Of a DNA stretch of 64,000 bases, positions 1 through 64,000 are shown in pieces. The DNA lies in NCBI RefSeq assembly GCF_021026315.1, contig NZ_JAJNCX010000002.1:496001-560000 (forward strand), given 5' to 3'. The notes below the pieces were generated by a model that saw only the letters and a program-made list of their open reading frames with translations, ran no database searches and was not told where the DNA came from. Numbering within the stretch: the stretch's first letter is position 1; each line of letters opens with the position of its first letter. This DNA is from Rhizobium sp. C4 (GTDB lineage: Bacteria > Pseudomonadota > Alphaproteobacteria > Rhizobiales > Rhizobiaceae). Both the position numbers and the translations under genes were made by a program.

Positions 1-1
1 G

Positions 2-1120
2 GTCACGCTCTTCTCGGCGCTGGCGCCGTTTACCACGCATCTCGGCTTCATCGCCACGGCCTCCACGACCTACGAGGAGCCCTATAATCTTGCCCGCAAG
101 TTCGCCTCGCTTGACCTCATTTCCGATGGCCGCGCCGGCTGGAACGTGGTGACGACGGCGACCGAATCCGCTGCGCAGAACTTCAACCTCGACCAGCAGC
201 ACCCGCACGCCTTCCGCTATCGCCGCGCCGGCGAATTCGTCGAAGTGGTGAAGAAGCTCTGGGACAGTTTCGAAGACGATGCCTTCATTCGCGACCGCGC
301 CACCGGCCGTTTCTTCGACCCCAACAAGGTGCATTACACCAATCACCGCGGAGAGCATTTCAAGGTCCGCGGGCCGCTCAATGTCTCGCGCTCTGCACAA
401 GGCCATCCGGTCATCGTGCAGGCCGGCCAGTCGGATGACGGCCGCGGGCTAGCCGCCCAGACGGCGGAAGTCATCTTCACCGCACATCAGCACATCGAGA
501 CGGCGCAGGAATTCTATCGCGACATCAAGAACCGCGCCCGTGGTCTTGGCCGCAATCCGGATCACGTTCTGATCATGCCCGGTGTCTCGCCCTTCATCGG
601 CCGCACGCTGGACGAGGCGAAGGAGAAATACGAGCGCCTGACCAGCCTCATCCTGGAGGAAGACGGTCTTGCCCTGATCAAGGGTCTCACCGGCGGCGAG
701 CTCGACCTGACGGGTGCCGATCTTGACGGCCCGCTGCCGCCGGCCCCGCCGACGGAGGGCATGAAGAGCCGCCAGACACTCATCCGCCAGATTGCGGACG
801 AGAACAACTTCACCATCCGTCAGCTCTACCAGTGGGTCGCCTCGGCACGCGGTCATTTCACCATCGTCGGTACGCCGGCAACGATTGCCGACACGCTGCA
901 GGAATGGTTCGAGAACGAGGCCGCTGATGGCTTCAACATCCTGCCGCCCTGGCTGCCGACCGGTCTCAACGACTTCGTCGACCTCGTCATTCCGGAGCTT
1001 CAGCGCCGCGGGCTCTTCCGCACCGAATACGAAGGCAAGACGCTGCGCGAAAATCTCGGCCTGCCTTTCCCGCAGAACCGCTGGACGCTCGCCGAAGGCG
1101 CGGTCCAGGCCGCCGAATAA
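2..1120 (+). CDS. FMN-dependent monooxygenase, NtaA/SnaA/DszA family (5' truncated)
   Basis: Bacterial-luciferase-like flavin monooxygenase. Such enzymes use reduced FMN and O2 to attack C-S, C-N or related bonds. The frame is open from base 2, so the N-terminus lies outside the window: 372 residues are visible against roughly 440 for the family. Visible family segments include SDGRAGWNVVTT near the start and GHPVIVQAGQSDDGR about 90 residues further on. An SsuCAB-like ABC transporter follows in the same direction after 30 bases, so an organosulfur substrate is a reasonable inference. The exact substrate cannot be read from sequence. Confidence 0.85.
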   Translation, partial: VTLFSALAPFTTHLGFIATASTTYEEPYNLARKFASLDLISDGRAGWNVVTTATESAAQNFNLDQQHPHAFRYRRAGEFVEVVKKLWDSFEDDAFIRDRATGRFFDPNKVHYTNHRGEHFKVRGPLNVSRSAQGHPVIVQAGQSDDGRGLAAQTAEVIFTAHQHIETAQEFYRDIKNRARGLGRNPDHVLIMPGVSPFIGRTLDEAKEKYERLTSLILEEDGLALIKGLTGGELDLTGADLDGPLPPAPPTEGMKSRQTLIRQIADENNFTIRQLYQWVASARGHFTIVGTPATIADTLQEWFENEAADGFNILPPWLPTGLNDFVDLVIPELQRRGLFRTEYEGKTLRENLGLPFPQNRWTLAEGAVQAAE

Positions 1121-1150
1121 ACCGACAGACACGGATCAGAGGACACTCCC

Positions 1151-2068
1151 ATGGCGCTCGATATCGAACAGTCGTTTCCGCTGAAGGCCAGCTCCCTGCA
1201 AACCGGCTCTCCAAGGGCTGCCACCCTGAAGGCCAGCCCGTCGCAAGCGGGCGGGCAGCACGCCGGACAGGCCGGCCCCGCCTTCTCCACGGTGGGCCGG
1301 CTTGTCCGGGGCGGTGTGCAGGGCGCTTTCGTGCGCTACGGTTCGATCATCGCGCTTGCCATCCTCTGGCAGGTCGCGGCAACCGCCGGGTGGATCAACC
1401 CGGCGGTGATCCCGCCGCTCGACCGCATCTTCGAAGCGCTGACCAATGGTTTCATTTCAGGCCCGCTCTGGCGCGATCTCGCCATCAGCCTGCAGCGCTC
1501 CGGGATCGCCTTTGCCGCAGCGGTCGCCATCGGCATTCCGCTCGGCCTGTTCATGGGCGAGATCCGCCTTGTCGAACGCGCGCTTGATCCGATCCTGCAG
1601 CTGCTGCGCCAGACCTCGGCGCTGGCGCTTTATCCGGTCTTCATCCTGCTGCTGGGGCTCGGTGAAACCTCCAAGGTCTTCGTCATCTTCTGGGCGACCC
1701 TGTTTCCGATCTTGCTTGCCACCATTGGCGGCGTGAAACAGGCAGACCCGAAGCTGATCGAGATGGCCCGCGTCTACGGCGCCCGCCGGCGGCATATCTT
1801 CCGCAGTGTCGTTCTGCCGGGCGCTCTGCCGCAGATCTTCGTCGGCCTGCGCCTCAGCGCCACCACCGCGCTGCTCCTGCTGATTGCCGCCGAAATGATC
1901 GGCGCCAATAGCGGCCTCGGCTTCCAGGTGATGAACGCCCAATACAATTTCCAGATCCCGCTGATGTTCGGCGCCATCCTGCTGCTCGCAGCCCTTGGCC
2001 TTGTCGCCAACCTCATTCTCGAAACCCTGCAGAAGCGATTGTGCCGCTGGGCGCCCGCCAAGGCATGA
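1151..2068 (+). CDS. ABC transporter permease, SsuC/TauC type
   Basis: Inner-membrane permease of the nitrate/sulfonate/taurine importer class. It has 305 residues, with a polar N-terminal extension of about 55 residues before the first hydrophobic segment. Five or six membrane segments follow, and the cytoplasmic coupling (EAA) loop is at about residues 205-227 (MARVYGARRRHIFRSVVLPG). It lies between the monooxygenase and the cognate binding protein and is presumably co-transcribed with both. The start at 1151 is preceded by a GAGGA-like ribosome site. Assignment to the sulfonate class is by overall pattern; substrate is inferred from the neighbours. Confidence 0.85.
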   Translation: MALDIEQSFPLKASSLQTGSPRAATLKASPSQAGGQHAGQAGPAFSTVGRLVRGGVQGAFVRYGSIIALAILWQVAATAGWINPAVIPPLDRIFEALTNGFISGPLWRDLAISLQRSGIAFAAAVAIGIPLGLFMGEIRLVERALDPILQLLRQTSALALYPVFILLLGLGETSKVFVIFWATLFPILLATIGGVKQADPKLIEMARVYGARRRHIFRSVVLPGALPQIFVGLRLSATTALLLLIAAEMIGANSGLGFQVMNAQYNFQIPLMFGAILLLAALGLVANLILETLQKRLCRWAPAKA

Positions 2069-2115
2069 GCAAAGCCCACTTGTCGCCAAACCCCTATTGA
2101 TCAAGGAGAGACCCC

Positions 2116-3120
2116 ATGACAACCATCAACCGCCGCCGCTTCAATGCGCTTGCCGCCCTGTCCGCCAGCCTTTTCCTCTCGACCCCGATGGGCTTTGCCT
2201 ATGCAGCCGGCCCGGAAGAGGTGAAAATCCGCTATCTCGCAAGCCAGGGCGGCCTGTCCGGCCATGAGCTTGCCGATGCGCTCGGCTATTTCGAGGGTAC
2301 CGGCATCAAGATCGAGAATGTCGGCTATGCGCAGGGCGGCCCGGCTTCGCTCTTCGCGCTCGCCTCGGGCAATGTCGAACTCGGCAGTGCCGCAACGTCT
2401 GCCGTTCTCAACTCGATTGCCGGCGGCAATGATTTCGTCGCGGCCTATCCGTCCAACGGTATCAACCAGCAGACGGAAAGCATCTTCTATTCGCTGGACG
2501 GAAGCCCGATCAAGTCGATCAAGGATCTGGCCGGCAAGACGATTGCCGTCAACACGCTCGGCGCCCATCTCGACTACACGGTGCGCGAGGCGCTGCATTC
2601 CGTCGGCCTGCCGGAAAATGCCGCCAAGCTCGTCGTCGTGCCCGGCCCGCAGCTGGAACAGGTCCTGCGCTCCAAGCAGGTTGATGTCACGGCCTTCGGC
2701 TACTGGCAGAAGACCTTTGAAGGCGCGGCTTTGAAGAATGGCGGCCTGCAGAAGATCTTCGGCGACACCGATGTCCTCGGCGAAATCGCCGGTGGCTTTG
2801 CCGTGCTGCGGCGCGACTGGATCAAGGCGCATCCGAAGGCGGCACAGGTATTCATCGAACAGTCCGAGCGCGCCGCCGACTATGCGCGGACCCATCCGGA
2901 AGAAACCAAGAAGCTGATTGCCAAGGTGCTGACCGCCCGCGGCGAGAACGGCGACATCGCGCAATATTTCACCGGCTATGGCCTGCGCCCCGGCGCCAAG
3001 GCGGTCGATCGCGACCTGCAGTTCTGGATCGATATCTTCGTCCGCGAAGGCCAGATCAAGAAGGACCAGATCAAGGTCGAGAATGTGCTCTACACGCCAG
3101 AGCGTTTCGCCAGCAACTAA
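2116..3120 (+). CDS. ABC transporter substrate-binding protein, SsuA/TauA type
   Basis: Periplasmic binding protein of 334 residues. The N-terminus carries a twin-arginine-like stretch (INRRRFNALAAL) followed by a hydrophobic segment and a probable cleavage site near residue 30 (AYA), so export by Tat is possible. The mature part has the NMT1/SsuA-like pattern, for example AQGGPASLFALASGNVE and ITDLAGKTIAV-type segments. AAGGAGA precedes the start. The gene is followed by a GC-rich hairpin before the ATPase gene, consistent with higher expression of the binding protein. Likely ligand is an aliphatic sulfonate or similar anion, inferred from the adjacent monooxygenase. Confidence 0.85.
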   Translation: MTTINRRRFNALAALSASLFLSTPMGFAYAAGPEEVKIRYLASQGGLSGHELADALGYFEGTGIKIENVGYAQGGPASLFALASGNVELGSAATSAVLNSIAGGNDFVAAYPSNGINQQTESIFYSLDGSPIKSIKDLAGKTIAVNTLGAHLDYTVREALHSVGLPENAAKLVVVPGPQLEQVLRSKQVDVTAFGYWQKTFEGAALKNGGLQKIFGDTDVLGEIAGGFAVLRRDWIKAHPKAAQVFIEQSERAADYARTHPEETKKLIAKVLTARGENGDIAQYFTGYGLRPGAKAVDRDLQFWIDIFVREGQIKKDQIKVENVLYTPERFASN

Positions 3121-3137
3121 TCCCAGGAACAGAGAAC

Positions 3138-3155
3138 CGGGCCCCTCCGGGCCCG
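3138..3155 (+). other. intergenic hairpin after binding-protein gene
   Basis: Perfect 7-bp stem CGGGCCC / GGGCCCG with a 4-base loop, not followed by a T-run. It lies between the binding-protein and ATPase genes. This fits an mRNA-stabilising or attenuating element rather than a full terminator; three other importers in the window have a hairpin in the same place. Confidence 0.55.
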
Positions 3156-3183
3156 CCGTTCCACGCCGCAAGCGAGGTTTGAC

Positions 3184-3954
3184 ATGACGACAGCAACCGA
3201 AGCCCTTCGCGGAGAGGTGACGATCCGCGACCTCTCCAAGACCTTCAACATCAATGGCCGCGCGCTGAACGTGCTGAAGGGTGTCAATCTCGATATTCGC
3301 GGCGGCGAATGCCTGGCGATCGTCGGCGCCAGCGGCTCGGGCAAGACGACGCTGCTGCGTGTTCTCGCCGGCCTTGAGGATGCCGATGAAGGTCGCGTGC
3401 TGATCGATGGCGAGCCGGTCCATGGTGTCGGCACCGAGCGTGCCGTCATCTTCCAGGAGCCGCGCCTGCTTCCATGGCGCACCGTCATCGAAAATGTTGC
3501 CTTCCCTCTGGAACTGCGCGGCCTGTCTCGCGACGAGGGGCTGAAGCGCGCCCGCCGCTATGTCCAGCTCGTGGGTCTCACCGATTTTGTCGAGGCCTAT
3601 CCGTCACAGCTGTCCGGTGGCATGGCGCAACGTGTCGGCATCGCCCGCGCGCTTGCGATCCAGCCCGAAATTCTCCTCCTCGACGAGCCCCTTGGCGCAC
3701 TCGACGCCATGACCAAGCTCACCATGCAGGAAGAACTCTCCCGCATCTGGCGCGAGGAAAAGGTGACGATGATCATCGTCACCCACGACCTCGAGGAAGC
3801 GATCTACCTCGCCGACCGCGTGCTTGTCCTTCCCAAGGACAAGAGCGGTCAGTTGCGCGAGATCAGCGTTGACCTGCCGCGTCCCCGCAATCGTAGCGAG
3901 GAGGGCTTCGTCAGGCTACGGGAACAGCTGCTCGCAGAGTTCGGCCTGCACTGA
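3184..3954 (+). CDS. ABC transporter ATP-binding protein, SsuB/TauB type
   Basis: Cytoplasmic ATPase of the importer encoded just upstream; 256 residues, normal for the family. Walker A GASGSGKTT is at 48-56, the Q-loop at about 91, the signature LSGGM at 143-147, Walker B ILLLDEP at 163-169 and the switch histidine at about 201. It completes the permease, binding protein, ATPase set and ends the operon. The next gene (LacI regulator) is convergent, 18 bases away. Confidence 0.9.
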   Translation: MTTATEALRGEVTIRDLSKTFNINGRALNVLKGVNLDIRGGECLAIVGASGSGKTTLLRVLAGLEDADEGRVLIDGEPVHGVGTERAVIFQEPRLLPWRTVIENVAFPLELRGLSRDEGLKRARRYVQLVGLTDFVEAYPSQLSGGMAQRVGIARALAIQPEILLLDEPLGALDAMTKLTMQEELSRIWREEKVTMIIVTHDLEEAIYLADRVLVLPKDKSGQLREISVDLPRPRNRSEEGFVRLREQLLAEFGLH

Positions 3955-3972
3955 TCCGCATCTCAGGTTTGA

Positions 3973-5007
3973 TCAGGCCCGCGCCGTCGACTGCCGTTCA
4001 ACGATATGGCAGGCCAGCTCGATGCGTCGTGCCGGCGTCGCATTACCGTTGACGGCATCGAGAAGAAGATCGAGCGCGCTCGCACCGATCTCGTGCATGG
4101 GGACATGGATGGAGGAAAGCGGCGGATTGTAGAAGGCCGCTTGCGGCAGATCGTCCATCCCCATGACGGAGACATCGCCCGGTACGCTGAAGCCTGCCTT
4201 CTGCACACCCATCATGGCACCGACGGCAAGGCTTTCGCCGGCCGTCAGCACGGCGGTGAAATCAAGGCCGCGCCTGGCTATGCGCTGCTCAATGGCTGCT
4301 GCCGCCAGTTCCGGTAGCCAGTCCTCGACCTCAACCGTGAGGTCATCGATATCCTGTGCACCCTTGGCCGCCACCGCGTCACGCCAGCCCTCGAAGCGGC
4401 GCTCGATGGTGCGGCGGCCGCGCCGCATGAGGAAGAGGATGCGCTCATGGCCCAGCGACTGGAGATATTCCGCTCCGATCCGCGCGCCGGACCGGTTGCA
4501 GGGTGTGACGCTCGAAAGCCGCATCAAGGGGTCGTCGCTGTTGACGAGGACGACCGGCTTGCCGAAATCGCGGCTCAGCGACAGGGCGCTTTCGTCGTCA
4601 ATGGTGAGAAAGAGAAACCCGGCCACGCTCACGTCGTCGAGCGCCCTGCGCAGGCCCTCGATATCGCCCGGGGCGCCTGAAATGGGCTGCGTGACGATCT
4701 CGACGCCCAGCGTTTCGGCGCGCTGGTGCAGCCCCTGCAGAACCTGCGCGGTGAACTGGTTGCGGACATAGTCGATCATGGCCGCGCTGCTGGCCGCGAG
4801 AATGATCTTCTGGCCGCTGACCGAGGTCGGAATGTTGTAGTTCAGCGCCTTGGCCATTTCCGTGACCTGTGCGCGGATTTCCGGCCGCACGCCCTTTTCG
4901 CCGGCCAGCGCCCGCGATGCTGTGCTCATCGACACGCCGCAGCGCGCGGCAATGTCTTCCAGCCGCACCTTGCGGCTCGGTTTGCCTCTTTTGCCGATGC
5001 TGCTCAT
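3973..5007 (-). CDS. LacI-family transcriptional regulator
   Basis: One-component sugar-responsive repressor of 344 residues. The start at 5007 gives MSSIGKRGKPSRKVRLEDIA; GGGGA lies 8 bases upstream, and an in-frame extension to 5166 was rejected because it reaches into the promoter region and past the divergent start. The LacI helix-turn-helix (VRLEDIAARCGVSMSTASRAL) occupies about residues 14-34. A periplasmic-binding-protein-like effector domain follows. It is divergent from the GH105/kduI/sugar-ABC operon starting at 5151, which is its most likely target, with an unsaturated uronate or its ketodeoxy product as plausible inducer (inference). Confidence 0.9.
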   Translation of the reverse strand: MSSIGKRGKPSRKVRLEDIAARCGVSMSTASRALAGEKGVRPEIRAQVTEMAKALNYNIPTSVSGQKIILAASSAAMIDYVRNQFTAQVLQGLHQRAETLGVEIVTQPISGAPGDIEGLRRALDDVSVAGFLFLTIDDESALSLSRDFGKPVVLVNSDDPLMRLSSVTPCNRSGARIGAEYLQSLGHERILFLMRRGRRTIERRFEGWRDAVAAKGAQDIDDLTVEVEDWLPELAAAAIEQRIARRGLDFTAVLTAGESLAVGAMMGVQKAGFSVPGDVSVMGMDDLPQAAFYNPPLSSIHVPMHEIGASALDLLLDAVNGNATPARRIELACHIVERQSTARA

Positions 5008-5026
5008 GTCCGGTTCCCCGCAGATA

Positions 5027-5071
5027 TTGCGCGCAAACTGCAAGAAATTTTCATATTGCGCAAGAATTTTC
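5027..5071. promoter_or_regulatory. candidate LacI-family operator region
   Basis: Between the LacI gene and the divergent GH105 operon lie two short palindromes, TTGCGCGCAA (5027-5036) and TTGCGCAA (5056-5063). Their centres are 28 bases apart. They are interleaved with a near-direct repeat GCAAGAAATTTTC (5040-5052) and GCAAGAATTTTC (5060-5071). Position and symmetry fit an operator controlling both directions; assignment to this regulator is inferred. Confidence 0.4.
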
Positions 5072-5150
5072 CGTGTGCCAACGTCCTTTTCAAGCCGCCC
5101 GGCGCGCCTCAAATGGCGCAAGAGGTGGCGCGATACGGGAGGAAATTGCG

Positions 5151-6251
5151 ATGACGCCTCAGGCAAGCGTTCTGAAAGAGCGCCTGGACCGGCTTGTGCA
5201 GGGCATGACCAAGCTCAGCCATGACGGCCGCTACAACGAGCCCAATCTCGACGGCACGGCGGGCGACTATATCAGCTTCAATTCCTGGGAATGGCCGCAA
5301 GGCATCGGGCTTTATGGCCTCGTGCGGCTCTGGATGTTCAATCGCGATCCGGGCCTGAAGGCGCTGATCGAGAACTGGTTTGATGGTCGCATTGCTGCTG
5401 GCCTGCCCAAGCTCAACATCAATACGACTGCGCCCATGCTGCCGCTTTCGCTTCTGTGGCGCGAGACGGGCGAGGCGCGCTGGCAGGGTGAACTCGACAA
5501 GTGGGCGGATCGCGTCCTTTCCGAAATGCCGCGCACGCCGGAAGGCGGCATCCCGCATATCGTGTCCGACAAGATCAACGATCGGGAACTCTGGGACGAC
5601 ACGCTGGTCATGGTCGGCCTGTTCCTGGCCTCCTACGGCCAGACGAGCGGCCGCCGCGAGCTGGTGGACGAGGCCTGCCATCAGTTCCTGCTGCATACCC
5701 GCTATCTGGCGGACACAAAGACCGGCCTCTGGTTCCATGGCTGGACCTTTGAGGGGCGGCATAATTTTGCCCGCGCGCTCTGGGGGCGCGGCAATTCCTG
5801 GATCACGGTCGGTATTCTCGACCTGATCGAAATCGCCGACATCGCGCCGCCAATCCGCACATTCCTGCTCGGCGTGCTGGAAGCGCAGATCGAGACGCTT
5901 CTGAAGCTTCAGGCGCCGTCCGGCGCATGGCATACGCTGCTCGACGATCCGACCTCTTACGAGGAAATCTCGGCCACGGCCGGTTTCGGCTATGGTCTCA
6001 TGAAGGCTGCCCGCCTCGGCATCGGCCCGGCCGGCTGCCGCGAGGCGGGGCTGAAGGCGCTTTCCGTCGTGCTGGCCAATATCGACGACAATGGCACGGT
6101 CGCCAACGTCTCCTACGGGACGCGCATGGGCCATGACCTGCAATTCTACAAGGATATCCCGATCGAGCCGACGGGCTACGGCCAGGCGCTCGCCATTCTC
6201 TGCCTCACCGAGGCGCTGTCCCATGTGGATCACAAGGAGGCCGCGGCATGA
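5151..6251 (+). CDS. glycoside hydrolase family 105-like unsaturated glucuronyl/rhamnogalacturonyl hydrolase
   Basis: Probable hydrolase that removes the unsaturated uronate residue left by a polysaccharide lyase, releasing 5-dehydro-4-deoxy-glucuronate. The 367 residues follow the (alpha/alpha)6-barrel GH88/GH105 pattern. The motif ELWDDTLVMVGLFLA at about 146-160 carries the expected acidic pair (Asp149/Asp150), and NFARALWGRGNSW is another family-like stretch. There is no signal peptide, so it acts in the cytoplasm on imported oligosaccharide. The ATG at 5151 follows GGGAGGAAATTGCG. It overlaps kduI by ATGA, and kduI would process its product, which supports the assignment. Confidence 0.85.
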   Translation: MTPQASVLKERLDRLVQGMTKLSHDGRYNEPNLDGTAGDYISFNSWEWPQGIGLYGLVRLWMFNRDPGLKALIENWFDGRIAAGLPKLNINTTAPMLPLSLLWRETGEARWQGELDKWADRVLSEMPRTPEGGIPHIVSDKINDRELWDDTLVMVGLFLASYGQTSGRRELVDEACHQFLLHTRYLADTKTGLWFHGWTFEGRHNFARALWGRGNSWITVGILDLIEIADIAPPIRTFLLGVLEAQIETLLKLQAPSGAWHTLLDDPTSYEEISATAGFGYGLMKAARLGIGPAGCREAGLKALSVVLANIDDNGTVANVSYGTRMGHDLQFYKDIPIEPTGYGQALAILCLTEALSHVDHKEAAA

Positions 6252-7084
6252 CCATGCGCGTGCTCTACGGGGTTTCCCCCAACGATATCAAAAGCTTCGA
6301 CACGGAGCGCTTGCGCGCCGAATTCCTGATCGAGGGGCTTTATCGCCCCGGTCATATCGAATTCGCCTACACCCATTTCGATCGCATGATCGTGGGGGCG
6401 GCAACGCCAGCCGCCGAGCCGCTTTCCTTCGGCGACGGTGCGGAAATCGGCACGCCGCTTTTCTTCACCGCCCGCGAAATGGGTGTCGCCAATCTCGGCG
6501 GTGCCGGCAAGATTACGGTCGATGGCCAGACATTCGCGCTCGCCAACCGCGATGTTCTCTATATCGGCCGGGGCGCTGAAAAGGTGACGCTGATGAGCGA
6601 CGATCCGGCCAAGCCGGCGCGTTTCTACATGAATTCCGTGCCCGCTGGGCGCGATATCCTGCATCGCCTGATCACGAAGGAAGAGGCCAAGCCTCTCGAT
6701 CTCGGTGACGAGGCCCGCTCCAACAAGCGCCGGCTGCGCATGTACATCCATCCCGAGGTCGCCCCGTCTTCCCTCCTTTTGATGGGGATCACCGATCTCG
6801 CACCCGGAAGCATCTGGAACACAATGCCGCCACACCTCCATGAGCGGCGTATGGAGGCCTATTGCTATTTCGACCTCGATGAGGCCGACCGGGTCATTCA
6901 TCTCATGGGTCGTCCCGACCAGACGCGCAATCTCATCGTCGCCAATGGCGATGTCGTGATCTCGCCGGCCTGGTCGATCCATATGGGCGCTGGCACCGGC
7001 CCTTATGCCTTCGTCTGGGGCATGACCGGGGAAAACCAGGCCTATACCGATGTCGATCCCGTTCCCGTGGCTAGCTTGAAATGA
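6248..7084 (+). CDS. kduI: 5-dehydro-4-deoxy-D-glucuronate isomerase
   Basis: KduI converts 5-dehydro-4-deoxy-D-glucuronate to 3-deoxy-D-glycero-2,5-hexodiulosonate in pectin and uronate catabolism. It has 278 residues, matching the family. The cupin zinc site is visible as HLHERRMEA (His196, His198, Glu203) with a fourth ligand in WSIHMG (His245). Start and stop overlap its neighbours (ATGA on both sides), so translation is probably coupled. No KduD or KDG kinase/aldolase gene is present in this operon, so later steps must be encoded elsewhere. Confidence 0.93.
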   Translation: MTMRVLYGVSPNDIKSFDTERLRAEFLIEGLYRPGHIEFAYTHFDRMIVGAATPAAEPLSFGDGAEIGTPLFFTAREMGVANLGGAGKITVDGQTFALANRDVLYIGRGAEKVTLMSDDPAKPARFYMNSVPAGRDILHRLITKEEAKPLDLGDEARSNKRRLRMYIHPEVAPSSLLLMGITDLAPGSIWNTMPPHLHERRMEAYCYFDLDEADRVIHLMGRPDQTRNLIVANGDVVISPAWSIHMGAGTGPYAFVWGMTGENQAYTDVDPVPVASLK

Positions 7085-9585
7085 ACACGCACATGACGTC
7101 CCTTTCGACCGATCACCTGAACCGTCCTCTGCCTGCCGGCGCGCCGATCACCTATTGGCAGCTTGGGGCTACGGCGGAAGCCCGCTATGACGTGCCGGAC
7201 CAGCCGATGAAGGGGGAAATGGATCCCTTCTTCTTCCTCACCAAGCACAAGAACTTCATTCCGCACGAATATCCCTGCCGCACGGCCTTCGGCGCGGAGC
7301 GTCGCGGCAAGCGACCGGAAGTCAAGGGCGAGTTCGCTCTTTCGCGCTTCTGGCTGCCCTTCGGCTCGCCGCGCGTCGATCTCTCCGGCTTCTGGTTCCG
7401 CCCGACCGTGATCGGCACATGGGCGCGGACCTCCATCAAGGCCGCCAGCGCCGGCGACGCCGTGCTGCGTCTCGGCACCTGCGGCGGCGCGATCCTGTTC
7501 GTGAATGGCGCGGAAGTTGGCTTCATGGCTGATTATGTCCGGAACCTCGAAGCGAAGAAGGATTTCACCGTCTCGCTGAAGGCCGGTCTCAACGAAATTT
7601 CCGTCTTCTTCGACGATCTCGCCGAGCGCGATGCGCGCTATTTCTTCCAGATGGATTATGTCTCCGGCCCCGCTGCCGAACAGGCGCTGCCGGTTTCCGG
7701 CAGGGCCGCGACGGCCTCGGCCATAGAGGCGGCGCTGGATGACATGCATTTTGAAAAGCCGGTCTATCGCGCTGGAGAAGTCGCCCTGGTGACAGGGGCT
7801 CCGCTGCAGGTTGCTGCGGACGCCAAGATCACCGTCGAAGGCGATTTCATGTCGCGCGAGGAGCCGATGCGGCTGGCGCTGACGCTCAAGGCTGGCGAAA
7901 GTCGGCTGTCGCTGGGCGAGACGTCGGCACTGCCGTCAGACTTCCGCCATTTCCACGTCAGCCTCTCGGCTGATGGTTTCACGGCGGCGCGCGTCTTCGG
8001 TGTCGAAATCTGCCATGCCGAGCGGCAGGGCGTTGCGGGAACAGATCTTGCGGCCCGCATCACCGAAACGCTGAATGAGATTTCCGAATTCGGCGAGCCG
8101 GACAATGTCATGGCGCTGGCGCGTCTGGCCTCCGGCCGCTATGGCGCAAAGACCGACGAGATGATCGCGGCGACGCTGCCGACCATTGTCGATTGCCATG
8201 ACTGCGCCGACTTTGCCCTCGTGCCGCTGCTCTGGTGCCGCATGGCCTATGGCCAGCACATCGACCCCGATGTCGTGACGCAGATCGACCGCGCTATCCT
8301 CTCCTATCGCTACTGGATGGATGAACCGGGCAATGACGTGCAGTGGTATTTCTCGGAAAACCATGCGCTGCTGTTCCACACGGCCTGCTATCTTGCAGGC
8401 GCGCTGCATCCGAAAGAGCGGTTTGTCCGCTCTGGCCGTCTCGGCGCTGAGCAGTCGGCCGTAGGCCTTGCCCGCGTGCGCGCCTGGCTCGATCATTTCG
8501 AGAAGTGGGAGATGGCCGAGTTCAACTCCGCGCCCTATTTCCCCATCGACCTCAAGGGACTGACGGCACTCTTTGCGCTGGCTCCCGATCACGATGTCCG
8601 CGACCGCGCCCGCAAGGCGATCGTTCGCCTCGTGACTATTGTCGCCCGCTCGGCCCATCATGGCATTCTGAGCGGCGCGCAAGGCCGTTCTTACGAGCAT
8701 ACACTGCGTGCGTCGGGCTCGCTCGAACTCTCCGGCATTGCCCGCCTCATCTGGGGCAAGGGCAATTACGGACGCCGCGTCCATGCGCTGCCGCAGACGG
8801 CGATTGCGCTGCGCGATCATGGGCTGGACATCCCGGCGGCACTCGCTGCTGTCGCCGATTGGCGCTCAAGCGAGGGCCAGGAATGGGCCTTCGCGCAGGG
8901 CGAAAACCGCATCGCCAAGCTCTATCACTACAAGACGGCGCATTACGCCATCGGCACGGCGGCGCATTACCGCTGGAACGAATGGGGCTATCAGGAAACC
9001 GTGCTCCAGCTTCGTCTCGGCGAGAATGCCGATGCGCAGGTCTGGATCAACCATCCGGGCGAGACCATCCACTCCGGCTATGGCCGCCCGTCCTATTGGG
9101 GCGGCTCCGGCACGCTGCCGCGGCTGCATCATTATCGCGGCCTTGCGGTCCTGACATTCAATTGCGCGGCGGAACAGCCGGGCTTCTCGCATGCCTGGTT
9201 CCCGCGTCAGGAATTCGATGCCTCGTCCGTGAAGGGCGACATCGCGGTTGCGCGCTCAGGGCAGGGCATGGTTCTGTTGAAGGGTAGCCGTCCGTTCTCG
9301 CTCGTTGAGACTGGCCCGACGGCCGGCAACGAGCTGCGGCTCGATGGCCACAAGACGCACTGGATCGTGCGTCTCGGCGACCAGGATTCCGAGGAGGACT
9401 TCGCCGCCCGTTTCGGAAATCTTTCGATCTCCGAGGCATCGGATGGCGTATTGATGATCGATGATCCGGAATACGGAACCGTCATCTGCCATGCCGACGG
9501 CCGGACCGAGGCCGAAGGGCGCGTACTGAACCCCGCCGACTGGAGCGTCGAGGGCAAGGCGATGAACATGACGCACGGGGGCTGA
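7081..9585 (+). CDS. large cytoplasmic protein of unknown family, possible uronate-polysaccharide lyase or hydrolase
   Basis: An 834-residue protein that I do not recognise. Residues 1-200 look like a beta-sandwich (many aromatic strands, FWFRPTVIGTWART). About 320-640 is helical and toroid-like, with WYFSENHALLFHTACYLAG and YEHTLRASGSLELSG. The rest is beta-rich (YHYKTAHYAIG, SGYGRPSYWGG). This order resembles (alpha/alpha)6-toroid plus beta-sheet polysaccharide lyases such as the heparinase or alginate-lyase types, and Asn/His/Tyr/Arg candidates are present, but no family-defining motif was confirmed. It has no signal peptide, so it would act on imported sugar. It is translationally coupled to kduI. 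Confidence 0.6.
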   Translation: MNTHMTSLSTDHLNRPLPAGAPITYWQLGATAEARYDVPDQPMKGEMDPFFFLTKHKNFIPHEYPCRTAFGAERRGKRPEVKGEFALSRFWLPFGSPRVDLSGFWFRPTVIGTWARTSIKAASAGDAVLRLGTCGGAILFVNGAEVGFMADYVRNLEAKKDFTVSLKAGLNEISVFFDDLAERDARYFFQMDYVSGPAAEQALPVSGRAATASAIEAALDDMHFEKPVYRAGEVALVTGAPLQVAADAKITVEGDFMSREEPMRLALTLKAGESRLSLGETSALPSDFRHFHVSLSADGFTAARVFGVEICHAERQGVAGTDLAARITETLNEISEFGEPDNVMALARLASGRYGAKTDEMIAATLPTIVDCHDCADFALVPLLWCRMAYGQHIDPDVVTQIDRAILSYRYWMDEPGNDVQWYFSENHALLFHTACYLAGALHPKERFVRSGRLGAEQSAVGLARVRAWLDHFEKWEMAEFNSAPYFPIDLKGLTALFALAPDHDVRDRARKAIVRLVTIVARSAHHGILSGAQGRSYEHTLRASGSLELSGIARLIWGKGNYGRRVHALPQTAIALRDHGLDIPAALAAVADWRSSEGQEWAFAQGENRIAKLYHYKTAHYAIGTAAHYRWNEWGYQETVLQLRLGENADAQVWINHPGETIHSGYGRPSYWGGSGTLPRLHHYRGLAVLTFNCAAEQPGFSHAWFPRQEFDASSVKGDIAVARSGQGMVLLKGSRPFSLVETGPTAGNELRLDGHKTHWIVRLGDQDSEEDFAARFGNLSISEASDGVLMIDDPEYGTVICHADGRTEAEGRVLNPADWSVEGKAMNMTHGG

Positions 9586-9674
9586 CCCTCATGCGGGAAT
9601 AGGCGGACTTGCGGCGGAGGGGCCGCAGTTCGCTCAACTGACGGGAAAACCGTCCATCGAAGGAGGAGACGACG

Positions 9675-10937
9675 ATGAAAAGCATTTCCATTCTGGCGGC
9701 TGCAGGTATCGCGCTGCTGTCGAGCACGGCAGCCTTTGCAGGCGACGTGCGTATCATGTGGTATTCGGACGGCGTGGAAGGCCAGGTCTTCAAGGATCTG
9801 ATCGCCAAGTTCCAGAAGGACAATCCGGATATCAAGGTGACGGTCGACGAAGTCGCCTACTCGACGATCAAGGAGCAGCTTCCGGTTCAGCTTGCTGCCG
9901 GCAATGGCCCGGACATTGCCCGCGTCACCAACCTGAAATCGCTGTCGCAATATTGGCTCGACCTGACGCCCTATCTGAAGGACGCCGAGTTCTGGAAGAA
10001 GAACTATGGCGACCAGCTCGACTGGATGCGCCCGGACGGTTCGAACATCATTCCGGGCTTCATGACGCAGATCACGCTGACCGGCGGTTTCATCAACAAG
10101 ACGCTGTTCGATCAGGCGGGCGTCGCCGTGCCGGGCGAGAAGGCAACTTGGGACGAGTGGGTTGCGGCCTCTGCCAAGGTCGCCAAGAGCCAGCAGGTTC
10201 CTTATGCTTTTGCCATCGACCGCTCCGGCCACCGCATCACCGGCCCGGCGATCTCCTATGGCGCGAATTATATCGGCAAGGATGGCATGCCGGCCCCGCT
10301 CGACGACGCTGCCAAGAAGTATCTGACGCAGCTGATCAAGTGGAACGCCGATGGCGTGTCCGACAAGGACGTGTGGGTGTCTGCCTCCGGCACGACCTAC
10401 AAGCCGGCCGCCGATGACTTCATCAACGCACAGGTGGTCATGTATTATGCGGGCTCCTGGCAGATCCCGAACTTCATGACCAAGATCGGCACCAATTTCG
10501 ACTGGGTGGCGATCGGCAGCCCCTGCGGCCCGGCCGCCTGCACCGGCATGCCGGGTGGCGCTGGTCTCGTCGCCATGAAGGACACGAAGAACCCGAAGGA
10601 TGTGGCCAAGGTCATGGACTTCCTGGCCTCGACTCCGATCGCCAAGGAATTCGCCGAACGCACACTCTTCCTGCCGTCCAACAAGGAAGTGGTCGCCGGC
10701 GGTCTCGACTTCAAGACGGACAACAAGTTCGCCAAGGAGGCGCTGAACACCTTCGTGAAGGCAACGACGACGACAGCACCGGAAGCGCTGAAGCTTCCCG
10801 GCTGGAAGTGGTCCGACACCTATTACGGCGCGCTGGTGAGCCGCGTCGGCCAGGCCATGGCGGGCGAGATGACGGCTGACGAAGCCTTCAAGCGCATCGA
10901 CAGCGACATTGCCGAAAAGGTGAAGGCGGCCAAGTAA
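9675..10937 (+). CDS. sugar ABC transporter substrate-binding protein (family 1)
   Basis: Periplasmic carbohydrate-binding protein of 420 residues. The signal peptide spans 1-22 (lysine, hydrophobic core, AFA cleavage before GDVRIMWYSDG). A typical family 1 extracellular solute-binding pattern follows, with IPGFMTQITLTGGFINKTLF and MYYAGSWQIPNF-like segments. GAAGGAGGAGA precedes the start. It sits between the catabolic genes and two MalFG-like permeases, so it most likely delivers the oligosaccharide used by the GH105/KduI enzymes. A strong 13-bp hairpin follows the gene. Confidence 0.9.
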   Translation: MKSISILAAAGIALLSSTAAFAGDVRIMWYSDGVEGQVFKDLIAKFQKDNPDIKVTVDEVAYSTIKEQLPVQLAAGNGPDIARVTNLKSLSQYWLDLTPYLKDAEFWKKNYGDQLDWMRPDGSNIIPGFMTQITLTGGFINKTLFDQAGVAVPGEKATWDEWVAASAKVAKSQQVPYAFAIDRSGHRITGPAISYGANYIGKDGMPAPLDDAAKKYLTQLIKWNADGVSDKDVWVSASGTTYKPAADDFINAQVVMYYAGSWQIPNFMTKIGTNFDWVAIGSPCGPAACTGMPGGAGLVAMKDTKNPKDVAKVMDFLASTPIAKEFAERTLFLPSNKEVVAGGLDFKTDNKFAKEALNTFVKATTTTAPEALKLPGWKWSDTYYGALVSRVGQAMAGEMTADEAFKRIDSDIAEKVKAAK

Positions 10938-10949
10938 GGCCTGAAATCC

Positions 10950-10982
10950 CCGATGCGCGGGAGGGAGGTTCCCGCGCATCGG
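10950..10982 (+). other. intergenic hairpin after sugar-binding-protein gene
   Basis: Perfect 13-bp stem CCGATGCGCGGGA / TCCCGCGCATCGG with a 7-base loop (10963-10969) and no following T-run. Its position between binding protein and permease genes suggests an mRNA 3'-end stabiliser giving excess binding protein. Confidence 0.6.
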
Positions 10983-11013
10983 TCGCACCAGTAATGTGAG
11001 GGAGGGCACATCC

Positions 11014-12030
11014 ATGAAAGCCAATGGGCTTCTGTCGGCGTCGCAATCGGTCCTGATGGCCGTTGTCAGTCGCGTGATGGGCATTGTCGATGTGCCGCTG
11101 CGCTATCTGCAGCGCAAGGCTGGTCAGAACGGCATGGCCGCCTTCTTTCTGGCGCCGAACATGGCGATCTTCGCCGTCTTCGTGCTCGTCCCCTTCGTCA
11201 TCAACTTCGTCTATTCGCTGACGGGCGGCTCGGCCATTTTCCTCAGCGAACGCAGCTTTGTCGGGGCCGAGCAATATCGCGAGATCTTCGCCTGCGGCAA
11301 TTATCTCGATCCGAACACCTGCAAGCAGGACGTCTTCTGGATTGCGGCCGGCAATACGGCGGCCTTCGTGGTGCTTCAGGTCTCGCTGATGATCGTGGCG
11401 GCGCTGATCACGGCGCTCATCCTCAATCGCGAGATCATCGGGCGGGGCTTCTGGCGCGCCGTCTTCTTCTTCCCGGTCCTGCTGTCGCCGGTCGTCACGG
11501 GCCTCATCTGGCGCTGGATCTTCCAGCGGCAGGGCGTGCTCAACGCGGTCATGCAGGGGCTTGGTCTTGAGCCGCATGATTGGCTGACCGAGCGCAACAG
11601 TGCCTTCTTCGCCTCCATCGGCGTGTCGATCTGGGCGCATGTCGGCTTCTACACGCTGATCCTGCTCGCCGGCCTTCAGGCGATCCCGAAGGATCTCTAC
11701 GAGGCAGCGCAGATGGACGGAACCAGCCGGTCGCGCGTCTTCTGGCGCATCACGCTGCCGCTTCTGATGCCGAACCTGATCGTGGTTCTGGTGCTGGCGC
11801 TGATCCGTGCCGTGCAGATTTTCGACGAGGCCTTCGTGCTGACCCATGGCGGGCCGGGGACGAGCACCATGTATCTGGTTCAATATATCTACGAGACCGG
11901 TTTTGCCTCGGAACTGCGCAATCCGGGTCTGGCGGCCGCGGCGTCGATCCTCATGGGCGCGGTGCTGGTTGTGCTGACGCTCGTCCAGATGGCCGCCTCG
12001 CGGCGCAGTGAAAAGAAGGGGGCTCGCTGA
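11014..12030 (+). CDS. sugar ABC transporter permease (MalF/UgpA type)
   Basis: Inner-membrane permease of 338 residues, first of a pair. I start it at the ATG at 11014 because GGAGGG lies just upstream; the in-frame GTG at 10996 would place this site inside the gene. It has about six membrane segments and the coupling loop YEAAQMDGTSRSRVFWRITLP. A long periplasmic loop follows the first segment and includes two cysteines (CGNYLDPNTC). The stop overlaps the next start as TGATG. Confidence 0.9.
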   Translation: MKANGLLSASQSVLMAVVSRVMGIVDVPLRYLQRKAGQNGMAAFFLAPNMAIFAVFVLVPFVINFVYSLTGGSAIFLSERSFVGAEQYREIFACGNYLDPNTCKQDVFWIAAGNTAAFVVLQVSLMIVAALITALILNREIIGRGFWRAVFFFPVLLSPVVTGLIWRWIFQRQGVLNAVMQGLGLEPHDWLTERNSAFFASIGVSIWAHVGFYTLILLAGLQAIPKDLYEAAQMDGTSRSRVFWRITLPLLMPNLIVVLVLALIRAVQIFDEAFVLTHGGPGTSTMYLVQYIYETGFASELRNPGLAAAASILMGAVLVVLTLVQMAASRRSEKKGAR

Positions 12031-13097
12031 TGTCTCGCGCGGTTGATTTCGTCACACGCCGTCGCGGCGCCTCGGGCTCGGGCGGTAAGGGCTGGCACTG
12101 GACCGATGTGTTCACCTGGGTCTGGCTGATCGGCGGACTGTTCGTCATGTTCGCGCCGGCCGCCTGGCTTGCACTCTCCTCCTTCAAGACGCCGGCGGCT
12201 CTCTCCGAATTCCCGCCCTCGCTGCTGCCTTATGTCACCGAAACGGTGAAGATCGCCGGCAATGACAAGCCGTCGCCGCTCTATGACGTGACCATGCCGG
12301 ATGGCAAGACGGCGCGGCTGGTGGAACTCAGGCGTGTTGGCATCGTGGCCCAGATGGTCGATCCGGCAAGCCCGGAAACCGTCATCAAGGTCAATATCAA
12401 GGACCGCAAGCCCGTCCAGAAGCTGCATTTCGAAACGTCGAACTACACGGAACCCTTCGTGCATTTCGATTTCCTGCGCTATCTGTGGAATTCGGTCTTC
12501 GTCACCGTGACGGCGACGCTCATCACGCTTGTCGTCAACTCCATGGCGGCCTTTGCGCTGTCGAAATATCAGTTTCGCGGCCAGAATGCTGTGCTGATCG
12601 TCATCGTCGCGACGCTCATGGTGCCGCTCGCCGTGATCATGGTGCCGCTCTATTCGGTCGTCTCTTCGCTCGGTCTGCTCGATTCACTCTGGGGCGTCAT
12701 CCTGCCAACGGTCGCAACGCCGACCGGCGTTTTCCTGCTGCGGCAATATATGCTGACCATCCCGGATGAACTGATCGACGCGGCGCGCATGGACAAGGCC
12801 TCCGAATGGCAGATCTATTGGCGCATCGTCCTGCCGCTCTCCGCGCCGGCGCTTGCCGTGCTCGCCATCTTCTCGGTTGTCTGGCGCTGGAACGACTTCC
12901 TCTGGCCGCTGATCGTGCTCAGCCGCTCGTCGCTCTACACGTTGCAGGTGGGCCTCAACGTCTATTCCGGCCAGCTGAATGTGCAGTGGCATTTCATCCT
13001 GGCGATGACCGTCGTCACCATGATCCCCGTTGTCCTCGTCTTCGTGTTCCTGCAGCGCTTCATCGCGCGGGGCATTGCGACGTCGGGCCTCAAGTAA
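12030..13097 (+). CDS. sugar ABC transporter permease (MalG/UgpE type) with periplasmic insertion
   Basis: Second permease, 355 residues. MalG-type permeases are usually about 280-300. The extra length is a hydrophilic insertion at about residues 62-136, between the first and second membrane segments (from FPPSLLPYVTET to YTEPFVHFDFLRYLWNS). It therefore faces the periplasm and could contact the binding protein. The coupling loop DAARMDKASEWQIYWRIVLP is intact. It is translationally coupled to the first permease. Confidence 0.9.
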   Translation: MSRAVDFVTRRRGASGSGGKGWHWTDVFTWVWLIGGLFVMFAPAAWLALSSFKTPAALSEFPPSLLPYVTETVKIAGNDKPSPLYDVTMPDGKTARLVELRRVGIVAQMVDPASPETVIKVNIKDRKPVQKLHFETSNYTEPFVHFDFLRYLWNSVFVTVTATLITLVVNSMAAFALSKYQFRGQNAVLIVIVATLMVPLAVIMVPLYSVVSSLGLLDSLWGVILPTVATPTGVFLLRQYMLTIPDELIDAARMDKASEWQIYWRIVLPLSAPALAVLAIFSVVWRWNDFLWPLIVLSRSSLYTLQVGLNVYSGQLNVQWHFILAMTVVTMIPVVLVFVFLQRFIARGIATSGLK

Positions 13098-13108
13098 GGA
13101 ATAAATCC

Positions 13109-14197
13109 ATGGGCCGTATCACGCTCGAGAAAGTCACCAAATCCTTCGGCGCGATCGATGTCCTGCATGGCATCGATCTCGATATCGGCGAAGGCGAATT
13201 CGTGGTCTTCGTCGGTCCGTCGGGCTGCGGGAAGTCGACGCTGCTCCGCCAGATCGCCGGCCTCGACCGGCCCTCAAACGGCGAAATCCGCATCGACGGG
13301 ACGCTGGTCAATGATGTGCCGGCCTCCGATCGCGGCCTTGCCATGGTGTTCCAGTCCTATGCGCTCTATCCACATATGAGCGTGCGCCAGAACCTTGCCT
13401 TCGGGCTGGAAAATGCCCGCATGCCGAAGGCGGAGATTGATGCGCGGATTGCGGAAGCGGCGCGCATGCTGGAAATCGGTGACTATCTGGAGCGCCGTCC
13501 GGGGCAATTGTCCGGCGGCCAGCGCCAGCGCGTCGCCATCGGCCGCGCCATCGTGCGCAACCCGACCGCCTTCCTGCTCGACGAGCCGCTGTCGAACCTC
13601 GATGCGGAACTGCGTATTTCCATGCGCGCCGAACTCGCCGCCCTGCATGGGCGCCTGAAGACGACGATGATCTATGTGACACATGACCAGATAGAGGCGA
13701 TGACGCTTGCCGATCGCATCGTGGTTCTGCGCAAGGGCAGGGTGGAGCAGGTCGGTTCGCCGCTGGAGCTTTACAATCGCCCCGCAAATCGCTTCGTCGC
13801 CGGCTTCATCGGTGCGCCGAGCATGAATTTCCTCTCCGGCAGGATCGAGGGCGTCAGCGAGGCAGGAACGCTGCTGCGTCTCTTTGACGGCGAAGTGGTG
13901 ACTGTGCCGCGACGGGCGGAAGCCGCACACGCCGGCGAAGACGTCTCGGTGGGCCTGCGTCCGCAGCATATGCGCGTAGCGCAAGCAGGCGAAAACGGCG
14001 TGCCGGTGACGATCGACATGGTCGAGGCGCTGGGATCGGAAACGGTGGTCCATTCTCATGCACCGACCGGAGAGCTGGTGCTGGCCGTCTTGCAGGGCCA
14101 GCACAATCTCAGCCGGGGGCATAACCTGAAGCTTTCCTTCCATCCCGACGATCTGCATCTCTTCGACAAGAATGACCGCCGGGTCGCCGGGACCTGA
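13109..14197 (+). CDS. sugar ABC transporter ATP-binding protein (UgpC/MsmK type)
   Basis: Cytoplasmic ATPase of the carbohydrate importer; 362 residues, as usual for the MalK/UgpC class. GPSGCGKST (Walker A), LSGGQRQR (signature), LLDEPLSNLDAEL (Walker B) and VTHDQIEAMTLADR are all present. The C-terminal regulatory TOBE domain begins near GAPSMNFLSG. The start at 13109 (MGRITLEKVTKSFG) gives normal family length; the frame is open further upstream but that part overlaps the permease gene. It ends the LacI-linked operon. Confidence 0.93.
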   Translation: MGRITLEKVTKSFGAIDVLHGIDLDIGEGEFVVFVGPSGCGKSTLLRQIAGLDRPSNGEIRIDGTLVNDVPASDRGLAMVFQSYALYPHMSVRQNLAFGLENARMPKAEIDARIAEAARMLEIGDYLERRPGQLSGGQRQRVAIGRAIVRNPTAFLLDEPLSNLDAELRISMRAELAALHGRLKTTMIYVTHDQIEAMTLADRIVVLRKGRVEQVGSPLELYNRPANRFVAGFIGAPSMNFLSGRIEGVSEAGTLLRLFDGEVVTVPRRAEAAHAGEDVSVGLRPQHMRVAQAGENGVPVTIDMVEALGSETVVHSHAPTGELVLAVLQGQHNLSRGHNLKLSFHPDDLHLFDKNDRRVAGT

Positions 14198-14295
14198 TGT
14201 GGCAGGTCTGAACCGGCTGAGAGGCCGTCAGGACGAATAGTGGTGGACGAGCGTCATGACACCCGTCCGCGCGCTCTTCTCCGGGAAAGCCTCTG

Positions 14296-15291
14296 CTAAC
14301 GTGTGACGTCGATGACGACACGGCCGCGAATCTGGCCGCCGATGATTGCTTCCGCAAGCTCGGGGAGCCGGGACATCGGCTCAACCGTCGTGATGGCCGC
14401 AAGATGGTCCGGGTTCAGCGTGCTGGCGAGTGTTTGCCAGGCCTGCTGGCGCAACGACATCGGCGCCATGACCGAATCGACACCGAGAAGCGCCACGCCG
14501 CGAAGGATATGCGGCAACACCGTTGCGGGCAGATCCGCGCCGCCCGCGAGGCCACAGGCGGCGACGGCACCGCCGTAATTGGTTTGCGAAAGGACATTGG
14601 CAAGCGTGGTCGAACCGACTGAATCGACGGCGCCGCTCCAACGCTCCTTTTGCAGCGGGCCGCCCTTTTCCGTCAGGCTCGCGCGGTCGATAAAGCCGGT
14701 GGCGCCGAGGGAGCCGAGGTAATCATGCGTCTCCGGGCGGCCGGTCGAGGCCGTCACATTATAGCCTTTCGTCGCCAGCAGGCTGATTGCGACAGAACCG
14801 ACGCCGCCGGCGGCCCCTGTCACCAGGACCTCTCCCACGCCGGGCTTGATCGCGCCCCAGCGCTCCAGGGCATCGACGCAGAGGGCGGCCGTATACCCGG
14901 CCGTTCCGATGGCCATCGCCTGTTCGAAGGAGAAGGCTTCCGGGAGCTTCATCAGCCATTCGGGTTTCAGGCGCTGGTAGCGGCTAAAGCCACCCCACTC
15001 CGTTTCGGACAGGCCGAAGCCATTGACGACGACCCGGTCACCCGTTTTCCAGAGCGGGGAACGCGATTCCACCACCGTCCCGGCAAGATCGATGCCGGCA
15101 ACAAGCGGCATGCGGCGCGCGATGCGCCCCTTGCCGCTGACGGCGAGGCCGTCCTTGTAGTTCAGCGTCGAAAACTGGATTTCAACCAGGACATCATGGT
15201 CGGGCAGATCTGCGAGGCTGAGCTCACGGAATATGCCCTTGGGCTTTCCGTCCACGGTGTCGATCACCATCGCGTTGAATTTGTCGCTCAT
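14296..15291 (-). CDS. acuI: acrylyl-CoA reductase AcuI / YhdH-family quinone oxidoreductase
   Basis: Zinc-free medium-chain reductase of the YhdH/AcuI group. The family uses NADPH to reduce acrylyl-CoA to propionyl-CoA, a detoxification step in 3-hydroxypropionate and DMSP metabolism. The 331 residues match the family: a GroES-like N-terminus with STLNYKDGLAVSGKG and PLVAGIDLAGTV, and the Rossmann motif VTGAAGGVGSVA in the middle. It lies 48 bases downstream of a FadR-type regulator in the same direction, so it may be co-transcribed. The physiological substrate here is inferred from the family. Confidence 0.85.
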   Translation of the reverse strand: MSDKFNAMVIDTVDGKPKGIFRELSLADLPDHDVLVEIQFSTLNYKDGLAVSGKGRIARRMPLVAGIDLAGTVVESRSPLWKTGDRVVVNGFGLSETEWGGFSRYQRLKPEWLMKLPEAFSFEQAMAIGTAGYTAALCVDALERWGAIKPGVGEVLVTGAAGGVGSVAISLLATKGYNVTASTGRPETHDYLGSLGATGFIDRASLTEKGGPLQKERWSGAVDSVGSTTLANVLSQTNYGGAVAACGLAGGADLPATVLPHILRGVALLGVDSVMAPMSLRQQAWQTLASTLNPDHLAAITTVEPMSRLPELAEAIIGGQIRGRVVIDVTR

Positions 15292-15339
15292 GACTGCAAT
15301 GTGCTCCTGGCATTCGGTTTGACGGGACGGGAAAGGGGA

Positions 15340-16098
15340 TCAGGTCGCGCTTTCGGCGACGCTCTTGCGGCTTTCGCGCGCGGCAACGGCCGCGACATAG
15401 GATTGGCTGACATAATCAAGCAGGGCATTCAACGCCCTGACGGCGCGGGCTGCATCCGCATTGCGCAGCCCCTCGACGATTTCGCGATGCAGGCTGACCA
15501 CCTGTCTGCGTTCACGCACGCGAAACACGATCATGTTGGTGATCGGAATGAAGGCTTCGATGACGGTATACATCATCAGCTTCAAGGGGCCGTTATTGGT
15601 GGAATCCACCAGCGCGCGGTGGAAACGGACGTCCGAGGCACAGAAGTCCTCGTCTGTCAGCGCCGGGTCTTCCTGATTGGCAATTTCATCTTCCATCAGG
15701 AGCAGGAATTCTTCGCCGCAATTTTCTGCCGCCAGTCGGCAGCAGATGGTTTCGGTTTCGCGCCGGGCGACAATGATCTCGTCGATGTCGAACGCACCCA
15801 CGCCGACAAGAAGCGTTGCCGCCCCGGTGATTGCCTTCGACAGACCCTCGGGGTCCGGTCGCTTGACGAAATTGCCGCCGGTGGGGCCGCGTTTGGAAAG
15901 AATGAGGTTCTGCGCGGCCAGCCGTTTCAGCGCCTCGCGCACGGTGGGGCGCGAAATGCCGAAGCTGCGCGCAAGCTCCTCTTCGCTCGGGAGGCGTTCG
16001 TCGATCTTCAGCCGGCCGTCCATGATCGCGGACCGGATATTATCCGCCACCTGCTTGGCGATTCCCGATCTGACAACCTCATCATATTTCAGGATCAT
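15340..16098 (-). CDS. GntR-family (FadR subfamily) transcriptional regulator
   Basis: A 252-residue regulator. The N-terminal winged helix shows the GntR pattern (IRSAIMDGRLKIDERLPSEEELARSFGISRPTVREAL is spread over about residues 22-58). The C-terminal all-helical FCD ligand domain contains the metal-binding-type segments FHRALVDSTNN and HREIVEGLRN. GGAGGAACGTT precedes the ATG. It is divergent from the FAD oxidase/oxidoreductase operon at 16230, its probable target. FCD regulators usually sense carboxylates such as lactate or glycolate, consistent with the oxidase next door (inference). Confidence 0.9.
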   Translation of the reverse strand: MILKYDEVVRSGIAKQVADNIRSAIMDGRLKIDERLPSEEELARSFGISRPTVREALKRLAAQNLILSKRGPTGGNFVKRPDPEGLSKAITGAATLLVGVGAFDIDEIIVARRETETICCRLAAENCGEEFLLLMEDEIANQEDPALTDEDFCASDVRFHRALVDSTNNGPLKLMMYTVIEAFIPITNMIVFRVRERRQVVSLHREIVEGLRNADAARAVRALNALLDYVSQSYVAAVAARESRKSVAESAT

Positions 16099-16229
16099 AA
16101 CGTTCCTCCGATGCTATCACAGACCATGCCATGAATGCTTTCCAAAGGCTATAGCCTATTTAAATATAGGTTTGACAAATATCGGAACCTGTATAACCAT
16201 GACCCCAATAACAAAGGGAACAGCGGCTC
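16099..16229. promoter_or_regulatory. AT-rich divergent promoter region between GntR regulator and oxidase operon
   Basis: This 131-base gap is much richer in A/T than its surroundings. It contains the palindrome AGGCTATAGCCT at about 16146-16157, a -35-like TTGACA at 16172-16177 and an inverted repeat AGGTT-N13-AACCT (16168-16190). One of these is probably the operator of the FadR-type regulator, but which one cannot be decided by eye. Confidence 0.4.
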
Positions 16230-17702
16230 ATGGTCAGCCTTTCGGGCGACATAGAACCTGTCGACGGGGTATCCCGCGCGGGTGGCAGAGCGACGACCGA
16301 AAAGGTCGGTGCGCTCGTGGCGGTGCTTTCCCCGCGTCTTGATTCGGCTGCGATTCTGCTTGGCGGCGCGGTAGGCGAGGCCTATCGTGGCGATGCGACG
16401 GACAAGCTCGGCCCCCTGCCGTCCCTCGTCTTCAGGCCACGCAATACGGCCGATGTGGCCCTCATTCTCTCCACCTGCCAGAGCCATGCCCAACCGCTGG
16501 TCACCCAAGGCGGGCGTACAGGACTTTCCGGTGGCGCGCGTCCGCAGGATGACGAAGTCGTTCTCTCCCTGGAGCGGATGACGGAGTTGTCGGAGGTCGA
16601 CCGGCAGGCAGGCACTCTGATTGCCGACGCCGGCGTCGCGCTTCAAAGGGTCCATGAAAAGGCGGAAGAGGCGGGTTTTCTCTTCGGCGTCGACATCGGC
16701 TCGCGTGGTTCCTGCACGATTGGCGGCAATGTGGCGACCAATGCGGGCGGCATTCGCGTGCTTCGCTATGGCATGTTCCGCGCCCAGGTCGCGGGTCTCG
16801 AAGTCGTTCTGGCGGATGGAAGCGTGCTCAGCTCGCTTCGCGGTCTGCCGAAGGACAATTCAGGTCTCGACCTCAATCAATGTTTCATCGGTTCGGAAGG
16901 CACGCTCGGCGTGGTCACGAAGGCCTGCCTCAAGCTGCATCCGCTGCCGGCCACAAGTCTGAATGCGCTGGTTGCGCTCACGACTCTCGCCGCCGCGCAG
17001 GCGCTGCTTGAGCGTTTGCGGCAACGGCTCGGCTCTCTCCTGTCGGCTTTTGAGATTATCTTTCCCGAGGTTTATGAAGGCGTAGCACTTGGCGGCTTCG
17101 CCAGTGCGCCATTGCCGGTGGGGCCGTTCTTCTATGCGCTGATCGAAATCCAGGGCCAGCAGGCGGCCGACGGGGAAAGGTTTGCTGCGGAACTGATGGC
17201 AGCGTTCGAAGACGGTCTCGGCGAGGACGTGGTTCTGTCGCAATCGACCCGCGACTATCGCGCCCTCTGGGCCTATCGGGAAGCCTGCAGCACATTCATC
17301 TTTTCCAAGCCGGACATGGCAGGCTTCGATGTGTCGCTTCCGGCTGCGCGGCTTGAGGATTTCACCCGGAAAGCCAGCCTCCGGCTGAAGGATGTCGACC
17401 CCGAGGCAAGGCCGTTTGTTTTCGGCCATCTTGGCGACGGCAATCTGCATTATATCGTCCAGACGAAGAGGCCTCAGGCAATGGCGGATGCCGTTCTGGA
17501 AACGGCTGCCGCCTGCGGTGGCGCCATTTCCGCCGAACACGGCATCGGTCTCGACAAGAAGGCCTGGTTGCCGCTGGTCCGCAGCAAGCCTGAAATAGAC
17601 GCGATGCGCCGCCTGAAGCGGGCGCTCGATCCTCACCTGATCCTCAATCCAGGTCGTGTCTTCGACATGGATGCGGGCCATTCCGGAAGTGTTCTGCCAT
17701 GA
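16230..17702 (+). CDS. FAD-binding oxidase, D-lactate/glycolate dehydrogenase (GlcD/Dld) type
   Basis: A 490-residue flavoprotein of the VAO/GlcD class that oxidises a 2-hydroxyacid to a 2-oxoacid. The FAD-binding part shows the PLVTQGGRTGLSGGARP-type loop and NVATNAGGIRVLRYG. The C-terminus has HLGDGNLHY, ISAEHGIGLDKK and LNPGRVFD, typical of D-lactate, glycolate or D-2-hydroxyglutarate dehydrogenases. The stop overlaps the next start (ATGA at 17699), so its 2-oxoacid product may feed the oxidoreductase encoded next. The substrate is not determined by sequence. Confidence 0.87.
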   Translation: MVSLSGDIEPVDGVSRAGGRATTEKVGALVAVLSPRLDSAAILLGGAVGEAYRGDATDKLGPLPSLVFRPRNTADVALILSTCQSHAQPLVTQGGRTGLSGGARPQDDEVVLSLERMTELSEVDRQAGTLIADAGVALQRVHEKAEEAGFLFGVDIGSRGSCTIGGNVATNAGGIRVLRYGMFRAQVAGLEVVLADGSVLSSLRGLPKDNSGLDLNQCFIGSEGTLGVVTKACLKLHPLPATSLNALVALTTLAAAQALLERLRQRLGSLLSAFEIIFPEVYEGVALGGFASAPLPVGPFFYALIEIQGQQAADGERFAAELMAAFEDGLGEDVVLSQSTRDYRALWAYREACSTFIFSKPDMAGFDVSLPAARLEDFTRKASLRLKDVDPEARPFVFGHLGDGNLHYIVQTKRPQAMADAVLETAAACGGAISAEHGIGLDKKAWLPLVRSKPEIDAMRRLKRALDPHLILNPGRVFDMDAGHSGSVLP

Positions 17703-20700
17703 CGTCACCGCTGATTTCCGCCAGCCGCAAGATCAACGAGGCCGTGACGCTGGACGATCGCTATGCGCTTGAAAGCGGGACGATCCTGGTGTCCGGGACG
17801 CAGGCTCTGGTGCGCCTGCCGATGATCCAGCGCCAGCGCGATCTGGCCGCCGGTCTCAACACTGCGGGCTATATTTCCGGCTATCGCGGTTCTCCACTGG
17901 CCGGGTTCGACCGCGAGGTGGTGCGGGCGCGCAAATATCTCGATGAGGCGCATGTCAAATTCCAGCCGGGCCTCAATGAAGACATGGCGGCGACGGCGGT
18001 CTGGGGAACCCAGCAGACGGCTCTCTTCGATGGCGCGCGCTATGATGGTGTCTTTGCCATGTGGTATGGCAAGGGCCCCGGCGTCGATCGCAGCATGGAC
18101 GTGATCCGCCATGCCAATGCTGCCGGAACCAGTCCGCATGGCGGCGTGCTGCTGCTTGTTGGCGATGATCACGGCGCGGCGTCTTCGACACTGCCGCATC
18201 AGAGCGAACACAATCTGATTTCCGCCATGGTGCCCATGCTCTCGCCGGCGGGCGTCGCGGAATATATCGACTATGGCCTCCTTGGCTGGGCGATGAGCCG
18301 CCATTCCGGTGCCTGGATCGGCTTCAAGTGCCAGACGGAAATCGTCGAATGCACGGCCTCGGTCGCAATCGGACCCGACCGGCCGATCATCCGGCTTCCG
18401 GATGACGGCGTCGGTGCGGGCGAGTTCGCGCTGCGTTGGCCTGATGGGCCGCATGCCATGGAGCTTCGGCTGGAGCGCAAGCTCGATGCGGTGAAGGCTT
18501 TCGCACGGGCAAATGCGCTTGACCGTCGCCTTGGGGCAGGCGGCAAGGGACGGCTCGGCATCGTTGCAAGCGGCAAGGCCTGGCTCGACCTGCTCGGCGC
18601 CCTATCTCTTCTGGATCTGGGCGAGCGGGAGCTGGAAAGCCTTGGCATAGGCCTCTACAAGGTCGGGCTTGTCTGGCCGATCGAGCCGGAGGGCATTTCA
18701 TCTTTTGCTGCGAGCTTTGACGAAATCCTTGTCGTTGAGGAGAAGCGCCCGATCATTGAAGAGCAGTTGAAGTCGCTGCTCTTCAACATGCCTGCAGATC
18801 GGCGGCCGCGTGTGTTCGGCAAGGCCGCTGCCGAGGGGCAGGTTCTGCTGCCGGCGTCCGGCGAGATTTCGACGATGAGTGTTGCGCGCGCCATCCTGTC
18901 CCGGATCGGCAGCGAGGGGCCGCTTGGTTCTGCCGCCGCCAGGGTCGATGGGCTCGGTCTCACAGCGCCGGAAGAGCCGGTTGCGCTCAAGCGGGATCCT
19001 TATTTCTGTTCCGGCTGTCCGCACAGCATCTCGACGCGCATCCCGGATGGCAGCCGGGCCACGACGGGCATTGGCTGCCATATGATGATCGTCGGCGTCG
19101 AGGATCGCAACACCACCACCTTCACACAGATGGGTGGCGAAGGTGGGGCCTGGATCGGCCTTTCTCCCTTTACCGATGAGAAGCACATTTTCGTCAACAT
19201 GGGCGACGGGACGTATTTCCATTCCGGCCTTCTGGCGATCCGCGCTGGGATCGCGGCCAAGGTCAACGCGACCTACAAGATCCTGTTCAACGATGCCGTG
19301 GCGATGACCGGCGGCCAGCGCCACGATGGCGAATTGAGCGTGCCGGGCGTGGTCGGGCAGATGCTGGCCGAGGGCGCGGCGAAGGTTGTCGTCGTTGCCG
19401 AAGACCCGGATCGCTGGATTGGTCGCCTGCCGACGAATGTTTCCATTCATCCGCGCGACGAACTCGACGCCGTGCAGCGCGGTCTGCGCGAAGTGGAAGG
19501 CGTGACCGCGCTGGTCTACGATCAGGTTTGCGCGGCGGAGAAGCGCCGCCGCCGCAAGCGCGGCGCCTTTCCCGTTTCCGACAAGCGCGCCTTCATCAAT
19601 GAGCTGGTCTGCGAAGGATGCGGTGACTGTTCTGCGGTTTCGAACTGCATCTCGATCGAGCCCAAGGAGACCGAGTTCGGCCGCAAGCGCAAGATCAATC
19701 AGTCAAGCTGCAACACGGATCTGTCCTGCATCAAGGGCTTCTGCCCGAGCTTCGTGACGGTGGAAGGCGGCAAGCTGCGCAAGCCCGTGGCGCAGAGCGC
19801 CAGTTTTGATGTGTCGACGATCCGGCTTCCCGAGATCCACGGCGATCTTTCCAGGCCCTATAACATCCTTCTTGCCGGGATCGGCGGCACGGGTGTCATC
19901 ACCGTCAGTGCCATCCTGTCCATGGCGGCACATATCGACGGGCTTGCGGTTCAGACGCTGGACCAGACGGGTCTTGCACAGAAGAATGGCGCAGTGGTCT
20001 CGCATTTGCGGATCGCCTCCGATCCGGCCGCGATCAACACGGTGCGGATCGGCCCCGGGGAGAGCGATCTGGTCCTGGGCTTCGATGTCGTGGTGGCCGC
20101 CGGCCGGACAGCCTTGCCGACCTTCGGCAAGACACGTACCCGCGCAGTCATCGATGACCATTTCGCGCCAACCGCCTCCTTCGTCCAGAACACGGCGATT
20201 GACCTCAAGCAGCAGTCGACATTGCGGTCGCTGAAGAAGGCTGCGGCCGAGAATGCCCTGACCCTTATTCCCGCCACCGATGTCGGCACCGCGCTTCTGG
20301 GCGATGCGATTGCGGCGAACATGGTTCTGCTGGGCAGCGCCTGGCAGCAGGGACTGATCCCCATCAGCCTCGACGCCATTGAACGGGCCATTGTCCTCAA
20401 CGGCACAGGCGTGGCCATGAACCGCTCGGCCTTCCACTGGGGGCGGCGTCTCGCCGTCGAGCCTGAGGCGGTTGCTGCTGCGGCAGGACTGAAACAGAAA
20501 GAACCGAAGACGGAAAGTCTTGATGACCTGATCGCGCGACGCGCTGACTTTCTCACCGACTATCAGAACGAAGCCTATGCAAACCGGTATCGCGCTCTCG
20601 TGGAGCGCGCGCGCAAGGCGGAGGATGCGATCGGCGGTTCGGGCGGCTTCGCCGAGGCGGTCGCGCGCAATGCCTTCAAGCTGATGGCCTATAAGGACGA

Positions 20701-21199
20701 ATATGAAGTCGCGCGGCTCCATCGCGATCCGTCGTTTGCAAAGGCGATCGCGGCGCAATTCGAGGGCGACTACACGATCCGCCACCATCTGGCCCCGCCT
20801 TTCCTGTCGCGGAAGATCGATGCCCGCACCGGACGCCCCGCCAAGACCGCGTTCGGCCCCTGGATGGGCCCGGCGCTCGGCCTGCTGGCACGGTTGAAGG
20901 GTCTGCGCGGCACGCGCTTTGACATTTTCGGCATGACCGAGGAGCGGCGCCTGGAACGCCGCCTCATCGAGGACTATGCCGCGATGGTTGACGCGCTTTG
21001 CAAGGGTCTGACGCCCGAAACGCTGGAGCTTGCCTGCGAAATTGCCGGTCTTCCCGACATGGTTCGTGGCTACGGGCCGGTCAAGCTGGAGGCTGCCGCC
21101 AAGTTCGAAGCGAAGAAAACTGCCCTGTTGGCGAGGTGGCGACAAGGTGCGCTTGGTCCCACGCCTGCCGACGTTTCTGGAGTGCGCGCCAATGGTTGA
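17699..21199 (+). CDS. fused indolepyruvate ferredoxin oxidoreductase-like enzyme
   Basis: An 1166-residue single-chain 2-oxoacid:acceptor oxidoreductase that would oxidatively decarboxylate aromatic or branched 2-oxoacids to acyl-CoA. It carries a TPP-binding part (GYISGYRGSPLAGFDREV, GIGCHMM, MGGEGGAWIG, NMGDGTYFHSG) and iron-sulfur cysteines around residues 638-680 (CEGCGDC, then CNTDLSCIKGFC). A gamma-type domain (AGIGGTGVITVSA) and a C-terminal extension (SRKIDARTGRPAKTA) complete it. Length and order match the fused IorA/IorB-like proteins of proteobacteria. It is coupled to the upstream oxidase and overlaps the next gene by 8 bases. Confidence 0.9.
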   Translation: MTSPLISASRKINEAVTLDDRYALESGTILVSGTQALVRLPMIQRQRDLAAGLNTAGYISGYRGSPLAGFDREVVRARKYLDEAHVKFQPGLNEDMAATAVWGTQQTALFDGARYDGVFAMWYGKGPGVDRSMDVIRHANAAGTSPHGGVLLLVGDDHGAASSTLPHQSEHNLISAMVPMLSPAGVAEYIDYGLLGWAMSRHSGAWIGFKCQTEIVECTASVAIGPDRPIIRLPDDGVGAGEFALRWPDGPHAMELRLERKLDAVKAFARANALDRRLGAGGKGRLGIVASGKAWLDLLGALSLLDLGERELESLGIGLYKVGLVWPIEPEGISSFAASFDEILVVEEKRPIIEEQLKSLLFNMPADRRPRVFGKAAAEGQVLLPASGEISTMSVARAILSRIGSEGPLGSAAARVDGLGLTAPEEPVALKRDPYFCSGCPHSISTRIPDGSRATTGIGCHMMIVGVEDRNTTTFTQMGGEGGAWIGLSPFTDEKHIFVNMGDGTYFHSGLLAIRAGIAAKVNATYKILFNDAVAMTGGQRHDGELSVPGVVGQMLAEGAAKVVVVAEDPDRWIGRLPTNVSIHPRDELDAVQRGLREVEGVTALVYDQVCAAEKRRRRKRGAFPVSDKRAFINELVCEGCGDCSAVSNCISIEPKETEFGRKRKINQSSCNTDLSCIKGFCPSFVTVEGGKLRKPVAQSASFDVSTIRLPEIHGDLSRPYNILLAGIGGTGVITVSAILSMAAHIDGLAVQTLDQTGLAQKNGAVVSHLRIASDPAAINTVRIGPGESDLVLGFDVVVAAGRTALPTFGKTRTRAVIDDHFAPTASFVQNTAIDLKQQSTLRSLKKAAAENALTLIPATDVGTALLGDAIAANMVLLGSAWQQGLIPISLDAIERAIVLNGTGVAMNRSAFHWGRRLAVEPEAVAAAAGLKQKEPKTESLDDLIARRADFLTDYQNEAYANRYRALVERARKAEDAIGGSGGFAEAVARNAFKLMAYKDEYEVARLHRDPSFAKAIAAQFEGDYTIRHHLAPPFLSRKIDARTGRPAKTAFGPWMGPALGLLARLKGLRGTRFDIFGMTEERRLERRLIEDYAAMVDALCKGLTPETLELACEIAGLPDMVRGYGPVKLEAAAKFEAKKTALLARWRQGALGPTPADVSGVRANG

Positions 21200-22169
21200 A
21201 AAGATCATCATCGACACCGATCCCGGCCAGGACGATGCATTTGCCATCCTGCTTGCGCTGGCAAGCCCGGAAATCGAGTTGTTGGGCGTGACGACCGTGG
21301 CCGGAAATGTCCCGCTGAACCTGACGCAGCGCAATGCGCGCCAGGTTCTGGAATTTGCCGGACGAACGGATCTTCCCGTCTATGCCGGCTGCGCGAAGCC
21401 GATGGCGGGGCCTCTCGTGACGGCGGAGCATGTCCATGGGGCAACGGGCCTGGATGGGGCGGAACTGCCCGAGCCCTCCATGCCTCTGCAGGATACGCAT
21501 GCTGTTGATTTCATCATCGAGACTCTGAGACGCCAGCCGGCAGGCAGCGTCACGCTCTGCCCTCTGGGGCCGCTGACGAATATCGGCACGGCGCTATCCA
21601 AGGCGCCGGAAATTGCCAGCCGCATCCGCCGCATCGTCCTGATGGGCGGCGGTCTTTTCGAGGGTGGCAACATCACGCCTGCGGCGGAGTTCAACATTTT
21701 CGTCGATCCGCAGGCCGCAACCGTGGTCTTCGCATCCGGCGTGCGCATTGTGATGATGCCGCTCGATGTCACGCACAAGGTCCGCACGACGCGGGCGCGT
21801 GTGGCGCGCATCCGCGCGCTAGGCGGCAGCTTCGGCGCGGTCGCAGCCGGCTGGCTCGACTATTTCGAGCGCTTCGACGAGGCAAAATACGGGCTTGAGG
21901 GCGGGCCGCTGCACGACCCGAATGTGATTGCCTATCTCATCCGCCCCGACATTTACGGCGGGCGGGAATGCAATGTGGAAATCGAGACCGAATCCGAGCT
22001 GACCAAGGGCATGACCGTGGTCGACTGGTGGGGTGTGAGCGGCAGGCCTCATAACGCGCTCTTCATTCGCGATGTCGATGACGAGGCCTTTTTCGATCTG
22101 CTGACGGAGCGTCTGGCAAGATTGGCCGGGGCCTCTGCGATCACGAGCCCGAAGACGGCCAGAGGCTGA
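21192..22169 (+). CDS. nucleoside hydrolase (IunH family)
   Basis: Hydrolyses ribonucleosides to base and ribose. It has 325 residues. The calcium-binding N-terminal motif IIDTDPGQDDA is intact (Asp8, Asp10, Asp14, Asp15). The central LMGGGLFEGGNITPAAEFNIFVDP and the C-terminal PLHDPNVIAYLI and VDWWG segments fit the family. The start at 21192 overlaps the upstream stop by 8 bases; a longer in-frame start at 21030 would lie inside that gene and was rejected. Its inclusion in a 2-hydroxyacid/2-oxoacid operon is unusual. It may cooperate with the PfkB kinase encoded nearby (inference). Confidence 0.9.
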   Translation: MVEKIIIDTDPGQDDAFAILLALASPEIELLGVTTVAGNVPLNLTQRNARQVLEFAGRTDLPVYAGCAKPMAGPLVTAEHVHGATGLDGAELPEPSMPLQDTHAVDFIIETLRRQPAGSVTLCPLGPLTNIGTALSKAPEIASRIRRIVLMGGGLFEGGNITPAAEFNIFVDPQAATVVFASGVRIVMMPLDVTHKVRTTRARVARIRALGGSFGAVAAGWLDYFERFDEAKYGLEGGPLHDPNVIAYLIRPDIYGGRECNVEIETESELTKGMTVVDWWGVSGRPHNALFIRDVDDEAFFDLLTERLARLAGASAITSPKTARG

Positions 22170-22250
22170 CGGGCTGGAGGGGCGGCTGCGATGCGATCCA
22201 CTGCCGCTCCTCTGAAAGCACGGCCCCCGCAATGGCGGAGGCCGATTGCG

Positions 22251-23072
22251 TCAGTCGAGACCCTTGAAGGGCGCGTCGCGCACTTCGAGATATTCCTTCA
22301 GCGACATCTTGGCGAGATTGCCCATCCATTCGCGTCCGCGGCGGCTGACATGGAGGGCTGCGATCGCATGGACGTTGTAATCCATCGAGGTCATCAGTCC
22401 GGCCGCGATCTGCTGGTTGTTGATCGAGGCCTTGGCATATTTGATCGCGGGAACCGGCATGCGGGCGAGCTTGCGGGCGAGTTTGTCCGTGGCTTCGCGA
22501 AGCTCGGATGCGGGAACAACCTTGTTGACGAGGCGCATCGCCAGGGCTTCCTGCGCATCCACCAGATCGCCCGTATACATCAGCCAGCGAACGTCGCGCG
22601 ATGCAATCACCCAGGGCATGAAGAGCGAGGGCGGGCCGGAATTGTGCCGCACTTCGGGTTCGCCGAACTTCGCATTGTCGGCTGCAATCGCCAGATCGCA
22701 GGCCATCATGAGTTCGAGCGCGCCGGCCAGTGCATAACCGTTGATCGATGCAATGACGGGGATAGGGGCCTTCCAGATATTGAGAAGGGCCTGCGTGTTC
22801 TCGCCCATATCGGCGTGCCAGTCCTCGATGTCGACGTCGTAGTCGGCGCCCTGAAGATCATAGCCCGCCGAAAAGGCGCGGCCGGCACCGGTGATCACCA
22901 GCGCGTTCACATCCGGATCGGCGACGGCAAGCGCAACTGCCGCGTCGATTTCGCGGATGGCCGTCTTGTTCATCGCATTCAGCTTGTCCGGGCGGTTCAG
23001 CGTGATGGTGCCGAATTTGTCGGTCGCGTCCTTCTCGTAAAGGATCGTCTCGAAGACAGGCGTGGAAGTCAT
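22251..23072 (-). CDS. enoyl-CoA hydratase/isomerase family protein
   Basis: Crotonase-fold protein of 273 residues. The oxyanion-hole segments RAFSAGYDLQG and INGYALAGALELMMACDLAI are present. The catalytic-region helix reads FGEPEVRHNSGPP, so the canonical second catalytic glutamate of crotonase may be replaced, and the reaction need not be hydration. It lies 36 bases downstream of the HTH-PfkB kinase in the same direction and is probably co-transcribed with it. AAAGGAA precedes the ATG, and a 10-base palindrome AAGATATCTT (23090-23099) lies just upstream. Its substrate is unknown. Confidence 0.85.
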   Translation of the reverse strand: MTSTPVFETILYEKDATDKFGTITLNRPDKLNAMNKTAIREIDAAVALAVADPDVNALVITGAGRAFSAGYDLQGADYDVDIEDWHADMGENTQALLNIWKAPIPVIASINGYALAGALELMMACDLAIAADNAKFGEPEVRHNSGPPSLFMPWVIASRDVRWLMYTGDLVDAQEALAMRLVNKVVPASELREATDKLARKLARMPVPAIKYAKASINNQQIAAGLMTSMDYNVHAIAALHVSRRGREWMGNLAKMSLKEYLEVRDAPFKGLD

Positions 23073-23108
23073 GTTGGTATTCCTTTCGTAAGATATCTTG
23101 CCCCGGAA

Positions 23109-24227
23109 CTAGGCTTTCATCCGGACCATGTTGGCTTCAAGAAATGCGGCAGACAGGGCAGGGTGAATGGTGGTCGGGCATTCCGTGGTCAGGGCACCTG
23201 CGAGAATGCCGTGGCGGGCAGCCTCCATCGTGCCGTCGCCCCGAATGAGGCGGTGGAGGGTCGCGGCAACCATGGCGTCGCCGGCGCCGGTCAGGTCGAC
23301 CGGGTTGGCCTTGGCGGCGGGATAGGTCGCGTGACCGTCGAGCGCGGAAACGGCCGTCCCCTTGGCGCCCAGGCTTACGATGGCTTCAGCCGCGCCGGCC
23401 GATTGCAGCATCCGCGCGGCATTGCGCGCATCGTCAAGCGTGGCGGAGCCTGCATCCCGGTCCTCGCCGAGAAATGCGAATGCTTCGGCCATGTTCATGA
23501 AGATGAGATCGACGCCCGTGAGGTCCTTTGGCAGTCTCGCGACCTTCGTCATCGAGACGGCGTCGATCGCCAGCCTGGCGCGCGAACCCTGCTTGCGCCG
23601 CAGGAGAGCGGAAAGGGTGTCGGCTGGAAGATTGCAGTCGGCGAAGATAAAGGTCGCCGATCCGATATGCGACCATGCCCTGTCCACGACGGCGGGCGTA
23701 AACTCGTCAAAGATCGCCATGTCCGACAGGCCATGCCGCAAGGCCCCGGAACTTTCGAGGATTGCGATATATTCGGCAGTCCGCTGCGTTTCGCTGATCA
23801 CCGACTGGCTGGTATCAACCCCGCAGTCGCGCAAATGGGCAAGCAGAAAGCGCCCGGCCTCATCATTTCCCAGAACCGAGAGAAAGCTGACCTCCGAGCC
23901 AAGGCGGGCCAGATTTTCAGCGACATTGCGGCCGACACCACCGCTGGACACCGAGCCGTGAACGAGATTGGACGTGTCCTCGACCAGCGGGCCGAGGGAG
24001 CGGTACTGGCGGTCGAGCACGGCTCCGCCAAGGCAGACGATCCTGTTGCTCGCCGGCAGGACATATCCTCTTCCCAGAATATAGCCCTTCTGCATCAGCT
24101 GGACGATATGCGCGGCCACCGTGGAGCGGGCCAGCCCCATCATGCCGGCAATCTCCTGCTGGCCCGCAAAGGGGTTGGCTTTGACCAGTTCCAGGACTGC
24201 GCGCTCTTGCTCGCCGAGATCTTCCAT
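23109..24227 (-). CDS. PfkB-family sugar/nucleoside kinase with N-terminal winged helix-turn-helix
   Basis: A 372-residue fusion. Residues about 5-55 form a winged helix (FAGQQEIAGMMGLARSTVAAH, recognition helix about 32-47). From residue 62 a ribokinase-like fold follows, with SSGGVGRNVAENLARLG and the catalytic/anion-hole motif LTGAGDAM near the C-terminus. E. coli YeiI has the same arrangement. Likely substrate is ribose, a nucleoside or pseudouridine. The gene starts 35 bases from a 44-base perfect inverted repeat, so it may repress itself and the divergent operon in response to its substrate (inference). Confidence 0.85.
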   Translation of the reverse strand: MEDLGEQERAVLELVKANPFAGQQEIAGMMGLARSTVAAHIVQLMQKGYILGRGYVLPASNRIVCLGGAVLDRQYRSLGPLVEDTSNLVHGSVSSGGVGRNVAENLARLGSEVSFLSVLGNDEAGRFLLAHLRDCGVDTSQSVISETQRTAEYIAILESSGALRHGLSDMAIFDEFTPAVVDRAWSHIGSATFIFADCNLPADTLSALLRRKQGSRARLAIDAVSMTKVARLPKDLTGVDLIFMNMAEAFAFLGEDRDAGSATLDDARNAARMLQSAGAAEAIVSLGAKGTAVSALDGHATYPAAKANPVDLTGAGDAMVAATLHRLIRGDGTMEAARHGILAGALTTECPTTIHPALSAAFLEANMVRMKA

Positions 24228-24261
24228 GGGCGCCTGAGGATCCTTAAAGACAAATCTATTT

Positions 24262-24305
24262 CAACAGATGTTGACAACAACAACTCTTGTTGTCAACATC
24301 TGTTG
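24262..24305. promoter_or_regulatory. mirror-symmetric operator with overlapping divergent promoters
   Basis: Perfect 19-bp inverted repeat (24262-24280 and 24287-24305) with a 6-base spacer CAACTC. Each arm also contains an 11-bp palindrome TGTTG-A/T-CAACA. On the + strand TTGACA (24271-24276) is 17 bases from CAACAT (24294-24299). The symmetry gives the identical TTGACA-N17-CAACAT on the - strand. Both divergent transcription units could therefore start from overlapping promoters inside one operator. Confidence 0.7.
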
Positions 24306-24362
24306 TGAAAGCCGGAAATTTCCAGGAGCTGTCGTTCTCCACGAAAGGAATTGCGTGCCGTG

Positions 24363-25307
24363 ATGTCTCATCAAAGCATTCCCGTTATCGATGTCGCGCC
24401 GTTCATCGCCGGCGGGGCAGGGGCGGCTGCCGTTGTGGCCGACATGGAGAAAGCCGCGCGAGACATGGGCTTCTTCCTGGTGACGGGGCACGGGGTGTCG
24501 GTCGAGGCGACGTCGCGCATCTATAATCTCGCCCGTGCCTTCTTCGATGAGCCGGACGATTGGAAAGTGGTCCAGGGCCGCAGCACGGATGTCGAAGGTG
24601 GCGTTGCCTTCTCGCCCATCGCGGAAGAGGCGCTGGCCGGTACGTTGGGCATGAAGACGCCCGGCGACTACAAGGAAAGCCTGAACTTCGGGCCGCGTCT
24701 CAAGGGTGGCGCATGGCCGACCAGGCCAGAGGGGCTGAAGGCGGCGTTCGACGCCTATTTCGGCGAAATGGAACGGCTGGCCTATCATTTGCGCCGTGTC
24801 TTCTGCGCGGCAATCGGCCTTCCGGAAACCTATTTCGAGCCGGCCTTCGAAGGGCATCTGTCTGCGCTTCGGGTGATCAACTATCCCGAACAGCAGGAGA
24901 CTCCGTTGCCCGGGCAGCTGCGTGCCGGCGTCCACACGGATTATGGCTTCATGACCATTCTGCGTTCCGAAGCTTCGTCTGGCGGGCTTCAGGTGCAGAC
25001 GCGCCAGGGCGAATGGCTGGATGCGCCCAATATAGATGGCGCCTATGTCGTCAATATCGGCGACGCCTTCATGCGCTGGACCAATGACGAATGGGTTTCG
25101 ACCCCGCACCGCGTGGCCAATCCGCCGAGCGGGGGCAAGGGAAGTGCGCGTCGCCAGTCGATCCCGTTCTTCCTCAATCCCAATGCCGAGGCGATGATTT
25201 CCTGCCTCGAGCCTTTTACGCGCGGCGGCAAGACCGCGAAATACGAGCCCATCAGCTTTGGCGACTACATCGCCTTGAAGACCAAGCAGGCGTTTTCCAC
25301 GAAGTAA
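24363..25307 (+). CDS. isopenicillin N synthase-family 2-oxoglutarate/Fe(II) oxygenase
   Basis: Non-haem iron dioxygenase of 314 residues. The iron triad is visible as HTDYGF (His and Asp) and TPHRV (distal His); the 2-oxoglutarate-type arginine follows in RRQSIPFF. The N-terminal DIOX_N region begins IPVIDVAPF. The ATG at 24363 is preceded by AAAGGAA; upstream in-frame TTG (24351) and GTG (24360) are alternatives. It is the first gene of an operon with a polyamine-type ABC importer, so it probably oxidises the imported compound, which is unknown. Confidence 0.87.
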   Translation: MSHQSIPVIDVAPFIAGGAGAAAVVADMEKAARDMGFFLVTGHGVSVEATSRIYNLARAFFDEPDDWKVVQGRSTDVEGGVAFSPIAEEALAGTLGMKTPGDYKESLNFGPRLKGGAWPTRPEGLKAAFDAYFGEMERLAYHLRRVFCAAIGLPETYFEPAFEGHLSALRVINYPEQQETPLPGQLRAGVHTDYGFMTILRSEASSGGLQVQTRQGEWLDAPNIDGAYVVNIGDAFMRWTNDEWVSTPHRVANPPSGGKGSARRQSIPFFLNPNAEAMISCLEPFTRGGKTAKYEPISFGDYIALKTKQAFSTK

Positions 25308-25364
25308 GCCGCAAAGGCCTCGCATCACGCATGCCCGAACAAGATTCAAAAAAGGGGAACTGAC

Positions 25365-26402
25365 ATGATGAACTTGAATAGACGACAGGCCCTTGGGGCC
25401 ATGGCGGGCTTTTCTGCCGCGGCCATGTTTGGCAGCAATGTCCGCGCTGCCGGAAAGACGCTCATCGTTCCGACGCTGGGCGGTGTCTGGGAGCAATTCT
25501 GGCGAACGACGCTTGCGCCGGCCTTTTCGGCCAAGACCGGCGCCAGTGTCACGCTGGACGCCGGCAATGGTCGCGCCTGGAGCGCCAATCTGCGCGCCGC
25601 AGGCGTCGACAAGCCACCCTATTCCTTCGTCATGACCAACGAAGCCTTTGCCAATAGCCTGCGCAAGGAAGGCTTCTTCGAGAAGCTCGATCTGTCGAAG
25701 GTGCCGAACTACGCCGACCTTTATCCGCTGGCCAAGAAGACCGACGGCTGGGGTGCGGTTGCCATGGTTTCGCCCATCGGTCTTGCCTATCGCACCGACC
25801 TCGTTAAGACGCCGCCCAAGGCCTGGAAAGACCTATGGAACAACCCGGAATTCAAGGGCCGCATCGGTCTCTATAACTTTGCCAACACGGCCGGCAAGAT
25901 GGAGCTGATGCTCTTCTCGACCCTTTTCGGCAAGGATCAATATGACGTCGATGCCGGCTTCAAGGCGCTGGAAAAGCTCGGGCCGGTGATCCAGGCCGAC
26001 TTCAACCTGTCGACCGGGATTGCTGCCGGCGAATTCATCGCCGCCCCGTTTGACTTCGGCGAAGTTGCCCGCCTGAAGAAGCAGGGCCTGCCGATTGACG
26101 TCATCGTGCCGGAAGAGGGCATGTTGATGTTCGATCAGACGCTCAACGTTCTTGCGCACGGCCCCGAGAAGGATCTGGCCTATCAATATGTGAACTGGCT
26201 GCTCGAGCCGGAGACGCAGGCGCTCCTGATGCGCCAGTTCTTCGTCTCTCCGACCAATGCCAAGGTTGTCGTTCCCGATGATCTGAAGGCCGATGTGCCG
26301 ATTTCCGGCGCGCAGATGGACAAGATCCTGACCTGGGACTGGGACTTCATGAACAGCAAGCAGGGTGCGCTTGCCGAGGTGTGGGCCAAGACCGTCAAAT
26401 AG
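25365..26402 (+). CDS. ABC transporter substrate-binding protein, spermidine/putrescine (PotD/PotF) type
   Basis: Periplasmic binding protein of 345 residues. The N-terminus carries a clear twin-arginine motif (NRRQALG) followed by a hydrophobic stretch and an AxA cleavage site (VRA-AG), which predicts Tat export. The mature protein follows the family 1/PotD-like pattern (IVPTLGGVWEQFW, LAHGPEKDLAYQYVNWLLEPE). AAAAGGGGA precedes the start. A hairpin follows the gene. Polyamine or amino-acid-derived cations are typical ligands, but ligand identity is inferred. Confidence 0.88.
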   Translation: MMNLNRRQALGAMAGFSAAAMFGSNVRAAGKTLIVPTLGGVWEQFWRTTLAPAFSAKTGASVTLDAGNGRAWSANLRAAGVDKPPYSFVMTNEAFANSLRKEGFFEKLDLSKVPNYADLYPLAKKTDGWGAVAMVSPIGLAYRTDLVKTPPKAWKDLWNNPEFKGRIGLYNFANTAGKMELMLFSTLFGKDQYDVDAGFKALEKLGPVIQADFNLSTGIAAGEFIAAPFDFGEVARLKKQGLPIDVIVPEEGMLMFDQTLNVLAHGPEKDLAYQYVNWLLEPETQALLMRQFFVSPTNAKVVVPDDLKADVPISGAQMDKILTWDWDFMNSKQGALAEVWAKTVK

Positions 26403-26432
26403 GTCGGGTCTCGCACGCTGAAGCCGATGGCG

Positions 26433-26454
26433 CGGCCAGTTTCCCGACTGGCCG
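26433..26454 (+). other. intergenic hairpin after binding-protein gene
   Basis: Perfect 8-bp stem CGGCCAGT / ACTGGCCG with a 6-base loop and no T-run. It lies between the binding-protein and ATPase genes, the same position as in the other importers of the window. Confidence 0.5.
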
Positions 26455-26492
26455 GCCCCCACATTTCATGAAGAAACAGGGAAGTACCGATC

Positions 26493-27551
26493 ATGACAGA
26501 GGTTAGCATCGAAAGGCTGACCATGGACTATGGCGTTCACCGCGCCGTGGATGGCATCTCGCTTCGGATCAGGAACGGCGAATTCATATCGCTTCTCGGT
26601 CCCTCGGGTTGCGGCAAGACGACGACGCTGAAGGTGATTGCCGGTTTTGAACATGCCTCCAGCGGCGCAATCCGCTTCGACGGCAATGATGTGATGCAGG
26701 TTCCCGCCGAAAAGCGGGATATCGGCATGGTCTTCCAGAACTACGCACTCTTCCCGCACATGACTGTCGCCGGAAATCTCGCCTTCGGACTGGAGATGCG
26801 GAAACTGCCGAAAGCCGAGATGCAGTCGCGGATCGCCAAGGTCCTTGAGATGGTGCAGCTCTCATCCCATGCCGATCGCTATCCCAATCAGCTTTCGGGT
26901 GGCCAGCAGCAGCGCGTCGCGCTCGCCCGCGCCCTCGTGATCGAACCCAAGATCCTCCTTCTCGATGAGCCGCTGGCCAATCTCGACGCCAAGCTGCGCG
27001 AAGAAATGCGGGTCTTCATCCGGGAAATTCAGCGCCGTGTCGGCATCACCACGGTCTATGTCACCCATGACCAGGCCGAGGCGATGACCATGTCCGACCG
27101 CGTCGTCGTGATGTTTGGTGGCAAGATCGCCCAGATGGGCACGCCTGCCGAAATCTACGACCAGCCCGCGAGCGTCGAGGTCGCCAAATTCGTCGGTCAG
27201 GTCAATCTTCTGCGCATGAAGGTCGAGGCCATCACCGGGGATGGCGGAATGGACGTGTCGGGTCCCTTCGGCGTGATCAAGGTGAAGTCCATCGAGGGCG
27301 CCGCTCCCGGTCGGGCGGTGACAGTCGCGGTGCGGCCCGAAGCCATCGATCTTGTGTCCCCTTCTGAGGGACAGGCTGCCACCATTGCCTCGAGCTATTA
27401 TTCGGGCAGCCTCATGGACTACCGGGCGCGGCTTGCCGACGGAACCTTGATCGATGTTCAGACCTTTCCGAGGCAGCGCTTCGCCGATGGGGAGGCCGTG
27501 GGCCTGAGCATCCCCGCCGATCGCTGGTGGCCGCTGGAGGTTACCGCATGA
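26493..27551 (+). CDS. ABC transporter ATP-binding protein, PotA type
   Basis: Cytoplasmic ATPase of 352 residues. GPSGCGKTT (Walker A), LSGGQQQRVALARAL (signature), LLLDEPLANLDAKLREEM (Walker B) and VTHDQAEAMTMSDR (switch) are intact. The C-terminal TOBE-type domain starts near residue 240. It belongs with the binding protein upstream and two permeases downstream; its stop overlaps the first permease start (ATGA at 27548). Confidence 0.93.
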   Translation: MTEVSIERLTMDYGVHRAVDGISLRIRNGEFISLLGPSGCGKTTTLKVIAGFEHASSGAIRFDGNDVMQVPAEKRDIGMVFQNYALFPHMTVAGNLAFGLEMRKLPKAEMQSRIAKVLEMVQLSSHADRYPNQLSGGQQQRVALARALVIEPKILLLDEPLANLDAKLREEMRVFIREIQRRVGITTVYVTHDQAEAMTMSDRVVVMFGGKIAQMGTPAEIYDQPASVEVAKFVGQVNLLRMKVEAITGDGGMDVSGPFGVIKVKSIEGAAPGRAVTVAVRPEAIDLVSPSEGQAATIASSYYSGSLMDYRARLADGTLIDVQTFPRQRFADGEAVGLSIPADRWWPLEVTA

Positions 27552-28408
27552 ACCCGCTTGCCTCAAAGAAGCGGGCATCGCTGCTTTTGATTGCGCCGGC
27601 GGCTTTGCTGATCTTCTTCTTCCTCGTCCTGCCCTATCTGACCATCGTCGTCATGAGCTTCCGCGTGCCGGGCGATGGAACGCCCTATGCGCCTGGTTTC
27701 ACGACGGGCAATTACCTGCACTTCTTCTCGGACAGTTTCTTTCTCCAGCAGACCTTCAACACGTTGATGATCGGCGCGATCTGCACCTTGGTCTGCCTTG
27801 TGCTCGGCTTTCCCGTTGCCTGGCAGCTGGCGCGCGGCAATTCTCGCCTGCGGGGGATTGCCTATGGAATCGTGCTCTCGCCGCTGCTCGTCGGCATCGT
27901 GATCCGCAGCTACGGCTGGACGATCATTCTCGGCAACAACGGCATGATCAACCGGACGCTCATCTCGATGGGGCTGGTCGATCGTCCGGTCGGGCTCATG
28001 TACAATACGCTTGGTATCGTCATCGCGCTTTCCCATGTCTTTCTGCCCTTCATGATCCTGCCCGTCATGGCCGCGATCCAGGGCATTGATCCGTCGCTCG
28101 AATCCGCGGCCCGCTCGCTTGGGGCCTCCCGCGCGACCATTTTCCGCCGCATCATCCTTCCGCTGTCCATGCCGGGGATCCAGGCGGGATGTATCCTGAC
28201 CTTCGTCCTGTCTCTCTCCGCATACGTGACGCCGGCGCTCATCGGAGGGTCCAAAGTCAAGACGATGGCGGTCACAGTCGTCGACACGCTGGTGGACACG
28301 TTCCAGTGGCCCTTTGGATCGGCGCTCGCCCTGATGCTCGCCGTCACCGGCGCTGTGATTGTTGTGATCTTCGCCCGAATGACCCGCATGAAATGGAAGG
28401 CTGCCTGA
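27548..28408 (+). CDS. ABC transporter permease, PotB type
   Basis: Inner-membrane permease of 286 residues with six hydrophobic segments, beginning LLLIAPAALLIFFFLVLPYL. The coupling loop is ESAARSLGASRATIFRRIILP. The start at 27548 (MNPLASKK) is chosen for the ATGA overlap with the ATPase gene. It pairs with the next permease in a PotABCD-type importer. Confidence 0.92.
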   Translation: MNPLASKKRASLLLIAPAALLIFFFLVLPYLTIVVMSFRVPGDGTPYAPGFTTGNYLHFFSDSFFLQQTFNTLMIGAICTLVCLVLGFPVAWQLARGNSRLRGIAYGIVLSPLLVGIVIRSYGWTIILGNNGMINRTLISMGLVDRPVGLMYNTLGIVIALSHVFLPFMILPVMAAIQGIDPSLESAARSLGASRATIFRRIILPLSMPGIQAGCILTFVLSLSAYVTPALIGGSKVKTMAVTVVDTLVDTFQWPFGSALALMLAVTGAVIVVIFARMTRMKWKAA

Positions 28409-28411
28409 GAC

Positions 28412-29194
28412 ATGTCGAAAACATTCTTCACGATCTTCTGTCTTCTCATCTACGCCTTCCTGCTCGCCCCCATCGTCGTGGTGGTGCTGGCCTCCTTCAA
28501 TTCGGGCGCATTTCTCACCTTTCCGCCGCAAGGCCTGTCACTGCGGTGGTATGTCGTGTTCTTTCACAACGAGGTCTTCTGGCGGGCAATCAAGACTTCG
28601 CTGTGGATTGCAGCGGTCACCACGGTCATTTCATCCATTATCGGCACCATGGCCGCGATCTATCATGTGCAATTTGCCGGCAAGCTCAAGGAGACGGTGC
28701 GTGTTGCGATGATGGCGCCTCTGCTTCTGCCTGAAGTACTGACCGCAATCGCCCTGCTTTTCTTTGTCTACACGATCGGGATCGGCACGCAGACGGTTCT
28801 GCCGCTGATCATCGGACACGTCCTGATCACGCTGCCATTCGTCTTCATCAACGTGTCCGCATCGCTCGAAAGCTATGATGTCTCCTGGACAATGGCGGCC
28901 CGCAGTCTTGGAGCCGGGCCGTTCACGCGCTTCTGGCGCATCATGTTGCCGCTGATCAAGCCGGGCGTCATCGGCGGTGCGCTTTTCGCCTTCATCATAT
29001 CGTTCGATGTCTTCACCATCTCCTTCATGCTGAAGAGCGTTGGCATGTCGACGCTGCCGATCCAGCTCTATGACTATTTGAGAACGAATTTCACACCCGA
29101 AGCGGCTGCCGTTTCATCGCTCTCGGTGTTCCTGACACTTCTGGTCGTCGTGGTGACCGAGAAGTTCTTGGGCCTGAAGATCCATCGTTTCTGA
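28412..29194 (+). CDS. ABC transporter permease, PotC type
   Basis: Second permease, 260 residues, with six membrane segments. The coupling-loop pattern is WTMAARSLGAGPFTRFWRIML. It starts 3 bases after the PotB-like stop and completes the importer. The operon ends at a strong terminator at 29223-29256. Convergent dctA ends 86 bases away. Confidence 0.92.
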   Translation: MSKTFFTIFCLLIYAFLLAPIVVVVLASFNSGAFLTFPPQGLSLRWYVVFFHNEVFWRAIKTSLWIAAVTTVISSIIGTMAAIYHVQFAGKLKETVRVAMMAPLLLPEVLTAIALLFFVYTIGIGTQTVLPLIIGHVLITLPFVFINVSASLESYDVSWTMAARSLGAGPFTRFWRIMLPLIKPGVIGGALFAFIISFDVFTISFMLKSVGMSTLPIQLYDYLRTNFTPEAAAVSSLSVFLTLLVVVVTEKFLGLKIHRF

Positions 29195-29222
29195 TCGCAT
29201 CTCTTTGCTGCTGAAAATGAAG

Positions 29223-29256
29223 AGACCCGCGCGTTGGGACGCGCGGGTCTTTTGTC
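29223..29256 (+). terminator. Rho-independent terminator between potC-like gene and dctA
   Basis: An 11-bp perfect stem AGACCCGCGCG / CGCGCGGGTCT with a 6-base loop TTGGGA, followed by TTTGTCTTT. It lies between convergent genes. The T-run is on the + strand side; the other side is also A-rich (GAAAATGAAG), so it may work in both directions. Confidence 0.85.
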
Positions 29257-29280
29257 TTTGAAGGCGTGAGGCCGAACGCT

Positions 29281-30615
29281 TTATTCGGCGGCGACAGCGG
29301 CCGGAGCAAGGCGAGGCTCTTCCGCGACAGGCATGCCGGCAAAGGCTGCAGCCATCTTTTCCGTGTCGAGTTCGCCTTCCCAACGGGCGACAACGACGGT
29401 TGCAACCGCGTTGCCGATGAAGTTGGTGATGGCGCGGCATTCCGACATGAAGCGGTCGATGCCGAGGATCAGCGCCATGCCGGCGACCGGAACGGCCGGG
29501 ACGACGGAGAGCGTGGCAGCGAGCGTGATGAAGCCTGCACCGGTGATGCCGGCAGCGCCCTTGGAGCTGAGCATGGCGACCAGAAGCAGCAGCACTTCGT
29601 CACCGAGCGACAGATGCGTGTTGGTTGCCTGTGCGATGAAGAGGGCGGCGAGCGTCATGTAGATGTTCGTGCCGTCGAGATTGAACGAGTAGCCGGTCGG
29701 AATGACCAGACCGACGACCGGACGGGCGCAGCCTGCGCGTTCCATCTTGGACATCAGGCCCGGCAGCGCGGCTTCCGAAGACGACGTGCCGAGAACGAGA
29801 AGCAGTTCTTCCTTCAGGTAGCGGATCAGCGAGACGATCGAGAAGCCGTTATACCAGGCAACTGCGCCGAGAACGACGAAGATGAAGAGGAAGGACGTCA
29901 GGTAGAACGTGCCGATCAGCATCGCAAGGTTGGCGACGGCGCCAATGCCGTATTTGCCGATGGTGAAGGCCATGGCGCCGAACGCACCGATCGGGGCTGC
30001 CTTCATCAGGATGGCGACGAGGCGGAAGATCGGGGTGGTCAGGGCCTGCAGGAAGTCGAGAACGGGCTTGCCCTTCTCGCCGACCATGCCGAGCGCAATG
30101 CCGAACAGAACCGAGAAGAACAGGACCTGGAGGATGTCGCCCTGCGCGAATGCGCCGACGATCGTATCCGGGATGATGTTCATCAGGAAGCCGGTGATGG
30201 TGGCGTCATGCGCCTTGGCCGTATAGGTCGCGACAGCCTTGGTGTCGAGCGTTGCCGGATCGATGTTCATGCCGGAGCCCGGATGAATGACATTGGCGAC
30301 GATCAGGCCGACGATGAGGGCCAGCGTCGAGAAGGTCAGGAAGTAGATCATCGACTTGCCGGCGACGCGGCCGACCTTCTTGAGATCCGCCATGCCGGCA
30401 ATGCCGGTGGCAACCGTCAGGAAGATCACGGGAGCGATGATCATCTTCACCAGCTTGATGAAGGCGTCGCCGAGCGGCTTCAGGCTTTCGCCGACGCCCG
30501 GATAGAAGTGACCGAGAAGCACGCCGGCGAGAATGGCCGTCAGCACCTGGACATAAAGCTGCCGATAGAGCGGCGTCCTGCCGCGCGGTTCGGCGACCGC
30601 GTTCGAAATCTGCAT
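29281..30615 (-). CDS. dctA: C4-dicarboxylate transport protein
   Basis: Inner-membrane DAACS symporter for succinate, fumarate and malate, needed for symbiotic or free-living dicarboxylate use in rhizobia. It has 444 residues with about eight membrane segments. The serine-rich [13 protein letters not shown] motif, [14 protein letters not shown] and the helix with [17 protein letters not shown] are all intact. I start it at 30615 because GGAGG lies 6 bases upstream; the GTG at 30627 overlaps that site. It is divergent from dctBD and carries a consensus -24/-12 promoter. Confidence 0.96.
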
Positions 30616-30707
30616 ATGAGCCTCCACTTAGCCCCGCCCGGACGAATGCGCCTCCCGAGGCGTAACGTTGATCGCACGGCATCTTTCCCTGCCGTCGAAG
30701 CTAAGTT

Positions 30708-30723
30708 TGCAAACGATGTGCCA
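30708..30723 (-). promoter_or_regulatory. sigma-54 (-24/-12) promoter of dctA
   Basis: Read on the - strand the sequence is TGGCAC-N5-TTGCA, a perfect match to the RpoN consensus. It is about 93 bases upstream of the dctA start and is the known mode of dctA control in rhizobia. Confidence 0.88.
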
Positions 30724-30752
30724 GTTTCAGGTCGTCGATTAAGTGGCTGTAA

Positions 30753-30810
30753 ACAAATGTGAAAATTTGTGTCAGGTTGACGTTTGGTTCTATTTGTGCG
30801 GAATTTCACA
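30753..30810. promoter_or_regulatory. two candidate DctD-binding upstream activator sites
   Basis: Two palindromic elements lie upstream of the -24/-12 promoter: ACAAAT-N6-ATTTGT (30753-30770) and TGTG-N8-CACA (30795-30810). Their centres are about 41 bases apart, and they lie some 45-95 bases upstream of the -12 element. Tandem DctD sites in this position are known for rhizobial dctA. They also lie just ahead of dctB. Confidence 0.55.
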
Positions 30811-30854
30811 CAGATGGACTTGCCTGTTGTGTGGAAAAATGCGCAAAATGTTCC

Positions 30855-32723
30855 ATGATCAAGACGGCAACGACCGAGGAGAATGGTGCTGTGTCTCCGC
30901 ATGTGGCGGGGCTGAAGCGGCGTGTCCGCAGGGCGTGGCTCATCTTTGCTGCGGTGTTTGTCGTGGGCGCCGTCCTCGTCGCGCTCGCGGCGAACCGCTA
31001 CGGCCGCGATGCCGCAGTGGCCGATCTGCTGGCGCAGGGCCGCACCGAGATCAACCTCAAGTCAGCACTTCTCCGGTCCGTGCTGGAACGGCCCCGCGCC
31101 CTGCCGCTCGTGCTGTCGCAGGACCGGGATGTGTCCGATGCGCTTCTCACGCGGTCCGCGAGCGATGTCGATCGCCTGAACCGCAAGCTCGAAGCGCTTG
31201 TGACCGGCACGAAGGCGGCCGTCATCTATGTGACCAACGACAGGGGCGTGGCGATTGCCTCGAGCAACTGGCAGGAAAAGACCAGCTTCGTCGGCAGCGA
31301 CTATTCGTTCCGCGCCTATTTCAGGGACGCCATGGCCAACGGCGCGGGCGAGCAGTTTGCCCTTGGCAGCGTCAGCAACCGGCCCGGTCTCTACATTTCC
31401 AATCGCGTGCTTTCCGACGGCAGGATGCTGGGCGTCGTCGTTGTCAAGATGGAGTTCGAACAGCTGGAAAATGACTGGCGCGACAGCGGCAGGCCGGCGT
31501 TCATTACCGGTTCGGAGAAGGTGGTTCTCGTGACCAACCTGCCGAGCTGGCGTTTCATGACGGTGGGGCAGCTAGATCCGGGGGCGGCGTCCGCCATCCG
31601 GGAAAGCCTTCAGTTCGGCGGCGCGCCCCTGCAGCCGCTGCCGCTTCGCCAGGCCGCGCCGCTTCCGGACGGTATCACAACGGTTCGGGCAGTCCTTCCG
31701 GGTGGCGGCGAGGCCTCGTTCATCGAACTTCAGACAGAGGTCGCGACCACAAGCTGGGTGCTGCACTATCTTGTGCCGCTTCAGCCGGCGCTCGGCGATG
31801 CTGTCTGGCAGACGATGTTCCTGGCCTTTGCGGTCTTCCTCGGCCTGTCCGTCCTGACGGCGATCGTCATGTGGCGAAGGCAGGCAAACCTTTTTGGCCA
31901 GGCGCGTGCGGCGCTTGCCCGCGCGGAGCTGGAGCGCCGGGTGCGCGAGCGCACGAGGGACCTGAGCCGTGCGCGCGATCTTCTGCAGGCGGAAGTCTCC
32001 GAGCATCGCAATACCGAGCAGCGGCTGAAAGGCGTGCAGCAGGAGCTCGTGGCGGCGAACCGTCTGGCGATCCTGGGGCAGGTGGCCGCGGGCGTTGCCC
32101 ATGAGATCAACCAGCCGCTCGCCACCATCCGGGCCTATGCCGAAAATGCCCAGACCTTTCTGGAGCGCCAGAAGATCGACACCGCACGCGAGAATGTCGG
32201 CCTGATCGTCGACCTGACGCAGCGGATCGCCACGATCACCGACGAACTGCGCGCGTTTGCCCGCAAGGGGCGGGGTGCACCGGAACCGGTGCCGCTGCGC
32301 AATGTGCTCGAAGGCGCTGTCGTTCTGCTGAAGACGCGCTTTGCCGGCCGGATCGAGGCGATCGTCATCGACTTGCCGGCCGAGGATTTCAATGTTCTCG
32401 GCAATCGCATCCGGCTGGAACAGGTCTTCATCAACCTCTTCCAGAATGCGCTCGAAGCGTTGCAGGACAGGGCGGATGCTCGGGTCGAGGTGACGGTGGA
32501 AAAGACAATGACAGGCGTGACGGTTCATGTCGCCGACAACGGGCCGGGCATTCCGCCGGAGATCCGCGATGTGCTCTTCACGCCGTTCAACACATCCAAG
32601 GAACAGGGATTGGGGCTTGGACTGGTCATTTCCAAGGAAATTCTGGCCGACTACGGCGGCGCGATTTCCGTCGAAAGCGATGAGACCGGCACGCGCTTCG
32701 CGGTCGGGCTGAAGGGAGCATGA
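30855..32723 (+). CDS. dctB: C4-dicarboxylate sensor histidine kinase
   Basis: Membrane sensor that phosphorylates DctD when dicarboxylate is present. The start at 30855 ([11 protein letters not shown]) gives 622 residues; the open frame upstream runs through the dctA activator sites and was rejected. A membrane segment at about 27-47 is followed by a periplasmic sensor region of some 270 residues, then a second segment near 330-350. A cytoplasmic helical linker, the HisKA box with VAHEINQP (His416) and an HATPase domain ([17 protein letters not shown]) complete it. It is coupled to dctD. Confidence 0.95.
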
Positions 32724-34087
32724 GTTTGCAGACGGGCGGTTCAGTCTATCTCGTTGACGATGACAGGGACTTGCGGCGGGCGACCGCGCAGACGCTGGAG
32801 CTTGCCGGCTTCGAGGTGCAGGCCTTTGCCCGGGCGCGCGAAGCGCTGGCTGCGCTGCCGGCCGATTTTGCGGGTGTCATCGTCAGCGATATCCGCATGC
32901 CGGAAATGGACGGCCTGCAGTTCTTCGCGGAAATCACGGCGCGCGATCCGGATTTGCCGGTGATCCTGATTACCGGCCACGGCGACATTCCGATGGCGGT
33001 GCAGGCGATCCAGAACGGCGTCTATGATTTCATTCCCAAGCCGTTTCCAGCAGACTATCTGTCGCGCAGCATTGCACGCGCCCAGGAGAAACGGGCGCTG
33101 GTGCTGGAAAATCGTCGGCTCCGGCGGCTGGCGGAGACCGTCGATGACGACATGCCGATGCTCGGCAATACGCCCGCCATCACGCGCCTGCGCCAGACGC
33201 TCCGGCAGATCGCCGACACGGATGTCGATGTGCTGGTGACCGGCGAGACCGGGACCGGCAAGGAAGTCGTTGCCAATCTCCTGCATCAATGGAGCCACCG
33301 CAAGCGCGGCAACTTCGTTGCGCTCAATTGCGGGGCGCTGCCGGAATCGGTCATCGAAAGCGAACTCTTCGGCCATGAGGCCGGCGCGTTTACCGGCGCG
33401 CAGAAGAAGCGCATCGGGCGCATCGAACATGCCGATCACGGCACGCTCTTTCTCGACGAAATCGAGAGCATCCCGCTCTCCACACAGGTCAAACTGTTGC
33501 GCGTTCTCGAAGGTCGCGTCGTGACGCCGCTCGGTACCAACGAGGTGCGGCCGGTCGATTTCCGTGTCGTCGCGGCCGCCAAGGAAGACCTTGCCACCTC
33601 GTCGCGCGAGGGCAAGTTCCGGGAAGATCTGTTCTACCGGCTCAATGTCGTCAGCATCTCGATCCCTCCGCTTCGCGAGCGTCGGGACGATATTCCGCTG
33701 CTGTTCACCTATTTCGCCGGGCGCGCGGCTCAGCGTTTCCGCAAGGACGTGCCGGATATCCCGCAGGCCTACATGCTCGCGCTTCAGGCACGCGGCTGGC
33801 CGGGGAATGTGCGCGAGCTCTCGCACGTTGCGGAGCGCTTTGTTCTCGGACTGGACGAGGACGCTGAAAGGGCGGAGAGCGCATTGCCGCAATTGGCGCA
33901 GGAAACGCTCGGAACCCGGATGGACCGGCTGGAGGCCGACATCATTCGCCAGACATTGCAGCTCTGCAATGGCGACGTGCGCGCGACCATTGAAAACCTC
34001 GGCATCGCGCGAAAGACGTTCTACGATAAGCTAAGCCGGCACGGGATCAGCCGCGCCGACTATGTTCGGGAAGATGCAGGTCCGTGA
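32720..34087 (+). CDS. dctD: C4-dicarboxylate response regulator, sigma-54 activator
   Basis: NtrC-type regulator of 455 residues. The receiver domain has phosphoacceptor Asp57 ([11 protein letters not shown]). The AAA+ domain carries Walker A GETGTGKE (about 175) and the sigma-54 contact loop GAFTGA (about 222). A C-terminal Fis-type helix-turn-helix ends the protein ([17 protein letters not shown]). The start overlaps the dctB stop (ATGA). It would activate the divergent dctA promoter. An imperfect 12/13-base inverted repeat (34102-34113 and 34167-34179) lies just past the stop. Confidence 0.95.
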
Positions 34088-34189
34088 GGATGACAGTCTC
34101 TTCGCAAGTTGCCGGAAACAAACACTCCCACCATCGAGATAAACTCGCGGCGCAATGCGGGTCGCTGGCAACCTTGCGAACGGTGTCGC

Positions 34190-34513
34190 TCAGGTCCCGG
34201 ACTTCTTGAAGCGGGTCGCCGCGAAGGCAGACTTGACGGCAGCCGGGTCGCGGTTCTGAACCGGCGGGAACGAGAAGAGTTCCGCAGCGACGTCGATGAG
34301 AAGGTTCTTCTCATGCAGCCACATGATGTCGGAGACGAGACGGTCGATGCGCTCGCGTGCTTCTGCAAGCACCATTGCGCGTTCCTTCTCTTCTTCCAGC
34401 GCCTTCTTCTTCTCGAGCGCGAGCTGAAGCTCGGTGATCTGGCGCTCAAGTTCCGCGTCGGACTTAGACATCAGTTCGGGCCGAAGCTTGTCGATGTCCT
34501 GAATGCTTGTCAT
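34190..34513 (-). CDS. small coiled-coil protein of unknown function
   Basis: A 107-residue protein I do not recognise. Residues about 15-65 are strongly charged and helical with heptad-like leucines (ELERQITELQLALEKKKALE), which predicts a coiled coil. The C-terminus is short and basic. It has no signal peptide or membrane segment. GGGGAAACATC precedes the ATG. It stands alone, convergent with dctD. The N-terminal part is loosely reminiscent of oligomerisation domains of H-NS-like proteins, but no DNA-binding tail is seen. Confidence 0.6.
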   Translation of the reverse strand: MTSIQDIDKLRPELMSKSDAELERQITELQLALEKKKALEEEKERAMVLAEARERIDRLVSDIMWLHEKNLLIDVAAELFSFPPVQNRDPAAVKSAFAATRFKKSGT

Positions 34514-34819
34514 GATGTTTCCCCTGTTGGACCTGACAGAACCGCGAATCTCAGATCGCTAACGCCGCCTGATACAAACCACTGAGTCGCTGATTCTACT
34601 GGTCAAATTATTACGTAAGGGTCCCGGGCGCTGACAAGAAGGAAAACTCCTGAGCGAGAGTTACGAACGATTTTGTTGTGAACGGTCTTGAACCTGCAAG
34701 ACCGCTGAAATACCGCATTTACGCTCTTTTCACCGAAAAACATAATTGCAATGCGGCGTTAAGCTCTTTCGAGCGCTTGCCGCCTATAGTCGTGTCCGGT
34801 CTTGAACTCGGATACGTGC
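34514..34819. promoter_or_regulatory. 306-base intergenic region upstream of asnB-like operon
   Basis: No gene was seen here, and the stretch is clearly richer in A/T than its surroundings. It holds a perfect inverted repeat CGGTCTTG / CAAGACCG (34683-34690 and 34697-34704, 6-base spacer). The sequence CGGTCTTGAAC occurs at 34683-34693 and again at 34797-34807, just before the asnB-like start. A -10-like TATAGT lies at 34785-34790. It probably carries the divergent promoters of the coiled-coil gene and the asnB-like operon. Confidence 0.45.
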
Positions 34820-36775
34820 ATGTGTGGATTGGCGGGATATATCGGCAATGTTGCTGAGCCGGAGCGGCTTCTGGCCGCGATGGGTGATGCTATTGCCCAT
34901 CGCGGGCCGGATGGTCGCGGCCTGAAAGTCATTGCGCCGAGCGGTTCCGCGCCGGGTGCGGGCCTTTCGCATGTCCGTCTTTCGATCGTCGGTCTCGCCG
35001 ACAGCGCGCAGCCGATGCTGTCCGAGGATGGCGCTTTGGCCATCGCCTTCAACGGCGAGATCTTCAACTATGTCGAGCTCCGCGAGGAGCTTGTCGCGCG
35101 CGGCCATCGCTTCCGCACCAGCGGTGACACGGAAGTTCTGCTGAAGCTCTACGAGATTTACGGCGCGGAGTGCCTCTCCCGCCTCAACGGCGATTTCGCC
35201 TTCGCCATCTGGGATGGGCGCACCAAGCGCATGATGCTGGCGCGTGACCGGATGGGCGTTCGCCCGCTTTTCTACACCGAGAAGGCCGGAACGCTCTATT
35301 TCGCCTCCGAAGTGAAGGCGCTGCTTGCCATTCCCGGTTTCCACGCCACGCTCGATCCGTTTGCGCTCGATCAGGTCTTCACGCTCTGGTCGCCGATTGC
35401 GCCGCGCACGGCCTTTGAAGGCGTGTTCGAGCTTGAGGCCGGCAATTACATGATCGCCGATGCCTCCGGCCGGCGGATTTCCACCTATTGGTCGCTCGAT
35501 TTCCCCGATGCCGGGGACGTGCGCCTGGACATGGACGAGAACGAGAAGGCGGCGCAGCTGCGCCATCTGCTGGAGGACGCGACCCGCATCAGGCTGCGTG
35601 CCGATGTGCCCGTCGGCTCCTGCCTGTCCGGCGGTCTCGATTCCTCGATCGTTGCGGCATTGGCCGCCGACATGGCCCCGCGCGGGCTCGACACATTCGC
35701 CATCACCTTCGACAGCGCCGAGCATGACGAGAGCAGCTTCCAGACGCTGATGGCCCGCCATCTCGGCGTCAAGCATCATGAGATCAACTGCTCGGAAGCC
35801 GATATTGCAGCAGCCTTCCCGGATGTCGTGCGTCTGGCTGAAAAGCCGCTGATCCGTACGGCCCCGGCGCCGATGTATCGCCTTTCCTCGCTCATCCGTG
35901 AAACGGGGATGACGGTCGTGCTGACGGGCGAGGGGGCCGATGAGGTCTTTGCTGGCTACGATCTCTTCAAGGAAGCAAAGGTGCGTCGCTTCTGCGCGCG
36001 CCAGCCGGGCTCGAAAATCCGCCCGCATCTCTTCCGCAAGCTCTATCCCTATCTGCCAGGTCTGCAAAAGCAGTCGGCGGAATATCTCGCCGCCTTCTTC
36101 GGCGCGGATGCCGCACCGCTTTCCGATCCGCTCTTCTCGCATCGTCCGCGCCTGCGGGGTACTGCTGCAGCCAAGCTCTTCTTCTCCGGTGACCTGAAGA
36201 GCAAGCTTGCCGGCTATGATGCGGCCGATGACATGATCGCGCAGCTGCCTGAGCGCTTCGGCCGCTGGCATCCGCTGCATCAGGCGCAATATCTCGAAAC
36301 GCGCTTCCTCATGCCGGGCTATATCCTCTCCAGCCAGGGCGACCGCATGGCGATGGGCAATGGCGTCGAGGGGCGTTTCCCCTTCCTCGATCATCGTCTG
36401 GTCGAGTTCGCCGCAACGCTTTCGCCGTCGATGAAGCTGAAGGGGCTGAAGGAGAAATATCTCCTGCGCAAATCCATGGCCGACAAGCTGCCGGCCGAAA
36501 TCGCCTATCGCGTCAAGCAGCCCTATCGCGCGCCGGACAGCCGCGCCTTTTCGGGTGCCGTCGCGCAGGAGCAGGTTCATGCCGTGCTCGACCAGCGCCG
36601 CGTCGCTGGCGACGGGTTTTTCAATGCCGCAGCGGTCGACAAGCTGGTGCAGAAATGCGCCGGACAGACCGCACCAAGTTTCAGAGACGACACCGCCTTC
36701 ATCGGCGTTCTTTCGACGCAGATGTGGCTCGATATTTTCAAGGGAACCAACAGGCGCGCCAGCGAAGCCGCCTGA
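34820..36775 (+). CDS. asnB: asparagine synthetase-like glutamine amidotransferase
   Basis: Class II amidotransferase of 651 residues. The start at 34820 yields MCGLAGYIG, so Cys2 becomes the N-terminal nucleophile that hydrolyses glutamine. The synthetase domain carries the PP-loop SGGLDSS (270-276) and the later GEGADEVFAGYDLFKEAK. It is a full-length AsnB-type enzyme, but its operon (acyl carrier protein, AMP ligase, NadE-like protein) suggests it amidates a carrier-bound or specialised acid rather than free aspartate (inference). It is longer than E. coli AsnB (about 554 residues), as is usual for the biosynthetic-cluster type. Confidence 0.88.
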   Translation: MCGLAGYIGNVAEPERLLAAMGDAIAHRGPDGRGLKVIAPSGSAPGAGLSHVRLSIVGLADSAQPMLSEDGALAIAFNGEIFNYVELREELVARGHRFRTSGDTEVLLKLYEIYGAECLSRLNGDFAFAIWDGRTKRMMLARDRMGVRPLFYTEKAGTLYFASEVKALLAIPGFHATLDPFALDQVFTLWSPIAPRTAFEGVFELEAGNYMIADASGRRISTYWSLDFPDAGDVRLDMDENEKAAQLRHLLEDATRIRLRADVPVGSCLSGGLDSSIVAALAADMAPRGLDTFAITFDSAEHDESSFQTLMARHLGVKHHEINCSEADIAAAFPDVVRLAEKPLIRTAPAPMYRLSSLIRETGMTVVLTGEGADEVFAGYDLFKEAKVRRFCARQPGSKIRPHLFRKLYPYLPGLQKQSAEYLAAFFGADAAPLSDPLFSHRPRLRGTAAAKLFFSGDLKSKLAGYDAADDMIAQLPERFGRWHPLHQAQYLETRFLMPGYILSSQGDRMAMGNGVEGRFPFLDHRLVEFAATLSPSMKLKGLKEKYLLRKSMADKLPAEIAYRVKQPYRAPDSRAFSGAVAQEQVHAVLDQRRVAGDGFFNAAAVDKLVQKCAGQTAPSFRDDTAFIGVLSTQMWLDIFKGTNRRASEAA

Positions 36776-36795
36776 ATAATTAAAGGAGAAGAACC

Positions 36796-37062
36796 ATGAG
36801 TGCAGCCATCAAGGAAACCATCCGGTCCTTCATCGTCGAGAACTTCCTGTTCGGCGACGAAGCCGGCCTGCCGGGCGATGCGGAATCGCTGATTGCCGGC
36901 GGCATCATCGATTCCACCGGCGTTCTCGAACTCGTCGCCTTCATCGAGGAGCAGTTCGGCTTCACGGTGGCCGATAGCGACATCGTGCCGGCCAATCTCG
37001 ACACGATCGAGGCCATTGCCGGCTATGTCGGCCGCAATGCATCCGCAGCCGTGGCGGCCTGA
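36796..37062 (+). CDS. acyl carrier protein
   Basis: An 88-residue carrier protein. The phosphopantetheine attachment serine is Ser40 in GGIIDSTGVLELVAF; the usual DSL is DST here. Acidic helices flank it. AAAGGAGAAGAA precedes the start. It lies between the amidotransferase and an AMP ligase, so the ligase probably loads it. It is distinct from the housekeeping fatty-acid AcpP, which would sit with fabF and fabD. Confidence 0.88.
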   Translation: MSAAIKETIRSFIVENFLFGDEAGLPGDAESLIAGGIIDSTGVLELVAFIEEQFGFTVADSDIVPANLDTIEAIAGYVGRNASAAVAA

Positions 37063-37074
37063 GGAGACAAGCCC

Positions 37075-38616
37075 ATGCGGGTCGAGCGCTTCCTGACTGA
37101 CAGCGGCCAAGCCTTTCCGGACAAGACGGCACTGATCACCGCCGACCGGCGGCTGACCTATGCCGAGCTCAACCGACTGACCGATGCCCTGGCCGCCTCG
37201 CTTGCCGCCCAGGGCGTCAAGCGCTCCGACCGCGTGCTGGTGTTCATGGACAATGCTTGGGAAGCGGCCGTCTCGATCTTTGCGATCCTGAAGGCGGGCG
37301 GAACATTCAGCCCGATCAATTCCTCCACCAAGGCCAACAAGCTCGCCTATATCATCGGCAATTGCGAACCGGCGGCGATCCTGACGCAGGGCCGGCTGAT
37401 GTCGGTGGTGCGCGAGGCGCTGGCCGAACACCCCGAGCGGCAGATTGCCGTTCTGTCGACCGAAGGCCGCAATGGCGTTCCGGATGGGGCGGGCTCGTTT
37501 GCGGCAGCGCTGGAGGGCGAGGCGGCTCCGCCCGCCCATGGCAGCGTCGAAACCGATCTCGCCATGCTCATCTACACGTCCGGCTCGACCGGCCAGCCCA
37601 AGGGCGTGATGATGACGCATGACAATATCGAGGCGGCCTCGCGCTCGATCATCACGTATCTGCAGGGCCGCAGCGACGATATCGTTCTGAATGTCCTGCC
37701 GCTGGCTTTCGATTACGGTCTCTACCAGCTGCTGATGACCTTCCGCCTTGGCGCGACGCTCGTTCTGGAAAAATCCTTCGCCTTCCCGCAGGCGATCTTC
37801 GATCTCATGCGCCGCGAGCACGTGACCGGCTTCCCGCTTGTGCCGACCATGGCGGCGATGATCCTGCGGATGAACGAGCTTCAGCCGGGCTTCCTGCCGG
37901 AGGTTCGTTACCTGACCAATACGGCGGCAGCACTGCCCGCCGAGCATATCGCCCAGCTGCGCGGGCTCTTCCCCGGCGCGCGGCTCTATTCCATGTATGG
38001 TCTGACGGAGTGCAAGCGCTGCACCTATCTGCCGCCGGAAGAGCTGGATCGCCGTCCGGGCTCGGTCGGCATTGCCATTCCCGGCACGGAAGCCTTTGTC
38101 GTCGACGATGCCGGCGTGCGCGTGCCGCCGGGTGTCGAGGGAGAACTGGTCATTCGCGGCCCGCATGTCATGAGAGGGTATTGGCGCAACGAGCAGGCGA
38201 CGAATGCCATGCTGAAGCCCGGCCCTGACGGGGTTGTCCAGATGCATACGGGCGATCTCTTCCGCACCGATGCGGAAGGTTTCCTCTATTTCGTTGGCCG
38301 CAAGGACGACATCATCAAGACGCGCGGCGAGAAGGTCGCGCCGAAAGAGGTCGAGGCCGTGCTGCACGCGCTACCGGGCGTGGCCGAAGCTGTTGTCGCC
38401 GGTATTCCCGACCCGATCCTGGGGCAGGCGGTCACGGCCATGGTCGTGCTCAGCAACCCGGCGCTGACGGAGCGCGAGGTTCTCGCCCATTGCGCCCGCA
38501 ATCTCGAAGATTTCATGGTGCCGAAGCGGATCGTCTTCAAGGACGCACTGCCGCGCACTGATACAGGCAAGGTCAGCCGTCGTCTGGCGGCCGGAGAACT
38601 GGAGCAAGCCGCATGA
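37075..38616 (+). CDS. AMP-dependent acyl/aryl-acid ligase
   Basis: ANL-superfamily adenylating enzyme of 513 residues. The phosphate-binding loop LIYTSGSTGQPKG is at 165-177, followed by MYGLTECKRCTYLPPEE, and the C-terminal hinge region reads FVGRKDDIIKTRGEKVAPKEVE. The invariant late lysine is in TDTGKVSRR. It resembles the ligases that accompany exosortase/exopolysaccharide loci. It presumably activates an acid and transfers it to the adjacent carrier protein (inference). The stop overlaps the next start (ATGA). Confidence 0.87.
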   Translation: MRVERFLTDSGQAFPDKTALITADRRLTYAELNRLTDALAASLAAQGVKRSDRVLVFMDNAWEAAVSIFAILKAGGTFSPINSSTKANKLAYIIGNCEPAAILTQGRLMSVVREALAEHPERQIAVLSTEGRNGVPDGAGSFAAALEGEAAPPAHGSVETDLAMLIYTSGSTGQPKGVMMTHDNIEAASRSIITYLQGRSDDIVLNVLPLAFDYGLYQLLMTFRLGATLVLEKSFAFPQAIFDLMRREHVTGFPLVPTMAAMILRMNELQPGFLPEVRYLTNTAAALPAEHIAQLRGLFPGARLYSMYGLTECKRCTYLPPEELDRRPGSVGIAIPGTEAFVVDDAGVRVPPGVEGELVIRGPHVMRGYWRNEQATNAMLKPGPDGVVQMHTGDLFRTDAEGFLYFVGRKDDIIKTRGEKVAPKEVEAVLHALPGVAEAVVAGIPDPILGQAVTAMVVLSNPALTEREVLAHCARNLEDFMVPKRIVFKDALPRTDTGKVSRRLAAGELEQAA

Positions 38617-39632
38617 GCAAGTCCGCAACCGCCCTGAAACAGGCCGCTGCCTTCGGTCCTGAAACGCTGGTGATCGACGCTGAGGCGGAGGTCGAGAAGA
38701 TCGTTGCGTCGCTGCGCAGCCAGCTTCGCGCCATGCGCAAACGCGGTCTCGTGCTCGGCCTTTCCGGCGGCATCGATTCAAGTGTGTCGGCAGCACTGGC
38801 CGTTCGGGCAGTGGGTGCGAAGAACGTCTTCACCCTCTTCATGCCGGAGCATGATTCCGATCCGGAAAGCCTTCGCCTTGGCCGACTGGTGGCCGAGACC
38901 TATGGCATTGAAAGCGTGGTCGAAGATATCGGCCCGACGCTTGCCGCCATGGGCTGCTATGCCCGCCGCGACGCATTCATCCGCACGCTGGTGCCCGAAT
39001 ACGGTCCCGGCTGGGCCTCCAAGGTTGCCATCTCCAATTCGGCGGAAGGCGGCGGGTTCAACATTTCCTATCTCGTCGTTGCCGATCCCGAAGGCAAGCA
39101 GAGCCGTCATCGCATGCCGCTGAACGCCTATCTCGGCATTGTCGCGGCCACGAACATGAAGCAGCGCACGCGCAAGCAGCTCGAATATTACCATGCCGAC
39201 CGGCTGAACTTTGCCGTTCTCGGCACGCCGAACCGTCTCGAATATGACCAGGGCTTCTTCGTGAAGAACGGTGATGGTGCGGCTGACGTGAAGCCGATCG
39301 CGCATCTCTACAAGAGTCAGGTCTATCAGCTCGCCGCCCATCTCGGCGTGCCGGCCGAAATCCGCGTCCGCCCACCCACCACCGACACCTATTCGCTCGC
39401 CCAGACGCAGGAAGAATTCTACTTCTCGCTACCCTGGGACAAGATGGATCTCTGCCTCTATGGCCTGAACCATGGTCTCGACGCGGGTGAGGTGGCCACT
39501 GCTGCCGGCCTCAAGCGCGAGGCGGTCGAATACGTCTATGCCGACATCGCCGCCAAGCGTTCGGCAACACGCTATCTGCATGCCGGGCCGTTGCTGGTGG
39601 AAAAGGTCGAGGAACTCGACAGGCTGGAATAG
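38613..39632 (+). CDS. NAD synthetase-like (NadE family) adenylating amidase
   Basis: A 339-residue PP-loop protein of the ammonia-dependent NadE family. SGGIDSS is at 51-57. AISNSAEGGGFNISYLVV and NRLEYDQGFFVKNGDGAADVKPIAHLYKSQVYQLAAHLGVP follow, clearly NadE-like. It lacks the glutaminase domain of the long NadE form. It ends the asnB-ACP-ligase operon and is not linked to nadABC, so it may use an adenylated substrate other than deamido-NAD (inference). A terminator follows at 39636. Confidence 0.82.
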   Translation: MSKSATALKQAAAFGPETLVIDAEAEVEKIVASLRSQLRAMRKRGLVLGLSGGIDSSVSAALAVRAVGAKNVFTLFMPEHDSDPESLRLGRLVAETYGIESVVEDIGPTLAAMGCYARRDAFIRTLVPEYGPGWASKVAISNSAEGGGFNISYLVVADPEGKQSRHRMPLNAYLGIVAATNMKQRTRKQLEYYHADRLNFAVLGTPNRLEYDQGFFVKNGDGAADVKPIAHLYKSQVYQLAAHLGVPAEIRVRPPTTDTYSLAQTQEEFYFSLPWDKMDLCLYGLNHGLDAGEVATAAGLKREAVEYVYADIAAKRSATRYLHAGPLLVEKVEELDRLE

Positions 39633-39635
39633 TGG

Positions 39636-39660
39636 AAAGGCCGCGAAAGCGGCCTTTTGC
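39636..39660 (+). terminator. terminator after NadE-like gene
   Basis: A 9-bp stem AAAGGCCGC / GCGGCCTTT with tetraloop GAAA, ending in TTTT, 3 bases after the stop codon. Confidence 0.85.
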
Positions 39661-39764
39661 ATTTGTTGATGCAATTATCTCAAGCGGTTGACGCGTCGAG
39701 ATATTTTGTCATGTCTTGAAGGTTCGGATGAGGTCCGCCCTTGTCGCTCCGACAGTCCGGTGAA

Positions 39765-40862
39765 TTACTCGAAATCGCCACCAAAGAAGCGGTTCCAGCG
39801 TTCGCCAGCAAGGCCGGTCAGCATGCAGTTCCCGGACAGGAACGGTTCGGTCAGCGCAGGGTCTTTCGCGTGGATGACGGTCGAAGAGATCGTCGCCATG
39901 ATCATGTAGCGGCCTGTCGCCGCCTCGATCAGGTCCGGGCTTGAACGCCCGCGCAGGCCAGCTGCGCCATGTTCCAGCGCATGGGCAAACATCAGGTCAA
40001 GAACCGGCCCAAGCCGCCCCGGTATCGCCATGACCTGCAGCACGCGGCCAATTCCATCCCACTTCAGATGATAGAGAAACGCGCCGATGGGCTCGCCGCT
40101 CTTTGTCTTGACCAGTCCCATATGCGCCTGCCCATAGGCCGGCTTGATCACGGCATTGGCGAGCACATGGTCGAGATAGCCGTTTTCCCAGTCAGGCCGC
40201 GCCTGTTTGTCTGCGCTAAGCTTCCGCACCGCGTCCGCAAAGCTCGCGAAATCGGCGTCGTCAACCGTGAGCGCGGCAGGGGCGGTTGCCGGTGAAAAAC
40301 GGCCAAGGCTCGGCCTGCCGGAGAGCTTGCCGTCAATGAACCGGGTGATTGGGGCGAGATGTCTGGCAAGGGCTGCCTTTTCTCCGGCCAGTGCCGCAGC
40401 AAAGCCGGCGGGTCGGAATACGCGAAACCACTCGAAACTGTAGCCGGGAATGGTCCGTCCCCGTAGCTTCGTCCACATGGTTTCTGAAATCACATTGGCG
40501 GTCTCGCTGAGCGAGATGTCCTGCGGGCCGCTCACAAAGGCTTTCAGCAAGCGTGCGCCGGCAAGCGGATCGCTCTCATGATCTTCCGACATCAGCGCGC
40601 CGCAAAAGGCGGCACGGAGGCGTCGTTCGCCGAGAAGATAGGGTACGGAATGGATGCCGACGAACCCGTTGACATGACCGTTGTCGGCAACATGCACCAG
40701 CGCCGGGATATCCGGATCGCGATAGGGTCCATCGAGATAGAAGGCACGGAAATAGGCGCTGAGTGCAGCCGGCGGCGGCGCCTTGCTGTGACGGAGAATC
40801 CGGTAGTAGAGCGCGGTAACCGCTCCGACATCGTCTGCGGAGAGAGGCCGCACCTCGCTCAT
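39765..40862 (-). CDS. GNAT-like N-acyltransferase
   Basis: A 365-residue protein. The start at 40862 (MSEVRPLSADDVGAVTALY) overlaps the upstream methyltransferase stop by ATGA. The N-terminal half reads like a GNAT domain with FVGIHSVPYLLGERRLRAAFCG, and the second half (AHMGLVKTKSGEPIGAFLYHL) repeats the theme, suggesting two GNAT folds. Proteins of this shape occur in exopolysaccharide and small-molecule loci. It converges on the asnB-ACP-ligase-NadE operon and may belong to the same pathway. Substrate unknown. Confidence 0.7.
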   Translation of the reverse strand: MSEVRPLSADDVGAVTALYYRILRHSKAPPPAALSAYFRAFYLDGPYRDPDIPALVHVADNGHVNGFVGIHSVPYLLGERRLRAAFCGALMSEDHESDPLAGARLLKAFVSGPQDISLSETANVISETMWTKLRGRTIPGYSFEWFRVFRPAGFAAALAGEKAALARHLAPITRFIDGKLSGRPSLGRFSPATAPAALTVDDADFASFADAVRKLSADKQARPDWENGYLDHVLANAVIKPAYGQAHMGLVKTKSGEPIGAFLYHLKWDGIGRVLQVMAIPGRLGPVLDLMFAHALEHGAAGLRGRSSPDLIEAATGRYMIMATISSTVIHAKDPALTEPFLSGNCMLTGLAGERWNRFFGGDFE

Positions 40863-41545
40863 GGCGCGGTGTCCTTGAGACGCGCGACAGCGACCCGGGG
40901 CCGACCTTCCTCGTCGATGGGGCAGTCCAGGCATTCGAAGACGCGGGAGCGCGTGAGCAGCGATTGCGCCTGCCGTTCCTGACCGACGCCGAATTCGAAG
41001 AGGAGCAGTCCGCCCGGTTTCAGGAAGGCGGGGGCCTCGCGCACCAGGCGTTGCTGGATGGAGATGCCGTAGGGTCCGCCATCGAAGGCCTCGCGCGGCT
41101 CGCTTTCGAGCAGATGCGCGCTCTCGCCTTCCAGACGTCCGGTCGAGATATAGGGCGGGTTGCACACGATCATCGTCGCCTTGCCCTCAGCACCCTGACC
41201 CTCCAACGCGCCGAAAAGGTCGCCGCGGCAGATGGTTGCGCGGTCGGAAAGACCGAGAAGGGCGACATTGGCTTTTGCGGTGGCGACCGTGTCTTCCGTC
41301 AGGTCTGCGGACAGCAGGGTGGCCGAGGGGACGGCATGGGCAACTGCCAGTCCGACATTGCCGGAGCCGCAGCACATGTCGATGACGAGCGGCGCGACTT
41401 CGCCGGTCTCCCGCAGCATGGCGATCGCGTGACTTGCCAGAAGCTCTGTTTCCGCGCGGGGCGCGAGAACGGAACCTTGCAAAATCAGATCGAGCCCAAG
41501 AAACCGATAATGACGCTGTTCGGCTGCCGTGTTATCCGCCTGCAT
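40859..41545 (-). CDS. class I SAM-dependent methyltransferase, HemK/PrmC-like
   Basis: A 228-residue methyltransferase. The SAM-binding motif is VIDMCCGSGNVGLA and the NPPY motif is present (VCNPPYISTGR). NPPY is typical of N-methyltransferases acting on amide or glutamine nitrogen (PrmC/HemK) or on DNA bases. It lacks the N-terminal helical domain of true PrmC (about 280 residues), so release factors are an unlikely target. It is coupled to the acyltransferase and lies beside an amide-forming operon, so methylation of a small-molecule amide is conceivable (inference). Confidence 0.78.
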   Translation of the reverse strand: MQADNTAAEQRHYRFLGLDLILQGSVLAPRAETELLASHAIAMLRETGEVAPLVIDMCCGSGNVGLAVAHAVPSATLLSADLTEDTVATAKANVALLGLSDRATICRGDLFGALEGQGAEGKATMIVCNPPYISTGRLEGESAHLLESEPREAFDGGPYGISIQQRLVREAPAFLKPGGLLLFEFGVGQERQAQSLLTRSRVFECLDCPIDEEGRPRVAVARLKDTAP

Positions 41546-41636
41546 ATGTTGTCCCGCGTGCCGGAAGAAATGTTAAATTCCAATCGATTTATAAGGGTCA
41601 ATGCTTAAGTCTTCATAACTTGCTTCTGGTCAACTG

Positions 41637-42587
41637 TCAGCCGCCCCAGACCACCGACTGTTCGTGGCGCTTGATGAGGTGCCGCAACTCTTCGAAGCGC
41701 CGGGCAATATGCCGGGCAAAGTTCTCCACCGCCGGCATGGACGAGGCCTCCCTCTGCCGCAGCAGAACCAGCGCCCGCTCCGGATGCGGGATCTGCAGGG
41801 GCAATGCGGTGATCGACCGGTCGTTGCGCATCGAAAAGACCGTCGAATGCGGCAGGATGGTCAGCGCATCCGAGCCCTTCAGATAGTTCACGACGTTCAT
41901 GAGCGAGCCGCCGGAATAGCGGATCTTCGCCTCCGTCACCCCCAGCGAAAGAAGAAGGCTGTGGAGGTCGGCCAGCAGCGGGCTGGTCGGCGGTGGTGCG
42001 ACCCAGGGGTAGTCGAGAAGTGCGGCCGGCTTGAGTTTGCGTGCCAGCAGCAGGGGATGCGTGACCCGGCAGGCGATCACGTTCCGACCGGGCAGGATTT
42101 CCTGCGCAACCAGCCCCGACCCCTCGTCAAGCAGATCGATGGGGCAGATGGCAAGGTCGATCTGGCCCGAAACCAGTCCCGCCTTGAGCTCGGAAATGTA
42201 GCCGTAGCTCTGCTCGATGCGGACGTCGGCATGGATCGACAGGAAATCGGCGGCCATGCCGGCAATCAACCCGTCCATGAAAAACGGTGTGCCGCCGACG
42301 CGGACCACGCCGCTGCGCCCCAGCCTGAAGCTTTCGATCGTTTCGCTCGCCTTGCGCGACGCGGTCATGACGACCATGCCATGCTGCGCCAGTTCCCGCC
42401 CGAGTGGCGTCGGCTGCAGGGGGCGCCGGCCCTTGACGAACAGCGGCTCGCCGACCCGCTTTTCCAGAATGGCGAGCGTCCGCGACACGGCCGGCTGGGT
42501 GAGCCCCAGCAGGGCGGCGCCCTCCACGACGCCTCCGGCCTGCACGACGGCAGCCAGCTGCAGGAGATGTTTCTCGTCAATCTTCAT
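41637..42587 (-). CDS. LysR-family transcriptional regulator
   Basis: A 316-residue regulator. The N-terminal helix-turn-helix (LQLAAVVQAGGVVEGAALLGLTQPAVSRTLAILEK spread over about 10-45) and the two-lobed effector domain are typical. It is divergent from the hydroxyquinol genes starting at 42681, with 93 bases between the starts, and is therefore the likely activator of that operon. It probably responds to a ring-cleavage intermediate, as CatR/PcaQ-type regulators do. Confidence 0.9.
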   Translation of the reverse strand: MKIDEKHLLQLAAVVQAGGVVEGAALLGLTQPAVSRTLAILEKRVGEPLFVKGRRPLQPTPLGRELAQHGMVVMTASRKASETIESFRLGRSGVVRVGGTPFFMDGLIAGMAADFLSIHADVRIEQSYGYISELKAGLVSGQIDLAICPIDLLDEGSGLVAQEILPGRNVIACRVTHPLLLARKLKPAALLDYPWVAPPPTSPLLADLHSLLLSLGVTEAKIRYSGGSLMNVVNYLKGSDALTILPHSTVFSMRNDRSITALPLQIPHPERALVLLRQREASSMPAVENFARHIARRFEELRHLIKRHEQSVVWGG

Positions 42588-42680
42588 AGCGGAAGCTTAT
42601 ATAAATCGCCGAAGAAATCATCAAATTTGTTTTGAGGGCTGCTAGGTTTGCGATATCGAGGTATGCGTTGGAGGAGTTGC

Positions 42681-43544
42681 ATGACGATGACTATCGATGC
42701 GGCGAGCGGTCGCGCGATCTCATCGCTGGATCGTCTGGACAGCCGGTTTGGCGACCGCGCTGGTGAGGCGCTGCCGTCAACCCTGATCGCATTCGCTGCC
42801 CATCTCCATGCGCTGGTGCGCGAGCTTCAGCCCTCGCGCGAAGAGTGGCGAGGTTTCATCGCTCTTCTCAAGGATATCGGCGAATATAGCCACGACCGCC
42901 GCGATGAATGGATGCTGATCTCGGATCTTCTGGGCATTTCGGCGCTGGTGGAAGAAATGAACGCCTGTCGCCCGGCGGGCGCGACGCCCAACACGCCGCG
43001 CGGTCCCTTCTTCCGCGCCGATGCGCCCATGCTGCCGCTCGGAAGCGACATCTGCCTGGACGGCAAGGGGGAACCGCTTACGGTTCGCGGGCGCGTGCTC
43101 GATCTACACGGGAAGCCTGTTGCGGGTGCGGAGATCATCACCTGGCAGGCCAATGCGCAGGGTTTTTACGAGAACCAGCAGCCCGACGATCAGCCGGAAT
43201 TCAATCTGCGCGGACGTTTTGTCACCGACGAGGCCGGGCATTTCCAGTATCGGACGATCATGCCCTCGGGCTATCCGGTGCCGCTCGATGGACCCGCCGG
43301 CGAGCTGATGAAGCGCGCTGGCTTGCCATCACGGCGACCGGCCCATCTGCAGTTTCATGTCTCTGCCGACGGTTTCGAGACGATCACCACCCATATCTTC
43401 GATGCCGACGATCCGCATCTTGCCAATGACCCGCTGTTTGCCGTCAAACCCGAACTTGTGAAATCCTTCACGCATGGCGAGGGGCAGTGCGAGCTGGACT
43501 GCACGTTCGTCATGGTGAGGACGCTTGAGGAGATATCCCGATGA
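42681..43544 (+). CDS. intradiol ring-cleavage dioxygenase, hydroxyquinol 1,2-dioxygenase-like
   Basis: Non-haem Fe(III) enzyme of 287 residues that would cleave hydroxyquinol (benzene-1,2,4-triol) or a catechol to maleylacetate or a muconate. The four iron ligands are in place: Tyr in GFYENQQPDD, Tyr in SGYPVPLDG, and two His in RPAHLQFHV. The helical N-terminal dimerisation domain typical of catechol/hydroxyquinol dioxygenases is present. The start at 42681 follows GGAGGAGTTGC. It overlaps the maleylacetate reductase gene. It is one of two paralogues flanking that gene. Confidence 0.9.
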   Translation: MTMTIDAASGRAISSLDRLDSRFGDRAGEALPSTLIAFAAHLHALVRELQPSREEWRGFIALLKDIGEYSHDRRDEWMLISDLLGISALVEEMNACRPAGATPNTPRGPFFRADAPMLPLGSDICLDGKGEPLTVRGRVLDLHGKPVAGAEIITWQANAQGFYENQQPDDQPEFNLRGRFVTDEAGHFQYRTIMPSGYPVPLDGPAGELMKRAGLPSRRPAHLQFHVSADGFETITTHIFDADDPHLANDPLFAVKPELVKSFTHGEGQCELDCTFVMVRTLEEISR

Positions 43545-44602
43545 GCCGAGACTTCGTCTATCAGTCCAACCCCGCCACCGTTGTTTTCGGTGCGGGCAGG
43601 CGCACGGAGGCGGGCGCCTGGGTCGAAAAGCTTGGCCGGTCGCGCGCGCTGGTTCTGTCCACCCCGCATCAGGCGGGCGACGCGGAGGCCTTGTCGCAGA
43701 CGCTTGGTGCACTCTCTGCCGGCTGCTTCAGCGGGGCAGTCATGCATACGCCCGTCGATGTGACGGAGACAGCGGTCAAGGCGCTGGAAGCGGCAAAGGC
43801 CGACTGCGTCATCTCCTTTGGCGGCGGCTCGACCACCGGGCTCGGAAAGGCGATTGCGCTGAGAACAGGCGTGCCGCAGATCACCATCCCGACGACCTAT
43901 GCGGGTTCGGAAGTGACGCCGATCCTCGGGCAGACGGAAAATGGTCGCAAGACCACGATCCGCGACATGAAGGTCCTGCCGGATGTCGTCATCTACGATC
44001 CCGAGCTGACGCTCGGTCTGCCCATCCCGATGACCGTGGCCAGTGCGCTCAATGCCATGGCCCATTCGATGGAGGGGCTTTATGCGCGGGATCGCAATCC
44101 GATCTCGACGATGATGGCGGTCGAATCCTTCCGCAGCTTCAAGGCATCCCTGCCGGGCCTGATTGCGGAGCCCCGCAATCTCGATCTGCGCGCGGAAGCG
44201 CAATATGCCTGCTGGCTCGCCGGCACGGTGCTCGGCACGGTCGGCATGGCGCTGCATCACAAGATCTGCCACACGCTGGGCGGCAGTTTCGATACGCCGC
44301 ATGCCGAAACGCATGCGATCATGCTGCCTTATACGACAGCCTACAATAATGTCGCGGTGCCGGAGTTGCTGGCGCCGATCGGCGAGATATTCGGGGCAAG
44401 CGCGGGTGCGGCGCTTTACGATTTCGCGAAGAGCCTCGGCTCGCCGCTGTCGCTGAAGGAGATCGGGCTTAGCGAAGCCGATCTCGAAAAGGCGGCGGAT
44501 ATCGCGGCGGAAAACCCCTACTGGAACCCGCGACCGATCGACCGAGCGTCGATCCGCCAGCTCCTGCAGGACGCCTGGGAGGGCAACCGGCCGGCGAACT
44601 GA
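43541..44602 (+). CDS. maleylacetate reductase
   Basis: Iron-containing alcohol dehydrogenase-type enzyme of 353 residues that reduces maleylacetate to 3-oxoadipate with NAD(P)H. VISFGGGSTTGLGKAIAL and the TTYAGSEVTPILGQTE segment are characteristic. Metal-site histidines lie in AMAHSMEGLY, HHKICHTLGG and THAIMLPY. It is coupled (ATGA) to the upstream dioxygenase and followed by a second dioxygenase, so the operon runs hydroxyquinol to maleylacetate to 3-oxoadipate. Confidence 0.93.
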   Translation: MSRDFVYQSNPATVVFGAGRRTEAGAWVEKLGRSRALVLSTPHQAGDAEALSQTLGALSAGCFSGAVMHTPVDVTETAVKALEAAKADCVISFGGGSTTGLGKAIALRTGVPQITIPTTYAGSEVTPILGQTENGRKTTIRDMKVLPDVVIYDPELTLGLPIPMTVASALNAMAHSMEGLYARDRNPISTMMAVESFRSFKASLPGLIAEPRNLDLRAEAQYACWLAGTVLGTVGMALHHKICHTLGGSFDTPHAETHAIMLPYTTAYNNVAVPELLAPIGEIFGASAGAALYDFAKSLGSPLSLKEIGLSEADLEKAADIAAENPYWNPRPIDRASIRQLLQDAWEGNRPAN

Positions 44603-44654
44603 GTGACGCTGCCGGGATCAGACAAGAATTTGGAACACAGGGAAGGGAAGAGAC

Positions 44655-45536
44655 ATGGAAGCGCATGAGAAAGGCTTCTTCACGGAGGAGAATTCCGTCG
44701 AGGTGGTGACGGGGCGCAATGCCAATGCGGAAAATCCGCGCCTCAGGCAGGTGATGGACGTCATTACCCGCAAGCTGCATGAGGCGGTCAAGGAGCTTGA
44801 GCCGACGCAGGACGAGTGGTTCGAAGCCATCATGTTCCTGACCAAGACCGGCCAGATCTGCAATGAATGGCGGCAGGAATATATCCTGTTCTCCGACATT
44901 CTCGGCGTTTCGATGCTGGTCGACGCGATCAACAACCGCAAACCCTCCGGCGCCTCGGAATCGACCGTGCTCGGGCCGTTCCATGTCGAGGGCGCACCGC
45001 TTCTCGAAATGGGCGCCAATATCTGCCTCGACCAGAAGGGCGAGGACATGTTCATCGAGGGGCGCATCCTCGACACGAAGGGCAAGCCGATCGAGGGCGC
45101 CGTCATCGACGTCTGGCAGGCCAATGACGAAGGCTTCTATGATGTCCAGCAGAAGGGCCTGCAGCCGGACTTCAACCTGCGCGGCGTCTTCAAGACGGGT
45201 CCGGATGGTCGCTACTGGTTCCGCGCGGTGAAGCCGAAATTCTATCCTATCCCGGATGACGGCCCGGTCGGGCAGCTGCTGCGCGCGCTCGGCCGCCATC
45301 CCTATCGGCCGGCGCATCTGCACTACATCATCAAGGCCGATGGCTTTGAAACCCTCACGACGCATATTTTCGATCCGGATGATCCGTATATCAATTCGGA
45401 CGCGGTGTTCGGCGTGAAGGAAAGCCTGCTGGCGAAATTCGACCGGACGACAGACGCTGACCGGGCGCAAGCCTATGGATTCGAAGGCGAATTCTGGGAT
45501 GTGAAGCACGATTTCGTGCTTGCCGAAAAGCGCTGA
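44655..45536 (+). CDS. hydroxyquinol 1,2-dioxygenase
   Basis: Second intradiol dioxygenase, 293 residues. Iron ligands are Tyr in GFYDVQQKG, Tyr in KFYPIPDDG and two His in RPAHLHYI. The N-terminal helical domain contains FLTKTGQICNEWRQEYILFSD. It is closer than the first paralogue to canonical hydroxyquinol dioxygenases. GGAAGGGAAGAGAC precedes the ATG. It ends the operon; a terminator hairpin follows at 45544. No resorcinol hydroxylase gene lies nearby, so hydroxyquinol must come from elsewhere. Confidence 0.92.
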   Translation: MEAHEKGFFTEENSVEVVTGRNANAENPRLRQVMDVITRKLHEAVKELEPTQDEWFEAIMFLTKTGQICNEWRQEYILFSDILGVSMLVDAINNRKPSGASESTVLGPFHVEGAPLLEMGANICLDQKGEDMFIEGRILDTKGKPIEGAVIDVWQANDEGFYDVQQKGLQPDFNLRGVFKTGPDGRYWFRAVKPKFYPIPDDGPVGQLLRALGRHPYRPAHLHYIIKADGFETLTTHIFDPDDPYINSDAVFGVKESLLAKFDRTTDADRAQAYGFEGEFWDVKHDFVLAEKR

Positions 45537-45543
45537 TGCAAGG

Positions 45544-45570
45544 CCGGCCCTTTGAATTCAGGGCCGGTTT
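45544..45570 (+). terminator. terminator of hydroxyquinol operon
   Basis: An 8-bp stem CCGGCCCT / AGGGCCGG with an 8-base loop TTGAATTC followed by TTT, 8 bases after the dioxygenase stop. Confidence 0.7.
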
Positions 45571-45638
45571 GCGCTCCAGCATTGGATGCATCTGCATGCA
45601 GTGCAGCAGGCGCATAGCTGCATTGCACAATAATTAGA

Positions 45639-45785
45639 TTGCGTTTGTCCAAAAATCAGGCATTATGCCTGCAGTTGATGCGTTCGCGGCCTCCTCCCAG
45701 TGCCGTTGCATCAGCTGTTCCCCTCTGGAGGTTTAATTTACCTTCACACCTAATGGGCCGCGGTTTCCGCTGGCCCACTTTTTTT
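45639..45785 (+). ncRNA. putative small RNA with anti-Shine-Dalgarno motif
   Basis: A promoter-like pair TTGCGT (45639-45644) and CATTAT (45661-45666), 16 bases apart, would start an RNA near 45673. It would end at a second + strand terminator (45754-45785): TGGGCC-GCGG-TTT-CCGC-(T)-GGCCCA followed by a T-run. The upstream operon already has its own terminator, so this one implies a separate transcript of about 110 nt. The body has the single-strand-like CCTCCTCCC (45690-45698), able to pair with ribosome sites, and GGAGG at 45727-45731. No open reading frame fits. Confidence 0.5.
45754..45785 (+). terminator. Rho-independent terminator of putative small RNA
   Basis: The stem TGGGCC/GGCCCA is extended by GCGG/CCGC around a TTT loop with one bulged T, followed by C and seven T. 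It faces the + strand although the next gene (nadC) is on the - strand. Confidence 0.8.
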
Positions 45786-45798
45786 GCCCAGATTTCAG

Positions 45799-46647
45799 TT
45801 AGAGCGAATCGAGCCCGATATCGAGGCAGGGCGCGCTATGCGTGATCCAGCCGATCGACAGGAGATCGACGCCGCTTGCGGCAATGGCGGCCGCCGTGTC
45901 CGGCGTGATGCCGCCCGAGGCTTCGGTGATGGCCCGGCCGGCGACGAATTCGACCGCCTGCTTCAAGAGGGCCGGCGACATGTTGTCGAGGAGGACGGCG
46001 TCAACGCCGATCTCCATTGCCTCGCGCAGCTGGTCGAGCGTATCCACCTCGACCTCGATCTTCACCATGTGGCCGACATTGGCTTTCGCGCGGGAAATGG
46101 CCTCGGCAACGCTTCCCGCAATCGCGATGTGATTGTCCTTGATCAGCACGGCATCGTAGAGCGCAAAGCGGTGGTTCATGCCGCCGCCGGCGCGCACGGC
46201 GTATTTTTCGAACGCGCGGAGCCCCGGCGTTGTCTTGCGCGTGCAGACGACAGCCGCCTTCGTGCCGGCGACCGCATCGACAATGCCGGCGGTAACCGTC
46301 GCAATGCCCGACAGATGGCCGAGGAAGTTCAGCGCCGTGCGCTCGCCGGTGAGCAGCCCCCGCGAGGGGCCCTCGATCGTGGCAATGATATCGCCGGGTG
46401 CGACGCGTGCGCCATCGGCGATATGTGCTGTCGTCGTGATGGCGGGATCGACCAGTTCGAAGGCCAGCCTTGCGATATCGAGCCCCGCGATCACGCCCGG
46501 CTTGCGGGCGGCCATGACGAAACGCGAGCGGTGATCTGCCGGAATGACGGCGGTTGATGTGATGTCGCCGGCAAGGCCCAGATCTTCGAGAAGCGTGGCG
46601 CGCACGACGGGTTCGACGATGACGCGCGGCAGGGGAGACAGAAACAT
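45799..46647 (-). CDS. nadC: nicotinate-nucleotide pyrophosphorylase (quinolinate phosphoribosyltransferase)
   Basis: Converts quinolinate and PRPP to nicotinate mononucleotide, CO2 and pyrophosphate in de novo NAD synthesis. It has 282 residues from the ATG at 46647, preceded by AAGGAG; the open frame further upstream lies inside nadB. ALNFLGHLSGIAT, the substrate-binding CTRKTTPGLRAFEKYAV and GGGMNHR, and the late DAVLLDNMSP are family hallmarks. It is last in the order nadA-nadB-nadC. Confidence 0.96.
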   Translation of the reverse strand: MFLSPLPRVIVEPVVRATLLEDLGLAGDITSTAVIPADHRSRFVMAARKPGVIAGLDIARLAFELVDPAITTTAHIADGARVAPGDIIATIEGPSRGLLTGERTALNFLGHLSGIATVTAGIVDAVAGTKAAVVCTRKTTPGLRAFEKYAVRAGGGMNHRFALYDAVLIKDNHIAIAGSVAEAISRAKANVGHMVKIEVEVDTLDQLREAMEIGVDAVLLDNMSPALLKQAVEFVAGRAITEASGGITPDTAAAIAASGVDLLSIGWITHSAPCLDIGLDSL

Positions 46648-46658
46648 GAAGGGGCTCC

Positions 46659-48200
46659 TTATGCGCTTTGCGCCAGCATGGGTGTGTTCAGCCGGTGTGC
46701 GGCGTCCATGATCGCGGCAAGCGTCATGGTGCGGCGTTCGGCCTTTGCATGTGTTTCGGGGAAATCGCTGCGGGCATGCGCGCCGCGCGATTCGTCTCTG
46801 AGGCGGGCGAAAACGGCGATCGAAAGCGCAACAAGTGCCGGATCGGACGAGGGACCCGCACTTGCCGCCATCGGCAGAAGGCCGGCGATGGCACGGTCGA
46901 GCCCGGTCCGGTCGCGAACGACCGAGAGATCGCGGGAGGCAATGCTGCGAACCTGGCGGAGGTCGGGCGAGGCGACAGACTTGACGTCGGGCGCGGTTCT
47001 GACGGCTGGCTCGGGACGGCCGGCGATATCCTGGGCGGCGCGAAGTCCCATCACCGTGCCTTCCAGCAGCGAGTTGCTCGCCAACCGGTTGGCGCCGTGC
47101 AGGCCCGTGCAGGCCGCTTCGCCAACGACCCATAGTCCCTCGATCGTGCTGCGCCCGGCAATATCCGTCACCACGCCGCCCATGTGGTAATGCGCGGCCG
47201 GGCGGACGGGAATGAGTTCACGCGCCGGGTCGATGCCGGCTTCGGCGCAAAGCTGATGGATCAGCGGGAAACGTTCGGCGAAACGGGCGCCGAGCGCCTG
47301 CCGCGCATCCAGATAGACCTTGCCGCCACGGGCGATTTCGCGTCCGATGGCGCGCGCCACAACATCGCGGGGCGCAAGCTCCGCGCCGGGCGTTCCGGCC
47401 AGAAAACGTTCGCCGCGTTCGTTGAGCAGGATCGCGCCTTCGCCGCGTACCGCCTCGCTGACCAGCGCCAGCGGACGTCGATCGGTTGCCAGCGCCGTCG
47501 GGTGGAACTGCACGAATTCCATGTCGCGCAGTTCGGCGCCCGCGCGGGCGGCCAGCATGACGCCCTGGCCGAAATTGCCGGCCGGATTGGTGCTTGCGTC
47601 GTAAAGCCCGCCAAGCCCGCCGGTCGCCAGTACGGCCCGCGTTGTCGGCAGCACGAAGGTGCCATTGGGGCCGGCGCAGATGAGGCCGGAGATCGCACCC
47701 TCGGTCGTCAGCAGGCGGCGAACTTCAATGCCGGCGAGAACGGTGATTGACGGGCAGGCGCGAACGGCGGTGCTGAGCGCGCGGATGATGGCGGCACCCG
47801 TGCCGTCGCCATTGGCGTGGATGATCCGGTGTCGCGAATGGGCGGCTTCGAGGCCGAATTGCAGCGCGCCATCGGCCAGCCGATCGAACCGGACGCCGAA
47901 ACGTTCCAGCGCGTCGATGGCGGATGCCGTATCGGAAAGGATGGCGCGCGCTGCGGCTTCGTCGCAGAGGCGGTCGCCGGCGGCCAGCGTGTCGGCAAGA
48001 TGCAGGTCGGTGCTGTCACCGGCGGCAAGTGCGGCCGCAATCCCGCCCTGCGCCCAGCCGCTGGAGCTTTCGCCGCCAAGACCTGCGCGCGTCAGAAGCA
48101 CGACGGGTTGCGGGGCAAGGCTCAGCGCCGTCACCAGTCCGGCAATGCCGCTGCCAACGACAGCGACGCGTCCGGCGAGCCTGTCGAGAAGGGCGGTCAT
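46659..48200 (-). CDS. nadB: L-aspartate oxidase
   Basis: Flavoenzyme that oxidises L-aspartate to iminoaspartate, the first step of de novo NAD synthesis. It has 513 residues. The FAD motif [13 protein letters not shown] is near the N-terminus. [30 protein letters not shown] and [19 protein letters not shown] follow as in NadB and fumarate reductase flavoproteins. The start overlaps the nadA stop by 4 bases, and the stop is 11 bases before nadC, giving one operon. Confidence 0.95.
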
Positions 48201-49168
48201 ACGGCGAGCATCCTCTCAACGGCGAGGCGGGCCGGGGCGACGATGTCCGGGTCGACGGTGACCTCGTGAAGGTTTTCCTCCAGCGCCTTGCGGATATTGC
48301 CGAGCGTGATGCGCTTCATGTGCGGGCAGAGATTGCAGGGGCGGACGAAGTCGACATCCGGGTGGTCGACGGCGACATTGTCGCTCATCGAGCATTCCGT
48401 CAAAAGCACGACGCGGGCGGGCTTGTTGATGCCGACATAGTCGGACATGACGGCGGTCGAGCCGGCGAAATCGGCCTCGGCGACCACGTCCGGCGGGCAC
48501 TCCGGATGGGCGAGCACGACGACCCCCGGATGGGCCTCGCGCAGGTCGCGGATATCCTGGGCGGTAAAGAGTTCATGTACCTCGCAATGGCCGTGCCAGG
48601 CGATGATCTCGACATCGGTCTCGCGAGCAACATTCTGCGCGAGATACTCGTCCGGGATCATGATGACGCGCGGCACGCCGAGCGATTCGACCACCTTTTT
48701 CGCGTTCCCCGAAGTGCAGCAGATATCGGAGGCCGCTTTGACGGCGGCGGACGTGTTCACATAGGTGATGATCGGCACGCCCGGATGGGCCTGGCGCAGC
48801 AGGGCGACATCTTCCGGCGTGATCGAGTCCGCCAGCGAGCAGCCCGCGCCCATGTCGGGGATCAGTACTGTCTTGGATGGGTTAAGCAGCTTCGCCGTCT
48901 CGGCCATGAAATGCACGCCGGCAAGCACGATGACATCCGCATCGACCTCTGCCGCCTTGCGGGCCAGTGCCAGACTGTCGCCGACAATGTCGGCGACGCC
49001 GTGGAAGATTTCCGGTGTCTGATAGTTATGCGCCAGAATGACGGCGTTGCGTTTCTTCTTGAGCTCGAGGATCGCGGCGACGTCCTCCTCATGCGAAAGC
49101 CATTCGGCCTTCGGCATCACGCGGGCGACGCGCTCGTAAAGCGCGGACATGGAGGGCATCGTATTCAT
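48197..49168 (-). CDS. nadA: quinolinate synthase
   Basis: 4Fe-4S enzyme condensing iminoaspartate with dihydroxyacetone phosphate to quinolinate. It has 323 residues. Cluster cysteines are visible in [17 protein letters not shown] and [17 protein letters not shown] and WHGHCEVHE are family motifs. AAAGGGATGCGCC precedes the ATG. It is the first gene of nadABC; two NadQ-type palindromes lie directly upstream. Confidence 0.96.
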
Positions 49169-49181
49169 GGCGCATCCCTTT

Positions 49182-49238
49182 TACTCAGTTTGAGTATATG
49201 TTGAACGCAGGGATATACTCGTTTTGAGTATATGTCAA
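49182..49238 (-). promoter_or_regulatory. nadA promoter with two NadQ-type operators
   Basis: Two palindromes of one design: TACTC-N5-GAGTA (49182-49196) and ATATACTC-N5-GAGTATAT (49213-49233). On the - strand TTGACA (49238-49233) is followed after about 15 bases by TATATC, so the -35 overlaps the nadQ stop codon and the -10 lies in the larger operator. Binding would block the nadABC promoter when NAD or ATP signals sufficiency, as known for NadQ. Confidence 0.78.
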
Positions 49239-50305
49239 TTGCGCGACAGTGGCAGTCTTGTGCTGGAAAGGGCGTGCTCTTCGAGGATGGCGCGGCGATA
49301 GCGGTAGAGCTTGGCCGGACGGCCACCGGTTTCGCTGGAGACCTCGCCGGTTTCCTCGATCAGTTCCTGCTGGTCGATAAGCCGGCGGAAGTTCGGCTTG
49401 TGGAGTGCGAGCCCCGCCAGGGCCTCGACCGTGTGCTGCAAGTGGGAGAGGGTGAAGTTGGCAGGCATCAGCTCGAAGACCACCGGGCGGTATTTGATCT
49501 TGGCGCGCAGCCGCGTGATCGCTGTTGCCAGGATCCGGCGATGGTCGGCAAACATCGATCGGCCGGCGTCAGCTCCGGGCTCCGCGCCGGCTTCGGCAAC
49601 CAGCCCCGCCTCGAACATCAGTTCGTAGCGCTGCAGGGCGAGTTCTTCGTTCCAGGGCGCGCCGTTCAGCCCGAGGCAGAGGTCGATGCGCTTCTGGCGG
49701 TTGTCGCGGCGGGTCGGATCGGCGGCGGCCCAGGCATTGAGCGCTTCGGATATCCCCGCCAGCGCATCCGGTCGCCCCTCGCGATGATCCTCCCAGGGAA
49801 AGTACTCATACCAGCCGTGCCAGCCGGGCGCGCCGGCGCCGGGGGCGGCCTGTTCGCGGACGAGGCCGAGATAGCTGATCGAAATGGTACGCTGCGCCTT
49901 GTCCTTGGGCGAGCGGTCGCGGTCGGCAAAGGTATAGAGCTGTTCCAGATAGCCGAGCGGATGACCGGTCTGCTCGTTCACCCATTCGCGAAGGCCCGCC
50001 TGCAGGCTGCGATGCTCGACCTCAAAGGGGCCGGATGGCAGCGCCTCGCCCTTGCTCACCGTCATCACGCGCGGTTCGTCATTGGTGACGGCGGTCAGCA
50101 CGGCGATCAGTTCGGCTTGGGCGAGCGCATCCTTCAAGGGCAACCAATCCTTCGGCAAATTTCGTGTGTTGAGCAATCTGCCAGTGAGTAGCAGAGAATC
50201 CCGGCGGAGAAACGGAAATTCTTGCGCCGCCGGCGACGCAGGGCCGATGCCGAGGGTGGTGTTCCAGCCCTTCGCTTCGCGGCTGTATATTAGCGGCAAG
50301 CCCAT
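49235..50305 (-). CDS. nadQ: NAD biosynthesis transcriptional repressor, Nudix-like/winged-helix
   Basis: NadQ-type regulator of alphaproteobacterial nadABC. The N-terminal part is Nudix-like (IAVLTAVTNDEPRVMTVSKG, then a Nudix-box-like LQAGLREWVNEQTGHPLGYLE stretch lacking the full catalytic set). The C-terminal winged helix carries FTLSHLQHTVEALAG and GRPAKLYRYR. As drawn it has 356 residues from the ATG at 50305. The first 50 or so look poorly conserved and the upstream ribosome site is weak, so the true start may be an internal TTG around 50150. It is transcribed toward nadA, with the nadA operator at its 3' end. Confidence 0.85.
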   Translation of the reverse strand: MGLPLIYSREAKGWNTTLGIGPASPAAQEFPFLRRDSLLLTGRLLNTRNLPKDWLPLKDALAQAELIAVLTAVTNDEPRVMTVSKGEALPSGPFEVEHRSLQAGLREWVNEQTGHPLGYLEQLYTFADRDRSPKDKAQRTISISYLGLVREQAAPGAGAPGWHGWYEYFPWEDHREGRPDALAGISEALNAWAAADPTRRDNRQKRIDLCLGLNGAPWNEELALQRYELMFEAGLVAEAGAEPGADAGRSMFADHRRILATAITRLRAKIKYRPVVFELMPANFTLSHLQHTVEALAGLALHKPNFRRLIDQQELIEETGEVSSETGGRPAKLYRYRRAILEEHALSSTRLPLSRN

Positions 50306-50523
50306 CCAACATATCCATAATGGATAAACCTCATATGGAATCCGCGGGTCCCGTGGGCCAAGAATTTCTCATGGCGGAGGAGGTGCTGCCGAATGTGGGG
50401 AGAAACTGCCGGTCTGACGGCAGACTTGGATTGATCCGAGACAGACACATCCGGCGCCTTTGCATCTTGAACGTCGTGAAGGGTTCGGTGGCCGTCCGGG
50501 ACGGTCGTGGAGGAGAGAAGACA
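50306..50523 (+). promoter_or_regulatory. leader region of amidohydrolase/ABC operon
   Basis: No gene was seen in these 218 bases. They contain the palindrome TATCCA-TAA-TGGATA (50312-50326) and an inverted repeat CTGCCG / CGGCAG (50406-50411 and 50418-50423). A 13-base symmetric element CCGTCC-G-GGACGG (50492-50504) lies just before the ribosome site. GGAGGAGAG precedes the binding-protein start. Confidence 0.45.
50312..50326. promoter_or_regulatory. palindrome, putative operator site A
   Basis: TATCCA-TAA-TGGATA, a perfect palindrome apart from the centre. Its core ATCCA-N3-TGGAT is shared with 61331-61343 in front of the operon that encodes the winged-helix/solute-binding hybrid. It is a candidate binding site of that protein. 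Confidence 0.5.
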
Positions 50524-51639
50524 ATGAATTTCAAGTTTCTGCGCGATGCGCGCATGATGCTGGCACTGGCAGCATCCGTTTCCATGTTTTCGATGAATGC
50601 CGGTGCGGTCGAGCTTGCCAAGGACAAGGTCGGCAAGCCGGCGGACTTGCAGGACATGTCCAAGTTCTGCGGCACCAAGAAGATCAAGGTGGCGCTGGCT
50701 GACGGCTATGGCGCGAATTCCTGGCGCAAGATCACCCGCGCCGAATTCGAGGCCGAGGCCAAGAAGTGCCCGAACATCACCGAAGTGCGCTACACGGATG
50801 CGCAGGGCAATGTGCAGAAGGCGATTTCCGACATCCAGGGCCTCGTCGCGCAGAAGTTCGACGTCATCCTCGTGTTCCCCGATGGCGGTGAAGCGGTTGT
50901 CCGCGCCATGCGCAAGGCCACGGCTGCCGGCGCGATCGTCATCCCCTACATGGTCGGTGCCAACTTCCCCGGTGAACGTGGCAAGGACTTCGAAATGGTC
51001 GCCACCGAAAGCGTCGACGCCAATGGTCGCGTCAAGGCGCAGTGGATTGCCGACCACCTGAAGGGCAAGGGCAATGTCATCGTTCTCGGCGGCACGCCCG
51101 GCAACCCGACATCGGCTGCCGAAGCTGTCGGCTGGAAGGAAGTCTTCGCCAAGTACCCCGACATCAAGGTGCTCGAAGGTCCGGTGACGACCAACTGGGA
51201 TCCGGCCGAAACGCAGCGCGTCATGTCCGGCCTGCTGGCAAAGTATCCGCAGATCGACGCCGTCTATTCGGACTACGGTCTCGGCTCGATGGGCGCGCTG
51301 CGCGCCTTTGTCGCTGCCGGCCGCAAGGTGCCGCTCTGGGCGGCGCAGGACGCCAACGAACTCGGCTGCTTCTGGCAGGAACACAAGGCAGACAACCCGA
51401 ACTTCCAGATGGGCAACATTTCGGGCCGCAACTGGATCGTCCGCCTGGCGCTGCGCAAGGGCGTCGCGGCGGCTGAAGGCATCGACAACACGGAACCGTC
51501 GATCATCGAACTGCCGCTGGTCGAAGACAGCTTCTCGTCCGATCCCAAGCTGCAGCCGGCCTGCGACAAGTCACTGCCGTCCGATGCGCTGCTCTCCTCC
51601 GGCCTGACGGTCGAGGAACTGAAGGCGCTCTTCAAGTGA
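50524..51639 (+). CDS. ABC transporter substrate-binding protein, ribose/autoinducer (periplasmic-binding type 1) family
   Basis: Periplasmic binding protein of 371 residues. The signal peptide spans about 1-27 (RDARMMLALAASVSMF core, AGA cleavage before VELAKDK). The mature part follows the RbsB/sugar-binding-1 pattern: QGLVAQKFDVILVFPDG, GGTPGNPTSAAEA, and a C-terminal GNISGRNWIVR. The start at 50524 is preceded by GGAGGAGAGAAG; upstream in-frame starts were rejected. It is the first gene of the amidohydrolase operon. The ligand is probably the nitrogenous or polar substrate of that enzyme (inference). Confidence 0.9.
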   Translation: MNFKFLRDARMMLALAASVSMFSMNAGAVELAKDKVGKPADLQDMSKFCGTKKIKVALADGYGANSWRKITRAEFEAEAKKCPNITEVRYTDAQGNVQKAISDIQGLVAQKFDVILVFPDGGEAVVRAMRKATAAGAIVIPYMVGANFPGERGKDFEMVATESVDANGRVKAQWIADHLKGKGNVIVLGGTPGNPTSAAEAVGWKEVFAKYPDIKVLEGPVTTNWDPAETQRVMSGLLAKYPQIDAVYSDYGLGSMGALRAFVAAGRKVPLWAAQDANELGCFWQEHKADNPNFQMGNISGRNWIVRLALRKGVAAAEGIDNTEPSIIELPLVEDSFSSDPKLQPACDKSLPSDALLSSGLTVEELKALFK

Positions 51640-51648
51640 GCTGAACCA

Positions 51649-51672
51649 TGCGGGCCGCTCCGGCGGCCCGCA
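51649..51672 (+). other. intergenic hairpin after binding-protein gene
   Basis: Perfect 10-bp stem TGCGGGCCGC / GCGGCCCGCA with loop TCCG and no T-run. It lies between the binding-protein and permease genes. Confidence 0.6.
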
Positions 51673-51706
51673 CCACACGTCGCCGAACAACGGATCGGGA
51701 GGGGTC

Positions 51707-52707
51707 ATGAACAGTCTGGATGGACGCGCGCAAGCCGGCGGGCTCTCCGCATCGCCGCTTTCGGCCATCACGCGCTGGCTCGCCAGCGGCGATGGCCTTG
51801 CGCTTGGCGCCGTTGTCGTGCTGATCCTGGTCTCGGCCGTGCTCGCGCCGAGTTCGCTGTCCTATCCAGCGCTCTATGCCATGCTGCCCTTCGCCGCGAT
51901 CCTGGGCGTGGCTGCCATTGGCCAGCAGCTGGTCATCCAGCAGAAGGGGCTCGACCTTTCGGCGGGCGGCATCATTTCGCTGGTCTGCGTGCTGGCGACC
52001 TATCAATTGCCCGATGCCGCGCCGCTCGGAACCGTTCTCGGGCGCTGCCTGCTCGCCATTGTGACGGCTGCAGCGGCAGGGGCGATCAACGGTCTCCTGA
52101 TCGTTCGCCTGCGGATCGCCCCGCTGGTCACCACGATCGGCATGAATGCGGTTCTGATGGGCTTCGTTCTCTGGCTGTCGAACGGCATTCCGGGCAATGC
52201 GCCGGGTCTTCTCGACACCTTTGCGCTCGGGAGAACCTTCGGGCTTCCGAACACGGTTCTGGCGCTCATCCTCGTGACAGCCGTCGTCGCCATCGTCCTC
52301 AACCGCACGATCGTCGGGCGCCGTTTCGTCCTCTCGGGCACCAACAGTGCAGCCGCGCGCGCCGCCGGCATCCGCACGGAACGCTACGAGATCGGCTCCT
52401 ATGTGCTTGCCGCCGTGCTTTACGCGCTGGCCGGCATCCTGCTCGCCGGGCTTCTGAAAGTGCCCAACCTCAATGTCGGGCAGACCTATCTGCTGGCAAC
52501 CGTTGCGGCGGTGGTCATCGGCGGCAGTTCGCTGCTGGGCGGGCGGGCAAGCCCCGTCGCCACGGTCATCGGCGCGATCTTCATGACACAGCTCGGCCAG
52601 ATGCTGATCGCCGCCGGCCTCGAGCGCTCCGCTCAATATATCCTGCAGGGCGTCATCGTCATCGTCGGCGCCAGTGTCCACGCAATCCTGCCCCGGTGGA
52701 TGGGAAG

Positions 52708-52711
<4 letters not shown>
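51707..52711 (+). CDS. ABC transporter permease, RbsC type
   Basis: Inner-membrane permease of 334 residues with eight to ten hydrophobic segments. The branched-chain/ribose-class pattern is visible: QKGLDLSAGGIISLVCVLA, INGLLIVRLRIAPLVTTIGM, and the late VVIGGSSLLGGRASP. GGGAGGGGTC precedes the start. The stop overlaps the next start (ATGA), and the next gene encodes a second permease fused to the ATPase, so the importer would use a heterodimeric membrane pair. Confidence 0.92.
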
Positions 52712-55209
<2,498 letters not shown>

Positions 55210-55226
55210 TAGGTGAGGAGCATTCC

Positions 55227-56615
55227 ATGTCGACCATATTGATCAAAGGCGCAAACATTCTCAGCATGGACCCGGCAGTCGGCGAACTGCATCGCGGCGA
55301 CATCCTGATCAAGGATGACAAGATCGCCGATATCGGCCCGAGCATCGAGGCAACGGCAGACGAAACGATTGACGCCTCCGCGATGATCGCGACCCCCGGT
55401 TTCGTTGATACGCACCGCCACACCTGGCAGTCGCTGCTGCGCTCGACGGGTGCGGACTGGACGCTGGCGCAATATTTCGCGGGCGTTCGCGGCGTGATGG
55501 GCGATCTCTACACGCCGGACGACATGTATGTCGCCAACCTTTTGGGTTCGCTGGAAGCGCTCGATGCCGGTATCACGACGCTCTACGACTGGTCGCACAA
55601 CAACAATTCGCCGGATCACTCGGACGCTGCCGTTCGCGGCCTGAAGGATGCCGGCATGCGTGCCGTGTTCGGCTATGGCAATTCGAACCGCGAATGGGTT
55701 CCCGTCAGCAGCCTGCCGTCCGATTTTGCAGATGTGAAGCGCGTCCGCGACACGCATTTTGCTTCTGACGATGGTCTGGTGACCATGGCTTTCGCCGCCC
55801 GTGGCCCGCAGTTTGCCACGCTCGATGTCACCGAAGAGGACTTCCGCAAGGCGCGCGAACTTGGGCTGCGCATCACCGTTCATGTGGGCGATGGGCTCTG
55901 GGGCATGAACAAGCCGCTCGTGCAGCTGAATGACCGTGGCCTTCTGGCCGACGACACGACCTATGTCCATTGCACGACGCTGCATGACGAGGACTTCAAG
56001 CTGATGGCCGATACGGGCGGCACGGCCTCGATCTCGCCGGACCTTGAGCTCAACATGGGCCATGGCTTCCCGGCAACGCTGAAGCTCCTGCAGTTCGGTG
56101 TTCGCCCGTCGATCTCCATCGACATCGTGACGACGGTGGCCGGCGACATGTTCAACGCCATGCGCGCGCTGCTTTCGGGCACGCGCTCGGTGGTCAACGA
56201 TATTGCGCTCCGCGAAAAGCGCACGGTCGATCCGCTGCCGCTGATGACGCGTGATGTGCTGGAATTTGCGACCCTGCGCGGTGCGATTGCCTGCGGCCTT
56301 GGCCACAAGACCGGCTCGCTCACCAAGGGCAAGCAGGCCGACCTGTTGCTGATCAACACCAACAGCCTGAACATGTTCCCGATCAACCATGCGCCTGGCG
56401 CGGTCGTCGAAGCCGCCCATGTCGGCAATATCGACTCGGTCTTCGTGGCCGGCAAGGCGCGCAAGCGGCACGGCAAGCTGCTCGACGTCGATGTGCTGTC
56501 GCTGCGCAAGCGGGTTGATGCGGCGCGTGACGCGCTCTTCGAACGCGCTGGCGTGCCGACCGACGGCTCCTGGCTGCCGCGGCCCTTCGAGGCTGCGGAA
56601 GAGTCGGAATTCTGA
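55227..56615 (+). CDS. amidohydrolase-superfamily deaminase/hydrolase (TrzA/AtzA/guanine-deaminase-like)
   Basis: Cytoplasmic metal-dependent hydrolase of 462 residues, likely acting on an N-heterocycle or amidine-type compound. The HxH motif is HRH (63-65) in GFVDTHRHTWQ. Further metal/catalytic candidates are His219 (ITVHVGDG), His248 (TYVHCTT) and Asp299 (SISIDI). The C-terminal ADLLLINTN returns to the small beta-domain. The start at 55227 follows GGTGAGGAG. It is flanked by its probable importer and by a CobW metallochaperone GTPase. The substrate is not known. Confidence 0.88.
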   Translation: MSTILIKGANILSMDPAVGELHRGDILIKDDKIADIGPSIEATADETIDASAMIATPGFVDTHRHTWQSLLRSTGADWTLAQYFAGVRGVMGDLYTPDDMYVANLLGSLEALDAGITTLYDWSHNNNSPDHSDAAVRGLKDAGMRAVFGYGNSNREWVPVSSLPSDFADVKRVRDTHFASDDGLVTMAFAARGPQFATLDVTEEDFRKARELGLRITVHVGDGLWGMNKPLVQLNDRGLLADDTTYVHCTTLHDEDFKLMADTGGTASISPDLELNMGHGFPATLKLLQFGVRPSISIDIVTTVAGDMFNAMRALLSGTRSVVNDIALREKRTVDPLPLMTRDVLEFATLRGAIACGLGHKTGSLTKGKQADLLLINTNSLNMFPINHAPGAVVEAAHVGNIDSVFVAGKARKRHGKLLDVDVLSLRKRVDAARDALFERAGVPTDGSWLPRPFEAAEESEF

Positions 56616-56625
56616 GGGTCTGGCT

Positions 56626-57699
56626 TTGCTGAAACCTCCCGTTCAGCAGGCGGATCTGGGTGCGGCGGCGGTTAACCCCGCCGCCCGCGTCCCCGTGTTC
56701 ATCGTCACGGGCTATCTCGGCAGCGGCAAGACGACGCTGATTGCCGAGCTGCTGGGTGATCCGGCCATGGCGGGGACCGCCGTCATCGTCAACGAGCTGG
56801 CCGAAGCCGGCATTGACCAGACGGTGCTTGCCGACGCGCAAGGGGACGATGTCGTTCTTCTCTCCAACGGTTGCCTTTGCTGCGGCCGCGGCACCGATCT
56901 CGCCAACGCAATCCGGCAATTGCTGCAGCGGGCCCGCGCCGGCGAGACGCAGATCGCGCGCATTCTGATCGAAACGAGCGGGGCCGCCGATCCCGGGCCG
57001 ATTGCCCGTCAGGTCTGCTTCGATCCGCAATTGCGCGCAAGCCTGCGTTATGGCGGCGTGCTCTGTCTTTTCGACACCATGTTCGGCGAGGGGCTTCTTG
57101 CCCGCGACGCAGTGGGCTACCGGCAGATTGCGCTTGCCGACACGGTGCTGCTCACCAAGACCGATCTGGCCGGCGATGCGGCGGCAGATCAGGCGGCAGC
57201 GAAGGTTCTGTCGTTGAACGCAACGGCCGAAGTTTCGGCGGATCGCGCGGTGGCACGGATTTTCCTCTCGGCCCGCGAAAGCCTGGCCGAACGGGCGAGC
57301 AGCATCCGCTGGTTTTCATCCGCGATCGCCACACCGCCCTGGGCGCATGAGGCGACCGTGGGGACCTGGACGATCCGCTTGGACGGCGCGCTCGACTGGC
57401 CGCGCGCCGAAATGCTTATGCGCGCGATCTATGATCGCTATGGCGAGGCGATCCTGAGGACCAAAGGTGTGATCAATACCTTGGATGATCCCCGCCCGCT
57501 CGTCATTCACGGCATCAACCGGCACTTCCACAGACCGATACGGCTCAGGAACTGGGACGGCGAGGCCGAGACCCGCCTCGTGCTGATCGGGTTGGCCGGC
57601 ACTGAAAATGCGGCCCGCGAGATCGAGGAGGCGCTTTCGCGCTGTCGCGTGCCGAATGAACCCCGGCTGGACCGGGAAGACGCACGAATTTTTGCCTGA
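56626..57699 (+). CDS. CobW/COG0523-family GTPase (putative metallochaperone)
   Basis: G3E-family P-loop GTPase of 357 residues from a TTG at 56626; GAGGG lies upstream, and no ATG fits before the P-loop. The P-loop is GYLGSGKTT (29-37), the metal-binding GCLCC is at 82-86, and TKTD supplies guanine specificity. The C-terminal CobW domain contains VIHGINRHFH. COG0523 proteins deliver metals such as Zn or Fe to partner enzymes; the neighbouring amidohydrolase is an obvious candidate client (inference). Start codon uncertain. Confidence 0.85.
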   Translation: MLKPPVQQADLGAAAVNPAARVPVFIVTGYLGSGKTTLIAELLGDPAMAGTAVIVNELAEAGIDQTVLADAQGDDVVLLSNGCLCCGRGTDLANAIRQLLQRARAGETQIARILIETSGAADPGPIARQVCFDPQLRASLRYGGVLCLFDTMFGEGLLARDAVGYRQIALADTVLLTKTDLAGDAAADQAAAKVLSLNATAEVSADRAVARIFLSARESLAERASSIRWFSSAIATPPWAHEATVGTWTIRLDGALDWPRAEMLMRAIYDRYGEAILRTKGVINTLDDPRPLVIHGINRHFHRPIRLRNWDGEAETRLVLIGLAGTENAAREIEEALSRCRVPNEPRLDREDARIFA

Positions 57700-57721
57700 A
57701 AGGCACATTGGGGAGGAAACC

Positions 57722-58465
57722 ATGGCAGGACAATTATCATCGAAAGTGGCGCTGGTGACGGGTGGCGCGCGCGGCGTCGGGCGCGAAGTGGTGCGCCGGC
57801 TGGCGCGCGAGGGTGCCGATATCGCCTTCGTCTACGGGACATCTGCCGCGCGTGCGGATGAAACGGTGAAAGAACTGGAGGCGCTCGGCGTCCGCGCCAA
57901 GGGCTATCACGCCAATCTGGAAAACCCGGCGGAGCTTCCCGAAGTCGCTGCCGCCGTGCTGGCCGATTTCGGAAAGATCGACATCCTGGTGAACTGCGCC
58001 GGCGTGTTTCCGAACGGGATGGTCGGCGAGATGACCTTTGCCGATTACGAGCGCGGCATGCGGATCAATCTCGATTCGGTCTACTACCTGACGAGCGCCG
58101 TTGCCGCCTCGATGCAGAAGGGTGGCCGCATCATCAACATCTCCAGCACGCTGGCCGACCGCGCCGGCGGTGCGGCAATCTCGGTCTACAATGCCACGAA
58201 GGCGGGCGTCAGCAGCTTCGCGCGCAGCTGGGCGCATGATCTGGCGCCACGCGGCATTCTCGTCAATTCCATCCAGCCGGGCCATATCAACACCGACATG
58301 AACCCGGACACGACGGATTATCACCACGAGATGATCAAGCGCATTCCGCTCGCCCGCTATGCCGAGCCGAGCGAGATCGCCGGCGTCGTGGCGTTTCTGG
58401 CGGGGCCGGATGCATCCTACATCACCGGCACGACGATCGACGTTGATGGCGGTCTGAACGCCTGA
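57722..58465 (+). CDS. short-chain dehydrogenase/reductase, FabG-like
   Basis: A 247-residue classical SDR. The cofactor motif is TGGARGVG (14-21), NCAGVF is the NNAG equivalent, the catalytic serine is in NISST and the catalytic pair is YNATK. The end of the gene contains the common SDR segment YITGTTIDVDGG. The start at 57722 follows GGGGAGGAAACC. It is last in the amidohydrolase operon and may oxidise or reduce the hydrolysis product. Its stop codon lies in the loop of a hairpin. Confidence 0.9.
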   Translation: MAGQLSSKVALVTGGARGVGREVVRRLAREGADIAFVYGTSAARADETVKELEALGVRAKGYHANLENPAELPEVAAAVLADFGKIDILVNCAGVFPNGMVGEMTFADYERGMRINLDSVYYLTSAVAASMQKGGRIINISSTLADRAGGAAISVYNATKAGVSSFARSWAHDLAPRGILVNSIQPGHINTDMNPDTTDYHHEMIKRIPLARYAEPSEIAGVVAFLAGPDASYITGTTIDVDGGLNA

Positions 58466-58485
58466 GGCGTTCAGGCTCTTTGCTT
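58454..58485 (+). terminator. hairpin/terminator enclosing the SDR stop codon
   Basis: Perfect 9-bp stem CTGAACGCC / GGCGTTCAG (58454-58462, 58466-58474) whose 3-base loop is exactly the TGA stop codon. It is followed by GCTCTTTGCTTTT. Confidence 0.6.
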
Positions 58486-58487
58486 TT

Positions 58488-58570
58488 GCAATTCCGGTCG
58501 CAAAACCGCTTCGCGCTTTTGCTGGAATTGCTGATGCCCCCGGCCCGACCTCCTTTCGGGCCGGGGGCAT
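58488..58570. terminator. two further hairpins between convergent operons
   Basis: An interrupted stem GCAATTCC / GGAATTGC (58488-58495, 58524-58531) encloses GCAAAA / TTTTGC. A 15-bp stem 58534-58548 / 58556-58570 (ATGCCCCCGGCCCGA and its complement) has a 7-base loop. Neither has a long T-run. Together they probably block read-through between the SDR gene and the convergent regulator gene. Confidence 0.5.
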
Positions 58571-58583
58571 GTCTTGTCAGAGA

Positions 58584-60299
58584 TCAGGCCGCGTTGTCGC
58601 GAATGTAGCGATAGATCTGCGTCTCGGCGTCGACGAGCGCCTTGCGCGCCGGCTTGCCCTCGAAGACGGCCTCGAAGACTTCATTTCCCAGAACCCTTTC
58701 GATCTCGACATATTCCGGTACGGGCGGACGCGACCAGGTGTTGAGTTCGTGTCGGCGCGCCATGCGGTCGACGAAGCTGACGATCGGCGAGGAGGCCATG
58801 GCTTCCGGATCGGCGCAGACCGAGAAGCGGGGGGCTACGGGGAAGCCGTTGCGCACATGCGCCTTCATGGCTTCCGGCGAGGCCATCCAGGCAATCGCGT
58901 TCAGGATCTCCTGCTTGCGCTCGGGCGGCACATTGGCCGGGATTGTCAGCAGGAAACCGCCGACGGGTGCTGTCGGCTGGCGACCCTTGAGATAGGGCGG
59001 CGGAAGATAGGCGACGCGTCGCTTCACCTTCGAGCTCAGTTCATGTTCGAGCCGCGCGGCGCGCATCGTCCACGAAAAGCTCATCGCCGCATGGCCGGCC
59101 ATGAAGCATTGCAGGTTGCGGTCGGAATCGAAGGTCGAGACATCCGGGGGCGAGACGTCCCGCAGCTGTTTCATGAAGTCGATTGCCGCCAGACCCTCGT
59201 CAGAATTGATGCGGAGCCGCAAGTTGCTGGTGTCGAAACTGTCCTTCCAGTTTTCGTGCTTGCGCGGAATGTCGACGATCGAGCCTTGGGCCGAGGCGAC
59301 GAAGAGCATGAAATCATGGGCGATCGTCATGCCGCGCGCCGCACTCCAGGAGACGCCGTAAATCCCCTGCGCCGGGTCATGCAGCTCGTGTGCGGCGTCG
59401 ATCAGATCCTCGAAGGTTCGCGGATAGGCAATCTGCGCGGCCTCGAACAGGTCCTTGCGGGCGGTCAGGATTTCGATCGTGCAATAGATCGGGATGCCGA
59501 ATTGCTGGTTGTTCCAGCGCCCGGTGCTCCAGACGGTCGGGTGGAAGTCCAGCGGATTGATCGCCGCTTCCGGCAGCACGTCGTCGAGGCTGGCGATCAG
59601 GCCGGAGGCTGCGAACCGGCCGAGCCAGGGCACGTTCAGCGCCACGACGTCATAGCTGGTCTTGGGTGAGGTCAGCGCCTCCTGTGCCTTCTGGTAAAGC
59701 GTGGGCAGGGAGACGAGATCGAAACTGCTCTTGCGGCCGATATCGTTGCGGAAGTCGGACCACATGTTGCGCATGCTGGCGAAATAGTTGTCGTCATGCA
59801 GCAGGAAGCGAAGGTTTCGGAGCGCCGAGGAATTGATGTCATGGCCCTGCAGCGGCGAGATGATGTGGGCGGCGAAATAGGAGCCGCCGAAATAGTATTC
59901 CTCGGTCTCGCTGCCCGAGCGCAGGCCGAAGGTCTTGGCCAGATGCGCCTTCACATGCATCGCATAGGTGATGAAGGCATCGAGCATGTCGGCGCTGGGC
60001 GCAAGAAAAGCGGTCTTGTGCTTCGGCCCGCGCGGCACCTTGATGATCTGGCCGTCCTCGATCATCTTGGCAATCATCCGGTTACCGGTGCCATAGGTCG
60101 CGCCCGACAGCTCGATGAGCGATGTCATGTCGAGCGGCCGCTGCTGGATGTGGCTGTCGACCAGTTCGAGCGCGATATTCCAGTAGGGGTCTGGCTTCAC
60201 CCCGGGGATGGTCGCGTCGAAAGGTCCCCTGAGTTGCCGCAGGAACCCGATCACGCGTGAGAGCTCGTGATCGGAGAGTTTGTTTTCCTGTCTTGCCAT
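58584..60299 (-). CDS. winged-helix/solute-binding-protein hybrid, putative ligand-responsive regulator
   Basis: A 571-residue protein with no signal peptide or membrane segment. Residues about 40-100 look like a winged helix (TSLIELSGATYGTGNRMIAKMI as helices, KVPRGPKHKTAFL as wing). From about 160 to 560 the sequence follows family 1 extracellular solute-binding proteins (YDVVALNVPWLGRFAASGLI, FGIPIYCTIEILTARKDLF, MAGHAAMSFSW, GGFLLTIPAN). It therefore seems to be a cytoplasmic regulator that borrowed an ABC-transporter binding protein as effector domain, analogous to LacI but with the other SBP class. It is co-transcribed with the upstream dehydrogenase and convergent with the amidohydrolase/ABC operon. 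Confidence 0.75.
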   Translation of the reverse strand: MARQENKLSDHELSRVIGFLRQLRGPFDATIPGVKPDPYWNIALELVDSHIQQRPLDMTSLIELSGATYGTGNRMIAKMIEDGQIIKVPRGPKHKTAFLAPSADMLDAFITYAMHVKAHLAKTFGLRSGSETEEYYFGGSYFAAHIISPLQGHDINSSALRNLRFLLHDDNYFASMRNMWSDFRNDIGRKSSFDLVSLPTLYQKAQEALTSPKTSYDVVALNVPWLGRFAASGLIASLDDVLPEAAINPLDFHPTVWSTGRWNNQQFGIPIYCTIEILTARKDLFEAAQIAYPRTFEDLIDAAHELHDPAQGIYGVSWSAARGMTIAHDFMLFVASAQGSIVDIPRKHENWKDSFDTSNLRLRINSDEGLAAIDFMKQLRDVSPPDVSTFDSDRNLQCFMAGHAAMSFSWTMRAARLEHELSSKVKRRVAYLPPPYLKGRQPTAPVGGFLLTIPANVPPERKQEILNAIAWMASPEAMKAHVRNGFPVAPRFSVCADPEAMASSPIVSFVDRMARRHELNTWSRPPVPEYVEIERVLGNEVFEAVFEGKPARKALVDAETQIYRYIRDNAA

Positions 60300-60326
60300 T
60301 GTCCCGCCCGTGGTCCTCCCCGTGGG

Positions 60327-61259
60327 CTAGTCCTTCTGGTCCAGCCCACCACCTTCGCGCATCCAGTCGAAGAGCGCGAAGAAATCCTGTTCGGCATAGC
60401 CGACATTCGAGGCGGCAATATATTGCTGAAGGATCGTATTGGCCACGACCATCGGCACCTGATTGGAACGACCGGCGTCAGTGATCAGCATGAAGTCCTT
60501 GATCATCTGCGAGATCGAGAATGCGGGTGTGAAATCGAGGTTCGACACCATCTCCTTCTTGTATTTGACCAGCGGGGAGGCGACAGCGCTCTCGCTGATG
60601 ACGTCCATCATCTGCCGCGGGGCAAGCCCGCCCTTGGCGCCGAGAACCAGCGCTTCGCCGAGGATGGAGGAGGTGGCGCCCACCAGCGTGTTCAGCACCA
60701 GCTTCATGTAGCGGGCTTCTTCGGCAGCACCCAGATAGAACTTGCGGGTCGAGAGACGATCGAGCAGCGCCTCGGTCTCCTGCCATGCCGTCTCGTCGCC
60801 GGAGGCCAGCACCGTCAGCTCGCCGTTGCGCGCAAGCGCCGTGCTGCCTGAGACAGGGCATCTGAGATAGCGGATGCCATGCAGTTTCAGCTCCGTGGCA
60901 ATCCGTTCGGAAAGGGTCGGCGAGACGGTGCTCATTTCGACGAAGATAGTGCCGGCGCGTGCCTGAGCGAGAAGCCCCTGACCGTTTGTGCCGTCGCCAT
61001 AGATGATCGCCGACAGGGCGGCATCGTTCGGAATGGTCGAGAAAATGATGTCGCATCGGCTTGCGAGATCGGCCAGCGTGCTGGCGACGACAGCGCCGCG
61101 CGCCACCAGGCTCGCCCTGTTCTCGGCGACCGGGTCCGAGATCAGGACTTCATATCCCGCCTCGATCATTCGCGTGGCCATCGGATTGCCCATCTTTCCG
61201 ACGCCGATCCATCCCAATACCTTGGCCGGTACTGACGTGGTATGTCCTTTGCCCGTCAC
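60327..61259 (-). CDS. 3-hydroxyisobutyrate dehydrogenase-family oxidoreductase
   Basis: Beta-hydroxyacid dehydrogenase of 310 residues. Starting at the GTG at 61259 places GGGAGG 8 bases upstream; an in-frame extension to 61304 was rejected. The NAD(P) motif is GWIGVGKMG, the substrate-binding PVSGSTALARNG follows, and the catalytic lysine is in MKLVLNTLVG. It precedes the hybrid regulator in one operon and is divergent from a YciI-like gene across a palindrome. It probably acts on a small hydroxyacid from the adjacent pathway (inference). Confidence 0.87.
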   Translation of the reverse strand: MTGKGHTTSVPAKVLGWIGVGKMGNPMATRMIEAGYEVLISDPVAENRASLVARGAVVASTLADLASRCDIIFSTIPNDAALSAIIYGDGTNGQGLLAQARAGTIFVEMSTVSPTLSERIATELKLHGIRYLRCPVSGSTALARNGELTVLASGDETAWQETEALLDRLSTRKFYLGAAEEARYMKLVLNTLVGATSSILGEALVLGAKGGLAPRQMMDVISESAVASPLVKYKKEMVSNLDFTPAFSISQMIKDFMLITDAGRSNQVPMVVANTILQQYIAASNVGYAEQDFFALFDWMREGGGLDQKD

Positions 61260-61330
61260 CGCGCAAGCCTCCCATGTTTCTCCATTGCCCGACAATAAAC
61301 GCAAGCACGCGTCGCGATTTCAGCGAATTC

Positions 61331-61343
61331 ATCCAGTCTGGAT
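61331..61343. promoter_or_regulatory. palindrome, putative operator site B
   Basis: ATCCAG-T-CTGGAT, a perfect 13-base palindrome in the 182-base gap between the divergent dehydrogenase/regulator operon and the YciI-like gene. A -10-like TACAAT (61343-61348) overlaps its right edge. The core ATCCA-N3-TGGAT also occurs at 50313-50325. Confidence 0.55.
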
Positions 61344-61441
61344 ACAATGGCCAGGGCGACGTGATCCCGCTTTGGTAATTTGGGAGAAAGCGGCGGCGTC
61401 CTTTGCGGTCCGCCAGCGATTCTGCATGCGAGGAGGACATC

Positions 61442-61729
61442 GTGCACTACGTCATTCATTGTCTCGACAAACCGAATTCGGTCGAAAAGCGACTGGCGCA
61501 TTATGATGCGCACAAGGCCTATATCTCGAATGCGCCGCTCAAGATGGTCATTTCCGGTCCGCTGCTTGCAGACGACGAAGAAACCATGATCGGCAGCTGC
61601 TTCCTGCTCGAGGCGAAGAGCCTGCAGGAGGTTGAGGCATTCAACCGTGAAGATCCGTTCTACAAGGCGGATCTGTGGGCGCAGATTTCCATCCGGCCGT
61701 TCAACAAGCGGGTCGATAACCGCGCCTGA
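61442..61729 (+). CDS. YciI-family protein
   Basis: A 95-residue protein of the YciI/YCII dimeric alpha-beta barrel family. I start it at the GTG at 61442 because GAGGAGG lies about 6 bases upstream (VHYVIHCLDKPNS). The family His-Asp pair is visible in LAHYDAHKAYI, and SGPLLADDEETMIGS and EDPFYKADLW are typical. Functions vary from hydrolase/dehalogenase-like activity to accessory roles in catabolism. It shares its promoter gap with the dehydrogenase/regulator operon and so may belong to that system. Confidence 0.82.
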   Translation: MHYVIHCLDKPNSVEKRLAHYDAHKAYISNAPLKMVISGPLLADDEETMIGSCFLLEAKSLQEVEAFNREDPFYKADLWAQISIRPFNKRVDNRA

Positions 61730-61792
61730 TCGAACAAGGCAACGCGCGCCCGGGATCGTCCCGCGGCGCGCGTCATTCAAAAGGGTCGCTGG

Positions 61793-62086
61793 TCAGGCGC
61801 TCTTGCGGATTTTCGATACGTCGACGAGCGGCTCGGACTGGCGCGACTGGTCGCTCGGTGGCGCTCCGTCGAGATCCGCTACCTTGGCGGCCAGTTCTTC
61901 CGAGCCATTGCTGGCACCCTGGTCTGACGAGGCTAAGCCGCCCTTGTGGTAGGCGGCTTCTGCCGTGCCCCACTCATCGGCAGCCTGCTGCCAGTGGCGA
62001 TCGTGGTGACCGTCGGGGCGGCCTTCCTTCTCCCAGATCTGATAGGCGCGCTCGCGGATGTAATCGTCCCTGCTTCTCTCTTGCAT
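61793..62086 (-). CDS. DUF2934 domain protein
   Basis: A 97-residue hydrophilic protein. The N-terminal DUF2934 motif IRERAYQIWEKEGRPDGHHDRHWQQA (split over residues 10-35) is clear. The rest is polar and probably disordered. Proteins with this domain are common in Rhizobiales and often belong to the general stress response. A promoter-like GAGAAC-N16-CGTT lies about 50 bases upstream. Function unknown. Confidence 0.85.
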   Translation of the reverse strand: MQERSRDDYIRERAYQIWEKEGRPDGHHDRHWQQAADEWGTAEAAYHKGGLASSDQGASNGSEELAAKVADLDGAPPSDQSRQSEPLVDVSKIRKSA

Positions 62087-62134
62087 CGTGTTCTCCCGGA
62101 TGTGTTGAAAAGCGCGCTCGGCGCTCGGTCTCTA

Positions 62135-62160
62135 AACGAACGAGCCCGCAGAATGTTCTC
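62135..62160 (-). promoter_or_regulatory. EcfG-type general-stress promoter of DUF2934 gene
   Basis: On the - strand the sequence reads GAGAAC-N16-CGTT. The alphaproteobacterial EcfG/RpoE2 consensus is GGAAC-N16/17-CGTT, so only one base of the -35 differs. Spacing to the start codon leaves a leader of about 40 bases. Confidence 0.55.
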
Positions 62161-62301
62161 TGTCGCGCCGACAAAATTAGCGCAGGAGGCTCTGGGTGCA
62201 ACCGACATGGATCTGCGAACCTGCGACGTGGAGGCTTTGTCTGACGCAAGAAAGGTGATCATGCTGGCGACTTCGGAGGACTTGCTCGACCTCCCGCCAA
62301 T

Positions 62302-62335
62302 GCCGGCTCCCCGAACACGGGGAGACCGGCCTTTT
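62302..62335 (+). terminator. hairpin with T-run downstream of glgX
   Basis: The stem GCCGG-CTCCCCG / CGGGGAG-(A)-CCGGC with loop AACA is followed by CTTTTT on the + strand. The T-run faces away from glgX, so for glgX it would act only as a bare hairpin. Confidence 0.5.
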
Positions 62336-62348
62336 TCCGGGCCTCGTG

Positions 62349-64000
62349 CTAGTGCTGGCGCGCAAAGACGAGAACGCTCTGGCCGGGGCTTTCTGTCTCG
62401 CCGGTCTCGCTGATCTCCATCTGTTCGGCGGATGCGAAGGCGACCGTCCAGCCGCCGCCTTCCGGCAGGCGGATGGGCGTCGCGTCGCCGGCGTTCAGCA
62501 CGAGAAGAAGTTCTTCCGCAGCGCCGTCGTCGCGCGGCGCGTCCTTCAGGTCCATCATGAGAACGCGCAGGTCGCCGTCATTCCAGGCGCCTTCGTCCAT
62601 CGCCGAGCCATCCGGCTTCAGCCAGGCCACGAAGGGCGCCGGCGGCTCACCGGGTTCGCCCTTCAGGAAGCGCTCCTGCCGCAGAAGCGGCTGCGACTTG
62701 CGAAACGCGATTGCCGCGCGGCAGAATTCGAGAAACGCGTCTTCGCGTCCATCCCAGGAAATCCAGCCGATCTCGTTGTCCTGGCAGTAGGAATTGTTGT
62801 TGCCGCCCTGGCTGTTGCCGAGTTCATCGCCGCCGAGCAGCATGGGAACGCCCTGGCTGACGAGGAGCGTGGTGATCATGGCGCGACGCCTACGGGCGCG
62901 GGCGGTCATGATGTCCGCGTTGTCGGTCTCGCCCTCCACGCCCATGTTGTCGGACTGGTTGCCGTCGTGGCCGTCGCGATTGTCCTCGCCGTTGGCCTCG
63001 TTGTGCTTGTCGTTGAACGCGGTGACGTCGGCGAGCACGAAGCCGTCATGCGCGCTCAGCAGGTTGACGGACGTGGTGGCGCCGCGGCCCGAATGCTCGA
63101 ACTGGACGGGCGAACCCGTCAGACGCTCGGCAAGCGGCGCGACGAGACCGCCATCCTTGCGCCAGAAACGACGCACGTCGTCGCGGAACTTGTCGTTCCA
63201 TTCGCGGAAGGGCGAGGGGAAACCGCCGACCTGATAGCCATCCGCTCCGACATCCCAGGGTTCGGCAATCAGCTTCACGCCGGCAAGGATCGGGTCCTGA
63301 CGGATAGCGTCGAAGAAGCCGCCTTCGCGATCGAAACGCAGACCTTCGCGGCCGAGCGTCGAGGCGAGGTCGAAGCGGAAGCCGTCGACATGCATGACGC
63401 CAACCCAGTAGCGCAGGCTGTCCAGCACCATGCGCATGACCATCGGATGGGCAACATTCAGCGTATTGCCCGTGCCGGTCGTGTCGAAGGTGTGGCGCAG
63501 TTCGTCGGGCGACTGGATGTAATAGCTGAGATTGTCGATGCCGCGGAAGCTCAGGGTCGGTCCGCGCTCGGAACCTTCCGCGGTGTGGTTATAGACGACA
63601 TCCATGATCACCTCGATGCCGACGCTGTGGAACGCCTTCACCATGGTCTTGAATTCGGCGATCTTGTCGCCGGAGAGATAGCGCGACTGCGGCGCGAAGA
63701 AGCCGAGCGACTGGTAACCCCAGAAATTGCGCAGGCCCTTTTCGACGAGATAGCGGTCGTCGAGGAAATACTGCACCGGCAGCAGTTCGATGGCGCTGAT
63801 CCCAAGCTTCGTCAGGTGGTCGAGGATCGGTTCGCTGCACATGCCGAGAAACGTGCCGCGCAGTTCGTCCGGAACGTCCGGGTGCTGCATGGTCAGCCCG
63901 CGCACATGCGCCTCGTAGACGATCGTCTCGGTCCACGGCCGACGGATCGCCTCGTCGCCATTCCAGTCGAAATCCGGGTTCTGCACGACGCCCTTCGGCA
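62349..64000 (-). CDS. glgX: glycogen debranching enzyme (5' end outside window)
   Basis: GH13 isoamylase-type debranching enzyme; 550 C-terminal codons are visible and the frame runs off the window edge. Catalytic-barrel motifs are intact: MDVVYNHTAEGS, VDGFRFDLAS (nucleophile Asp), LIAEPWDVG (acid Glu) and LLSAHDGF. The GGDELGNSQGGNNNSYCQDNE segment is typical of GlgX. It removes alpha-1,6 branches from limit dextrins during glycogen breakdown. Remaining glg genes, if clustered, lie beyond the window. Confidence 0.94.
   Translation of the reverse strand, partial: PKGVVQNPDFDWNGDEAIRRPWTETIVYEAHVRGLTMQHPDVPDELRGTFLGMCSEPILDHLTKLGISAIELLPVQYFLDDRYLVEKGLRNFWGYQSLGFFAPQSRYLSGDKIAEFKTMVKAFHSVGIEVIMDVVYNHTAEGSERGPTLSFRGIDNLSYYIQSPDELRHTFDTTGTGNTLNVAHPMVMRMVLDSLRYWVGVMHVDGFRFDLASTLGREGLRFDREGGFFDAIRQDPILAGVKLIAEPWDVGADGYQVGGFPSPFREWNDKFRDDVRRFWRKDGGLVAPLAERLTGSPVQFEHSGRGATTSVNLLSAHDGFVLADVTAFNDKHNEANGEDNRDGHDGNQSDNMGVEGETDNADIMTARARRRRAMITTLLVSQGVPMLLGGDELGNSQGGNNNSYCQDNEIGWISWDGREDAFLEFCRAAIAFRKSQPLLRQERFLKGEPGEPPAPFVAWLKPDGSAMDEGAWNDGDLRVLMMDLKDAPRDDGAAEELLLVLNAGDATPIRLPEGGGWTVAFASAEQMEISETGETESPGQSVLVFARQH

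Follow-up and report, generated by a model that had tools for sequence, protein, structure and literature searches.

A predicted one-component regulator joining a MarR-like winged helix to a family 1 solute-binding protein beside a CUT2-type importer operon

Results

Genomic context and gene content

The window (the whole stretch of 64,000 nucleotides of Rhizobium sp. C4 DNA that was analyzed) contains a minus-strand ORF at 58584..60299 that encodes 571 amino acids, the length given in the first-pass annotation. On the basis of Pfam matches, an AlphaFold2 model and full-length homologues, its product is described here as a MarR-like winged helix followed by a family 1 solute-binding protein (SBP), and it is referred to below as the regulator. 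The ORF starts 27 bp past a same-strand gene for a 3-hydroxyisobutyrate/2-hydroxy-3-oxopropionate-type dehydrogenase (60327..61268, from the ORF map and profiles; the start is uncertain, with the frame open from 61304), which is presumably the upstream gene of the regulator's transcription unit. A genome-contig scan identified 49 homologous loci, 36 of which have this dehydrogenase immediately upstream and on the regulator's strand. A gene for a YciI-like protein (61403..61729, plus strand), which scores below the NCBIfam cut-offs, diverges from the regulator operon.

An ABC-importer/amidohydrolase operon had been noted opposite the regulator, and the ORF map and profile searches of the window place it on the opposite (plus) strand. 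Profiles identify a periplasmic binding protein of the ribose/xylose type (Peripla_BP_4; 50524..51639, start approximate) belonging to a CUT2-like importer, an importer permease of the ribose/arabinose type (51707..52711, below equivalog cut-offs), an RbsA/XylG-type importer ATPase (residues about 13-497) continued by a hydrophobic part (52717..55209), an amidohydrolase (55227..56615; NF006056, above cut-off), a CobW-type GTPase (56629..57699, below NCBIfam cut-offs, start approximate) and, together with the ORF map, a short-chain dehydrogenase (57722..58465), the last gene of the operon, which converges with the regulator gene. The ATPase and putative second permease form a single continuous plus-strand ORF of ~830 amino acids. 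The hydrophobic part would be the second permease, and no permease family was among the 25 families listed for this ORF. No CUT1 permease was found among the neighbours examined at 49.2-61.7 kb. Upstream of the importer, the minus-strand gene at 49235-50305 encodes a protein whose C-terminal part is an NrtR winged-helix domain (PF21906, 1.4e-21) and which has no match to a Nudix domain at E<=1e-5. This gene may be co-regulated with the importer, or may encode a second regulator of it.

A relative of the importer permease was present inside the fetched flanks of 45 of the 49 loci, and the CUT2-type importer is the most constant partner of the regulator. Three further stretches (L114-L116) encode relatives at 30-35% identity. 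Each has a CUT2-like importer operon transcribed divergently from the regulator, and a dehydrogenase gene of this type comes after the importer in two of them, as judged by eye in L114 and by profile in L116. By profile, the binding protein of the neighbouring importer is Peripla_BP_4 in the window and RbsB-like in L116, and in both the SBP domain of the regulator is of another family. Because the importer's binding protein in the window belongs to Peripla_BP_4, it did not serve as the source of the sensor. The neighbouring catabolic enzymes vary between the clades examined, and for this reason no ligand is proposed. In L116 (1136-6730), the regulator gene precedes genes for an SDR and a DddP-like protein (below cut-off) and acetoin/pyruvate-dehydrogenase-like genes, a set that hints at catabolism of another substrate.

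Distribution of homologues

The first-pass annotation had proposed a search for homologues with the same domain order. Matches in all 49 loci reach residue 562 or later, and they begin at or before residue 8 in 48 loci and at residue 20 in L071; the whole architecture is kept down to about 29% identity. Most of the loci are labelled as Rhizobiales or Rhodobacterales relatives, many are from MAGs, and one (L038) is labelled Terriglobia. Of 199 genomes from this family, 17 (the Rhizobium genome among them) contain a homologue at E<=1e-40; a phylum-wide sample of 398 genomes yielded 6 at E<=1e-50, again counting the Rhizobium genome, and one of the 6 (G335) is of another class. Two copies of the regulator lie ~10 kb apart in one genome (L018 and L026, on G186:C5; also L114); those on G186:C5 are 35% and 30% identical to the query. 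Genome G509 has three matches. Two other SBP matches in the Rhizobium genome sit in long open frames of 962 and 719 amino acids; they were considered as further SBP fusions, but judged from the ORF lists their extra length is probably chance.

Predicted structure of the regulator

Pfam matched SBP_bac_1 (2.2e-27, residues 200-479) and SBP_bac_8 (6.5e-22) in the regulator, with nothing above cut-off before residue 200; no NCBIfam profile matched at E<=1, nor did the Pfam profiles SgrR_N and SBP_bac_5. An AlphaFold2 prediction of the entire protein (32-sequence alignment; mean pLDDT 79.5, pTM 0.68), the test called for by the first-pass annotation, displays a winged helix at residues about 10-124 (59928..60272, minus strand), a linker of mostly low model confidence at about 125-159 (59823..59927, minus strand) and a family 1 SBP domain, the presumed sensor, at about 160-571 (58587..59822, minus strand).

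Modelled alone, residues 1-125 gave a pLDDT of 91.1 and a pTM of 0.83 (29 sequences). The core of this model comprises helices 38-51, 58-65 and 69-81 and wing strands 85-89 and 97-101, and longer helices (10-30 and 103-124) flank the winged helix, a topology that corresponds to the MarR-family winged helix with flanking dimerisation helices. Helix 69-81 (60057-60095, minus strand) is the recognition helix according to the model and alignments, and its R74 is invariant across alignments A1-A4. A Foldseek search of residues 1-125 against the PDB returned mostly MarR-family regulators among the 50 matches listed, at weak scores (best E 6.3e-4, TM by query 0.41-0.54, rmsd 4-15 A). Pfam MarR_2 was matched at E<=1 by 12 of 15 aligned N-termini (best 3.2e-6). 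The N-terminus of the window protein itself matched no MarR profile at E<=1, its sole match being DIP2311-like_C at 0.022, below cut-off, and the curated MarR-family profile cut-off is not reached. The winged-helix-like segment anticipated by the first-pass annotation is thus visible in the model and in the N-termini of relatives, and the topology, together with the weak fold scores, supports a head of MarR-like type.

The remainder of the protein is a complete SBP fold. With the whole model as query, the 50 Foldseek matches listed were binding proteins, the best being Arad_9887 (PDB 5iai; E 1.6e-26, TM 0.88 by target length), and a profile that includes distant members aligns with 5iai over positions 160-560. 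Together with the SBP_bac_1 match, these data place the body in family 1, as had been read from the sequence at first pass, and suggest that it has two lobes.

Cellular location

Hydropathy was calculated for the first 175 amino acids of 32 aligned sequences (the window protein and 31 homologues), each read from its match start. The highest mean for any 18-residue stretch was 1.63, in L067; the window protein peaked at 1.06. By this measure, the sole test of export and one that excludes the relatives at 30-35% identity, no signal peptide or lipobox segment was seen in any of the 32, in agreement with the first-pass annotation. In the ten pairs of sequences compared, non-synonymous change in the N-terminus was far below synonymous change; it was higher in the N-terminus than in the SBP part in nine of the ten pairs.

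Public annotation points the other way. Forty-seven plasmid records match at E<=1e-30, 34 of them over at least 80% of the query, and 26 of these 34 are named "extracellular solute-binding protein" (the others comprise one periplasmic sugar-transport component, one hypothetical protein and six without annotation). Taken with the completeness of the SBP fold, these names would make the protein a periplasmic ABC binding protein whose N-terminus has an unusual extension or whose start codon is misassigned. This reading is contradicted by the lack of a hydrophobic export segment, by an N-terminus that is under constraint and modelled as a winged helix, by the operator conservation described below, and by the presence in the adjoining importer of its own binding protein of a different family. 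We reject a mis-annotated exported protein as extremely improbable, and the hydropathy data support a cytoplasmic location for the regulator.

A conserved inverted repeat in regulator and importer promoters

The inverted repeat ATCCA-N3-TGGAT, listed at first pass, occurs in the window as two perfect copies. A pattern search located both. One, ATCCAGTCTGGAT (61331..61343), is in the interval that separates the regulator operon from the yciI-like gene. The other, ATCCATAATGGAT (50313..50325), which has counterparts in front of the importer operons of relatives, is upstream of the importer operon, ~200 nt from the importer start codon and just upstream of the NrtR-domain gene, whose start codon is 8 nt away. 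In the 5.2-Mb genome the exact repeat is found at four loci (50313, 61331, C47:137013 and C49:7358), two of which are the regulatory regions of this cluster; with a preceding T on at least one strand there are three (50313, 61331 and C47:137013), again with two in the cluster. The C47:137013 copy was rejected as an operator; it falls within a called ORF and is probably a chance occurrence.

Promoters were defined as the 250 nt upstream of the dehydrogenase gene where this is adjacent, and otherwise of the regulator gene. The exact core TCCR-N3-YGGA is present in 39 of 58 non-redundant homologous promoters (64 promoters without L010, L014 and L027, then made non-redundant) and absent from 19, compared with an average of 1.04 and never more than 4 in 200 base shuffles of the same 58. 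Enrichment is confined to a spacer of 3, as spacers of 0-2 and 4-8 were found in 0 to 3 of the 58. When inverted repeats with 5-nt arms were enumerated without a preset motif, ATCCA-N3-TGGAT ranked first (9 promoters, versus at most 3 in 20 shuffle runs). Allowing at most one mismatch, ATCCR-N3-YGGAT was found in 40 of 66 promoters (L014 was omitted as too short); among 4017 windows of 250 nt from elsewhere in these loci, 119 had such a site. Per clade, with letters assigned from identity and sequence signatures rather than a tree, these sites occur in 15/17 promoters of A (which include the window, L009, and one near-identical relative counted twice as L010 and L027, the same record), 16/21 of B, 2/4 of C1, 0/10 of C2, 0/3 of D and 7/11 of E; promoters are related within clades, so the site counts are not independent. 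In clade D, each of the three promoters has GTCCA-N3-TGGAC. Eight distant relatives (L018-L022, L076, L077 and L079) carry sites in pairs, spaced 21 bp apart.

The exact core was also present in six of seven homologues fetched after the motif had been defined (0.13 expected), two of the seven having already been observed with the site in longer stretches. One later-fetched homologue that carries it, L081, is 29% identical and comes from a genome of another class. In clade A (L037 and L071 excluded), 9 of 13 regions upstream of importer operons contain the exact core, where 0.4 would be expected; for the four lacking it, the region tested was the one preceding the binding-protein gene, since the presumed first gene was not found there. 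Wherever the first gene of the importer operon was located, the operon carries the core. The counts for promoters, shuffles, later-fetched homologues and importer operons rule out a chance palindrome, and computation thus supports a conserved predicted operator at these locations, its inverted-repeat form being compatible with dimeric DNA binding.

No site with up to one mismatch was found within 250 nt of the gene in a subgroup of ten loci (L013, L059-L065, L067 and L072; 0/10). The recognition helices of this subgroup differ, e.g., FASAMRRIHRLI, and its members may recognize a different operator or depend on a promoter farther away, with operons possibly beginning further upstream. Co-variation of recognition-helix residue 70 with operator position 5 was considered and rejected: G70 accompanies ATCCA in clade A and S70 accompanies ATCCG in clade B, which amounts to one clade-to-clade difference, and L011 and L012 conflict with it, both having A70 yet different sites.

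The repeat could instead belong to another regulator, in which case the protein described here would be a cytoplasmic ligand sensor that uses its winged helix for, e.g., protein-protein contact. The NrtR-domain gene beside the 50313 site, possibly the importer's regulator in the window, and a LacI-like protein seen by eye in L120 fit such an arrangement. The motif, however, tracks the regulator gene across clades, and by eye there is no other regulator among the ORFs listed in L114-L116, few of which were profile-searched. We judge ownership by another regulator to be very improbable, and the regulator described here to be the protein that would bind the repeat.

The element TAnCAAA/TAnCAGA, chosen by eye after the sequences had been viewed, precedes the operator core by 35-36 nt in all 12 of the clade A promoters compared (L028-L038 and L057) and in 14 of the 18 from clade B (between L040 and L075); the comparison excluded L052, L053 and L055 of clade B and L009, L010, L027, L039 and L071 of clade A. 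Read on the other strand, TTTGnTA may be the -10 element of the divergent promoter. By eye, a TAT-like -10 can be placed some 40-48 nt past the start of the core. Because the operator would thus be just upstream of both presumed -35 regions, activation fits slightly better than repression, and we lean slightly toward it.

Discussion

Computational evidence supports a two-domain fold, a conserved architecture, the lack of an export segment and a conserved operator. The regulator is most likely a cytoplasmic gene switch in which a DNA-binding head is joined to a complete sugar-binding-protein body, and very probably a one-component regulator that binds the predicted operator and controls the ribose-type importer operon and the dehydrogenase operon. 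The proposal of a cytoplasmic regulator built from a winged helix and a family 1 SBP therefore gains support from the fold, the hydropathy data and the operator. We hold with high confidence the combined explanation, i.e., a cytoplasmic regulator with MarR-like head and SBP sensor that acts through TCCR-N3-YGGA on its own operon and on that of the CUT2 importer.

In the mechanism we infer, the MarR-like winged helix, presumably as a dimer, would bind TCCR-N3-YGGA, present here as ATCCA-N3-TGGAT, both ahead of its own operon and ahead of the importer/catabolic operon of CUT2 sugar type. The complete family 1 SBP domain would be the sensor, and its ligand a sugar-like compound entering through the importer, or an early catabolite of that compound. 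Ligand binding would close the two SBP lobes and thereby alter how the heads are seated on DNA, so that the regulator would read the ligand of the neighbouring importer.

A different role for the sensor, as a receptor for a global metabolite or as a dimerisation scaffold, is possible but rather unlikely. Such a role has a parallel in SgrR, which responds to glucose-phosphate stress and for which glutamate binding is mentioned (PMC13060122); the variation of adjoining catabolic genes between the clades examined is also in its favor. Against it are the constancy of the CUT2-type importer as partner and the operator in front of the importer operon. We therefore prefer a sensor that reads the imported compound or its early catabolite.

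The finding suggests that a full-size family 1 SBP, a common receptor type of sugar importers, can be captured as the sensor of a regulator, in a second domain pairing beside the SgrR/DsvR type. Most members are annotated as exported transport proteins, with the result that the regulator family and its regulons have been missed. With an operator now predicted, the family is a ready test bed, as each locus pairs an SBP whose fold is known with a defined 13-bp site and an adjoining importer. It could also be a source of sugar-responsive switches.

The general plan of the regulator has a precedent. E. coli SgrR, a homologue of V. cholerae DsvR, combines an HTH with SBP_bac_5, and the Pfam domains of the SgrR family are the SgrR_N winged helix and SBP_bac_5. 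DsvR (Vca0578) is predicted by AlphaFold to have an N-terminal HTH and a C-terminal SBP_bac_5 domain (PMC13060122), and SgrR is tied to SgrS and setA (PMC4021124). An N-terminal HTH followed by a C-terminal SBP domain is common to DsvR/SgrR and the window regulator, and the computed models and hydropathy place the latter within the plan of a cytoplasmic HTH with a complete SBP. The two differ in that DsvR/SgrR have an SgrR-type head and SBP_bac_5, whereas the window regulator has a MarR-like head, SBP_bac_1 and SBP_bac_8 in place of SgrR_N and SBP_bac_5, and a CUT2 importer operon beside it. Judged from its domain sequences, the window regulator would work like DsvR/SgrR but is not a member of that family. 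The first-pass annotation knew of no described regulator class with this architecture; for the general plan this does not hold, given the DsvR precedent (PMC13060122), from which the window regulator differs in its domain pair.

A MarR-like head or winged helix joined to SBP_bac_1 was not found in the literature searched, which included few subscription papers. Fusions of GntR or AraC heads to family 1 binding proteins may exist in Firmicutes, and we therefore limit the novelty to the literature searched. Within it, we consider it reasonably probable that these proteins constitute an undescribed family of one-component regulators, in which a whole CUT1/MalE-type SBP, relocated to the cytoplasm behind a MarR-like head, senses CUT2 cargo via a conserved TCCR-N3-YGGA operator, with a range that stretches from Alphaproteobacteria into at least one genome of a different class of the phylum.

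The regulator resembles the MarR family in its winged-helix topology with flanking helices and in a palindromic operator within a divergent promoter. It differs in the low TM of its head and in the lack of a MarR profile match in the window N-terminus at E<=1, and MarR proteins are not known to have a separate ligand domain. Like CUT1/MalE-type SBPs such as Arad_9887, it has a complete SBP fold over nearly the whole chain, but where these have an export segment, none was seen and a winged helix takes its place. LacI uses the type 1 periplasmic-binding fold, LysR the type 2 fold, and Btr/YbbB an AraC head with a type 3 binding protein. The window regulator resembles all three in the use of a periplasmic-binding fold as sensor on an HTH head, and differs from them in the families of both head and binding fold.
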